DNA of 38,662 nt from a virus: positions 1 through 38,662 of IMG/VR virus record IMGVR_UViG_3300042524_000214. One strand, 5' to 3'. A program made the position numbers and the translations under genes. How positions within the stretch are numbered: position 1 is the first letter of the stretch; each line of letters begins with the position of its first letter. Positions 1 through 38,662 of the stretch are shown here, in pieces. The notes beneath the pieces are model-generated. The model saw only the letters and a list, made by a program, of their open reading frames with translations. It was not told the origin of the DNA and did not search any database.

Positions 1-3000
1 TATTGTAAGGATAATTGGAATACAATATGTCTTTGTCAACAGTTTCTGTTTCTCTATACTTACGCATATCATATAACAGTCCTGAGGCTACTACACTTCT
101 ATCTAAACTAATATCTCCTCTAAATATTTCGTAACCAACTATTTTGTCTCTATCAGATTGTGTTAATAAGTTATTATCAACAGCAATATCTAAAAATAGA
201 TTTATAACTGTTTCATCTATTGTTACACCCAATGGAAATATGACTGTATTACCAAATTTAGCTTGTGGTAAGTCATACATAAAAGGTGCTACACTATTAT
301 CCGGAAATTTAAAATGCCTTATATTTCTACAAGTAAAATCGGCTACTTTTTTAGTTTCCCCATTCCATGGCTCTGTCTTAAATAAGTAGTTCCCGTTTAT
401 CGTAGCTGCACTATCTGTAAACACATCTTCAAATTCTTTTAGTATATCAATGTTTAAAGCTCCTTGAGTTACAAGGTTAGATAGTTTAGCTTTGTTTATT
501 TTTAAAGTTGAGGAATCAAATAACTCTGGGTTATCTGGATACTTCTCTGTACTTTCCCAATATGCAAAACTGCCCTTTTCAAAAGGAAACACTTTACATG
601 ACTGAGCAATAGGTTGTTCAAATTGACAAATAGTCTTATATGTACAAACCTTTTTTAAATATATTGCATCCCAAGATACTTCTACTCTTGAGTTTTCTGG
701 GTACCTTTTAGATACAGTATAACAACCATCTGTAGGAGATGCTATATATCTTACTTCTGGAGTATAGTTTTCAATAGGGCTAGTCCAAGAAAAATCTGCA
801 CCAGCATTGGTGTCAACAGTTTTTGTATTTATAGGTGTATCTATTGTTATATAATAGTCTCCTGAGTTAAACCAAGTTGCTGGAGGTAATGGTATTATCG
901 CACCGGTACTTCCCCTAGTTATTTCTACTGAACTTAATACTTTTTTTATATAAAACATCTCCCCTACAGAAACATCAACTAAAGCTGAGTATATAGCTGA
1001 AGGAGTTGTACAACTTTTAAAAATAGACATTCTAACAAGAGTGTTATCTCCTATATTTATATCATCATCACCATCGGCATCCTTTTGTTTAGCTATATCA
1101 ATTATGAACTCTGTAAGTGATTCTGTTTTACCTTTAAACCACAAAGCATTAGTATGAAGTTTTGTGTCAAATTTACTTGTGGTAGATAAAGTGAATGGGG
1201 TAGTTGTCTTAGTTGTTAATAAATCATTTAAAACTGTACTATACTTATAGTTATTAAAATAAGCTGTTGCATTATTTTGTGATGTGTCTGGATTATATAT
1301 TATATCTTTTGCATATAAACAAAGCTCGTTTTGAAAATCAGAATCTCTTTCATAAACTGGGTAGAATACATCAGCATCAGTTGCATTTGGTATATAACCT
1401 AAAGGTAAATTCATATCTTTCTTAGGTGCACCTGGAGTTGTTCCTGGGTCATTACCTGTATAATCTATCTTATATATTTGACAAAGCTTTGCTGCTGTCA
1501 TTAAAGTATATTCTCCAGGAAAAATCTTTCTGATTGTCTCTGTAACTTCTCCTTCTATTTTGTCTATTAATATTTCACAAGTTGGTGTATCTGGTGTTTG
1601 GCAATTTAATCCCTCAAATAGTTCACCGTTTGCATTACAATCTGCACCTGGGTATGTTTGTGTCAAATAACTACAAATGTCTACATTATTGTCTGTAATT
1701 AAATATGTAGGGTCTTCTAAACAATCTTTAGCATGAAGGTCTATATAATCCGCTAAGTCTGTATACCCAGTGTTATCCAATGGTATTGTAATCTGCCCAC
1801 TAGGTACTATTTCTCCCACACCAACTAAAGGTGTTTCGCAAATTCTTGTAATCTCTTCAAATACTGTTTCTGTTTGTATTGCTTCACTAGAATCACAAAA
1901 CCCATCGTCTTTTGTTGCTGTGTTATAGTATTGCCATCTGTAAACTCTTTGTGTAGAGTTACAGGAAACTTTATTTTCTAGTATAGATTTTATATCACTA
2001 CTGTCTGCGTAACGCTCTGTAGGAACTCCCCCAGAAACAACCTCTTCAAAATCATAAACATTGTCTGGTCGTAGTGGGTCTTGTTCTTTTGGTACTCTAG
2101 CTATAAAAGGATAGATAGAAGATTCATATCCCCCATCAAATAAAAATCTTATACTAAAAGGTACTATTTCGTCTCTATTGTAACCTCTGTTTTGGTATCC
2201 TAAAACACCGTCATCATATAAATCTTCTTTTCCTATTGTAGTTTGCCATTTTAGAAACTGCCCCAAAAAGTTTATTACTGGTTGTAGGTTAAGTTCCTCT
2301 TTTACATCTATCCCGTATTGAAATAAAATATTATTAGAGGCAGTTAATCCTTCTGTTCTTTCTACGTGGAGTTTGTCAACAAGTATTTTATCAACCGATG
2401 TTGCTATTTTATTTTGCTCAGTTGTGTATAAAATAATATTGTCGTTTATGGTATGTAAACCTTCTACAAAATATCTTGAAGCTCCCTCTATATCAGCAGT
2501 TTGTATTACTACTACTTTGTAGTGGGTGTACCTTTTATCTAAATTAAAGACATCTAACTTTATTGCATAGTTAGTCCTATCAGCCAATTCTGGCTGTTCT
2601 AATATATTGTTATTTTTATCAAATACTGCTATAGGTTGTGTTATAGAGTAGTAAGGAGAAATCTCATTACCCCCTGCATCTGCGTAAGCTAGTAAAAACT
2701 CATACATACCCATTTTTAGCCTACCTCCTAATTCTAAGGAAGAAGCTTTTATTTCTGGTATTTGATAAAGTTTAAATATTCTTAGCTCATTGAAGTCTAT
2801 ACAACTTGTTGGATAATCTGGTTGACAAGGTACGTTTTGTATATAGTAATCCCCTATATTGGTAATATCAATATGTCTCGGTGGATTTAGGTTATCAGTG
2901 AAGTAAGTGTTTTTTCCAGTTTTTTCATTTTTGATAACTATTTTTTTTATAGGGTATTCTTTATCAAAGTTAAAACCTAGTTTTTTATCTATATAAGCCT

Positions 3001-3493
3001 GGTCTGTATAGTGTAGACAGACTGCTGGTGTAACAGAGGTATCCAATGCGTACTCATCTGATATTAGAGTGTGGTAAGCATTCGGGTTAAGTGGGTTTTG
3101 TGGTAGTTGTTCTAAAGGTGTTGCTAATTCTTTTATCTCATCACAACCATTACCGCACAACGCTGTTATGTCTTGTAAATTTATTACGTTTTGGTTGTCT
3201 TCTATGTACCCAAATTCCCCTACCCCAGTTGTTGGATTTACCAACATTACATAGGTATCGTTAGATAACAAATCATTCTCATACCCTATTACTACAAACC
3301 CTGGCTTATACCTTGTTATAAGCATATTAGACCTCTCGTTTGTAATGTTTAGACTATTACCACTTTCTGTCTCTACATTGGCGTTAAAAGCATGCGTGTA
3401 TTGTGTTTCATCTAACTGTGAAGGGTGAGTATCTTTATTCATCCCAACTTTCGCTAAAGAAATATTCACTTTATTGTTTGGTTGTTCTGCCAT
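1..3493 (-). CDS. Giant virion (tail/muzzle-like) protein, 3' end outside window
   Basis: An open minus-strand frame runs from the ATG at 3493 to the window edge, at least 1164 codons; I checked the leftmost 190 bases codon by codon and found no stop. The N-terminus reads MAEQPNNKVNISLAKVGMNK. The protein is rich in aromatic, Asp and Thr residues, has no signal peptide, and contains scattered Cys. Its last visible part contains DRDKIVGYEIFRGD followed by GLLYDMRKY, which I associate with very large tail proteins of crAss-like phages (the muzzle or stabilisation position). It lies 11 bp after the gp4-like gene, at the downstream end of the minus-strand structural operon. That it is a coding virion gene is near certain; the exact tail role is inferred from position and a remembered motif. 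Confidence 0.85.
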   Translation of the reverse strand, partial: MAEQPNNKVNISLAKVGMNKDTHPSQLDETQYTHAFNANVETESGNSLNITNERSNMLITRYKPGFVVIGYENDLLSNDTYVMLVNPTTGVGEFGYIEDNQNVINLQDITALCGNGCDEIKELATPLEQLPQNPLNPNAYHTLISDEYALDTSVTPAVCLHYTDQAYIDKKLGFNFDKEYPIKKIVIKNEKTGKNTYFTDNLNPPRHIDITNIGDYYIQNVPCQPDYPTSCIDFNELRIFKLYQIPEIKASSLELGGRLKMGMYEFLLAYADAGGNEISPYYSITQPIAVFDKNNNILEQPELADRTNYAIKLDVFNLDKRYTHYKVVVIQTADIEGASRYFVEGLHTINDNIILYTTEQNKIATSVDKILVDKLHVERTEGLTASNNILFQYGIDVKEELNLQPVINFLGQFLKWQTTIGKEDLYDDGVLGYQNRGYNRDEIVPFSIRFLFDGGYESSIYPFIARVPKEQDPLRPDNVYDFEEVVSGGVPTERYADSSDIKSILENKVSCNSTQRVYRWQYYNTATKDDGFCDSSEAIQTETVFEEITRICETPLVGVGEIVPSGQITIPLDNTGYTDLADYIDLHAKDCLEDPTYLITDNNVDICSYLTQTYPGADCNANGELFEGLNCQTPDTPTCEILIDKIEGEVTETIRKIFPGEYTLMTAAKLCQIYKIDYTGNDPGTTPGAPKKDMNLPLGYIPNATDADVFYPVYERDSDFQNELCLYAKDIIYNPDTSQNNATAYFNNYKYSTVLNDLLTTKTTTPFTLSTTSKFDTKLHTNALWFKGKTESLTEFIIDIAKQKDADGDDDINIGDNTLVRMSIFKSCTTPSAIYSALVDVSVGEMFYIKKVLSSVEITRGSTGAIIPLPPATWFNSGDYYITIDTPINTKTVDTNAGADFSWTSPIENYTPEVRYIASPTDGCYTVSKRYPENSRVEVSWDAIYLKKVCTYKTICQFEQPIAQSCKVFPFEKGSFAYWESTEKYPDNPELFDSSTLKINKAKLSNLVTQGALNIDILKEFEDVFTDSAATINGNYLFKTEPWNGETKKVADFTCRNIRHFKFPDNSVAPFMYDLPQAKFGNTVIFPLGVTIDETVINLFLDIAVDNNLLTQSDRDKIVGYEIFRGDISLDRSVVASGLLYDMRKYRETETVDKDILYSNYPYN

Positions 3494-3504
3494 TGGTTTT
3501 TATA

Positions 3505-4368
3505 TTAAAGATTAGGGAACATTCTTTCAAATCTGTTTGTTTCCGCAATCATTTTCCGTTTAAGTTTTTTATCCCAGTTTCCTAAACCTTCCATCTTAAC
3601 TTGGGTCATAGCTAATCCTAGGTATTCTTTTTCTTGACCTTTTATATATTGAAGTTTGTTTATTAAATTAACATCATCATCATTAATCCAAAGACCTTCC
3701 AGTATCTTTCTTTTTGCGTAATACATCAAGTACTCTTGAAGACTTCTTACATCTGGAATATAAATATCCCCCAACTCATCTGTAGGAAGAGCATTGTATT
3801 GCATGTAGATAAAACCATTTTTAAAGTTTGTCTGAAGTATGTTGCCTAGAATATTAATTTCGTACTGTGAGGAAGCTGTAAGACTTTGTTGTATGTTCTT
3901 ACATCCCGGTGCACAAAACTCTTTCTTAAAACCTTTAGTTAGCTTTAAAAAAACGGGTTCTCTGTAATGTATGTTTGTTACTCTATCTTTGAAAAAAACT
4001 TTCTCTGATACTGTTTTGTAGTTTTCCTGTTTATGCGACTGAGATTGATTATCCCACACATAATTTGTTGTAGTGCTTTGTTTGTAAAATTGTGAGTCTT
4101 GTACATACTCTCTATCTTCAGAGTGTTCTCCTTCCCAATCTCCTTGTTTGCATTTAACAGCTAAGTGTAGTGTCCAAAAATCCTCAGGTAATTCTACTTT
4201 ACCCTCTTGCACCTCTAATACTTTCTCCGTAAGGATAGTTACATTGGCACCAAACCTTTTTAACTCATTTTTAATCCACATATTTAAAGAGCGATAGTCT
4301 ATAAGACCACTTTCATCATATTGTCTTAAATCAGTCAAGATTTCTGCTATTAATTGTTTTCTCGTCAT
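3505..4368 (-). CDS. P22 gp4-like tail/connector protein
   Basis: A 287-aa protein starting MTRKQLIAEILTDLRQYDES. The helical N-terminus (about residues 1-60, with SGLIDYRSLNMWIKNELKRFG) followed by a mixed domain and a C-terminal YYAKRKILEGLW...KEYLGLAMTQ segment resembles connector or tail-stabilisation proteins near the tail genes of crAss-like podoviruses, which others have compared with P22 gp4. The expected role is to join portal and tail. Two Cys (CAPGC near residue 152) are not obviously a metal site. It sits 12 bp after the 112-aa gene and 11 bp before the giant tail gene, so it is translated from the same transcript. Family assignment is by pattern recognition only. Confidence 0.65.
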   Translation of the reverse strand: MTRKQLIAEILTDLRQYDESGLIDYRSLNMWIKNELKRFGANVTILTEKVLEVQEGKVELPEDFWTLHLAVKCKQGDWEGEHSEDREYVQDSQFYKQSTTTNYVWDNQSQSHKQENYKTVSEKVFFKDRVTNIHYREPVFLKLTKGFKKEFCAPGCKNIQQSLTASSQYEINILGNILQTNFKNGFIYMQYNALPTDELGDIYIPDVRSLQEYLMYYAKRKILEGLWINDDDVNLINKLQYIKGQEKEYLGLAMTQVKMEGLGNWDKKLKRKMIAETNRFERMFPNL

Positions 4369-4380
4369 TTCTATATATGT

Positions 4381-4719
4381 TTATAGTATAGCTAATTTTT
4401 CGTGGTACTCCGCTTTTAAGGCTTCCCTTTCTTCTAAAATCTCTTTTGGTATTTCGGTGCCGCTAATTACCTTTTTTTGCACATGTGTTGATACTACATT
4501 GTCTATTTTTTTAGAATACTCTTCTCGTAGAACTTCTATTTTTTTAGATTTTATTTCCGCTAGCTTTTCAATATCTGCCCCTTCTATCCAAGAATTGTCT
4601 ACAAATTTTGGTATAGTTAAGTTACTAGGTATTTCCACTGTAGTACTTAATTCTCCTACTGCTACTGCAAATGGTGTTGCATACAATACAAAACCATTTT
4701 TGTCTATTACTATGTTCAT
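4381..4719 (-). CDS. Small coiled-coil protein, possible fibre-assembly or accessory protein
   Basis: A 112-aa protein. Residues 1-45 look like a short beta-rich segment (MNIVIDKNGFVLYATPFAVA), and residues 48-112 are a charged helix rich in Lys and Glu, likely a coiled coil (DIEKLAEIKSKKIEVLREEY). A short beta module followed by a long helix is common in tail-fibre assembly and accessory proteins, but I recognise no family. It follows the 183-aa gene by one base and precedes the gp4-like gene, so it is co-transcribed with tail genes. Confidence 0.6.
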   Translation of the reverse strand: MNIVIDKNGFVLYATPFAVAVGELSTTVEIPSNLTIPKFVDNSWIEGADIEKLAEIKSKKIEVLREEYSKKIDNVVSTHVQKKVISGTEIPKEILEEREALKAEYHEKLAIL

Positions 4720-4720
4720 A

Positions 4721-5272
4721 TTAGTTTATTTTTTTTAATATAACCCCTGTTGTTGTTAAAGTGTTTGTGCCTGTTATTTGATTAACTGAACCTACTACTA
4801 TTATATAATTATCTTTAGTTAGGTCTATTGTGTAGTTGCCATAAGTATTCCCCCAATTAAAATCACTAAAAAAAGAAATCAATTTATTGTTCTGAATCAT
4901 AATTTGAAGTATACTTCCATTAGATGCACCTAAATAACTATTATTATTAGTATAAAGACTAGAGTCTGAAACAGATAAAGGAGTGGCTCCAATTAGACTA
5001 TTAGACGAGTTTATATAAGTTCTTAATTGCGTATTAACAAAATTTTCTGTAAAATTCCAATAATTATAAACAAACAATTCTAAACAATCATTGTTTTTAA
5101 AAGTATTTGCAGGAATAGTTAAAACTCTGCTAATTACCTCTACATTTCCGCCTATAATAGGAATTGTAACAGTACTGTAGTCAGATACTTCAATTGAAGT
5201 CTTTTTGTTCTCTAGTCTGGTTACTTTTGCAATCAGATTTTTTACGTTTGCTTTTAGTTCAAGTGTTGTCAT
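4721..5272 (-). CDS. Putative small fibre or decoration protein
   Basis: A 183-aa protein. An N-terminal heptad-like helix (residues 1-28, MTTLELKANVKNLIAKVTRLENKK) is followed by a Ser, Thr, Asn and aromatic-rich beta domain (about residues 35-183). A trimerising helix followed by a beta head is the usual design of small receptor-binding or decoration proteins; no family is recognised. It has no Cys and no signal peptide. It lies between two connector-type genes, 8 bp after the 187-aa gene, which is an unusual place for a fibre and could mark an insertion into the tail operon. Confidence 0.6.
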   Translation of the reverse strand: MTTLELKANVKNLIAKVTRLENKKTSIEVSDYSTVTIPIIGGNVEVISRVLTIPANTFKNNDCLELFVYNYWNFTENFVNTQLRTYINSSNSLIGATPLSVSDSSLYTNNNSYLGASNGSILQIMIQNNKLISFFSDFNWGNTYGNYTIDLTKDNYIIVVGSVNQITGTNTLTTTGVILKKIN

Positions 5273-5280
5273 AATTTTTT

Positions 5281-5844
5281 TTATATATCGTTACCTATTT
5301 TTCTTAGTTTGTTGAAGAATAAAGAAGCATTAAAGCTGTACTTTTTTCCAGAATTTAATTTGTTACAAAGCTCTTTTTTTATAGCTCTACTAAAACTATA
5401 ATCAAAAACCCATGGTCTTAGCAAGCTGTCTTTTCCTATTGGTACGAAAGCTATGTTATATATTATATTGTCTGTTTTTGTATTTATTTTAAGTTCTCCT
5501 GTTTGTCTACTGTGGGTTAACTTCTTTTTCATTTCTTGTATGATTCCAAAGTACCCTAGCCCATCTAAAAATATTCCCCCACTAGCCTCTGTTAGTTTTT
5601 CTCCGGCAATTCTATAGAACTCAGATATTATTTTTCCGTGTTCTACATAGTTAGCTACATCTTGTCTATTAGCTAGTTTAGAACTCTCTTTATAATACTG
5701 GTATGCTTTGTGGTCTGTTATCGAAAAGCTGCCTCCTAAGACTCCTATTGTTTGTTTCCTACCTCTCCATCTTCTACTAAACTTAAAAGCTTTTTCTGAA
5801 AGGTTATTACTGCTTTTCGTTGTTGTTTGAATTTGGGTTTTCAT
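5281..5844 (-). CDS. Conserved-type connector/tail protein, function unknown
   Basis: A 187-aa basic protein. The N-terminus is Lys, Ser and Thr-rich (MKTQIQTTTKSSNNLSEKAF) with a FSRRWRGRKQT patch; the middle reads GGIFLDGLGYFG and the C-terminus is Lys and Asn-rich (KKELCNKLNSGKKYSFNASL). The start at 5844 overlaps the end of the upstream ring-type gene by 38 bp, which suggests translational coupling. Its place between the 225-aa protein and the tail genes matches a small head-tail joining protein of crAss-like phages, but I cannot name it from sequence. Confidence 0.6.
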   Translation of the reverse strand: MKTQIQTTTKSSNNLSEKAFKFSRRWRGRKQTIGVLGGSFSITDHKAYQYYKESSKLANRQDVANYVEHGKIISEFYRIAGEKLTEASGGIFLDGLGYFGIIQEMKKKLTHSRQTGELKINTKTDNIIYNIAFVPIGKDSLLRPWVFDYSFSRAIKKELCNKLNSGKKYSFNASLFFNKLRKIGNDI

Positions 5845-6481
5845 CTCTAGGTATTTGCTTAGACATTGCTATTTCTTTTATGGTCTCGCCAACAATAGCT
5901 TCTTCTAATTTATCTGGTACATTAAATTCATATTCCCAAAGACTCTTACATTCATCATTATCTTTGCATCCACATCCTTCTTCCAAAGAATCTATTTCCA
6001 TACTAATTAAGTACAAACTGATTAATTCAATTTCTGTATCAAGTAAATACAAATAGCCATCTTTAACATAGAAATAAATGTAATCCGATTTCTCTACTCT
6101 ATTTTTATCTCTTCTGTATTGAGAAGGGGTGATTGGTTTAAATTCTTTTTCTCCGTCTACTGTAATTACTTCTTTTAAAGAACTACCGTATCTGCTATAA
6201 ATTAGTTTTGGTAATTTACATTTTGATTTCATTATTGATTTGCATCTTCTGAATTCTAAAATATCACATCTAACTACATCTACTGACTCCATTTCAAAGC
6301 AGTCTAATGTTTTGTATAGGTTATCTTCTCTAAACAAGCTTCTGTCGTTTAGTTTTTGTGAAATTAAAAAAGTAGCTTTTTGTTTAGCTACATGTAGTAT
6401 ATATCTACGGGATATTCTATCGTCTTTACTTATAGAGTTTAATCCATTTCTTACTCTAGATACTATTTCAGCGTTAGTCAT
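5807..6481 (-). CDS. Ring/connector-type structural protein
   Basis: The start is set at the ATG at 6481 (MTNAEIVSRVRNGLNSISKD). An upstream in-frame ATG at 6502 overlaps the -7 element of the promoter at 6500-6530, so it cannot be in the transcript. The product is 224 aa: a helical N-terminus with DDRISRRYILHVAKQKATFL (residues 18-37), then a beta-rich part, then a Cys cluster near residues 170-180 (GCGCKDNDECKSLWEYEF) and an acidic end. Similar proteins occur at this position in crAss-like phages, where they are thought to be connector-ring subunits. It is the first gene of its own transcript and translationally overlaps the 187-aa gene. Confidence 0.65.
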   Translation of the reverse strand: MTNAEIVSRVRNGLNSISKDDRISRRYILHVAKQKATFLISQKLNDRSLFREDNLYKTLDCFEMESVDVVRCDILEFRRCKSIMKSKCKLPKLIYSRYGSSLKEVITVDGEKEFKPITPSQYRRDKNRVEKSDYIYFYVKDGYLYLLDTEIELISLYLISMEIDSLEEGCGCKDNDECKSLWEYEFNVPDKLEEAIVGETIKEIAMSKQIPRDENPNSNNNEKQ

Positions 6482-6499
6482 TTTCTTGTATTTAAGTTG

Positions 6500-6530
6500 C
6501 AAAATTAATGAAAATATATATAATCTCCAA
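6500..6530 (-). promoter_or_regulatory. Bacteroidota-type promoter for ring/tail operon
   Basis: On the minus strand a TTG at 6530-6528 and TAATTTTG at 6507-6500 are separated by exactly 20 bp, matching the primary sigma factor consensus of Bacteroidota (TTG and TAnnTTTG). The expected start of transcription, near 6495, leaves a leader of about 14 nt before the ATG at 6481. It lies just after two terminators, so it restarts transcription for the ring, tail and giant-protein genes. Confidence 0.85.
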
Positions 6531-6550
6531 ATTGGTTAAAAATTGTTATA

Positions 6551-6576
6551 AAAAAGAAGAGGAGCCTAAGCTCCTC
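6551..6576 (-). terminator. Strong intrinsic terminator
   Basis: On the minus strand, a perfect 7-bp stem GAGGAGC/GCTCCTC (6576-6559) with a 4-nt loop is followed by TTCTTTTTT. It ends the fibre-region transcript directly before the promoter at 6530-6500. Confidence 0.85.
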
Positions 6577-6592
6577 CTCACCCAACAGAAAA

Positions 6593-6613
6593 AGAGGAAA
6601 CCAAAAAACCTCT
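6593..6613 (-). terminator. Second terminator-like hairpin
   Basis: On the minus strand AGAGG and CCTCT (5 bp) enclose an 11-nt U-rich loop and are followed by TTTTCTG. It sits 17 bp before the stronger terminator; the two together form a tandem stop. Confidence 0.5.
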
Positions 6614-6776
6614 ATTCTTATATATTATTAAAACCGGAATCTTGGGGGTTCTTACTAAGCCTTCTCTGAGCAAGCTCGTTCAAAGGACTTTCTTGTAGTA
6701 CTTAACTCATTAAAATCACTCCACCTAAGCTTCGTTCAAAAAATTTCATTAGCGTCTTATCACCCCCTATTTCCAG

Positions 6777-8048
6777 TTATGTATGTTTAAATCTTATTTT
6801 TGTAAATTCTTTCGAGTCTTTTATATAGTCATATTGTACTACTGAACCAGGTTTAAAATCAATAGGTTTTATTGCTGAAGAAGGCAAACTTGCTACCATT
6901 TTCAATTTACCTAATGCTGGGCTTATAAACTTTTCTTCTCCTACTGTAATTTCAATATGAAACTGTAGATATACAAAGGCACTATCTAAATTATACCGTT
7001 TACCAGAAAACCCTGCTTCTCCTTGAGCATAAGTTTGTCTACTTTGAGAATATCTTTTTTTAGTACCCCTAGTCTCTAAAATTTTTCTAAAAGCTTCTCC
7101 ACCCAATGATGGGTAACTTTGAAAACCCTGACTAGTCCTAAAATAGTGCTCTTGCCCAAAATCTATAACTTGGTATCCTTTTTTTATGGGAACTCTTGTT
7201 AATCTAACTGGGTCTTTGTCTTTGCTAAATTTAAAACTACCCTTCCTATATGTTGTCTCTGGAAAATATTCTAATTGGCTTCCAGGAATAAGCTCTGGAT
7301 TATATGTATGCTTTTTTATAGTAGGTGTGTATTTTGAAATAACTACTACTGGGTTATAGTCTTTTATTTTTTCAAACCCTTGTATTTTTATACCTAAGTT
7401 GTAAATATCTGCTTCTATTAAAACAGGTTTTTTTTCATTTACTGGTGGGTGAATTACTTCATTTGTAGTTGTGTTTAAATAAGGTTTGCCACAACCAATA
7501 AAACCACCTCTTCTATATACATTATCTGTAACACCCAATGTTGGGCTTTGCGGTTTCTTTCTTAAAATATTTCTTGAGTCTTTCCAATCAAAAGACATAC
7601 TAATTTTTTTAAGAGCCTCTTTTGCTGGCTCTGAAATTTCAATCTCTTTATCTGAAGATGATACTTTTATAACTATTGAATCACTTATTGATTTTATTGT
7701 ACGTATCTCTTTTAACCCTTGTAGATTAGTTTGTGCATCTAGTATTCTGTAAGACTGCATTCCATCTCCTATATTTATCAAACCAAAAGATTGAGGTGAG
7801 ACAGGGGATGTGGAAGGAGTCGTTGGGTTTCTTACTGGTAGTGGTTCTCCTAGTACTTGACAAATAAAAGCATCTAATTGCTCAATTAAATCTGTAAGTA
7901 TAGTTCCACTTTTTATTCCAGAACAAGCTAAATCAGCTCCTGTATATAATACACAGTCTGTGGATAAATCCTTTACTGGACATGAGCAATCATTTGATGT
8001 ACAAAGTGGTTGTTGATTGCAATCGTGACATGTTGAGTTTCCGCACAT
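6777..8048 (-). CDS. Tail fibre-type protein with Cys-rich N-terminal adaptor
   Basis: A 423-aa protein. Residues 1-70 form a Cys-rich module (CHDCNQQPLC, then CSCPVKDLSTDC, then CSGIKSGTILTDLIEQLDAFIC) nearly identical to the start of the neighbouring 591-aa protein, so this part probably docks the fibre on a shared virion site. Residues 80-150 are Pro, Ser and Thr-rich and beta-prone; residues 160-423 are a basic Tyr-rich domain with no recognised enzyme motif. The different C-terminal part suggests another receptor or accessory function. The stop is followed at once by the candidate RNA at 6545-6776, and the start lies one base past the stop of the 591-aa gene. Confidence 0.75.
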   Translation of the reverse strand: MCGNSTCHDCNQQPLCTSNDCSCPVKDLSTDCVLYTGADLACSGIKSGTILTDLIEQLDAFICQVLGEPLPVRNPTTPSTSPVSPQSFGLINIGDGMQSYRILDAQTNLQGLKEIRTIKSISDSIVIKVSSSDKEIEISEPAKEALKKISMSFDWKDSRNILRKKPQSPTLGVTDNVYRRGGFIGCGKPYLNTTTNEVIHPPVNEKKPVLIEADIYNLGIKIQGFEKIKDYNPVVVISKYTPTIKKHTYNPELIPGSQLEYFPETTYRKGSFKFSKDKDPVRLTRVPIKKGYQVIDFGQEHYFRTSQGFQSYPSLGGEAFRKILETRGTKKRYSQSRQTYAQGEAGFSGKRYNLDSAFVYLQFHIEITVGEEKFISPALGKLKMVASLPSSAIKPIDFKPGSVVQYDYIKDSKEFTKIRFKHT

Positions 8049-8049
8049 A

Positions 8050-9825
8050 TTATAGTATTTTTGTAAGTGTTAATGTCGATATATTAAAATATATACAGTT
8101 TGATATTAGCCCTGCTGCTATTGCGTTAGCATCACTACTATAAGAAGGTAATGTATTATACATTGCTCCATTTATAGTTGCTATATTCGCTGAAGGTAGT
8201 AGGTAGTCTGTTAATGGTAAGCCTTGCTTAACTAAAATTAGGCTACTTTGGTCAGACCAAACATATTTTTGAGTTGATAAAGGTATTGAACCTGTGTACT
8301 TAAAAGTACCGTAAACTGCATCCCTAGAATATACTGCTGATGCGTTTACATTAGTGAGCTCTACTATACCTGTTGCTTTATCTATTTGTACCAAATTTTT
8401 TGGAAATTCTAAATAGAACTCTCCGCCTTGTACTAACAGTGTGCTATCGCCTACCGTTCTAAAGATTGCACTTTGCCCACCAGCATTTGCCGGGTGGTTT
8501 GTTTGTTCAAAGTTTCTAACCCTCACCCAACTTGATGACCTACCTATAGGATTTGTTGGATAATCATTATCTACAATTATGTTACAAACTGTATCACTGT
8601 TTAGATAATCTACTCCATTAAATGTACTATAATTTCTTCTATTACCATTATAATCCATTATTAAGTTATAAGCTCCACCAGTGGTGTTTTTAAAGTATAA
8701 AGCACTACTTGTTGTAGGGTAAACTTTACAGTCATTAAAAGTAAATGTGCCATCATTAAACCAAGCTACGTTTTCACTTTTTATCATATAAGCATCTCCT
8801 GGTATTGTGTTTTGTGCATACACCGGTGAACCAAAGTGGGTTTGTCCTGTATTAATGTAAGCTGAACTATTTCCTATTTGCCAAGTTGCATCATTAAATT
8901 TACACTTAGTAAAAGACATTCCTGAAGTATTCTGAAAACCTGAAAATGTAGGTGAGGTATAAGATAAGTTATATACAAACTTATTTGTGTAAGCTGTTGC
9001 TATAATTACATTGTTAAACTCCATTTTTATATCGTAGTCTAGTTTTCCTGATATACTTTTTGGGTCTAGCCCAACTAAGTAAGCTGTAGAAATAAAATAG
9101 TCTTGATTACCGTAATAAGATATAGAAAAACCATTTCCTTCTATTTTTAACCTATTTACGGATATATAAGGTAAATCGCTGAATACATTCACATCATTCA
9201 ATAATTCTATTACCCCAGTGTACCCATAAATTGGTGCTAAAATTGTACCTCCATTTGGAGCATCAATAAAAGCATCAATAGCTTTTTTTAGAGTTTTATA
9301 AGGTTTAGCTCTACTACCTGTTTCTATGGCACCATAATAATAAGGGTCAACATAAAAAGTTTTTACATTTGTTACACCAGGGACTTCAATATTTATATTA
9401 TCCCCATCGTCTGAAAAAGTCAAGGTATCACTATCTAAACTTTTTGCTGTTATTAATAAACCATTCTGTGTATCATAGCTGACATCTTTTAGTATTTCTG
9501 CTACTTTTCTTCCAGAGTTTTCGGTTTTTATTGTTCTTATTTTTTGCTTACCTGTTGGGTCTACTCCGGCATATACCGGCTCTCCTTCTCCTACGCTTAA
9601 AAATTCAACACCTGAGCCTAATGCTATGCAAATAAAATTATCAAGTTGTTGTATTAATTCAGTAAGTATTGTTTTATCTTTTATTCCAGAACATTTTAAA
9701 TCCCCACCAGTGTATAAAATACAATCCGTGGATAAGTCTTTTACTGGGCAAGAGCAATCATTTGATTCACAAAGTGGTTGTTGATTGCAATCGTGACAAG
9801 TTGTATTTTGGCAATTGCTGCACAT
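8050..9825 (-). CDS. Tail spike-like protein with predicted right-handed beta-helix
   Basis: A 591-aa protein. Residues 1-68 repeat the Cys-rich adaptor of its neighbour (CHDCNQQPLC, CSCPVKDLSTDC). From about residue 155 the sequence has TFYVDPYYYGAIETGSRAKP then YKTLKKAIDAF, the usual entry into a pectate-lyase-type beta-helix (a VDP...GS..KPYKTL..AIDA pattern), followed by about 350 residues of Asn, Thr and Gly-rich short strands. Such domains form trimeric spikes that bind or cut surface polysaccharide. I see no confident catalytic residues, so binding without cleavage is equally possible. Adaptor and fold are visible; substrate is unknown. Confidence 0.8.
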   Translation of the reverse strand: MCSNCQNTTCHDCNQQPLCESNDCSCPVKDLSTDCILYTGGDLKCSGIKDKTILTELIQQLDNFICIALGSGVEFLSVGEGEPVYAGVDPTGKQKIRTIKTENSGRKVAEILKDVSYDTQNGLLITAKSLDSDTLTFSDDGDNINIEVPGVTNVKTFYVDPYYYGAIETGSRAKPYKTLKKAIDAFIDAPNGGTILAPIYGYTGVIELLNDVNVFSDLPYISVNRLKIEGNGFSISYYGNQDYFISTAYLVGLDPKSISGKLDYDIKMEFNNVIIATAYTNKFVYNLSYTSPTFSGFQNTSGMSFTKCKFNDATWQIGNSSAYINTGQTHFGSPVYAQNTIPGDAYMIKSENVAWFNDGTFTFNDCKVYPTTSSALYFKNTTGGAYNLIMDYNGNRRNYSTFNGVDYLNSDTVCNIIVDNDYPTNPIGRSSSWVRVRNFEQTNHPANAGGQSAIFRTVGDSTLLVQGGEFYLEFPKNLVQIDKATGIVELTNVNASAVYSRDAVYGTFKYTGSIPLSTQKYVWSDQSSLILVKQGLPLTDYLLPSANIATINGAMYNTLPSYSSDANAIAAGLISNCIYFNISTLTLTKIL

Positions 9826-9852
9826 AACTGTATTGGTTTTATAGGTTTTTTA

Positions 9853-10107
9853 TTATGAACAACAATTATCTACTTGTATTTGTAAAGCATCAATTTGTGT
9901 TCTTAAATCTGTAATTAAATTATTCTGGTTTGTCAGCGATAATACTAAAGCTGCTACCACGTCTGATAAAAGTGTATTCCCTAATGGAAATCCCAAAGCT
10001 CTAAGTGGTGGTTCGTGTATTAAGCAAGTAGTGGGTGTGTATATCCCATTGCAAGGTTCCGTTGTAGGATTTAATACCGGTGTGTTTGTTTGGCTACATG
10101 AACTCAT
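9853..10107 (-). CDS. Small Cys-containing fibre-adaptor protein
   Basis: An 84-aa protein starting MSSCSQTNTPVLNPTTEPCN. A Cys, Pro and Thr-rich N-terminus (CNGIYTPTTCLIHEPPLRALG) is followed by LGNTLLSDVVAALVLSLTNQ and a C-terminal heptad helix (LITDLRTQIDALQIQVDNCC). The LSDVVAALVLSL segment parallels TILTDLIEQLDAFIC of the longer fibres, so this looks like a freestanding version of the adaptor or multimerising stalk. Similar short proteins are common near Bacteroidota phage fibres. It precedes the spike gene by 27 bp. Confidence 0.65.
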   Translation of the reverse strand: MSSCSQTNTPVLNPTTEPCNGIYTPTTCLIHEPPLRALGFPLGNTLLSDVVAALVLSLTNQNNLITDLRTQIDALQIQVDNCCS

Positions 10108-10117
10108 ATTTGTGGTT

Positions 10118-10552
10118 TTAAGGTGTTGTGTTATCTAATAAGTATCCTAGCAATTCTCCTAATGTAGAGAAAGTTCCTCCACATGGGTTATCTGGCAATG
10201 TTAAACCACAGTTTGTAATATCCATATCGCATATTGCTGTTGTCTCTAAGGTATTTACCCTATCTTTTAAATCACAAATTTCTTGTTCTAATTGTAGGAT
10301 AACATTTTTTATTATTAAACCTTGTCTACTTGGTGGGTAGTCTATGGTAGGACAATTACCCAATGCCGACATATCTATTTCAGATAAGATTTCTGCTAAG
10401 ATATTATACTGGTCTTCAGTAGTTTCCTCTAAAGTAATACAATCTTCTCCTACTAAACTAGAAAAATCTGGAACTTCTAATTCGTAGTATACGCATGTAG
10501 CATAGTTTTTTTCAGCACATGTATGTTTTATTTTATTCCCACAGTTTTTCAT
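10118..10552 (-). CDS. Cys-rich fibre-region adaptor protein
   Basis: A 144-aa acidic protein starting MKNCGNKIKHTCAEKNYATC. Ten or so Cys are spread along it (CVYYELEVPDFSSLVGEDC, ICDMDITNCGL, NPCGG). The part TRQGLIIKNVILQLEQEICD-like helix (about residues 80-105) is followed by GGTFSTLGELLGYLLDN, again like the oligomerising helix of the other fibre adaptors. Start and previous stop overlap as ATGA (10552-10549), pointing to coupled translation with the 47-aa protein. Probably a structural fibre-network component; no enzyme motif is seen. Confidence 0.65.
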   Translation of the reverse strand: MKNCGNKIKHTCAEKNYATCVYYELEVPDFSSLVGEDCITLEETTEDQYNILAEILSEIDMSALGNCPTIDYPPSRQGLIIKNVILQLEQEICDLKDRVNTLETTAICDMDITNCGLTLPDNPCGGTFSTLGELLGYLLDNTTP

Positions 10553-10692
10553 CCTTGCCCTTTGTTTAGTTTTTTGTAATTTTTTGAAGTTTTTAGTTTT
10601 GAAGTCTTGCTCTTAGCATGAATTCCTGGTCTTTTTCTTTTAGACTTTTCTCTAAAAGTTTCTGAACTAATGTTTTTATTCTTTGCTGCCAC
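10549..10692 (-). CDS. Small basic protein with GTG start
   Basis: A 47-aa open frame starting with GTG at 10692. The product is strongly basic: VAAKNKNISSETFREKSKRK, then RPGIHAKSKTSK and finally NYKKLNKGQG. Its stop overlaps the ATG of the next gene in an ATGA arrangement, a strong sign that it is translated. Short proteins with an RPGIHAK(S/T)KTSK core and a ...YKK...GQG end are, to my memory, widespread beside fibre genes in Bacteroidota phages, with unknown role; RNA or DNA binding is possible given the charge. It follows the large structured RNA by about 20 nt. Confidence 0.7.
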   Translation of the reverse strand: MAAKNKNISSETFREKSKRKRPGIHAKSKTSKLKTSKNYKKLNKGQG

Positions 10693-10711
10693 TTTTTTAT
10701 ATTTTATGTTG

Positions 10712-11431
10712 TTAAAAATTAAAGGAGAGAAGAGCCCTTTATGCTATAAAAGACTCTTAGTATCTATTGGTACTAACTATAGTAAGATATACCAATCCTG
10801 TGTCTCTCTCTTTCGGAAATAAAATTCAGAACTTATTTTAAACACCCTTACGAATGCCGGAGTAATTTATCTCTAAACTACTTCACTTTCTAGACTGCTC
10901 CATCACCAAGTTTCTACGATTAGGTTATTAGCCCGAAGACCCCTATTAACCAGAGTCCCCTCGTTTCCACTCGTTAGTTTATGGCATGCACCCATTTCAG
11001 AACTGCTAAACTAGTAAGAAATCTTAAATCATTCTTCTATTTCCAGAAAACCAAACTAGTCAAAAAAGATATTCAACCTTACAAAATAACTCAAAGAGTT
11101 ATTAATTAATCTGTAACTCAACTTGCTCACAAAGGGGCAAGCCCCGATGCGAGTTCAAATTACATGGGCGAACCCACGCAACTATCAAACATATTTCACT
11201 GTCCTTTTTTAAGTTGCTGCCTCCCGTCCTGTCAAGGATAGAGAAACAATTAAAGCGTAAAGCCTACAACTTCATTTTTTAACTATCTACAAATAAGCCT
11301 GACTAAGCAGTCCTGCGACCTCACGTGCCGCTTACCTCGAAACCGAGAGTTTTGCACCTTTCGGTAACAAATGTTTAGTAGCAAATAGGTGGTTTACCCT
11401 CCCTATCAGTTCTAGTCTTCTTTTAATATTT
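10712..11431 (-). ncRNA. Large structured RNA candidate, about 700 nt
   Basis: No reading frame of note crosses this gap. On the minus strand I find many stable hairpins, given here by plus coordinates: UUCG loop on TGGG/CCCA extendable to 11 bp (11165-11176 core); CUUG loop on GGGG/CCCC (11134-11145), extended by CTCGC/GTGAG; GAAA loop on ACC/GGT (11356-11365); an 8-bp stem AATAACTC/GAGTTATT (11085-11103); TCCT/AGGA (11227-11238); GACT/AGTC (11301-11312); CTCG/CGAG (11336-11347); ATGG/CCAT (10981-10995); GGTTATTAG/CTATTAACC with one A-A mismatch (10923-10951); ATTGGTA/TACCAAT (10766-10796); and a 13-bp hairpin at 10730-10758. The special tetraloops exist only on the minus strand. Size and phage context recall the large ornate RNAs GOLLD and ROOL, but I cannot match it to either. 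Confidence 0.7.
10730..10758 (-). terminator. 13-bp hairpin at the 3' end of the large RNA, possible terminator
   Basis: On the minus strand AAGAGTCTTTTAT pairs with ATAAAGGGCTCTT (13 bp, two G-U pairs) around an AGC loop. A TTTAATTTTT tract follows after about six bases. It may terminate or mark the 3' boundary of the large RNA; the U-tract is offset, and the next gene lies only 40 bp downstream, so read-through or processing is also possible. Confidence 0.5.
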
Positions 11432-12274
11432 TTATGCTTGTTGTTCTACAACGTCTTGCCCCGGTAAAGGTCTCTTTTTATCTACTGGAAGTACCTCTAT
11501 AATTTTTTCTAATCTGCCTTTAGCAATAATTAAATTGTCTAATACTGGTTTTAAGTTTGTATAAAGTCTTTGTCTATATTCTGATACCCCTAATACCCCG
11601 GTAGTCTCATACATAGTTACTAGTTCTTTTGTTGCCTCAAGCACGCCTGATTTATTTAGCGTTTCCAATAGAAATAGTTCTCTATCTATAACTACGGACA
11701 CCCCTAAAGTTTGTTTTTTTATTGAGGATAATCTTCTAATAGCTCTTTCTGCATTTAGTATCTCCCCTTCTATTTTATCTAATCCCTCTTTTAATTTAAT
11801 AGTTGTTGCTCCAACTTCTCTTAGGTATACCTCTTCAAAAATATTTTCCTCTATGGTGATTATATCTAATGTATAACTAGAGTCTTTTTTTGGTGCTTCT
11901 GTAAAGTAGAAACTCGTAAAAATATAAGGTGTTTGTCCGTTTGCTACTCTATTTAATATAAAGTCATTTAATAATTCATTATCATCTGATATTGTAACAA
12001 ATGATGTTTTTTTTCCATCAATGACTAGAGATAATGATAGACTAAAATATACTACTTGGTCTAATAGTTCTGGTACGTCAAAACTTAATGACTTAGATAA
12101 GTTTTTTTTATTTACTTTTCCTATTTTTTTTACTAATATCTCTCCAAAATCATTCCAAACAAGTATGTCATAGTCTACTATAGAGGACATGTTGTCTAAT
12201 GCTCCCAAATTAAATTCTGGGTGCTCGTAGATATTTATGTTTAATTTTTTTGTTTTGCTGTCAGAACTAATCAT
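11432..12274 (-). CDS. Unknown fibre-region structural protein
   Basis: A 280-aa protein. Residues 1-150 are beta-rich with alternating hydrophobic residues (DILVWNDFGEILVKKIGK, DIITIEENIFEEVYLREVG); residues 155-275 are mostly charged helix (EGLDKIEGEILNAERAIRRL) and end in a Pro-rich tail (KKRPLPGQDVVEQQA). A beta head plus long helices fits a tail-fibre chaperone or baseplate component, but no family is recognised. It directly precedes the large structured RNA, which starts at or just beyond its stop codon. Confidence 0.65.
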   Translation of the reverse strand: MISSDSKTKKLNINIYEHPEFNLGALDNMSSIVDYDILVWNDFGEILVKKIGKVNKKNLSKSLSFDVPELLDQVVYFSLSLSLVIDGKKTSFVTISDDNELLNDFILNRVANGQTPYIFTSFYFTEAPKKDSSYTLDIITIEENIFEEVYLREVGATTIKLKEGLDKIEGEILNAERAIRRLSSIKKQTLGVSVVIDRELFLLETLNKSGVLEATKELVTMYETTGVLGVSEYRQRLYTNLKPVLDNLIIAKGRLEKIIEVLPVDKKRPLPGQDVVEQQA

Positions 12275-12275
12275 T

Positions 12276-12668
12276 TTATTTAAAGTTTTTTATTGATGTT
12301 ACTATACCGTTTTTTATTGATGCTTTACTGTTACCGAGTATAAATGTACCTGTTACTCCTCTTTGTTCCGAAACTATCCTATCTAATTCAGATATTTTTT
12401 GTTCCATTATTTCTATAATTCCTATTAAAAACTCTATAGCATCATTATGCGTAGTTGTCTTTTTAATACTTTTAAGAATCCTATCTGTATGCTTTGTTGA
12501 TGCTACTTGATTTTCTATGTCATATAGTGTTAACTCTTTGGTTTCTTTTACGGTGCCCCCCTCGGATAAAAATTTTACGTATTCTTTATAAGCTGGGTTA
12601 ATGTCCTCCATTATAAGCCTTTCTCCATCTACAGCTATTGTGCCTTGTCTATTTATAGTATATTCCAT
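12276..12668 (-). CDS. Unknown small fibre-associated protein
   Basis: A 130-aa protein. An N-terminal MEYTINRQGTIAVDGERLIM segment resembles short beta hairpins of fibre-assembly proteins; residues 40-100 form a helical region (DAIEFLIGIIEIMEQKISEL), and the end is Gly, Ser and Lys-rich. Its ATG overlaps the last base of the 718-aa fibre gene stop (TAATG type), and its own stop lies one base from the next start, so all three are coupled. A chaperone or capping role for the preceding fibre is plausible but unproven. Confidence 0.6.
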   Translation of the reverse strand: MEYTINRQGTIAVDGERLIMEDINPAYKEYVKFLSEGGTVKETKELTLYDIENQVASTKHTDRILKSIKKTTTHNDAIEFLIGIIEIMEQKISELDRIVSEQRGVTGTFILGNSKASIKNGIVTSIKNFK

Positions 12669-14824
12669 TAGCTTGATATTGCGTTTCTTTTAGTTGCTAT
12701 ACATCCGTAATCTTTAATACTACATGCTCCTGATACAGCTGTATTGTTACCTATCCAAAGAAAAGGATAATAGCTTGCACCTGTATTGTAATCACTTGTA
12801 ATACTATAAGAAGTGCTTGTTACAACTCCTGTTGAGTTTACTATCTTAGTCAATTCAATAAAAATTACTGGTACTTGAAAAAGTTTGTATATTCTTAGTT
12901 TGTATGTGCATGTTGTATCAGTTCCTAAAAATCCTGAACCTAAGTCTATACTTGATGCTGTTCCTGTAGCATCATTCCATACAAAAAATAAATTTGGTGA
13001 ACCTTGTAATTTTGCTACTCCTATAGAGTTTATAAGAGTTGTTGGCTCTACATTAGTTGGGGCTGTCGTGTTATATAATGATGATATTCCTACGAATAAC
13101 CTTTGTGCTCCATTGTTAGTGTTTACTCTAAATTTTCTAATTATTTCAAATTGAAAGCCGACACCTAAATAGCCTGAGCCTCCAAATGGATTACCATATA
13201 AACCGGCTGCTGAACCAACTGCTGTTGCTGTTGTATATAAAACCCCCATTGGATTTTCACTTAGTGAAGTTGCTGTACCAAAACTTGTCAATGTTCCACC
13301 AACTCTTAATGTATCATAAAATGTAATACTATCCATTGGTAAGAAGTAAGCAAACTGGTTTGTCATAAACTTGTCGTACAAAAATGTACTGTCGTTTGCT
13401 GGAGTATATCCTAACCATGCAGCTATTGTCTTGTTTACCCAAAGTGTTCCATTAAATCCTAATACATCTCCATTTACTGGGATTGTAGTCTTTAAGTCCA
13501 CATTATGTAGCTCTTCTATCTCAAATCCGTTTTGTACCTTAACAAAAATTTCTCCATTACCGGCACTAACTTTTGTTACTATTCCTATGAATACTAGATG
13601 AGCCGGTGCGTAAGGTTTCCCTACTAATCCATAGATTAACGCTCCATTTACCCCTAACCATACTGGGTCTCCTGCTGTTTGTCCTGCTGTATTTAATCCT
13701 CCTAAAAGACCTTCAGTAACTACAAATCCTGTTTGTGTTCCACCGGTAGTTGTAATATCGGATTGCATCAATCCTATAGTCTTACTTGAGGTGGCTTCAG
13801 AAGTGTTGCTCGCTGCTCTTACAAGTATGTTGGTTCCATTTGCTCCTGTAGAATATACTGGAGTACCTTTTGTTATTAAGGCAGTTCCGTCATTTTTTAC
13901 AATGTGTTTTACTACAGAAGTCCAATCAGCATAATTTTCTTGCCAAGTAGCGTTATAATCTGTAGCATCTACTTTTGTAAGTATCTGTCCTGCTGTACCT
14001 CCTGGTGGTAATGTTCCAACAGTTAATGGTGCTAAATCTGCAAAGGTTACGTAGTTACTTACACCATTACCATTATTTATAAATGAGGATGTGCTTGTAG
14101 GTCTATTCCTTAAAAAGGATGAACCTGATGTAGCTGCCCAATCTGTTTGTTCTTGGTCTATTAAATTTCCTACTCCTAAATCTGTCCAGTATAAATTTCC
14201 ACCTATTGCTGGTGTAATACTGTCGTTATTAAAATTAGCTCGAAATATATGACCAGAATAGTAAACTAATGTTCCTGCTAAATATGGATTACCTGTTGCT
14301 GCTATGTGGTTTGTTGTCCACTCTGTTGCTGCTAATGCCGATGGTGGTATGGATGCTGCTGTTATATAACCTGCATCATTAACCAATTCTGAAATATTAT
14401 CTCCTGGCTGTATTGCACTATTAATTAGTGCTTGTAATGTTCCAGAAATTTGTAACTCTAAAGCTGAAGATGTACTTACTATATCTATAGACCCATCTGG
14501 GCTAGTTATAGGCTTTACAAAGAGCTTTCCGTCACTCGTGGCTATCTCTAATAGATTTCCTAATTCGGAGCTCTTAAAAGTGCTTATATCAATTATTGGG
14601 TTTACTGGACTTCCTGTTACCCCTGTTCCGGTTACTGATTGTACAGTTCCTGTTCCTCCTCCACCGCCCCCGGTTAAATCCACTAAAGGATAAGGAAAAC
14701 CGTTTTGGTCTGTTATATATGTTTTAACAGTACTTTGAGAAGTTGCTTTTACATAATACACAGAGTTTGGTCTGGGTAATGTAGGTAGGCTTTTTACTTT
14801 ATAGTGTTTTACTTCTTCTTGCAT
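12668..14824 (-). CDS. Long tail fibre protein
   Basis: A 718-aa protein. Residues 1-50 form a head-binding segment (LPTLPRPNSVYYVKATSQST), followed by a Gly-rich hinge (DLTGGGGGGTGTVQSVTGTG, about residues 49-68). The middle is Thr, Gly and Asn-rich with fibre signatures (PPGGTAGQILTKVDATDYNA near residue 275, ending in TWQE). Residues about 300-440 (IVKNDGTALITKGTPVYSTG onward) form a beta domain often seen in fibres, and residues 490-718 a jelly-roll-like tip. No enzyme motif is seen. The C-terminal third is the most likely receptor-binding part. It follows the 114-aa gene by 26 bp. Confidence 0.85.
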   Translation of the reverse strand: MQEEVKHYKVKSLPTLPRPNSVYYVKATSQSTVKTYITDQNGFPYPLVDLTGGGGGGTGTVQSVTGTGVTGSPVNPIIDISTFKSSELGNLLEIATSDGKLFVKPITSPDGSIDIVSTSSALELQISGTLQALINSAIQPGDNISELVNDAGYITAASIPPSALAATEWTTNHIAATGNPYLAGTLVYYSGHIFRANFNNDSITPAIGGNLYWTDLGVGNLIDQEQTDWAATSGSSFLRNRPTSTSSFINNGNGVSNYVTFADLAPLTVGTLPPGGTAGQILTKVDATDYNATWQENYADWTSVVKHIVKNDGTALITKGTPVYSTGANGTNILVRAASNTSEATSSKTIGLMQSDITTTGGTQTGFVVTEGLLGGLNTAGQTAGDPVWLGVNGALIYGLVGKPYAPAHLVFIGIVTKVSAGNGEIFVKVQNGFEIEELHNVDLKTTIPVNGDVLGFNGTLWVNKTIAAWLGYTPANDSTFLYDKFMTNQFAYFLPMDSITFYDTLRVGGTLTSFGTATSLSENPMGVLYTTATAVGSAAGLYGNPFGGSGYLGVGFQFEIIRKFRVNTNNGAQRLFVGISSLYNTTAPTNVEPTTLINSIGVAKLQGSPNLFFVWNDATGTASSIDLGSGFLGTDTTCTYKLRIYKLFQVPVIFIELTKIVNSTGVVTSTSYSITSDYNTGASYYPFLWIGNNTAVSGACSIKDYGCIATKRNAISS

Positions 14825-14850
14825 TGTTGGTTTTTATAAAGAGTTTTTTG

Positions 14851-15195
14851 TTACCATTCATTCTCTGCCCAATCGCAACACTCTGTTATTTCTTCAGAGT
14901 TTTCATGTCCAAAATGATGGTTATAAATTCTTGGGTCTTTTAGCTTGTGTTTATATTTTAGATTTTCTAGTTCCCCATTAATCTTTTTCCAAACCCAGTC
15001 TATCAACTCACATTCGTTTGTGCATAAAATATTGTGAAACATTTGTGAATGTCTTACTTTATCCATGTTTACTTCATCCCCTACTCCAAATTTTTTATTT
15101 AGATATAGTAAGTCTGCCTGGTTTAATAAGTCTTTTTCAAACTTATCAAAATAGTTTTCTTGGGTAAGTGTTAAAAAATTTTCTTGTCCTGGCAT
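14851..15195 (-). CDS. Unknown small acidic protein with Cys and His residues
   Basis: A 114-aa protein. The first half is helical (FDKFEKDLLNQADLLYLNKK); the second half has Cys and His residues (NILCTNECELIDWVW, then NHHFGHENSEEITECCDW), which could bind a metal, although spacing does not match a standard zinc finger. It sits one base after the stop of the 182-aa gene and before the long fibre. I do not recognise the family; virion assembly is suggested only by context. Confidence 0.6.
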   Translation of the reverse strand: MPGQENFLTLTQENYFDKFEKDLLNQADLLYLNKKFGVGDEVNMDKVRHSQMFHNILCTNECELIDWVWKKINGELENLKYKHKLKDPRIYNHHFGHENSEEITECCDWAENEW

Positions 15196-15196
15196 C

Positions 15197-15745
15197 TTAA
15201 ATACAATCTTTACAGTCGGATAATGTTTTTAGGAGTTCTTTTGCTTGCTGAAAAAATCTATCGGCTTTTACAAAGTCTCCTACTTTTGCGTGAGATTTAG
15301 CTACTTTTATTAGCCAATCAATATCATATATTTTATTTCTAAAATCTTTGTCGTTTTTTGAATATTCAAATCCGTGCTTAATTATAACTTTAGAAAGTTC
15401 TAGTTCTGTACGGTCAGTCTTCAAATAGAATTTGCTTTTTTCAAATCCTACAAAAGAACTCTTTAAACAGATGGTATAAATACCGTCTGGTAAATCCCCA
15501 TATACTTCATCTGTGCAATCCCCTTGTAAACAACTCACTCCAAGATTGTGACTATTAAATGAGTTTATGGCATTCTTTTTAAAAGAAAAAACCAAAGCTT
15601 TCTTTGAGCCAGGAAGAGTTATTAAGATTTGTGCTGGTAGGTTTGTTGTAGATAGCCATTGGCTACTATCCCCTATCCAAAGTGTCTGTACTGTTGACTG
15701 TATAACGTCAAAATCTACTTTTATTTGTCCTGCTAAGTTTGGCAT
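15197..15745 (-). CDS. Unknown structural-operon protein
   Basis: A 182-aa protein starting MPNLAGQIKVDFDVIQSTVQ. Residues 1-115 look like an Ig-like or jelly-roll beta domain (DGIYTICLKSSFVGFEKSKF), and residues 130-178 two helices in a TPR-like layout (DWLIKVAKSHAKVGDFVKAD, then RFFQQAKELLKTL) ending in CKDCI. Proteins of this plan occur in Bacteroidota phage tail regions to my memory, with no assigned function. It is separated by 4 bp from the membrane protein upstream, linking lysis and tail genes on one transcript. Confidence 0.6.
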   Translation of the reverse strand: MPNLAGQIKVDFDVIQSTVQTLWIGDSSQWLSTTNLPAQILITLPGSKKALVFSFKKNAINSFNSHNLGVSCLQGDCTDEVYGDLPDGIYTICLKSSFVGFEKSKFYLKTDRTELELSKVIIKHGFEYSKNDKDFRNKIYDIDWLIKVAKSHAKVGDFVKADRFFQQAKELLKTLSDCKDCI

Positions 15746-15749
15746 TGGT

Positions 15750-16382
15750 TTACTTTTTTATGTCGAAAATTTTTACTTTGGCACCAATATAGTAGTTACT
15801 TCTTGTGTCGGCACCTACTGTTAGTATTGTACCTCTTCTATTTTGTATACCCACCTCAGCTTTTACTCCTAAGTTATTTAGATTTGCATTATTTATTAGC
15901 TCTAATCCCCCATACATAGCAAATACTGTTTGTTTTAATGGTACGTCTACTTTTACCTCTGTTGGTTTTATTGTATACTTAGGTTTTATCTCTAATAGTT
16001 CTCCTCTAGTCTTTGTGTAAATTTCTAGCTTTAGGTCTTTATTATCATATACGTAGGTTCCATCTTTTTCTTGAATGGCATCTAAGTATAGTTTTAATCT
16101 TTTTATGCTATCAGTGGCTTTTAAATAATCATCTGCTAACTGTTTGTTTATAGGATTCTCAGTATAAATTGTCTTACCGTTTTTATAAACTATAGAATCT
16201 TTTTTTGCAACCCCTGGAATTACTTCTGTAGGTTTTTCAAAACTTCCACTTTTAGCCGGTGTTTCTATTGTTACCGGGATTGTTTGTTTAGGTTCTGAGC
16301 ATTGTTTTATTAATGTAAACAAATAGATAACAAAAAATGCACCTATTACATAGAATACATTTTTTAATGGTCTTCTGTTCAT
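15750..16382 (-). CDS. Membrane-anchored lysis-cassette protein, candidate spanin
   Basis: A 210-aa protein. The N-terminus has two Arg followed by a hydrophobic segment (residues about 9-25, VFYVIGAFFVIYLFTLI), consistent with an inner-membrane anchor and periplasmic body. Residues 30-140 are polar with a Pro, Thr and Lys-rich linker and a helical stretch (KQLADDYLKATDSIKRLKLY). Residues about 150-210 (FAMYGGLELINNANLNNLGV onward) alternate strands like an outer-membrane or amphipathic beta domain. It begins one base after the endolysin stop. Position and layout suit a spanin linking inner and outer membranes, but no spanin family is recognised and there is no lipobox. Confidence 0.6.
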   Translation of the reverse strand: MNRRPLKNVFYVIGAFFVIYLFTLIKQCSEPKQTIPVTIETPAKSGSFEKPTEVIPGVAKKDSIVYKNGKTIYTENPINKQLADDYLKATDSIKRLKLYLDAIQEKDGTYVYDNKDLKLEIYTKTRGELLEIKPKYTIKPTEVKVDVPLKQTVFAMYGGLELINNANLNNLGVKAEVGIQNRRGTILTVGADTRSNYYIGAKVKIFDIKK

Positions 16383-16383
16383 T

Positions 16384-16800
16384 TTATATATTTTTTAATT
16401 GAAAGTGCATTCCGTCTTTTCTAGTCCATGTTCCGCCCCAATCAAAACCTGCATCTGTAAAACATTTTACAAATCCTGCTGATAAAACTGGTACTTTATT
16501 AAGACCATTCCATGCTGCATTGACATCAATTGCTATTCCCCAAGAATGTAAAGACATTGAAGATAAACCTCTTTTGTTTCGGATATTAAAACATCCATCC
16601 CAAGTTTTTAGTTCTTTTACAAAACCTGTAGATATTAAGTTTTTAAAAGCTGCTGTTAATGGTGCTACCATATCTTTATTACAATAAAGTTTTTTTGGTA
16701 GTACACCTATTTCTAACTCTTTTGGTACATCCCATACAACCATACTACGTTCTAGTGTTGGGTCTCCATACTTTTTTAATGCTTGTGCACTTGTTACCAT
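16384..16800 (-). CDS. M15-family peptidoglycan peptidase (endolysin)
   Basis: A 138-aa single-domain enzyme. The motif SLHSWGIAIDVN (residues 83-94) supplies His85 and Asp92, and DGMHFQL (residues 129-135) supplies His132: the zinc ligands of M15 L-alanyl-D-glutamate or D-Ala-D-Ala peptidases (SxHxxGxAxD and a C-terminal His). It would cut peptide stems of the cell wall at lysis. There is no signal peptide, so release depends on the holin encoded 13 bp upstream. Length matches small phage M15 lysins. Confidence 0.9.
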   Translation of the reverse strand: MVTSAQALKKYGDPTLERSMVVWDVPKELEIGVLPKKLYCNKDMVAPLTAAFKNLISTGFVKELKTWDGCFNIRNKRGLSSMSLHSWGIAIDVNAAWNGLNKVPVLSAGFVKCFTDAGFDWGGTWTRKDGMHFQLKNI

Positions 16801-16813
16801 GGTTTTTCTGTTA

Positions 16814-17245
16814 TTATGGTTTTAATACGTCTATGTCTTCTTTAATTTCTGCACTTCTTTTCAGAAACTTTTTAAGCATCTTTAGTACATCTACATTAAA
16901 CGCTTGTTCAAAATTTTCTTTTATACTAACTGCTTCTATAAATATCAATATAATTGTTACAACTTTTGTAAAGAAATATGGTATTGAAAACCACATTTTA
17001 AAAAACTCCCCTAACAAAAATGTATCTATGGTAAATATTAATAATACTGCTGCTTGATATAAAACAAATTTTGAAACTATATTGCTTAACTTTCTAGAAG
17101 TTATTGCTTCTCCTATTTTTACTGATTTTGCTATTCCAAAAATTGTATCTAGTGCTATAGCTGTTCCTACTGATATTAATAGCCCTTGTATTGGTGCGAA
17201 AAATAGTAGAAGGGTTGTAAAAAAATAAGCTATGTATGTCTTCAT
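16814..17245 (-). CDS. Phage holin
   Basis: A 143-aa membrane protein. Hydrophobic segments at about residues 5-32 (YIAYFFTTLLLFFAPIQGLL), 60-75 (VLYQAAVLLIFTI) and 85-107 (FTKVVTIILIFIEAVSI) are followed by a charged cytoplasmic C-terminus (KMLKKFLKRSAEIKEDIDVL). The pattern AIALDTIFGIAKSVK between the first two segments is typical of the phi29-type/toxin-secretion holin superfamily. It stands directly upstream of the endolysin and just after a strong terminator, so it probably begins the lysis transcript; no TAnnTTTG promoter is visible in the short gap. Confidence 0.85.
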   Translation of the reverse strand: MKTYIAYFFTTLLLFFAPIQGLLISVGTAIALDTIFGIAKSVKIGEAITSRKLSNIVSKFVLYQAAVLLIFTIDTFLLGEFFKMWFSIPYFFTKVVTIILIFIEAVSIKENFEQAFNVDVLKMLKKFLKRSAEIKEDIDVLKP

Positions 17246-17276
17246 TTATCTTTCGATTTTTAATAGTTAAATAAAA

Positions 17277-17303
17277 AAAGGAGGAGTGTTTTGCTCCTCC
17301 TTT
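17277..17303 (-). terminator. Intrinsic terminator between structural and lysis genes
   Basis: GGAGGAG (17280-17286) pairs with CTCCTCC (17294-17300), extended by AAA/TTT, around a 7-nt loop. On the minus strand a TTTTTTTATTT tract follows, giving a good terminator for the 668-aa gene. Confidence 0.85.
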
Positions 17304-17317
17304 TAGTTTTATTATTT

Positions 17318-19324
17318 TTAGTAGCCTGCTACTAATGCTGGTAAAGTAATACCGTTTCCAGCTGCTAATGTTGTTAACAAACCATGTATTGCTGTAGATT
17401 TACCTACTTCTACTAATATGTGGTAATCAAAGTTTTCAACTACTTCGCCTGAGAATGATTGTGCAAATCTGTTTGTTCTAACGCTAACTACGTAGTCTAC
17501 GTATTGAGAAGTAGATTTCAAATGAGATTCTTGACCTAATACTAATTTACCAAAGTTGTTACCTGCTAATCTCTGACGATTTTCAAAATAAACTCTAGTT
17601 CTTTCTTCTAAGTCATAGAATTTTCCTCCTATTGATTCTGGCTCAGTTGCGATAGATAATAATTTTACTTTAAATCTACCATTAGTCCCCATATTGAATG
17701 ACTCAGTAATTGCTCCTGGAGCTACATTTGCAATAGATAACCTTGTAGAGCTATATACGAATGGAATATCATCTCTGTATTCTTCACTTCCTGCAAAAAT
17801 GTTCACTTTACCTTTTAAACGGATTCCCATTAAAGCGGTAGAACTGTAAACTGTAGGTGCTGCTACCCAATGAACTCCTTGGAAAGGTGCTGGGTCAACA
17901 GCTGTAAATAGGTCTCTTAATATTGGAGAACACTCTTCGCATACTACATTAGAAAGAACTTCTGCTCTGTAGACAGTTTGACATCCACCAGTGGTTGCTG
18001 TACCTACATTAGTCAAAACTCCAACTGTTGCTGCTAAACTATTTGTTGCATCTAAAGATACTGTATAAAATCCTTCAGCTAAATCTGTAAAAGTAATTAC
18101 TCCTAGTAATGATGTTACTGTTGCTCCTGTAGCTAAAGCTATAGCTGCTGCTCTGTTTGTTACAAAAGCTGCTGCTGTTGTTGCGGCATCTACTGTAAAA
18201 GCTTGAGTGTACGTAACTCCACCTAATGATATAACTAAACTTCCAGTAGTACCTGTTATAGTAACTGCTTGAGCCCAGTTTGGACTTATTGTGTCAACTA
18301 ATATGTTCAAATCAGGATAAGCTGCTTTTACTGCTGCTAACTTATTTGTTAAAGAGTTGTTACAATCTGTGTCTTTTAATTGTAAAGTGTAAGTCTTTTG
18401 AATTGCTGCACAAGAAGCTCCTGCTACCCAAACAATTGATGTTGGAGTTGTAGTTAATTCAGGTATACCATCACAATTAGCATCTGCTAAAGAAGCTACT
18501 GATAATGAGTAAGCTGTTGGTAATGCTGAACCTATTACAACATAAGTTGAAACCCCTGCTTCGGCTGTTCCTGGTGTATAAGTTTCTCTTTTTACTACTA
18601 ATGTAGGGTATTGTGCTTGAACTAATCCAAGTGCGGTATGATTACCTTTATCTTTTACTGTCAACTTGTAAAAAGTAGAAACTACATCATTTTGTGCTAT
18701 AGTAGCTGCTGATGCGTTTGTACTATTTACTGGAGTAATATCAATATAATTTAAGATAGATACTCCACCTACCAAAGTTACATTTTTCAAACGTTTAACT
18801 CCTTCTTCAATAATTTGGTGCATTGTAAAAGAACCTGTGTTTGGTGCTTCTAAATAAAGTTTTACAGTTACTTTTGCATCTGAGTATCCTAACATTCCGA
18901 TAGCTTCTCCAGACAAAGTAATGTCAATTACTTCATTATCTCCATTGCTCATTACAATTGCTGAGCTTGCGTTGATTCCATCATATCCAATCAAGAATTC
19001 GTCAACAGATACTCCCATTTTAGGGTAGTTAACTTTTACGTCAACAATCTCTGATAATTTAAAAGGTACTGTAGAATATGCTTTGTTTGATTGAGAACGA
19101 GTTGGTGTCAAAGGTGCGATACCTAATCTTAGTTCATACAATCTGTTTCTGTCTGTTGCGATTGATGTTACAGAAGTAACTACAGGCATACCAGCTGCTG
19201 TTGGTACTCCTCCTTTATCAACAAGACCGATTTGTCCTTTAGCGATTCTTGTAGAACCACCTGAGGTTGATACCGAACCTTCGTTGGTAACAAAAAATAG
19301 TGTTTGCGGTGCGTGACTTGCCAT
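17318..19324 (-). CDS. Large virion structural protein with an internal repeat
   Basis: A 668-aa Thr, Ala and Val-rich protein, probably abundant: it is the last gene before a strong terminator and has a regular codon pattern. Residues 1-200 (MASHAPQTLFFVTNEGSVST onward) and 480-668 (GVHWVAAPTVYSSTALMGIR onward) look like one discontinuous virion fold; between them are Ig-like inserts. Residues 218-246 (FYKLTVKDK...VQAQYPTLVV) and 311-345 (TYTLQLKDT...VKAAYPDLNILV) are repeats of the same module. Candidates are tail tube or sheath-like protein, or a head fibre or decoration protein; sequence alone does not decide. Confidence 0.75.
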   Translation of the reverse strand: MASHAPQTLFFVTNEGSVSTSGGSTRIAKGQIGLVDKGGVPTAAGMPVVTSVTSIATDRNRLYELRLGIAPLTPTRSQSNKAYSTVPFKLSEIVDVKVNYPKMGVSVDEFLIGYDGINASSAIVMSNGDNEVIDITLSGEAIGMLGYSDAKVTVKLYLEAPNTGSFTMHQIIEEGVKRLKNVTLVGGVSILNYIDITPVNSTNASAATIAQNDVVSTFYKLTVKDKGNHTALGLVQAQYPTLVVKRETYTPGTAEAGVSTYVVIGSALPTAYSLSVASLADANCDGIPELTTTPTSIVWVAGASCAAIQKTYTLQLKDTDCNNSLTNKLAAVKAAYPDLNILVDTISPNWAQAVTITGTTGSLVISLGGVTYTQAFTVDAATTAAAFVTNRAAAIALATGATVTSLLGVITFTDLAEGFYTVSLDATNSLAATVGVLTNVGTATTGGCQTVYRAEVLSNVVCEECSPILRDLFTAVDPAPFQGVHWVAAPTVYSSTALMGIRLKGKVNIFAGSEEYRDDIPFVYSSTRLSIANVAPGAITESFNMGTNGRFKVKLLSIATEPESIGGKFYDLEERTRVYFENRQRLAGNNFGKLVLGQESHLKSTSQYVDYVVSVRTNRFAQSFSGEVVENFDYHILVEVGKSTAIHGLLTTLAAGNGITLPALVAGY

Positions 19325-19354
19325 TTTTAATTTTAATTTTAGTTGTTATTTTTA

Positions 19355-19810
19355 TTAATTGAAAATTTCTATTGAAATAGGTGTGTTTGTAAATAAACTG
19401 TTTGTTAACGTTGGTGTTGTTCCTATAGTTGCACTTGTTATTGTTATAACAGTTGTACTTGTTACTACTGCTGTAATTGCAACTCTATTTTCGCCTGTGC
19501 CTATTACTACATGTGTTTTACCAGCTGTAAATATAGGTAACGCACTTGTTATTGTATAAGTACCAACTGCACTATAACCAAAAGTTATAATTGAGTTTGT
19601 GGTATTTTTTGATACCCCTGCTGCTACTGGTGCTGGTGCTGAAGTGTTTGCTTGAGAAAAAATAGTTTTGTAAACTAAAGGGTTTTTTTCTATTGCTGCA
19701 ACTCTTGCTTCAAGAGCTACTGATTTTGTTTCTTGTGCTGTTACTCTTTCTGGGAGTCTCCCCCATATATTACCTGTAGGTAATGGGAATCTATTAGCGT
19801 AGTTTTTCAT
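19355..19810 (-). CDS. Unknown Thr/Val-rich structural protein
   Basis: A 151-aa protein starting MKNYANRFPLPTGNIWGRLP. A short helix (residues about 22-42, AQETKSVALEARVAAIEKN) is followed by a beta-rich Thr, Val and Ile domain (KTHVVIGTGENRVAITAVVT). A helix leading a beta head suggests a small trimeric fibre or decoration protein. It sits between a connector-type gene and the 668-aa structural gene, with about 18-30 bp gaps on both sides. No family is recognised. Confidence 0.6.
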   Translation of the reverse strand: MKNYANRFPLPTGNIWGRLPERVTAQETKSVALEARVAAIEKNPLVYKTIFSQANTSAPAPVAAGVSKNTTNSIITFGYSAVGTYTITSALPIFTAGKTHVVIGTGENRVAITAVVTSTTVITITSATIGTTPTLTNSLFTNTPISIEIFN

Positions 19811-19828
19811 TTGTTATTTTTATTTATG

Positions 19829-20497
19829 TTAAAGTTGCTCAGTTGCTCTCATTCTATCAATCTGGAATTTTGGGTTCTCTACGTTAACCTCAAACTCACT
19901 AGATGCTAAAGATAATATTCTATCCAATAATAAGTCGTCAAACTCTGGATTAACAGAAGGAGTAAATTGACTCTCTGGATTATCTGGGTCTATTAGACTT
20001 ATTTGTTTTGGGTATCTATAATAAGATAAGAAAAGTTTTGTGTGTGTAAAATCTTCTTTGTATAAAAAGATTCTATTGTTTCCCATAGAAAGTGGTGCTT
20101 CTCTGGCAATAAATGAAGGCTTGTTAAACTCATCTTGTAATATTTCAGTCTTGTTATCGTCTTTAATATCAAAAAGTGTTATTTTAACACCATCACAATT
20201 ACCTTTTGTTGCTGTCGAGTAAGCTGATGAGAAATTTAGTAAATCATCTGGCATCAAGAATACATCGGCATCAATTATTGAAGTTTCTCTTGAGATTTCT
20301 TTATTAGGTACTAGTATGTTTTGTATATACGTGTAGTCGTCTGTACCTTTTTTGCTGAGTATAAACTCAACCATTTTATTCTGAGCTTCGTTAAATATTA
20401 TAACAAATCTACCTCTGTCAATACCTATCTTAGAACTCTCATAAGTTTCATTAACTTTAATCTGAAATTTTATAAAGGCTTGTTCTGTAGTGGTCAT
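19829..20497 (-). CDS. Head-tail connector (ring-type) protein
   Basis: A 222-aa protein. The N-terminus MTTTEQAFIKFQIKVNETYE, then IDRGRFVIIFNEAQNKMVEF, a LMPDDLLNFSSAYSTA stretch near residues 80-95, and a C-terminal DDLLLDRILSLASSEFEVNV follow the plan of a conserved structural protein family of crAss-like phages, which forms a ring beneath the portal: an N-terminal helix pair, beta sandwich, then a helix after NPEFDD. The start at 20497 lies 18 bp after the GC-rich hairpin that separates it from the 327-aa gene. Assignment is by recognised pattern and position. Confidence 0.65.
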   Translation of the reverse strand: MTTTEQAFIKFQIKVNETYESSKIGIDRGRFVIIFNEAQNKMVEFILSKKGTDDYTYIQNILVPNKEISRETSIIDADVFLMPDDLLNFSSAYSTATKGNCDGVKITLFDIKDDNKTEILQDEFNKPSFIAREAPLSMGNNRIFLYKEDFTHTKLFLSYYRYPKQISLIDPDNPESQFTPSVNPEFDDLLLDRILSLASSEFEVNVENPKFQIDRMRATEQL

Positions 20498-20514
20498 CTT
20501 TGTCTTTTAAATAA

Positions 20515-20537
20515 TGGGGAGCCGGGTGACTCCCCAA
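20515..20537 (-). terminator. GC-rich hairpin, possible attenuating terminator
   Basis: GGGGAG (20516-20521) and CTCCCC (20530-20535) form a 6-bp stem, extendable by A-T pairs, around an 8-nt loop. On the minus strand ATTATTTAAAA follows, with no clean U-run, so it could be a partial terminator or an mRNA-stability element between the 327-aa and ring genes. Confidence 0.5.
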
Positions 20538-20548
20538 TTAATATTTTC

Positions 20549-21532
20549 TTACTCTAGAAGAGTTGCAAAGATTTGTTTTAGTTCTTGGTCTACTCTAACT
20601 TTTGCTGCTGAGTTCTTCCAACCATTTTCAACATAAACATCATCCAACCACACTTCTCCGTTTTTATATTTAACTTTCCCTTTGATGTAAAGCTCTTTTA
20701 ATTTTGAGTGTATGTAAAGCTCTTCAGCTCCGTCTTCTGTTTGATATTTTTCTACTGCATCAATAAACACTTTATCGTTTTGGAATTTATCTTCTTTTGA
20801 ACCAATAAAGTTTCCAAAGACTGTATATAGTACAGCATCATCGCTAGATTTTGTTGCGTTTATTCCTAGGTACTCTAAAACTTGTAATAAACCATCACGG
20901 TTTGTTGTTAGTAAAGTGTAGAATAAGGCAGAAGCTTTCGCTTTTCTCATTTCTTTTTCAGCCTCTCTACTCATTGAGCTGTCTTTATCGACAATACAAT
21001 ACATTGAAATTGGCTGTTTGAATTCTGGATGAGATTCCATCTCTTTTGGAGTGACTCTTTTGTGCACTAATAAAAGATATAGTCTTAACAAATCTTCTGT
21101 TTTAGCAGTATCAAAAAGTTTACCTCTGTGGCATTCTACTCTAAAAGCATCCCAGAAATGATTATTTGCTGAGGTGTGATTTAAAATATCATCTCCTTTT
21201 TCCTGTTCAATAGGAAGTACAATATTTGTTTTTAGGGATTTTAATGCTAAGGTTCTAGCATCAATATCAGGTATCGCTCTTGCTAAAGCTTTTGAAGTAG
21301 GGTACAAACCCGTATCCCAAATTCCTCTTTCTTCATCAAAAATTGCTCCAGGAAAAGTATCAACTACTAAATCACTTAGAACTTTTGTTGTGTTAAATTC
21401 CTTAAAACCATCTGGTGCTGAGGTATCTAACTTTTCTTTTATTTCGTAAAGCGTGTCTTTTTTAATCTCAAAATCATAGATTTTTAAGATAACATTGCTT
21501 TCCTCCTTTTTACTTTTTGCTATTGGAGCCAT
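20549..21532 (-). CDS. Structural-region protein, function unknown
   Basis: A 327-aa mainly helical acidic protein starting MAPIAKSKKEESNVILKIYD. It contains PDIDARTLALKSLKTNIVLP, a Cys pair not arranged as a metal site, and a C-terminal part VWLDDVYVENGWKNSAAKVR that is basic and aromatic. It follows the major capsid gene and has its own promoter (21624-21654), which leaves a leader of about 85 nt. The position right after the capsid gene in crAss-like phages holds capsid-associated or cargo proteins. I see no enzyme motif. Confidence 0.65.
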   Translation of the reverse strand: MAPIAKSKKEESNVILKIYDFEIKKDTLYEIKEKLDTSAPDGFKEFNTTKVLSDLVVDTFPGAIFDEERGIWDTGLYPTSKALARAIPDIDARTLALKSLKTNIVLPIEQEKGDDILNHTSANNHFWDAFRVECHRGKLFDTAKTEDLLRLYLLLVHKRVTPKEMESHPEFKQPISMYCIVDKDSSMSREAEKEMRKAKASALFYTLLTTNRDGLLQVLEYLGINATKSSDDAVLYTVFGNFIGSKEDKFQNDKVFIDAVEKYQTEDGAEELYIHSKLKELYIKGKVKYKNGEVWLDDVYVENGWKNSAAKVRVDQELKQIFATLLE

Positions 21533-21623
21533 TATGTCTTAATTTTTTGGTTACTTAACTTCTTTTTCTGTTGTTGGGTTGGTTGTATTATTGCAGAATA
21601 TTTATTGGTTTAATTCTGTGATG

Positions 21624-21654
21624 CAAAAGTACGAATTGTTTTTTATATAAACAA
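21624..21654 (-). promoter_or_regulatory. Bacteroidota-type promoter after the capsid gene
   Basis: On the minus strand TTG (21654-21652) and TACTTTTG (21631-21624) lie exactly 20 bp apart. It restarts transcription for the 327-aa and downstream structural genes after the capsid-gene hairpin. The predicted start is near 21618. Confidence 0.85.
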
Positions 21655-21668
21655 ATAGGTTAAATTTC

Positions 21669-21694
21669 TTACCCCACCGTTTATAGTGGGGTAA
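21669..21694 (-). terminator. Hairpin following the major capsid gene
   Basis: TTACCCCAC (21669-21677) pairs perfectly with GTGGGGTAA (21686-21694) around an 8-nt loop, 23 bp past the capsid stop codon. The minus-strand downstream tract GAAATTTAACC is only weakly U-rich. It probably ends or stabilises the abundant capsid mRNA. Confidence 0.65.
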
Positions 21695-21716
21695 AGAATA
21701 TTTAACAATTTTTATA

Positions 21717-23411
21717 TTAGTTAAAGCCTTTTCTTGCTGCTTCGTCTAATTCAATCATAACGAAACGAGTTAAGTCTCTAACGTGAATATCACAAATGTT
21801 GAACGCCCAGAACTCTTGTCCTATTTGTTTCATTGATGACATTACATCTCCTGCTTTTCTATAGTCGTAACGACCATTAGTAGTTCCCCAGTAGCACATT
21901 TCGCCTTGTGGTTTTACTAAATAAATGTTAGCTCCCATATTTCCTCCGTCAACCAAAGTAGCACCTTTTGGTAACTGTTTGTTGTTAGAGTATTGTTGGT
22001 CATCCACATCCCAAATTACCATTGAGTAAGCAGTTGGTGACAAGTTTTCTGGGTGGAAACCACCTGCTAAACGGTCAACTCCTTCCATCATGTTCAATGA
22101 TGTGTCTTCTTCAATTTCGATGTTTCCAATACCAGGAATGAAAACTTTTGTAAAACGAATTGGCACGTATTCCAAATTGAATGGGTCGTTACCACGAACT
22201 GGGTTAGGTATAGTTCTTTCAACTCCTAAGAATGTATTCAATGCAGAATTTTGTGCATTTACTTCATCAGAGAAGATTGACAAGATATTTTGATAAGCGT
22301 ATTTACCACATTTGAATTTCAAACGTCTTTCAACATCTTGTTTGAATGGGTTAATACGGAATACGTATTCAGCTGATTCTTTCAAGTGGTCACGAGTAAT
22401 TCCTCCTGGACGACCATACTTAATAAGTTTACCTCTACGTAATTGGTGCCATAAACCTTCGTTTAATCTAGCAACACCGTTTGAATCACGAACTGTAGCA
22501 GCACGTTGGAACAAAAGTTTTTGAGCAGTTAAACGCTCTAATTCTCTCATTGTTAAGAATTCCATTGTAGCTCCAATTCTAGCTGTTTTCAAGTCTGGCA
22601 TTTTTTTACCGTTCTTAACAGTCATGTTAGCTAAAATAGCATATTCATTCCCTTCAAATTCCGATTGTAATTTGTCTAAATACATTTTAGATTGAGCATC
22701 AGCACCAGAGAAAGATTTAGAATCCGCCAAACCAGTGATGTAAGCTTCAACCCCAGATGCAGAACCTAAACGGAATTCACATCTCATTGAACCTACTGTA
22801 TCAGGCATATCAAAGTGAGAGAAGTTTGTACCTCTTTCTCCTAAGATTGCATGACCTACTTTGAAGTATTGGATACCTTTAGCTAAGTTAGAAGGTAAGA
22901 ACCAAGTGTTCTTGTCATTATCTGCTAATTTAACTGTGTGTTCCCAACCTTCTCCTACTGCAACTACAGGTACTTCACCAGAAACGATTACTTGTTGTCC
23001 GTAGTATTTGTTGTTTGTTAATACATCTCCGGTAGTGTAAGCTTTGTTCAAAGTAATTTTGAATGCTCCACCATCTACTCCAGGGTAAGCCTGGTTAGAC
23101 ATATCACGAGTTGTGTAACAACCTTTGTACTCTTCAACTGGAATATCATAAGTAAATCCACCGTCCCATCCGTTAACTTCAAGGATTGATTTGTTTTGTA
23201 ATAATTCACGAAGAATACCGTAGCTTCTTACTGCTTGTTTACCCCATAAGTTCATCAAACCTAAGTGGTGTTTGTTTGGGTCTTCTTTATACCATGAATA
23301 AAGTGAAGGTAAATCTTGTGCACCGTTGATAGAAGAAACTGTCTTCTTATCGGTAAACATTATTACTTGGTCTCCATTCACAATGAAAGGGATGTTTTGT
23401 TGTTGTACCAT
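21717..23411 (-). CDS. Major capsid protein
   Basis: A 564-aa protein, starting MVQQQNIPFIVNGDQVIMFT. Residues 40-75 (LYSWYKEDPNKHHLGLMNLW) and the region near residue 185 (AKGIQYFKVGHAILGERGTN) match the HK97-fold major capsid proteins of crAss-like phages as I know them. A long C-terminal part ends MIELDEAARKGFN. Base use differs from neighbouring genes: GGT, CGT, GTT and TTC-type codons are favoured, as expected for a very highly expressed gene. It follows the scaffold-like gene by 30 bp without a separate promoter and is closed by a hairpin. Confidence 0.85.
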   Translation of the reverse strand: MVQQQNIPFIVNGDQVIMFTDKKTVSSINGAQDLPSLYSWYKEDPNKHHLGLMNLWGKQAVRSYGILRELLQNKSILEVNGWDGGFTYDIPVEEYKGCYTTRDMSNQAYPGVDGGAFKITLNKAYTTGDVLTNNKYYGQQVIVSGEVPVVAVGEGWEHTVKLADNDKNTWFLPSNLAKGIQYFKVGHAILGERGTNFSHFDMPDTVGSMRCEFRLGSASGVEAYITGLADSKSFSGADAQSKMYLDKLQSEFEGNEYAILANMTVKNGKKMPDLKTARIGATMEFLTMRELERLTAQKLLFQRAATVRDSNGVARLNEGLWHQLRRGKLIKYGRPGGITRDHLKESAEYVFRINPFKQDVERRLKFKCGKYAYQNILSIFSDEVNAQNSALNTFLGVERTIPNPVRGNDPFNLEYVPIRFTKVFIPGIGNIEIEEDTSLNMMEGVDRLAGGFHPENLSPTAYSMVIWDVDDQQYSNNKQLPKGATLVDGGNMGANIYLVKPQGEMCYWGTTNGRYDYRKAGDVMSSMKQIGQEFWAFNICDIHVRDLTRFVMIELDEAARKGFN

Positions 23412-23441
23412 TTTTAATTTATTTATTTAATTTATTAATTG

Positions 23442-24575
23442 TTATTCGTCAAAATTTATTGTTTCAAAAGGTGTAATAGGAGATGTCTCCTCTTTCTTTT
23501 GTTTTTCAACTCTAGAGCTGTCTTGTACAATTTTGATTCTTTTTAAGTTATCTAATTGGACATCTTTCTTAACTGTTGCTGTTACTTTTTTAAGGTAGTT
23601 CTCCTTGTCTAGCATAAAGTAAATTAATTCTTTTGCTTTTTTGGGGTCACTCATCCATTCGTCATAAATGGTATCAATTTCATAATTACCTGTCTTATCT
23701 GTTTTTGTAGCTACATCAACAAATTTTCTTGTTAGATTTTCTGATAATCCTTCTTGTTTAAGTTCAGAAGCTAAGTTTTTTCTGTACTCCTTAACAGTTT
23801 CTTGCTCTTTAGCTTTTTCTGCTATTATTTGCTCCTCTCTGTTTTTTAAGTTTGTGTAGAATTGGTTTCTTTGGTAATCCACAATTTTCTGTGCTTTTAC
23901 ATCAAGAGTTAAATCTTCTTTAGAAGCTTTTACTAAAGCCGCAGCTTCTTTTGCACTATGACCTAATCCTTTTTGGTAGTACCATTCAAGTACATCCTCA
24001 TTGTGGTCATCATTCTCATTGTCGTAACCTTGGAAAGGTTCTTGTAAAGCGGCAGGGTTTTGGAATAAAGCTTTTGCTAATTCTAAGTCTCCCTCTTTTA
24101 CAATATTGATTAATCGTTTTTTAACTTCGTCTAATCCATCAACAGAAACATACTTTTCTTTAAATTCAGTATCTTTTTGAGTTTTGATTTCTTTCTCTAA
24201 AGCTTTGAATGTGTCTTTGTCAATATCTTTTAAATCAGAAAGTTTTACTTCATTACCCTCTTCATCTTCGATAACTAAGTCATCCCATTCTCCTGAGTCT
24301 AATCTTTCTTTTACAATGTCTAGATAAGTGTTGTCAGAATTATCTAAGGTAATCTTAGTCTCTGGCTCTTTTGGCTCATCTTTCTTTTTGTCTTTTTCTA
24401 AATCGTCATTAGGATTTAAAACTACTTCTTTTGGTTCATCGTCATCATCTTCATTACTCAACGTAATATCAGTTTCGATTTCTTCCTCTTTTTTACCATT
24501 ATCTTCTAAGCTGAAATTGTTAAATTCCATTAACTGCTCAAATGATAACTCTTCTTGGTTTTGGTTTGTTTTCAT
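23442..24575 (-). CDS. Acidic scaffold-like protein
   Basis: The start is placed at the ATG at 24575 (MKTNQNQEELSFEQLMEFNN); the in-frame ATG at 24614 lies in the promoter. The product has 377 aa: residues 20-95 are strongly acidic and low-complexity (DDDDEPKEVVLNPNDDLEKD), followed by alternating charged helices up to the C-terminus (TSPITPFETINFDE). High charge, long helices, and the place between portal and major capsid gene fit a scaffolding or head-internal protein. No protease motif is seen. The leader is about five nucleotides long, almost leaderless. Confidence 0.75.
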   Translation of the reverse strand: MKTNQNQEELSFEQLMEFNNFSLEDNGKKEEEIETDITLSNEDDDDEPKEVVLNPNDDLEKDKKKDEPKEPETKITLDNSDNTYLDIVKERLDSGEWDDLVIEDEEGNEVKLSDLKDIDKDTFKALEKEIKTQKDTEFKEKYVSVDGLDEVKKRLINIVKEGDLELAKALFQNPAALQEPFQGYDNENDDHNEDVLEWYYQKGLGHSAKEAAALVKASKEDLTLDVKAQKIVDYQRNQFYTNLKNREEQIIAEKAKEQETVKEYRKNLASELKQEGLSENLTRKFVDVATKTDKTGNYEIDTIYDEWMSDPKKAKELIYFMLDKENYLKKVTATVKKDVQLDNLKRIKIVQDSSRVEKQKKEETSPITPFETINFDE

Positions 24576-24584
24576 TTTCTGGTG

Positions 24585-24614
24585 CAAAATTAATAAAGTT
24601 TTTTCGATATACAA
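24585..24614 (-). promoter_or_regulatory. Promoter for scaffold and capsid genes
   Basis: On the minus strand TTG (24614-24612) and TAATTTTG (24592-24585) are 19 bp apart. Predicted transcription starts near 24580, only about five bases before the ATG at 24575. It is the nearest promoter upstream of the major capsid gene. Confidence 0.85.
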
Positions 24615-24681
24615 AATTGATTAAAATCTTGTGTACGCCTGACTTTGTTTGTTAAATTTTATTTAATAGGTTAAAGAATAT

Positions 24682-27459
24682 TTAATTTTTATTTACTTCG
24701 GCTATATATCTGTTGTTAGCCATCTCTTTATCTTTCTGGTCTAGCTTTCTAAGCTCTACTTGTAACTGCTTATCCATTAGGGCTAGCTTATTAGCATCTG
24801 TAGAATTTTGTGAGTCTAGTTTATCCTGGTTTAATTGAATATCACTATTGGTCTTCATTTCTTTTAATGCCATATCAGTTTGCTTACTAATATTTTGAAA
24901 AGATGCTTGGTCTGCTTTTTTATCGGCAGCTCTACCTTGTGCTTGAATCTCTTCACGCATAATTCCAGCCTCTCTATCTCTCTGATTTTGGTCAGCATCC
25001 CAAGCCCTTTGTTTATCTGTCTCTTCTGCTGCTCCTTGTATTTGTTTATCTGCTAGTTCTTGTTCATGTTGTCTTTGTGCTTCAACATCTTTCTGTTTTT
25101 CTGTACGCCCTTTTCTTCCAATAGCTACAAGTTCTGTCATAGTATCTGCTGAGAATAACTCTGCATAATCTAATAAGTCATTTCCTAAAGTGTTCATGTT
25201 TAGGAGAGCTTGCTTCATTGTTTCCAATTCTCTTCGTTTCTTAGGGTCATTAACTGGTAATATACCAATTCTTCTAAGAGGAAAATCTGGGTCAGAAAGG
25301 TGCATAAAGTTTTTATCTCCGTCTGATGAAGAAAAAACAAAATCTACATCTAGATATTCTTTTTGACAATATTGAGCAACTGCCAAATGCAATTCCATAG
25401 CTTTTCTTCTTGCAACAGACATATTGTTGAAAATATCAGCTGTTTGCATGTAAGATGCCTCTGTACCTTGCTTAACTCCAGTAGCTGTTTCGTATGCTGT
25501 TGGTTGTCCTAATCTTTGTGGTGTTATACCAATTTGCTCTAAAGCTTTTCTTAAATAATACTCCGAAAGCTCCATTCTACTTTTGATTTGTTTGTCAAAA
25601 GATACGTCTTGTACCATAAAAGTATTCATGCTTTGGTTTGCACCGCCCATGTTTTGTTTTGTGGTATCCAATGGAACTAATCCTATATCCTTAGCGTGGT
25701 CTCTTAATTTTTCAAGAGATTCCTCGATTGTACCGTAGTCTTTATACTCGGAAGGCAAGAAGTTTATATCAAATAGGAAGAACATTCCAATCTCTTTCTC
25801 TAATAGATTAAATATCTGATTTAAGCAAATATTATAACCAATTTGATAAGGTCTAAGTTTTTGTGCTACTGAGTTTGCTATAATACCAGCTATAGGTATT
25901 TTAACATCAAAAATATTTGATTCCCCTCTAATTTGGTATTCAAGGGGTTCTACTCCTAGGTATAAGTTCTCTGTTAAGAAAGAGTTACCGGCATTAATCT
26001 TAATACCTTTCCAGATTTCTGGTGCCCAAAATTCATACATAGTATTCACTTCAAGATTTTTTTGTATATCTTTTAGTGTCTTTGTACTTATTTTTACAAT
26101 ATTATTTTCTTTGATAAATTCTGGTAAAATATCATCTGTTACAATTGCTGTATCTGTGTAGCCTTGCTCTGTCTCGTAATTTAAAAACCACATTCTTTTC
26201 CAGCTTCTCCAGTATGCTTCTGTAACCTGTAATAAATCTTTTCTTACTACAATATCTTCCCTTTGTAAAGAGCTGTATCTATATCCTAGGTGGTTTTGAT
26301 TTTGCATTGGGCTTAACCAGGAAGGTATTCTTTGTTGCCCATCTGGGGTATCCATAAGTACTTCCCCCATAGGAATATCCAATGAGTTCTGTATCTGTAA
26401 TCCCAAATCATAATCGTAAAAATTGTGGAAAGGTATTGTTTGAACTTGTCCAAACATACCGTTATTCATTTCTTGTTTCCAGTTATGTACTGCTGAATCA
26501 TAACCTGCGTTACCTACAGTACCGTAATTTTTATTTATTTTCTTAATCTCATCAGGCTTTAGCAAGTGAGCATATCTCTTAATAATATCTGAAGGTGCTA
26601 TGTAGAAAACTCTACCGGCATACTCCCCGTCTTGAGGGTATTCGGCAATTACATCCCTAGCAAAGAATGTTTCTAAAGGAGACCATCTCTCTGGTTTGTA
26701 GTGGTCGTATCCAATATAGTAATGTCTAAAAAATCTTCCTGTAAGAACATAGTCTTCCATCTCTTGTTTATCCAACTTGTCCATATAGAACCTCTGTTGG
26801 TCTTTTTCGATGACATGTTCTCCCCATTCAGCAGCTTTAGTCTTCCAATCCTTCATCTCTTTTTCGATTTCAGCTGGAGACACTATTTTTGCTTTTTCTT
26901 GCTCTAACATCTGCATATACTGCTGACGTTCTTCCTCAGATTTAAAATCCTGTTTGTTGGTGTCAATGCCGGCTTTCATTAAAGATATTTCTAACTCTTT
27001 GTTAAAAGTTTCTAAAGCATAGTCACGTACTTTTTTAGTTCTTTCACGTAGAAACTCATTCTGTGAAATATCATCTATACAGTCAACTTTAAAGTCATCT
27101 TTTTGTTCTAACCACTCTCCTACTAATTGTCTGGTTATAATACCAATAAAATCATAGTGCTTAACAAATGTAGGTATTCCTACACTGTCTCCTAACTCTC
27201 TTACTCTGTTTAAAACTTGGTTATCTGGTTCGTAATCTGAATAGGCTAGTCTTCCTTCTAACATTTTATATAAGTCTCTAAACTTAATATTATCTGCTAG
27301 TTGGGATATACCTATAGATTCAAGTGCATCCATACACTTTTTTTGCCACTGAGGAGAATCTTTTATAGAATCCTTTACTGTTTGTGTAGGCAATGAGTGT
27401 GTTGTCGAAACCGAAGTTCCGACACCGTTATAAGAAGAGTGTAAGTTATGACCGTCCAT
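24682..27459 (-). CDS. Portal protein
   Basis: A 925-aa protein. The body (residues about 30-760) shows portal-type features: SDYEPDNQVLNRVRELGDSV, a long clip/stem region with IMANSV-like helices (ISGIIANSVAQKLRPYQIGY-type segment near residue 535), and QIGITPQRLGQPTAYETATG near residue 640, a conserved loop followed by GVKQGTEASYMQTADIFNNM. The C-terminal 150 residues are Gln, Asp and Lys-rich coiled coil. It would form the dodecameric DNA gate. The length suits crAss-like portals. Its own promoter lies 20 bp upstream, and the gene directly follows TerL in transcription order. Confidence 0.85.
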   Translation of the reverse strand: MDGHNLHSSYNGVGTSVSTTHSLPTQTVKDSIKDSPQWQKKCMDALESIGISQLADNIKFRDLYKMLEGRLAYSDYEPDNQVLNRVRELGDSVGIPTFVKHYDFIGIITRQLVGEWLEQKDDFKVDCIDDISQNEFLRERTKKVRDYALETFNKELEISLMKAGIDTNKQDFKSEEERQQYMQMLEQEKAKIVSPAEIEKEMKDWKTKAAEWGEHVIEKDQQRFYMDKLDKQEMEDYVLTGRFFRHYYIGYDHYKPERWSPLETFFARDVIAEYPQDGEYAGRVFYIAPSDIIKRYAHLLKPDEIKKINKNYGTVGNAGYDSAVHNWKQEMNNGMFGQVQTIPFHNFYDYDLGLQIQNSLDIPMGEVLMDTPDGQQRIPSWLSPMQNQNHLGYRYSSLQREDIVVRKDLLQVTEAYWRSWKRMWFLNYETEQGYTDTAIVTDDILPEFIKENNIVKISTKTLKDIQKNLEVNTMYEFWAPEIWKGIKINAGNSFLTENLYLGVEPLEYQIRGESNIFDVKIPIAGIIANSVAQKLRPYQIGYNICLNQIFNLLEKEIGMFFLFDINFLPSEYKDYGTIEESLEKLRDHAKDIGLVPLDTTKQNMGGANQSMNTFMVQDVSFDKQIKSRMELSEYYLRKALEQIGITPQRLGQPTAYETATGVKQGTEASYMQTADIFNNMSVARRKAMELHLAVAQYCQKEYLDVDFVFSSSDGDKNFMHLSDPDFPLRRIGILPVNDPKKRRELETMKQALLNMNTLGNDLLDYAELFSADTMTELVAIGRKGRTEKQKDVEAQRQHEQELADKQIQGAAEETDKQRAWDADQNQRDREAGIMREEIQAQGRAADKKADQASFQNISKQTDMALKEMKTNSDIQLNQDKLDSQNSTDANKLALMDKQLQVELRKLDQKDKEMANNRYIAEVNKN

Positions 27460-27477
27460 ATTTTGTTTTTAAAACCG

Positions 27478-27508
27478 CAAATTTACGAATAAACTAGTTT
27501 ATTACCAA
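27478..27508 (-). promoter_or_regulatory. Portal-gene promoter
   Basis: On the minus strand TTG (27508-27506) and TAAATTTG (27485-27478) have a 20-bp spacer. The predicted start near 27472 gives a leader of about 13 nt. The spacer is occupied by a 16-bp palindrome, described separately. Confidence 0.85.
27488..27503. promoter_or_regulatory. 16-bp perfect palindrome in portal promoter, candidate operator
   Basis: AATAAACTAGTTTATT is its own reverse complement and sits inside the 20-bp spacer between the -33 and -7 elements. A dimeric repressor bound here would block RNA polymerase. None of the other promoters in the window carries the same sequence. Confidence 0.55.
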
Positions 27509-27520
27509 ATTAGTTAAATT

Positions 27521-30280
27521 TTAGAAGTATTTTTTTGTCCTGGTTGAGGCACCATAAAGTCTTTCCGCCATAGTTTTTTCAGGCTTTTTCTTTTGGCTAT
27601 CCTCTTGTTTAGGTCTTCTATTAACAGTGCTTGGCAGCATATAATTGTTGAAAAGATAAAACTCATACCCAAGACATGACATAAAAGATGTCATTCTATC
27701 TACGTTATTGTCTTTCTTAAATGAAATCATCTCATCTAATAATCCAATATCATTTATCATCTGTACTCCAAGTATGGTCTTTTCATTACCTTCCTCGTCT
27801 TTTATTACAAATTCCTGCCTAGCATAGTTTTTAAGCAGCCCAAATAGAAATCTAATATTTTCTGGTGTTGGTGCCCAACCATAACGTCTTTTACCTTGAG
27901 AACGTTGAGTCATGTCAGATTTAAAATCCATAGATTCAACTAACCATAGGTCTGTAGCTCTTTTTCTATCTAAGTACTCTTTGAACCCCATATCGGCATT
28001 CTCCATAAATACTTTGGCATTAAATGCTTGCATTAACAGAAAAATTTGTCTATACAATTTATTATGTGGGTCTGGTCTTGATGCAATAGATGCTACAATT
28101 CTTCCACACCATTTATCCATCCCAATATTAACTTTGTAGATATGAAATGAACCAACAGAGTCTGTTCCAGATTCTTCTTGCTTATAATCATCAAATCCCC
28201 CTACATATAGATAGTCTACTGGTTTTTCACCTGGCAATTCTTCATATAAAACTATCGGTGCATCTACAAATCCTCCTTGATGTGGGTATTCTGCAAGTTC
28301 TTTATTATTTAGTTCATAAAATATCTTTCCGGTACCATCTTGCATTAAGGTAACTCTTTTTCCTGTATCTCCTGATTCTATTAAGAAGTCCTTATGTCTT
28401 TTTGCTTCTAATGCAGGGAAAGGGTTATCTTCAGAAGACATAAAACAATCTTCTGGGTCTAATGGAAACTGTACTCTTTTTTGCTGCTCTAATAATTGAC
28501 CTTTTGAACCACCAATCTTTTTTGCTTCTTCAACTACTCCTTTTAATAACTTACTGTTATTTTCCCAGTTAGTTGTGTGTATCATTATCTTATCCAACTC
28601 ATCCGCATCTTCTAAATCTAAGAATCTAGAAAAAGCTTGTTGTTTTTTGATAAAGCCTTCCTCGTATGCCATCTGTCCTGGGAAAAAAGTTGCAAATTTC
28701 CTTCTCTTCCATGTAATAAATTCTGGGTCTATTTTATTTTCTAATAAGTCCCAATCCATAGGAAGTAAATCATAAGCTTCAGGATTTGATAGTACATCAA
28801 TAGCATCCTTTGATAAATCAGCTTCTCCACCGGTTCCTGCTAGTACTGTAATACATTTAAAACCGTATGGTGTCTTAAACGATGGCAATGCGGCAAGATA
28901 AGGTTTTAAGAAGGCATACTTACCTATCTCATCATAAATAGACACTGACGGAGCTAAACCGGCTGTCTTTTGTGTCTTTGATTTTGCTCCAGACTCTAAA
29001 TTCTGCACGATAAGTGTTGAAAATATAATCGGGTTTGAAGCATCTTCTTTTATTCCAAATGTTGTCTCCCCATTATCCCACTCTTGCTTTAAAATATCAA
29101 TCTGCAATGGCTTATCAATGTAAGTCATAGAAGTCTTAATCTTACTAGTCAAAGCATTAATATCGGAAGAGCTACCTCCAATAACTGAACCAAAGGAGTT
29201 GAACTTTGTTATCGTTCTCCAGTGAGCTAATGATGCTAATATTACAGATTTACCAAAACGTCTAGTGCCATACATTAATAGAGCTTTTGAGTAGAAATTT
29301 GCATTATCTTTATTGATACAACTAACTAAGTTTTCTGCAAAAAACCATTCGTTATCCCTCAAGTCTGGCTGAATATTTGGTTCACTACCGTCTATTTGTG
29401 GGATAGGTGTTCTAAAAAAGTTGAGGTGAAAATATAACCAAGGGTGCATAAAATACCCATTTATGTTAACCCCATGTTTTATTTTATTTAACTCTTCTGA
29501 CCAGAATTGTATTGCTACTGGGTCTTGGTCAAAAAAATGTTTATTTGGATTCCATTTAGGTATGTCTCTTGGGTTCATATTTATGAACATCTCTTTCGAT
29601 GTTCTTAGTGACCAATCAACCGGTATCCTATCTACTATTTCTTTTACGTCTTCCCTTACTAAACATAAAGGCTCTCTCATTAGTAAAGATGCCTTTTTCT
29701 TATTAAAGAATTCAATATTAGCCCCGTCTAACTCATTGTTGATATTTAGTTTAGCTAATTTTTCCTGTATTTTTATTTTCTCATTAAAGACTAAATCTTG
29801 AAATACAATCTCATAAGATTTATACTCTACTTCATCTTCTGTATCAACTTCTTGTGTCAAAACATCCATGTTGTATTTTAAATAATCATCACACTTTTTT
29901 AAATGTAAGTCGATTATTTCAACTGTTTCATCTATAAAGCTTTGTCTTTTTTCTAAACCACGGTCTCCTTCTGATTCAGATATAAACACAGAAAGCCTAC
30001 CAAGTATAGACGTGGTAAGCTCGTTTTCCTGTTTAAATAAAGCCTCTTTAGTTTTTTTAGAGGATTCGACAAAAGAGCGTATTTCTTTTTCAAGTTTTTC
30101 TAGCTCTTTTCCCTTTTGTTTTGGGTCTGAGGTTTCTATTGATGCTACCTGAGTAGCAAAGCTTTTTAAACCTTTTTCGTGTCTTGTATTATCATTCCAA
30201 TAGTTACTTTCAATAACTTTATGGTTCCTCTTAAAGTACTCACGATGGCTTTTTATAAAACTATCAATGTACTCTGACAT
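27521..30280 (-). CDS. terL: Terminase large subunit
   Basis: A 919-aa packaging motor. The N-terminal 200 residues are an extra helical, charged domain. The ATPase follows: Walker A GTRRFGKS (residues 338-345), Walker B SIYDE (447-451). The RNase-H-like nuclease begins near residue 690 with YVGGFDDY (Asp697 or Asp698), has ENADMG (760-765), and acidic residues near 858-862 (NNVDRM). It packages DNA through the portal and makes cuts at headful or end sites. It is longer than most TerL proteins, consistent with crAss-like ones. The start overlaps the preceding stop as TAATG. Confidence 0.95.
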   Translation of the reverse strand: MSEYIDSFIKSHREYFKRNHKVIESNYWNDNTRHEKGLKSFATQVASIETSDPKQKGKELEKLEKEIRSFVESSKKTKEALFKQENELTTSILGRLSVFISESEGDRGLEKRQSFIDETVEIIDLHLKKCDDYLKYNMDVLTQEVDTEDEVEYKSYEIVFQDLVFNEKIKIQEKLAKLNINNELDGANIEFFNKKKASLLMREPLCLVREDVKEIVDRIPVDWSLRTSKEMFINMNPRDIPKWNPNKHFFDQDPVAIQFWSEELNKIKHGVNINGYFMHPWLYFHLNFFRTPIPQIDGSEPNIQPDLRDNEWFFAENLVSCINKDNANFYSKALLMYGTRRFGKSVILASLAHWRTITKFNSFGSVIGGSSSDINALTSKIKTSMTYIDKPLQIDILKQEWDNGETTFGIKEDASNPIIFSTLIVQNLESGAKSKTQKTAGLAPSVSIYDEIGKYAFLKPYLAALPSFKTPYGFKCITVLAGTGGEADLSKDAIDVLSNPEAYDLLPMDWDLLENKIDPEFITWKRRKFATFFPGQMAYEEGFIKKQQAFSRFLDLEDADELDKIMIHTTNWENNSKLLKGVVEEAKKIGGSKGQLLEQQKRVQFPLDPEDCFMSSEDNPFPALEAKRHKDFLIESGDTGKRVTLMQDGTGKIFYELNNKELAEYPHQGGFVDAPIVLYEELPGEKPVDYLYVGGFDDYKQEESGTDSVGSFHIYKVNIGMDKWCGRIVASIASRPDPHNKLYRQIFLLMQAFNAKVFMENADMGFKEYLDRKRATDLWLVESMDFKSDMTQRSQGKRRYGWAPTPENIRFLFGLLKNYARQEFVIKDEEGNEKTILGVQMINDIGLLDEMISFKKDNNVDRMTSFMSCLGYEFYLFNNYMLPSTVNRRPKQEDSQKKKPEKTMAERLYGASTRTKKYF

Positions 30281-30717
30281 TACTTAGTTACTTGTTCTAG
30301 CATACCTTTAAAGAAATCGCTTTCAACAAAATCTTTTCTGGCTTTATCTAAAACACCTAATTCAGTTTCTACTAATTCCCCTTTCTCTAAAACAAACACC
30401 TTTTTTGGAGACCAGGTTTTCATTTCTTTATAGAAAGTTGTTATTTCTTCATTTAAAGGTTCTTTAGAGAACTCCAAATATGTTTCAATATTTGTAACTA
30501 ACCTAAAAAACATAATTTGTAAATCCTTGTTATACAAGATAGCATCTACATAAATGTGTAATAATACATCTCTTACTTCATCTACATTTTTATCTTTAAT
30601 AATATCTTTTACAGAAGTTTTCTTTTCTGTAATAGCTTTATTTTTTTCTTTTACTACTTCATCAAACTCTTTGTACTCTTTGTACAAACTAATGATTTTT
30701 TCTTCTAGTTGTTTCAT
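30280..30717 (-). CDS. Small helical protein at the TerS position
   Basis: A 145-aa protein, almost all helix and charged (MKQLEEKIISLYKEYKEFDE, then VVKEKNKAITEKKTSVKDII), with a central hydrophobic part (LLHIYVDAILYNKDLQIMFF) and an acidic end. It is directly upstream of terL and overlaps it by one base, the usual place of a terminase small subunit. A DNA-binding helix-turn-helix is not obvious, so TerS is only an inference from position. Confidence 0.55.
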   Translation of the reverse strand: MKQLEEKIISLYKEYKEFDEVVKEKNKAITEKKTSVKDIIKDKNVDEVRDVLLHIYVDAILYNKDLQIMFFRLVTNIETYLEFSKEPLNEEITTFYKEMKTWSPKKVFVLEKGELVETELGVLDKARKDFVESDFFKGMLEQVTK

Positions 30718-30718
30718 A

Positions 30719-30913
30719 TTAGTTTTCTTTTTCTTGTATTTTTGCTTTTTCTATTGCAGAGAAAATCTCTTCATCAGAAAGTATTAATAAGTCTGAAATT
30801 TTTTTAGCTCCGGTTAATCTTATTGCACTATAAAGTATTTCTCCAAGACTATACTCTGGAAACTCTTTTGCAAAATTTGGTAATTCTCTAAGTGCGTTAT
30901 TTTTAAAGTTCAT
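30719..30913 (-). CDS. Small unknown protein upstream of terminase
   Basis: A 64-aa helical protein starting MNFKNNALRELPNFAKEFPE. It includes EYSLGEILYSAIRLTGAKKI, then SDLLILSDEEIFSAIEKAKI, a two-helix pattern also found in other Bacteroidota phage proteins beside terminase genes. Start and previous stop overlap as TAATG, and the next gene begins one base after its stop, so translation is coupled. Function unknown. Confidence 0.6.
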   Translation of the reverse strand: MNFKNNALRELPNFAKEFPEYSLGEILYSAIRLTGAKKISDLLILSDEEIFSAIEKAKIQEKEN

Positions 30914-31233
30914 TATTCTACTATTGTTCCTTTTAAATGGAAAGTTATTAATTTTTGTTCGTTTTTGTTATCTACTACTCTTTCTAATACTACTTGCGAT
31001 ATTACTCCAATTTTTTGGTTGTCGTACTCTATTGTAAGTGTGAAGCCGCCCTCTGGCAAAAGTGCTATTGTTGGCATTGTGCATCCACAACTTTTTGTAA
31101 CAGATAAGTGGTTAACCTCACTAAAGTTTATTACTGCTTTTGTATCGGAGCCTTTTTTTATTGTTCCGTAATTAATGTCGTAGTTTTCGTTTTCTACGTT
31201 TTGTACTAATTTGAATCTGCTTTCTATTTTCAT
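30913..31233 (-). CDS. DUF1573-like Ig-fold protein
   Basis: A 106-aa beta-rich protein. The pattern YDINYGTIKKGSDTKAVINF, then a conserved SCGCTMP (residues 48-54), then LPEGGFTLTIEYDNQKIG and a final FHLKGTIVE follows DUF1573, an Ig/ASH-like family common in Bacteroidota: a DFGTI-type strand, SCGCT in the middle, and a GxxxxIxVxYD strand. Bacterial members usually have signal peptides; this one has none. It might be a virion decoration or a small intracellular protein. The role in a packaging operon is unknown. Confidence 0.7.
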   Translation of the reverse strand: MKIESRFKLVQNVENENYDINYGTIKKGSDTKAVINFSEVNHLSVTKSCGCTMPTIALLPEGGFTLTIEYDNQKIGVISQVVLERVVDNKNEQKLITFHLKGTIVE

Positions 31234-31239
31234 TTTTTA

Positions 31240-31551
31240 TTATTTTATATTATCCCATTTTTTTAGTGGGCACATATTTTCTGGGTCTTTCTGAGAACTT
31301 TTAAAAATTAGGTTACACCCACAAGAAGTGCATATTGAATCATCATCTACACTAACATTCATAATAAAGTTTAGCATTTTGTTTAACCTCATTTTTAATG
31401 TATCCATTAAAGATAATTGCTCTTTATTGTCAGAATTTAATGGACAATCTTTACAAATAGCTAACCTTTTTTTCTGTAGGGTGGTTAATACTCCTTTGTG
31501 TTCTCTTCTACTTTTTATAGCTAAATGTGCCTTTTTAAAAATACTGCTCAT
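31240..31551 (-). CDS. Small Cys-rich, probable zinc-binding protein
   Basis: A 103-aa basic protein. Cysteines occur as AICKDCPLN (residues about 31-39) and SICTSCGCNL (about 72-81) with a further Cys in ENMCPLKKW near residue 94: CxxC pairs that suggest one or two zinc sites. The N-terminus is Lys and Arg-rich. It overlaps the previous gene by 17 bp and precedes the DUF1573-like gene. Nucleic acid or protein binding is plausible; no family is named. Confidence 0.65.
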   Translation of the reverse strand: MSSIFKKAHLAIKSRREHKGVLTTLQKKRLAICKDCPLNSDNKEQLSLMDTLKMRLNKMLNFIMNVSVDDDSICTSCGCNLIFKSSQKDPENMCPLKKWDNIK

Positions 31552-31996
31552 GGTCTTTGTTATGTTTATCTTCTAATATTTTCCAGTTTTTGTAAAATGT
31601 ATTTATAATATTCCTGGGAGTTTTGTTAAGTAAATTATAAGTCAATGTACTTACAATAGGCTTGTTAAAATTTTTTAATTTATTTCCATTTTTTACTATC
31701 AGCATACTGTAAAGATAATTGACTCTATCTTTAAGGTCTTCTTTTAGTTTATTATTATTTGTTCTGGCTATAGAACAACCACCAAGATAGTAATTGAATA
31801 ACATTTTCCCAAAATTAGGGAAACTTACTACTACAATTTTCTCATCTTCAGATATTGATTTTTTTAAATAAGAAATGTTTTGTTTTATAATGTCCGCCAA
31901 AAGTACTTTGTCTTTACCCGTTTTGGCTACCAATTCCTCAAGAATATCATCAGTGAAATATATTGCTTTACTTGTCTTTTTGAAAAAGTAGGACAT
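31535..31996 (-). CDS. HU/IHF-like DNA-binding protein candidate
   Basis: The start is placed at MSYFFKKTSKAIYFTDDILE (ATG at 31996); another in-frame ATG at 32020 would lengthen the overlap with the previous gene. The product has 153 aa. The segment LEELVAKTGKDKVLLADIIK, then an amphipathic helix, then VVVSFPNFGKMLFNYYLGG mirrors HU/IHF: two helices around TGK, and an LPxFGxF-type strand. The C-terminal half is basic and helical. IHF-like proteins are a known feature of crAss-like structural regions. I consider this plausible but not secure, since the DNA-binding arm is not clear. Confidence 0.5.
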   Translation of the reverse strand: MSYFFKKTSKAIYFTDDILEELVAKTGKDKVLLADIIKQNISYLKKSISEDEKIVVVSFPNFGKMLFNYYLGGCSIARTNNNKLKEDLKDRVNYLYSMLIVKNGNKLKNFNKPIVSTLTYNLLNKTPRNIINTFYKNWKILEDKHNKDHEQYF

Positions 31997-32327
31997 AGAC
32001 TTCTTTTTTATTTGTAACAAAACTTTCTCGTATACTATTCATATCTGGGGAAAGTATGCTCATTCTTAAATTATTTGGGTGATTTTTTAAATAGCCTTTA
32101 TCTCTTAAATGTACATCTGCAACCCTAATATCCCCATCTTTTTTTCCAGTATCCTCTTTTATAAACTCTTTTGTTTCTTTGTTGTAACCATTTCTGATAT
32201 AATATATTAAAATCAATCTTTCAAAATTTCTCAAGGGTTTATCCTGAGATATTGAGTAAACTCTTAGTATCTTATCAATAAGGTCTATTTCGTTTTTATA
32301 ACTATTTCTTAATGTTGGAAAATTCAC
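31968..32327 (-). CDS. Small protein with possible winged-helix fold, GTG start
   Basis: A 119-aa basic protein with a GTG start at 32327 (MNFPTLRNSYKNEIDLIDKI); no upstream ATG is in frame, and the promoter element at 32344-32351 lies 17 bp before. The order ERLILIYYIRNGYNKETKEF, then GDIRVADVHLRDKGYLKNHP is like a winged-helix domain: helix, recognition helix, then an RDKGYL wing. It may regulate the structural operon or act in packaging. It overlaps the IHF-like gene by 29 bp. Confidence 0.55.
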   Translation of the reverse strand: MNFPTLRNSYKNEIDLIDKILRVYSISQDKPLRNFERLILIYYIRNGYNKETKEFIKEDTGKKDGDIRVADVHLRDKGYLKNHPNNLRMSILSPDMNSIRESFVTNKKEVYVLLFQKDK

Positions 32328-32343
32328 GCTTATAATTTTTCTG

Positions 32344-32351
32344 CAAAGTTA
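32344..32351 (-). promoter_or_regulatory. -7 element before the GTG-start gene
   Basis: On the minus strand TAACTTTG (32351-32344) matches TAnnTTTG. I see no clear TTG 19-20 bp upstream, so the promoter may be weak or need an activator. It serves the genes running into the terminase operon. Confidence 0.55.
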
Positions 32352-32395
32352 TAAACAATTTTTGAATAATCCTAATAAATTAACAAATATTTAAC

Positions 32396-32680
32396 TTAAT
32401 ATTTATCCTGTATCTCTGAGATATTGTTTGTACCTGGTTGAAACCTAAACGTATGGAAGAAAAAAGATTCCACCATTCTTGAAATTAATCTTATCGTTAG
32501 ACAATTGTGCATTTGATATAATCTATACATATCAAATGTTAAGTTACTTACGAAATCTTCGTATTCGTCTAAGTAAGAAGTTGACACTATCTTTTCGGAA
32601 ACATCTTCCCAAACTAAATCGTAGAATTCCTCGTATGTTAATTCCTGGAACTCGTTGTATGAATAATCTTTTGTTGACAT
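32396..32680 (-). CDS. Early small acidic protein, unknown
   Basis: The start is placed at the ATG at 32680 (MSTKDYSYNEFQELTYEEFY); the in-frame ATG at 32770 lies upstream of the promoter and is not transcribed. The product has 94 aa: acidic and Tyr-rich N-terminus, then a helix LTFDMYRLYQMHNCLTIRLI and aromatic SFFFHTFRFQ. It is the first minus-strand gene after the divergent control region. A role as an early regulator or anti-host protein is possible; no family is recognised. Confidence 0.6.
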   Translation of the reverse strand: MSTKDYSYNEFQELTYEEFYDLVWEDVSEKIVSTSYLDEYEDFVSNLTFDMYRLYQMHNCLTIRLISRMVESFFFHTFRFQPGTNNISEIQDKY

Positions 32681-32705
32681 TTTTAAATATTTTTGGTTTA
32701 TGGTG

Positions 32706-32736
32706 CAAAGATACAAAATGCTTTTGATATTTCCAA
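32706..32736 (-). promoter_or_regulatory. Leftward promoter of the divergent control region
   Basis: On the minus strand TTG (32736-32734) and TATCTTTG (32713-32706) with a 20-bp spacer. The predicted start near 32701 gives a 20-nt leader before the ATG at 32680. It faces away from the two rightward promoters that begin 27 bp further on. Confidence 0.85.
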
Positions 32737-32762
32737 AAATGTTAAATAAATAGTTAACTAAT

Positions 32763-32793
32763 TTGGACATTTAAAATATTATATTTAATTTTG
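32763..32793 (+). promoter_or_regulatory. Rightward promoter 1 (upstream copy)
   Basis: TTG (32763-32765), 20-bp spacer, TAATTTTG (32786-32793). Predicted start near 32798. It and the next promoter are copies of the same unit 52 bp apart. Confidence 0.8.
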
Positions 32794-32847
32794 CAAAAAT
32801 ATTTTATAAAAAGCTTGCAGAATTAAAATATTATTTGTAATTTTGCA
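32773..32847 (+). repeat. Direct repeat of promoter core, 52-bp offset
   Basis: A 23-nt stretch covering most of the spacer, the -7 element and three to five following bases occurs at 32773-32795 and 32825-32847 with 21 of 23 bases identical. The copies differ at two spacer bases (A to T and T to G). The repeat explains the two consecutive promoters before the structured RNA. Confidence 0.75.
32815..32845 (+). promoter_or_regulatory. Rightward promoter 2 (downstream copy)
   Basis: TTG (32815-32817), 20-bp spacer, TAATTTTG (32838-32845). The predicted start near 32851 lies immediately before the structured RNA and 12 bp before a 17-codon frame. Confidence 0.85.
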
Positions 32848-32862
32848 TTTTTAAATCATAAA

Positions 32863-32916
32863 ATGGCGTGGGGCTACCTGAAAAGGTTCACGTTGCGGTG
32901 TAAAAACCTAAGCTAA
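32863..32916 (+). other. 17-codon frame at the 5' end of the structured RNA
   Basis: ATG at 32863 opens MAWGYLKRFTLRCKNLS followed by TAA at 32914. It starts 12 nt after the predicted transcription start and runs through the GAAA hairpin and the 5' arm of the long-range helix, so ribosomes would disturb both. It may be a leader peptide, or chance. Confidence 0.3.
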
Positions 32917-33100
32917 ATGGAAGAGGACATCATTTTTTGATGGAGACCGCCAGAGCATGGCTGTTTTAGGTTTCAGCCAAAGTTATACAAGTAGGTGTTC
33001 TAAAAACATAATGTCATCGAATAAGCAATAGGTCTTTCAATAACAAAACAAAAAATCTACAGTTGGTCTAATGGATTAGGTGTTTTTCCGCAACTGGTTT

Positions 33101-33129
33101 CCTTTCCTCTCTTTTAAAGAGGGGGAGGG
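33101..33129. repeat. GC-rich near-perfect hairpin
   Basis: CCTTTCCTCTCTT pairs with AAGAGGGGGAGGG (13 bp, several G-U pairs on the plus-strand RNA) around a TTA loop, followed by GGGTGTTTTAT. It can end the RNA before it, although the U-run is short. Pyrimidine/purine palindromes of this look are, to my memory, common intergenic elements in Flavobacteriia chromosomes, so it could be host-derived. Confidence 0.5.
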
Positions 33130-33140
33130 GGGTGTTTTAT

Positions 33141-33234
33141 CCTTGTTTGTGTGTAGAGCAGTTGCAACTACTAGTAAGGGTATCAAACTGCCTAACCATA
33201 ATGTTAAATATTTATTAAATATTATGCTAATTAC
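33141..33234. other. Spacer between structured RNA and helicase promoter
   Basis: About 95 bp without a gene. It holds a 10-bp palindrome AGTTGCAACT (33160-33169) and an AT-rich stretch with AATATT on either side of TATTA. I see no other signal. Confidence 0.4.
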
Positions 33235-33265
33235 TTGTGTATGTGAAACATAATTTGTACCTTTG
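33235..33265 (+). promoter_or_regulatory. Helicase-gene promoter with internal inverted repeat
   Basis: TTG (33235-33237), 20-bp spacer, TACCTTTG (33258-33265), predicted start near 33270, ATG at 33282. In the spacer TATGT-GAA-ACATA (33240-33252) is an inverted repeat that could bind a dimeric regulator. Confidence 0.85.
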
Positions 33266-33281
33266 CTTAAAATATTAAGAT

Positions 33282-34673
33282 ATGTATAAGTTAAGAAATT
33301 ATCAAGATGATTCTGTAAATGTAGGCGTTGAGATTTTAAGCAGTTCAAAAGCGAGAAGAGAATTATTAGTTCTTCCTACAGGAGCTGGAAAATCTATTGT
33401 CATAGCTAAAATTGTAGACCAGATAAATGAGCCTGTAATAATACTACAGCCCTCAAAAGAACTGCTTGAGCAGAATTATAATAAATTCATAAATGTTGGT
33501 GGAGAGGCTTCAATTTACTCTGCTTCAGCAGGAATAAAAGAAATCGGTCATGTTACTTTTGCTACTATTGGTTCTATTAAGAAAGAAATACAGAAATTAA
33601 AAAAATTAGGTAAAGTCAAAGTTATTATTGACGAAGCACATATAGGCGTAAAGTCCGGCTCACAATTAAGAACTTTCCTAAAAGAATTAGGCGTAAACAA
33701 TACACTAGGTCTTACAGCAACCCCTTTTGTTTTACAAAGTTCTATGAATGGTGCCGAATTAAAAATGCTAACAAAAATTAAAGGTAAGCTATTTACAACA
33801 ATAGCGTATGTTCATCAAATGAATACTATGTTGTCTGACAATTATTGGACACCAATTGAGTATAGAGTTATTGAGCAAGATGATGAGTTTTTGAAAGTTA
33901 ATTCTTCCGGTTCAGACTACACAGAAGACAGTATGCGTAAGTTTTACGAAGGTAATGACTTAAACTCACAGATTATAGACAATGTAAATTATCGTTTGTC
34001 TGAGGGCTCAAAATCAGTGCTAGTGTTCGTGCCAACTATACAAGAAGCAGTTTCTTTATCTTTAAAAATAGAAGGTTCCGAGGCAGTCAGTTCTTTAACC
34101 CCTAAAAAGGAAAGAGATAGGATTATAGAGGGGTTCAAGAACGGAGAAATACACGTTGTTATCAACGTGGGAATATTGACAACGGGTTTTGATTACCCGG
34201 AACTAGACACTATAATTTTGGCACGCTCAACAATGTCATTTGCACTGTATTACCAAATGATTGGTCGTGGAGTAAGAATACACGATGATAAAACAAAAAC
34301 TGTTGTCATTGATTTGAGTGAAAATTATAATAGATTTGGAAAGGTTGAAGATTTTACTGTAGACTTTGTAGAAGACTATGGCTGGGGACTTTTTAAAGGA
34401 GAAAGCCTTATTTCAAATTATCCAATTGAGGCAAAGCATAGACCACAAAAGAAAAATCTAGGTAAAAAAGTAAATGTAAACATCGCCACATCAGTAAATA
34501 CAGTAAAAGTTGGTGATAGCTTACTTCCAGTAGGTAAATATAAAAATAAATCAATAAGTTCTGTTTTAGCAGAGGATAAAGGTTATCTAGTATGGATGTA
34601 CGAAAACTTTACCTTTTACCCAAATCAAAAATGGCTAAAACTTGAAATAGCCCATTTGTTAAATTTAAGTTAA
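33282..34673 (+). CDS. SF2 DEAH-type helicase with ExoX-like C-terminal domain
   Basis: A 463-aa protein. Motif I PTGAGKS (residues 32-38), II DEAH (117-120), III TATP (145-148), and helicase C-terminal motifs with VINVGILTTGFDYPELD (about 293-309) and VI QMIGRGVR (325-332). The order is that of RecG/UvsW-type or type III-like SF2 helicases; it would unwind or remodel branched DNA during replication or recombination. Residues about 412-463 (LLPVGKYKNKSISSVLAEDK onward, with YLVWMYENF) match the small exonuclease-X-like C-terminal module (also seen as DUF3820), an unusual fusion with a helicase. First gene of the rightward operon. Confidence 0.9.
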   Translation: MYKLRNYQDDSVNVGVEILSSSKARRELLVLPTGAGKSIVIAKIVDQINEPVIILQPSKELLEQNYNKFINVGGEASIYSASAGIKEIGHVTFATIGSIKKEIQKLKKLGKVKVIIDEAHIGVKSGSQLRTFLKELGVNNTLGLTATPFVLQSSMNGAELKMLTKIKGKLFTTIAYVHQMNTMLSDNYWTPIEYRVIEQDDEFLKVNSSGSDYTEDSMRKFYEGNDLNSQIIDNVNYRLSEGSKSVLVFVPTIQEAVSLSLKIEGSEAVSSLTPKKERDRIIEGFKNGEIHVVINVGILTTGFDYPELDTIILARSTMSFALYYQMIGRGVRIHDDKTKTVVIDLSENYNRFGKVEDFTVDFVEDYGWGLFKGESLISNYPIEAKHRPQKKNLGKKVNVNIATSVNTVKVGDSLLPVGKYKNKSISSVLAEDKGYLVWMYENFTFYPNQKWLKLEIAHLLNLS

Positions 34674-34701
34674 AAAGTTTTAATATATAAATAATTTTTT
34701 G

Positions 34702-34709
34702 TACCTTTG
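34702..34709 (+). promoter_or_regulatory. RecA-gene -7 element
   Basis: TACCTTTG lies 22 bp before the recA ATG at 34731, and predicted transcription starts near 34714. The expected TTG is replaced by a T-rich stretch near 34678-34681, so the promoter may be weaker than the others. Confidence 0.7.
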
Positions 34710-34730
34710 TACAGAATTAAAAAACTAAGT

Positions 34731-35717
34731 ATGGCAGAAGTAAAAGACCCATTATTGGACGTAATTGCTAGTATGGACAAACGTTTCGGAAAAGGGGCTG
34801 TAATCGTAGGAGACACAGTAATACAAACCGAAAGACAAAAAACAGGCTCACTAGGTATGGACATAATCACAGGTGGTGGTTGGGGAAAAGGTAGAATGGT
34901 CGAAATATTTGCACCGGAAAGCTCAGGAAAGACTACGCTATGTATTCACACAATGATACAAGCACAAAAAGATAATCCAGACCAAAAAGTTGCCTTTATT
35001 GATGCAGAGCACGCCTTTGATAGAAATTATGCAGAGCACCTCGGATTAGACATGTCTCAAGTGATTATATCACAGCCAGACAGTGGGGAACAAGCATTAG
35101 AAATAGCAGAAGCTTTGATAGCATCAGGTAAAATTTCAGTGTGTGTAATTGACTCTGTTGCAGCATTAACTCCAAGAGCCGAGATTGAAGGAGAGATGGG
35201 AGATTCTAAAATGGGACTGCATGCACGACTAATGTCACAAGCTTGTAGAAAACTAACTGGTGTTGTAAGTAAAACAAACACGGTTCTTCTTTGGACTAAT
35301 CAAATTCGTATGAAGATTGGAGTTATGTTCGGAAGTCCAGAAACAGTTCCAGGTGGAGAAGCCTTAAAGTTCTACGCATCAATTCGTGTAGATATGAGAA
35401 AGAGTAAAGGAGATGATGACAGTGATGGTAATAGAATCAATAGTAAAGTAAAAGCCAAAACTATAAAAAATAAATTAGCCGCACCTTTTCAAGTAACAGA
35501 ATTTGATATTGTATTTGGTGAAGGTATTGACAGAGCCAGTGAAATTCTAGCAATAGCAGAAAATATTGGGATAATCAAAAAAGGAGGCTCTTGGTTTAGT
35601 TATGGTGAAACAAAATTAGGACAAGGTGCTGCAAATGTAAAAGAACTTTTGAGAGATAACCCAGAATTATCTGATGAGATTGAATTCAAAATAAGAACCC
35701 ACTTTAATATTTTATAG
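34731..35717 (+). CDS. recA: RecA recombinase
   Basis: A 328-aa protein. The start is the ATG at 34731 (MAEVKDPLLDVIASMDKRFG); an in-frame TTG at 34707 lies within the promoter and is not in the mRNA. Walker A is APESSGKTT (residues 61-69; Gly is usual at the first position), then ISVCVIDSVAALTPRAEIEG (Walker B and loop L1, about 135-155), and loop 2 with IRMKIGVMFGSPETVPGGEA followed by LKFYASIRVDMRK. A short C-terminal domain follows, without the usual long acidic tail. It promotes strand exchange in replication-linked repair and genome concatemer formation. The GIY-YIG gene begins directly after its stop codon. Confidence 0.97.
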   Translation: MAEVKDPLLDVIASMDKRFGKGAVIVGDTVIQTERQKTGSLGMDIITGGGWGKGRMVEIFAPESSGKTTLCIHTMIQAQKDNPDQKVAFIDAEHAFDRNYAEHLGLDMSQVIISQPDSGEQALEIAEALIASGKISVCVIDSVAALTPRAEIEGEMGDSKMGLHARLMSQACRKLTGVVSKTNTVLLWTNQIRMKIGVMFGSPETVPGGEALKFYASIRVDMRKSKGDDDSDGNRINSKVKAKTIKNKLAAPFQVTEFDIVFGEGIDRASEILAIAENIGIIKKGGSWFSYGETKLGQGAANVKELLRDNPELSDEIEFKIRTHFNIL

Positions 35718-36182
35718 ATGTCAGTATTAGGTTGGAATTATCAAGGTTATGACATAAACAGCATAACCGATATGCAAAGGTATTGCCCCAAAGTCTGGGG
35801 CTTTGTTTATAAGTTAACACTTAGAAAAAAGGGCACTTCTATAGTGGAGTTTGAGTACATAGGTAAGAAAAATGTTTACACAAAAAGAAAAAGGGTTTTC
35901 GGTAAAAAAGAAACTGCTGCTTTAGGGGACAAACGCAAAAAAGCTTATGAGCATGTAATTAAAGAGGGTGATTGGAAATCTTATGTTTCTAGTAACAAAT
36001 TTATAAAAGCCAACAGCTCAAAATTTGACATACATAGAGAAATATTACTTTTTTCAACAAACGATAATGACTTAACCTACCAAGAAGCAAAAGCAATTAT
36101 TTGTTCAGATGCTTTAGAAAATTGTAGGTTTTTAAATGACGGAGTTTCGATTAGGAGGTTTGGTAAAAAAATTATTGATTAA
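35718..36182 (+). CDS. SegE-like GIY-YIG endonuclease
   Basis: A 154-aa protein. GFVYKLTL (residues 28-35) and YIGKKNVYTKRKR (47-59) are the two GIY-YIG strands (GFVY and YIG); a basic helix and GDWKSYVSSNKFIK (84-97) follow, and YQEAKAI (121-127) supplies the likely metal-binding Glu123, with His106 nearby. This plan matches a GIY-YIG family related to T4 SegE that is widely found in phages. Being freestanding in an operon with RecA and PhoH, it may be a junction or repair nuclease rather than a homing enzyme; the sequence does not decide. It follows recA with no gap. Confidence 0.8.
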   Translation: MSVLGWNYQGYDINSITDMQRYCPKVWGFVYKLTLRKKGTSIVEFEYIGKKNVYTKRKRVFGKKETAALGDKRKKAYEHVIKEGDWKSYVSSNKFIKANSSKFDIHREILLFSTNDNDLTYQEAKAIICSDALENCRFLNDGVSIRRFGKKIID

Positions 36183-36184
36183 AA

Positions 36185-36874
36185 ATGAGAGCTACAAGAG
36201 AAAAAATAACAACTCCTAGAGAACCTAGAGTTTTGAAGAATGACATCAAGTATAAAGTAACTCTTGATGAAGACCAAAAGAAAGTAAAAGAATCCATATT
36301 TTCAAGTGAGATTGTGGTAATTACAGGATACGCAGGTTCAGGTAAGTCTTTAGTTACAGCCCAGACAGTTCTTGACTTAGTATTCAAAAAACAAGCATAC
36401 AACATATACGTTACACGCTCTGCGGTTGAGGTTGGAAAGTCCTTAGGGTTTTTGCCGGGGGAATTAGCCGATAAGTTTGACCCATATATTGAGGCTTTCC
36501 GAGATAACTTGTACAAATGTTATGATAAGGACAAAGTAGACAAGCATATTAAAGATGGTCAAATACAAGGGTTGCCAGTGCAGTATATCCGTGGTAAAAC
36601 TATTGATGGTGGACAAATACTAGTAGTAGAAGAAGCCCAAAACTTGACAAAACACGAAATGTTAGCAATTCTTACTCGTCTAGGAAAAGGGGGAAAGATT
36701 ATTATCAATGGTGATAATGAACAAAGTGATATTAAGGATACCTATACAGGCTTACACTATGTTATGGATTTAGCTAAAGCTATTCCAGAAATAAAGTGGC
36801 ATAAATTGAAATCCAATCACAGGTCTGAGCTTATTTCAAAAATTTTAGACTTTGAGCACAAAAAAAGTAAATAA
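36185..36874 (+). CDS. PhoH-like ATPase
   Basis: A 229-aa protein. Walker A GYAGSGKS (residues 48-55), a PhoH-specific RSAVEVGKSLGFLPGELADK (78-97), Walker B ILVVEEAQN (145-153), and GDNEQSDIK near residue 177 are all present. PhoH proteins are predicted RNA-related helicase-like ATPases, common in phages and linked to phosphate stress in bacteria; the phage role is unsettled. It starts 3 bp after the stop of the GIY-YIG gene, with no own promoter. Confidence 0.95.
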   Translation: MRATREKITTPREPRVLKNDIKYKVTLDEDQKKVKESIFSSEIVVITGYAGSGKSLVTAQTVLDLVFKKQAYNIYVTRSAVEVGKSLGFLPGELADKFDPYIEAFRDNLYKCYDKDKVDKHIKDGQIQGLPVQYIRGKTIDGGQILVVEEAQNLTKHEMLAILTRLGKGGKIIINGDNEQSDIKDTYTGLHYVMDLAKAIPEIKWHKLKSNHRSELISKILDFEHKKSK

Positions 36875-36877
36875 AAT

Positions 36878-36908
36878 TTGGTAGTTTAAAAAATTATTCG
36901 TACCTTTG
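36878..36908 (+). promoter_or_regulatory. Promoter for the SSB operon
   Basis: TTG (36878-36880), 20-bp spacer, TACCTTTG (36901-36908), predicted start near 36913, ATG at 36926. It begins inside the gap after the PhoH-like gene. Confidence 0.85.
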
Positions 36909-36925
36909 CAAAAGAATTAAAATAT

Positions 36926-37111
36926 ATGAGTAAAGAAGTAAACTTTAAGTATTTTTACAACGGAGAAGAAGTTGAAAAATCCCAGATTAATTGGGAGTCA
37001 AATATTACCGTTAGAGTAGACAAAGACAAGGTGTATGTTACAACAACATCTCAAGGTCATTTATCAACAAGACACAAATACCCAGCAGGTGGGTTTAATG
37101 AAAGCAAATAA
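36926..37111 (+). CDS. Small unknown protein
   Basis: A 61-aa beta-rich protein, MSKEVNFKYFYNGEEVEKSQ then INWESNITVRVDKDKVYVTT. It is the first gene of the operon that leads to the ssDNA-binding protein; the next gene starts with the base after its stop. It has no recognisable motif. Confidence 0.6.
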   Translation: MSKEVNFKYFYNGEEVEKSQINWESNITVRVDKDKVYVTTTSQGHLSTRHKYPAGGFNESK

Positions 37112-37501
37112 ATGGAAGATTTTATTACAGTTACCGTAGTTTCTGGAAAACTAAAAAAAGAGGTAAAAGATAAGCTTACGGAGCTTACTGCAAAAGCAGG
37201 ATTTGCCGGAACAAAAAAAGATGACTTTGGCAGAGACGAACAGTACTATAGAGACTTAGGCGTTGAGCCACCACAAGAGTTTCAAGATGCAAAAGTTCCC
37301 GAATCCTTGGAAATTAAAAAAGAGGATTACGATATAATAGAAAAAATGGGAAAGGTTAAACCCAGTGTTATTACCTTCGTTGTAGATAACGATGATTTTG
37401 GTAGCACGCTTTACATTGATACAGATTTCACAATCACTGTAAAAGAAACCGCAGAAGAAATAGATATAAAAATTAAAAATTTAAAAGATGGCGTTAAGTA
37501 A
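37112..37501 (+). CDS. Unknown replication-operon protein
   Basis: A 129-aa acidic protein starting MEDFITVTVVSGKLKKEVKD. Residues 30-50 hold GFAGTKKDDFGRDEQYYRDL; the C-terminal half (KPSVITFVVDNDDFGSTLYI) looks like a beta-sheet domain. It overlaps the SSB start by 14 bp, so translation is coupled and a partner role in ssDNA metabolism is possible. No family is recognised. Confidence 0.6.
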   Translation: MEDFITVTVVSGKLKKEVKDKLTELTAKAGFAGTKKDDFGRDEQYYRDLGVEPPQEFQDAKVPESLEIKKEDYDIIEKMGKVKPSVITFVVDNDDFGSTLYIDTDFTITVKETAEEIDIKIKNLKDGVK

Positions 37502-38216
37502 AAATTATTTGCAGTTAGAGTTCGGTTCAGGACATTTCTTTGATTACTCAAAGGAAGAAAAAGAAGGTTATGTAAAACATACCTCAACAAAAGGTAACGT
37601 AAGTTACAGAAAGTATTTTAAAGATGGTGTTAGCGGTATCTTGGAATCTGTTTCTATCTACGATGGAAAATTTGGTCAACAGATTTCTATGAATGTTAAA
37701 GATGGTGATGAAATTTACTATTTACCAGTTGACATCTATGACCAATCAAAACAAGTAGACAACACGTATGCTGAGAGTTTGATTAAACTTTTACCTTTAT
37801 TAGAAAAAGGACAAAATGTAACTGTTTCAGGCTACAATTTCAAACCAGATGACAGTAAGTACTCAAAAATAGGCTTTAGCATTAAGGTAAGTGGGGAAAA
37901 ACTAAAATCTGAAATTACTAACTCTTACTACAAAGATGTAGAACTTGTCCCAGGAGATGTTCCGGCTATCGTGTGGGTAGAAAAATTAGGAAAGAAAAAA
38001 CCGTCAGCCTCTTCAATAGAAGTAAAAGATGAATTTTTACTTTCTTTGTTAGAAAGAGAAGAAGCTAGGCTAACTTGGAAAAAAGAAAGCAGTAATGAAG
38101 CTCCAAAACAAGAAGAGCAACCAAAAGAATCTGCACCAAAAGTACAAACACCAGCACCAGCTGCAACAAACAGTACACCAACACCGTCAGATGACGATGA
38201 TGATTTACCATTTTAA
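37488..38216 (+). CDS. Single-stranded DNA-binding protein
   Basis: A 242-aa protein. The N-terminal part has OB-like strand patterns and aromatic residues (FGSGHFFDYSKEEKEGYVKH; YRKYFKDGVSGILESVSIYD). A beta domain continues to about residue 195, followed by a Pro, Ala, Gln and Lys-rich linker (KQEEQPKESAPKVQTPAPAA) and the acidic tip DDDDDLPF, the hallmark tail by which phage and bacterial SSBs recruit other replication proteins. It differs in sequence from bacterial SSB, as phage versions often do. Co-transcribed with two unknown small genes. Confidence 0.85.
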   Translation: MALSKNYLQLEFGSGHFFDYSKEEKEGYVKHTSTKGNVSYRKYFKDGVSGILESVSIYDGKFGQQISMNVKDGDEIYYLPVDIYDQSKQVDNTYAESLIKLLPLLEKGQNVTVSGYNFKPDDSKYSKIGFSIKVSGEKLKSEITNSYYKDVELVPGDVPAIVWVEKLGKKKPSASSIEVKDEFLLSLLEREEARLTWKKESSNEAPKQEEQPKESAPKVQTPAPAATNSTPTPSDDDDDLPF

Positions 38217-38233
38217 TTAAAAACAAAAAAGAA

Positions 38234-38659
38234 ATGCAAGAAGAAGTAAAAAATCCGTTAAATTACGGATACTTAGGTGATGAGAAAATAGAAATCACTG
38301 CAAAAGAATTTATAGCAATGAAAACTGCTGTCGAACAAGGAATCAACTCTACTTTAGAGAGTTATTTACCAGAAGTTGTAAAGTATGTTAACATTGAAAC
38401 CTCTAAAATTGTAGAGAACCCTTCGCAAGAGGATTTACAATCAGGAAAAGTTACATTAGTAACAGACCGTGATGCTACATTTAGCCCGGCAAATGTTAAG
38501 TACCACTACTCTACAAAACTTACTCCCGACATGATTATGGGACAACAGTTAATTATGGAAATCCATGAGAGAAACGTAGAAACTGGAGTTGCCAAAAGCA
38601 TAGAAGAGTTACAAAAAGCAAGTGAGCTAACTTTAGTGTCAAATGACAAGCAAAAGTAA
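38234..38659 (+). CDS. Unknown protein following the SSB gene
   Basis: A 141-aa acidic protein starting MQEEVKNPLNYGYLGDEKIE. A helix ITAKEFIAMKTAVEQGINST near residues 21-40 and a mixed region (DATFSPANVKYHYSTKLTPD) are visible; the end is acidic and polar. It follows the SSB gene by 17 bp and belongs to the same transcript. No family is recognised; an accessory replication role is inferred from position only. Confidence 0.6.
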   Translation: MQEEVKNPLNYGYLGDEKIEITAKEFIAMKTAVEQGINSTLESYLPEVVKYVNIETSKIVENPSQEDLQSGKVTLVTDRDATFSPANVKYHYSTKLTPDMIMGQQLIMEIHERNVETGVAKSIEELQKASELTLVSNDKQK

Positions 38660-38662
38660 AAC
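38643..38662 (+). CDS. Possible start of next gene, cut by window edge
   Basis: An ATG at 38643 opens MTSKSK in a different frame from the upstream gene, overlapping its end by 17 bp. Such overlaps occur elsewhere in this operon. Only six codons are visible, so it may be chance. Confidence 0.3.

Follow-up and report, generated by a model that had tools for sequence, protein, structure and literature searches.

To our knowledge, very few RNAs of about 700 nt have been described from bacteria and phages, and the functions of most of them are unsolved. One of them, ROOL, is a very abundant stand-alone transcript. Another, GOLLD, is encoded by phages or prophages, has a length of about 700-800+ nt and an elaborate predicted structure, and gives no protein product; it forms a homo-oligomeric RNA cage and is increasingly expressed during lysis (PMC12286853). 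Phages are known to carry large RNAs whose function is unsolved (PMC12286853). Here we describe a candidate structured RNA from a DNA stretch of 38,662 nucleotides (the window), which is part of a 131,453-base virus genome from IMG/VR.

Judged by profile matches, this phage is crAss-like: its portal matched phrog_6547, its terminase phrog_6681 and the capsid region phrog_35737, and the crAss tail ring protein (Pfam CrAss_Ring_1) was matched as well. The nearest named records, found with a 668-aa structural protein, are Cellulophaga phages (e.g., phi17:2, Lightbulbvirus), and the gene order around the terminase, portal and tail genes runs parallel to that of Cellulophaga phages such as phi17:2. 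The candidate lies in a leftward tail operon, between an orphan gene of 280 aa and a gene for a basic protein of 47 aa. It had been assigned to a fibre operon; this assignment is based on synteny with tail genes, and no profile identified the flanking proteins as fibres. The 280-aa protein had no match in Pfam, PHROG or NCBIfam and no tblastn relative, searches of IMG/VR, GTDB and phages that started from it also brought up no relative, and its predicted structure was a poor model (pLDDT 46). Compared with contigs L002-L017, the tail-region genes of the minus strand (12668-14824 and 6777-9825) are modular, with conserved N-terminal parts and exchanged remainders; the slot that separates the 718-aa from the 47-aa gene is hypervariable.

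The full gap comprises positions 10693-11431, since the GTG start of the downstream gene is at 10692 and not just before 10712, where the gap had been taken to begin. Its boundaries coincide with the ends of intact flanking genes. Under the standard code, the minus strand of the gap is closed in all frames, and reassignment of one stop codon does not open any of them, because all three stop codons are present in every minus-strand frame. Described originally as the longest gap without a coding frame in the window, it proved to be the longest ORF-free stretch of the entire 131,453-base record. Its G+C content is 0.38 (locally up to 0.45), compared with 0.34 in the genome. The translated frames of the gap revealed no similarity to tail genes in the related loci of relatives. 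A recoded or decayed gene was rejected, as there is neither a frame nor protein similarity.

All helices, tetraloops and hairpins named in the original prediction were found in their places on the minus strand, and none of the named hairpin motifs occurs on the plus strand of the gap (Table 1). We counted hairpins with a UNCG, GNRA or CUUG loop and a stem of at least 4 bp including at least two GC pairs. There were five of them on the minus strand of the gap and none on the plus strand. The minus-strand direction deduced from the tetraloops is well supported. Dinucleotide shuffles contained 0.21 such hairpins on average, and not one of 20,000 shuffles reached five or more. Nowhere else in the genome do 720 bases of either strand contain as many, which makes the gap the densest cluster. 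This enrichment in tetraloop hairpins is the strongest evidence that the gap is more than a chance sequence.

Table 1. Candidate structured RNA, its predicted elements and the neighboring genes (window coordinates)
Feature	Position	Strand	Basis
Upstream gene, 280 aa, orphan	11432..12274	-	profile and tblastn searches
ORF-free gap with candidate structured RNA (RNA core ~10721-11420)	10693..11431	-	
5' part: GAAA, GUUU and GCGGC/GUCGC hairpins	11315..11420	-	base-pair probabilities, sequence
GAAA-tetraloop hairpin	11365-11356, C(GAAA)G at 11363-11358	-	
GUUU-loop hairpin	11347-11336	-	base-pair probabilities
Hairpin GCGGC/GUCGC	11331-11315	-	
Multibranched domain closed by UAGUUAAAAAAUGA/UCUUUUUUGACUA, with UUCG, CUUG and 8-bp hairpins	11057..11285	-	fold, pair probabilities
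UUCG hairpin	11182-11159, G(UUCG)C at 11173-11168	-	
CUUG hairpin	11153-11126, GGGG-CUUG-CCCC at 11145-11134	-	
Perfect 8-bp hairpin AAUAACUC-UUU-GAGUUAUU	11103-11085	-	
3' domain: GGGGACUCU/GGGGUCUUC or, alternatively, UUCG hairpin 10951-10923; GAGA-loop hairpin	10861..11013	-	fold
8-bp helix with a single A.A mismatch, GGUUAAUAG/CUAAUAACC	10951-10923, C(UUCG)G at 10938-10933	-	
9-bp GAGA-loop hairpin	10882-10861	-	
Stem-loop domain at the 3' end, closing stem AAAGAGAGAGA/UCUCUCCUUU, with 12-13-bp hairpin, then UUUAAUUUUU	10721..10813	-	
12-13-bp 3' hairpin	10758-10730	-	
Downstream gene (GTG start at 10692) for a basic protein of 47 aa, kept in related phages	10549..10692	-	
Next gene, 144 aa, phrog_30281, kept in related phages	10118..10552	-	

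The minimum free energy of the region is -200.9 kcal/mol, and the energy z-score of the whole region is about -3.2 (60 shuffles); an earlier value of -7.4, obtained with 20 shuffles, was rejected as a small-sample effect. The 720-nt windows sampled from the genome have a mean z-score of -1.3 (sd 1.3), about nine of 90 are as low as the gap, and some coding windows have values like that of the gap. In absolute ensemble energy, the gap ranks lowest among 182 sampled windows. The mean positional entropy is no lower than in shuffles; thus, base-pair certainty is ordinary and the exact fold is provisional. Local 200-nt folds across the region have unremarkable z-scores. The best-supported part is the 229-nt multibranched domain (z-score of -3.98, 60 shuffles), while the 3' half as a whole has a z-score of only -1.1. 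The computed folding energy provides modest backing for a structure, weaker than that of the tetraloops.

These figures bear on the view that the region is a non-functional sequence, a decayed gene or a recombination scar with incidental hairpins. The modest energy z-score relative to the genome background and the ordinary base-pair certainty are consistent with it, as is the occurrence of the gap as a singleton inside a hypervariable cassette. It has to be set against the tetraloop hairpins, which are confined to one strand and not matched by any shuffle, and against the translated frames, which are unlike the tail genes of relatives. Besides, phage genomes rarely retain 700 idle bases. We therefore regard a non-functional origin as unlikely, though of the alternatives considered here it is the one to be taken most seriously.

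Comparison of this kilobase with Rfam gave no match at the gathering threshold or at E <= 10 beyond chance hits (such as U12 and SNORD111). Therefore, recognisable GOLLD, ROOL, OLE, introns, RNase P, tmRNA and small ribozymes are excluded, and the absence of a GOLLD or ROOL match, as first claimed, holds even at E = 10. A search for tRNA and tmRNA genes in the window was also negative. A diversity-generating retroelement (DGR), which would come with a reverse transcriptase gene and a near-repeat of its template in a target gene, or a retron was rejected, as the genome contains no reverse transcriptase and the gap is not repeated: no repeat of it longer than 18 bases was found in the 38.7-kb window, and the only blastn match of the gap in the 131-kb record was the gap itself. 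An intron within a gene, for which a split gene and a conserved catalytic core (P7 or domain V) would be expected, was rejected too, since the flanking genes are intact and there is neither an Rfam intron match nor a reverse transcriptase.

The region might also represent a mobile ribozyme, either degenerate or strongly diverged (group I/II intron-like or another catalytic RNA), in a recombination hot spot. A large tetraloop-rich RNA in a hypervariable slot between intact genes, with orphan neighbors, would suit such an element. However, no intron or ribozyme of Rfam was matched at E = 10, no reverse transcriptase is encoded in the genome, and no interrupted gene is present on either side, which makes a mobile ribozyme improbable.

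The 144-aa, the 47-aa and the capsid gene were used to gather related contigs. When 22 such IMG/VR contigs were searched with the region, blastn revealed only short low-scoring hits of about 14-43 bases, and the two best-scoring recurring ones (in L019 and L020) fall in apparent coding sequence. Against phages and plasmids, too, blastn gave short chance hits only. Three segments of the RNA were used in exact-pattern scans of IMG/VR; the matches were limited to the pattern itself, mostly in G+C-rich or coding contexts, and a 19-base pattern had no match in GTDB genomes. Two single-sequence covariance models (R1 and R2), which are of low sensitivity and had no positive control, found nothing in 21 related contigs. 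No homolog of the candidate RNA was thus found, leaving neither covariation nor purifying selection in its favor. In the related contigs, the slot upstream of the pair of 47-aa and 144-aa genes contains no comparable gap and is occupied by other variable genes. Because the same slot exists in relatives without the RNA and no homolog was found, the RNA would be an accessory element, placed where the tail-region genes give way to the conserved 47-aa/144-aa pair. It looks as if it was acquired together with, or near, its orphan neighbors.

Several other features of this lineage should be mentioned. In the close relative L009, the gene that lies just upstream of that for the 144-aa protein has at its end (~4700-4985) a sequence that by eye resembles a type IX secretion (T9SS type A) sorting domain. 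In the phage genome itself, a gap of ~400 bases (L027:8850-9460; genome ~47.5-48.1 kb) contains a 52-aa frame with an almost identical hairpin, GCCCCTTGAAAGAGGGG, on each side; the two are possibly terminators or regulatory hairpins. A permuted tmRNA is encoded on the plus strand between tRNA-Met genes (genome 71754-72014; L028:13092-13352); it matched Rfam RF04321 with 57.3 bits, and ARAGORN gave the tag DNVYQLGGVQLRAVA. The permuted tmRNA was also found in relatives, above the cut-off in G006, G007 and G009 and below it in G015; having been detected with a curated family model, it serves as a loose positive control only. A literature search brought up one phage paper with a mention of a permuted tmRNA, on a marine methylophage (PMC9004378).

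The position of the gap suggests one more alternative, namely a cis element of the tail mRNA. The region could be a structured leader, or a spacer, of unusual length that governs how the message of the 47-aa and 144-aa genes is stabilized, processed or translated, or its 3' stem-loop could terminate or attenuate transcription. The region is directly upstream of the 47-aa gene and has the same direction. At the end of its 3' domain, a closing stem encloses the 12-13-bp hairpin and UUUAAUUUUU comes next, a possible weak terminator. An own promoter is not apparent, as the promoter scan revealed nothing above chance expectation. However, relatives L007, L008, L010-L012 and L035 have the 47-aa and 144-aa genes without such a leader, and 700 nt far exceeds what the regulation of one small gene needs. 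Terminator-like sites are no more frequent than by chance (one seen in the scanned region, 1.0 expected). A cis element is thus rather unlikely, slightly more so than a non-functional sequence.

We tentatively prefer, with somewhat less than even confidence, the explanation that a genuine noncoding RNA of ~700 nt is encoded in the gap, one that is transcribed leftward together with the tail genes, folds, is accessory and acts in trans late in infection. In its favor are the missing coding frame, the tetraloop hairpins of one strand, the folding energy, the G+C content above that of the genome and the fit of the boundaries to intact genes. Against it stand the lack of any homolog, and hence of covariation or purifying selection, a z-score also reached by some coding windows, ordinary base-pair certainty, promoter and terminator signals at chance level, and relatives that do without the element. 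With no separate promoter visible, the RNA would be made within the late leftward tail transcript and could then persist or be processed into a compact folded molecule. It may act late in infection in trans rather than merely regulating its neighbors; we infer such a role only because of its size, its compactness and the habit of phages of carrying large RNAs. By analogy with what has been guessed for GOLLD and ROOL, it might bind or enclose something, or bind a host RNA or protein.

The original view of a large, noncoding, strand-specific structured region with no Rfam counterpart is retained, whereas the new class that it proposed is possible and unproven; transcription as a separate RNA, and a role in the virion or infected cell, would likewise be conjectural. 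A class of ~700-nt RNAs that crAss-like phages produce from their late tail operon, acting in trans and unrelated in sequence to GOLLD, ROOL, OLE or any Rfam family, is a speculation to which we give slightly less credence than to the folded RNA itself. If true, the crAss-like lineage would add a further class of large RNAs and offer a handle on the role of such RNAs in infection. The candidate is a single sequence, and its chief value is as a target for metagenome searching and probing.

Among the known systems, group I and group II introns are likewise large tetraloop-rich RNAs found in phages, but the gap RNA differs from them in having no Rfam match, no split gene and no reverse transcriptase. 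GOLLD and ROOL are its only counterparts in size, but it cannot be assigned to either of them. A match to the GOLLD covariance model is absent even at E = 10, and GOLLD is often located near tRNA islands, whereas the gap RNA is at 11 kb and the tRNAs of the phage are at ~41 and 71-72 kb. It also lacks a match to the ROOL covariance model and, as said, is not near tRNAs. At the same time, the gap RNA resembles ROOL in its similar size, phage setting and noncoding nature, and it is like GOLLD in its phage setting, size, elaborate predicted structure and lack of a protein product.
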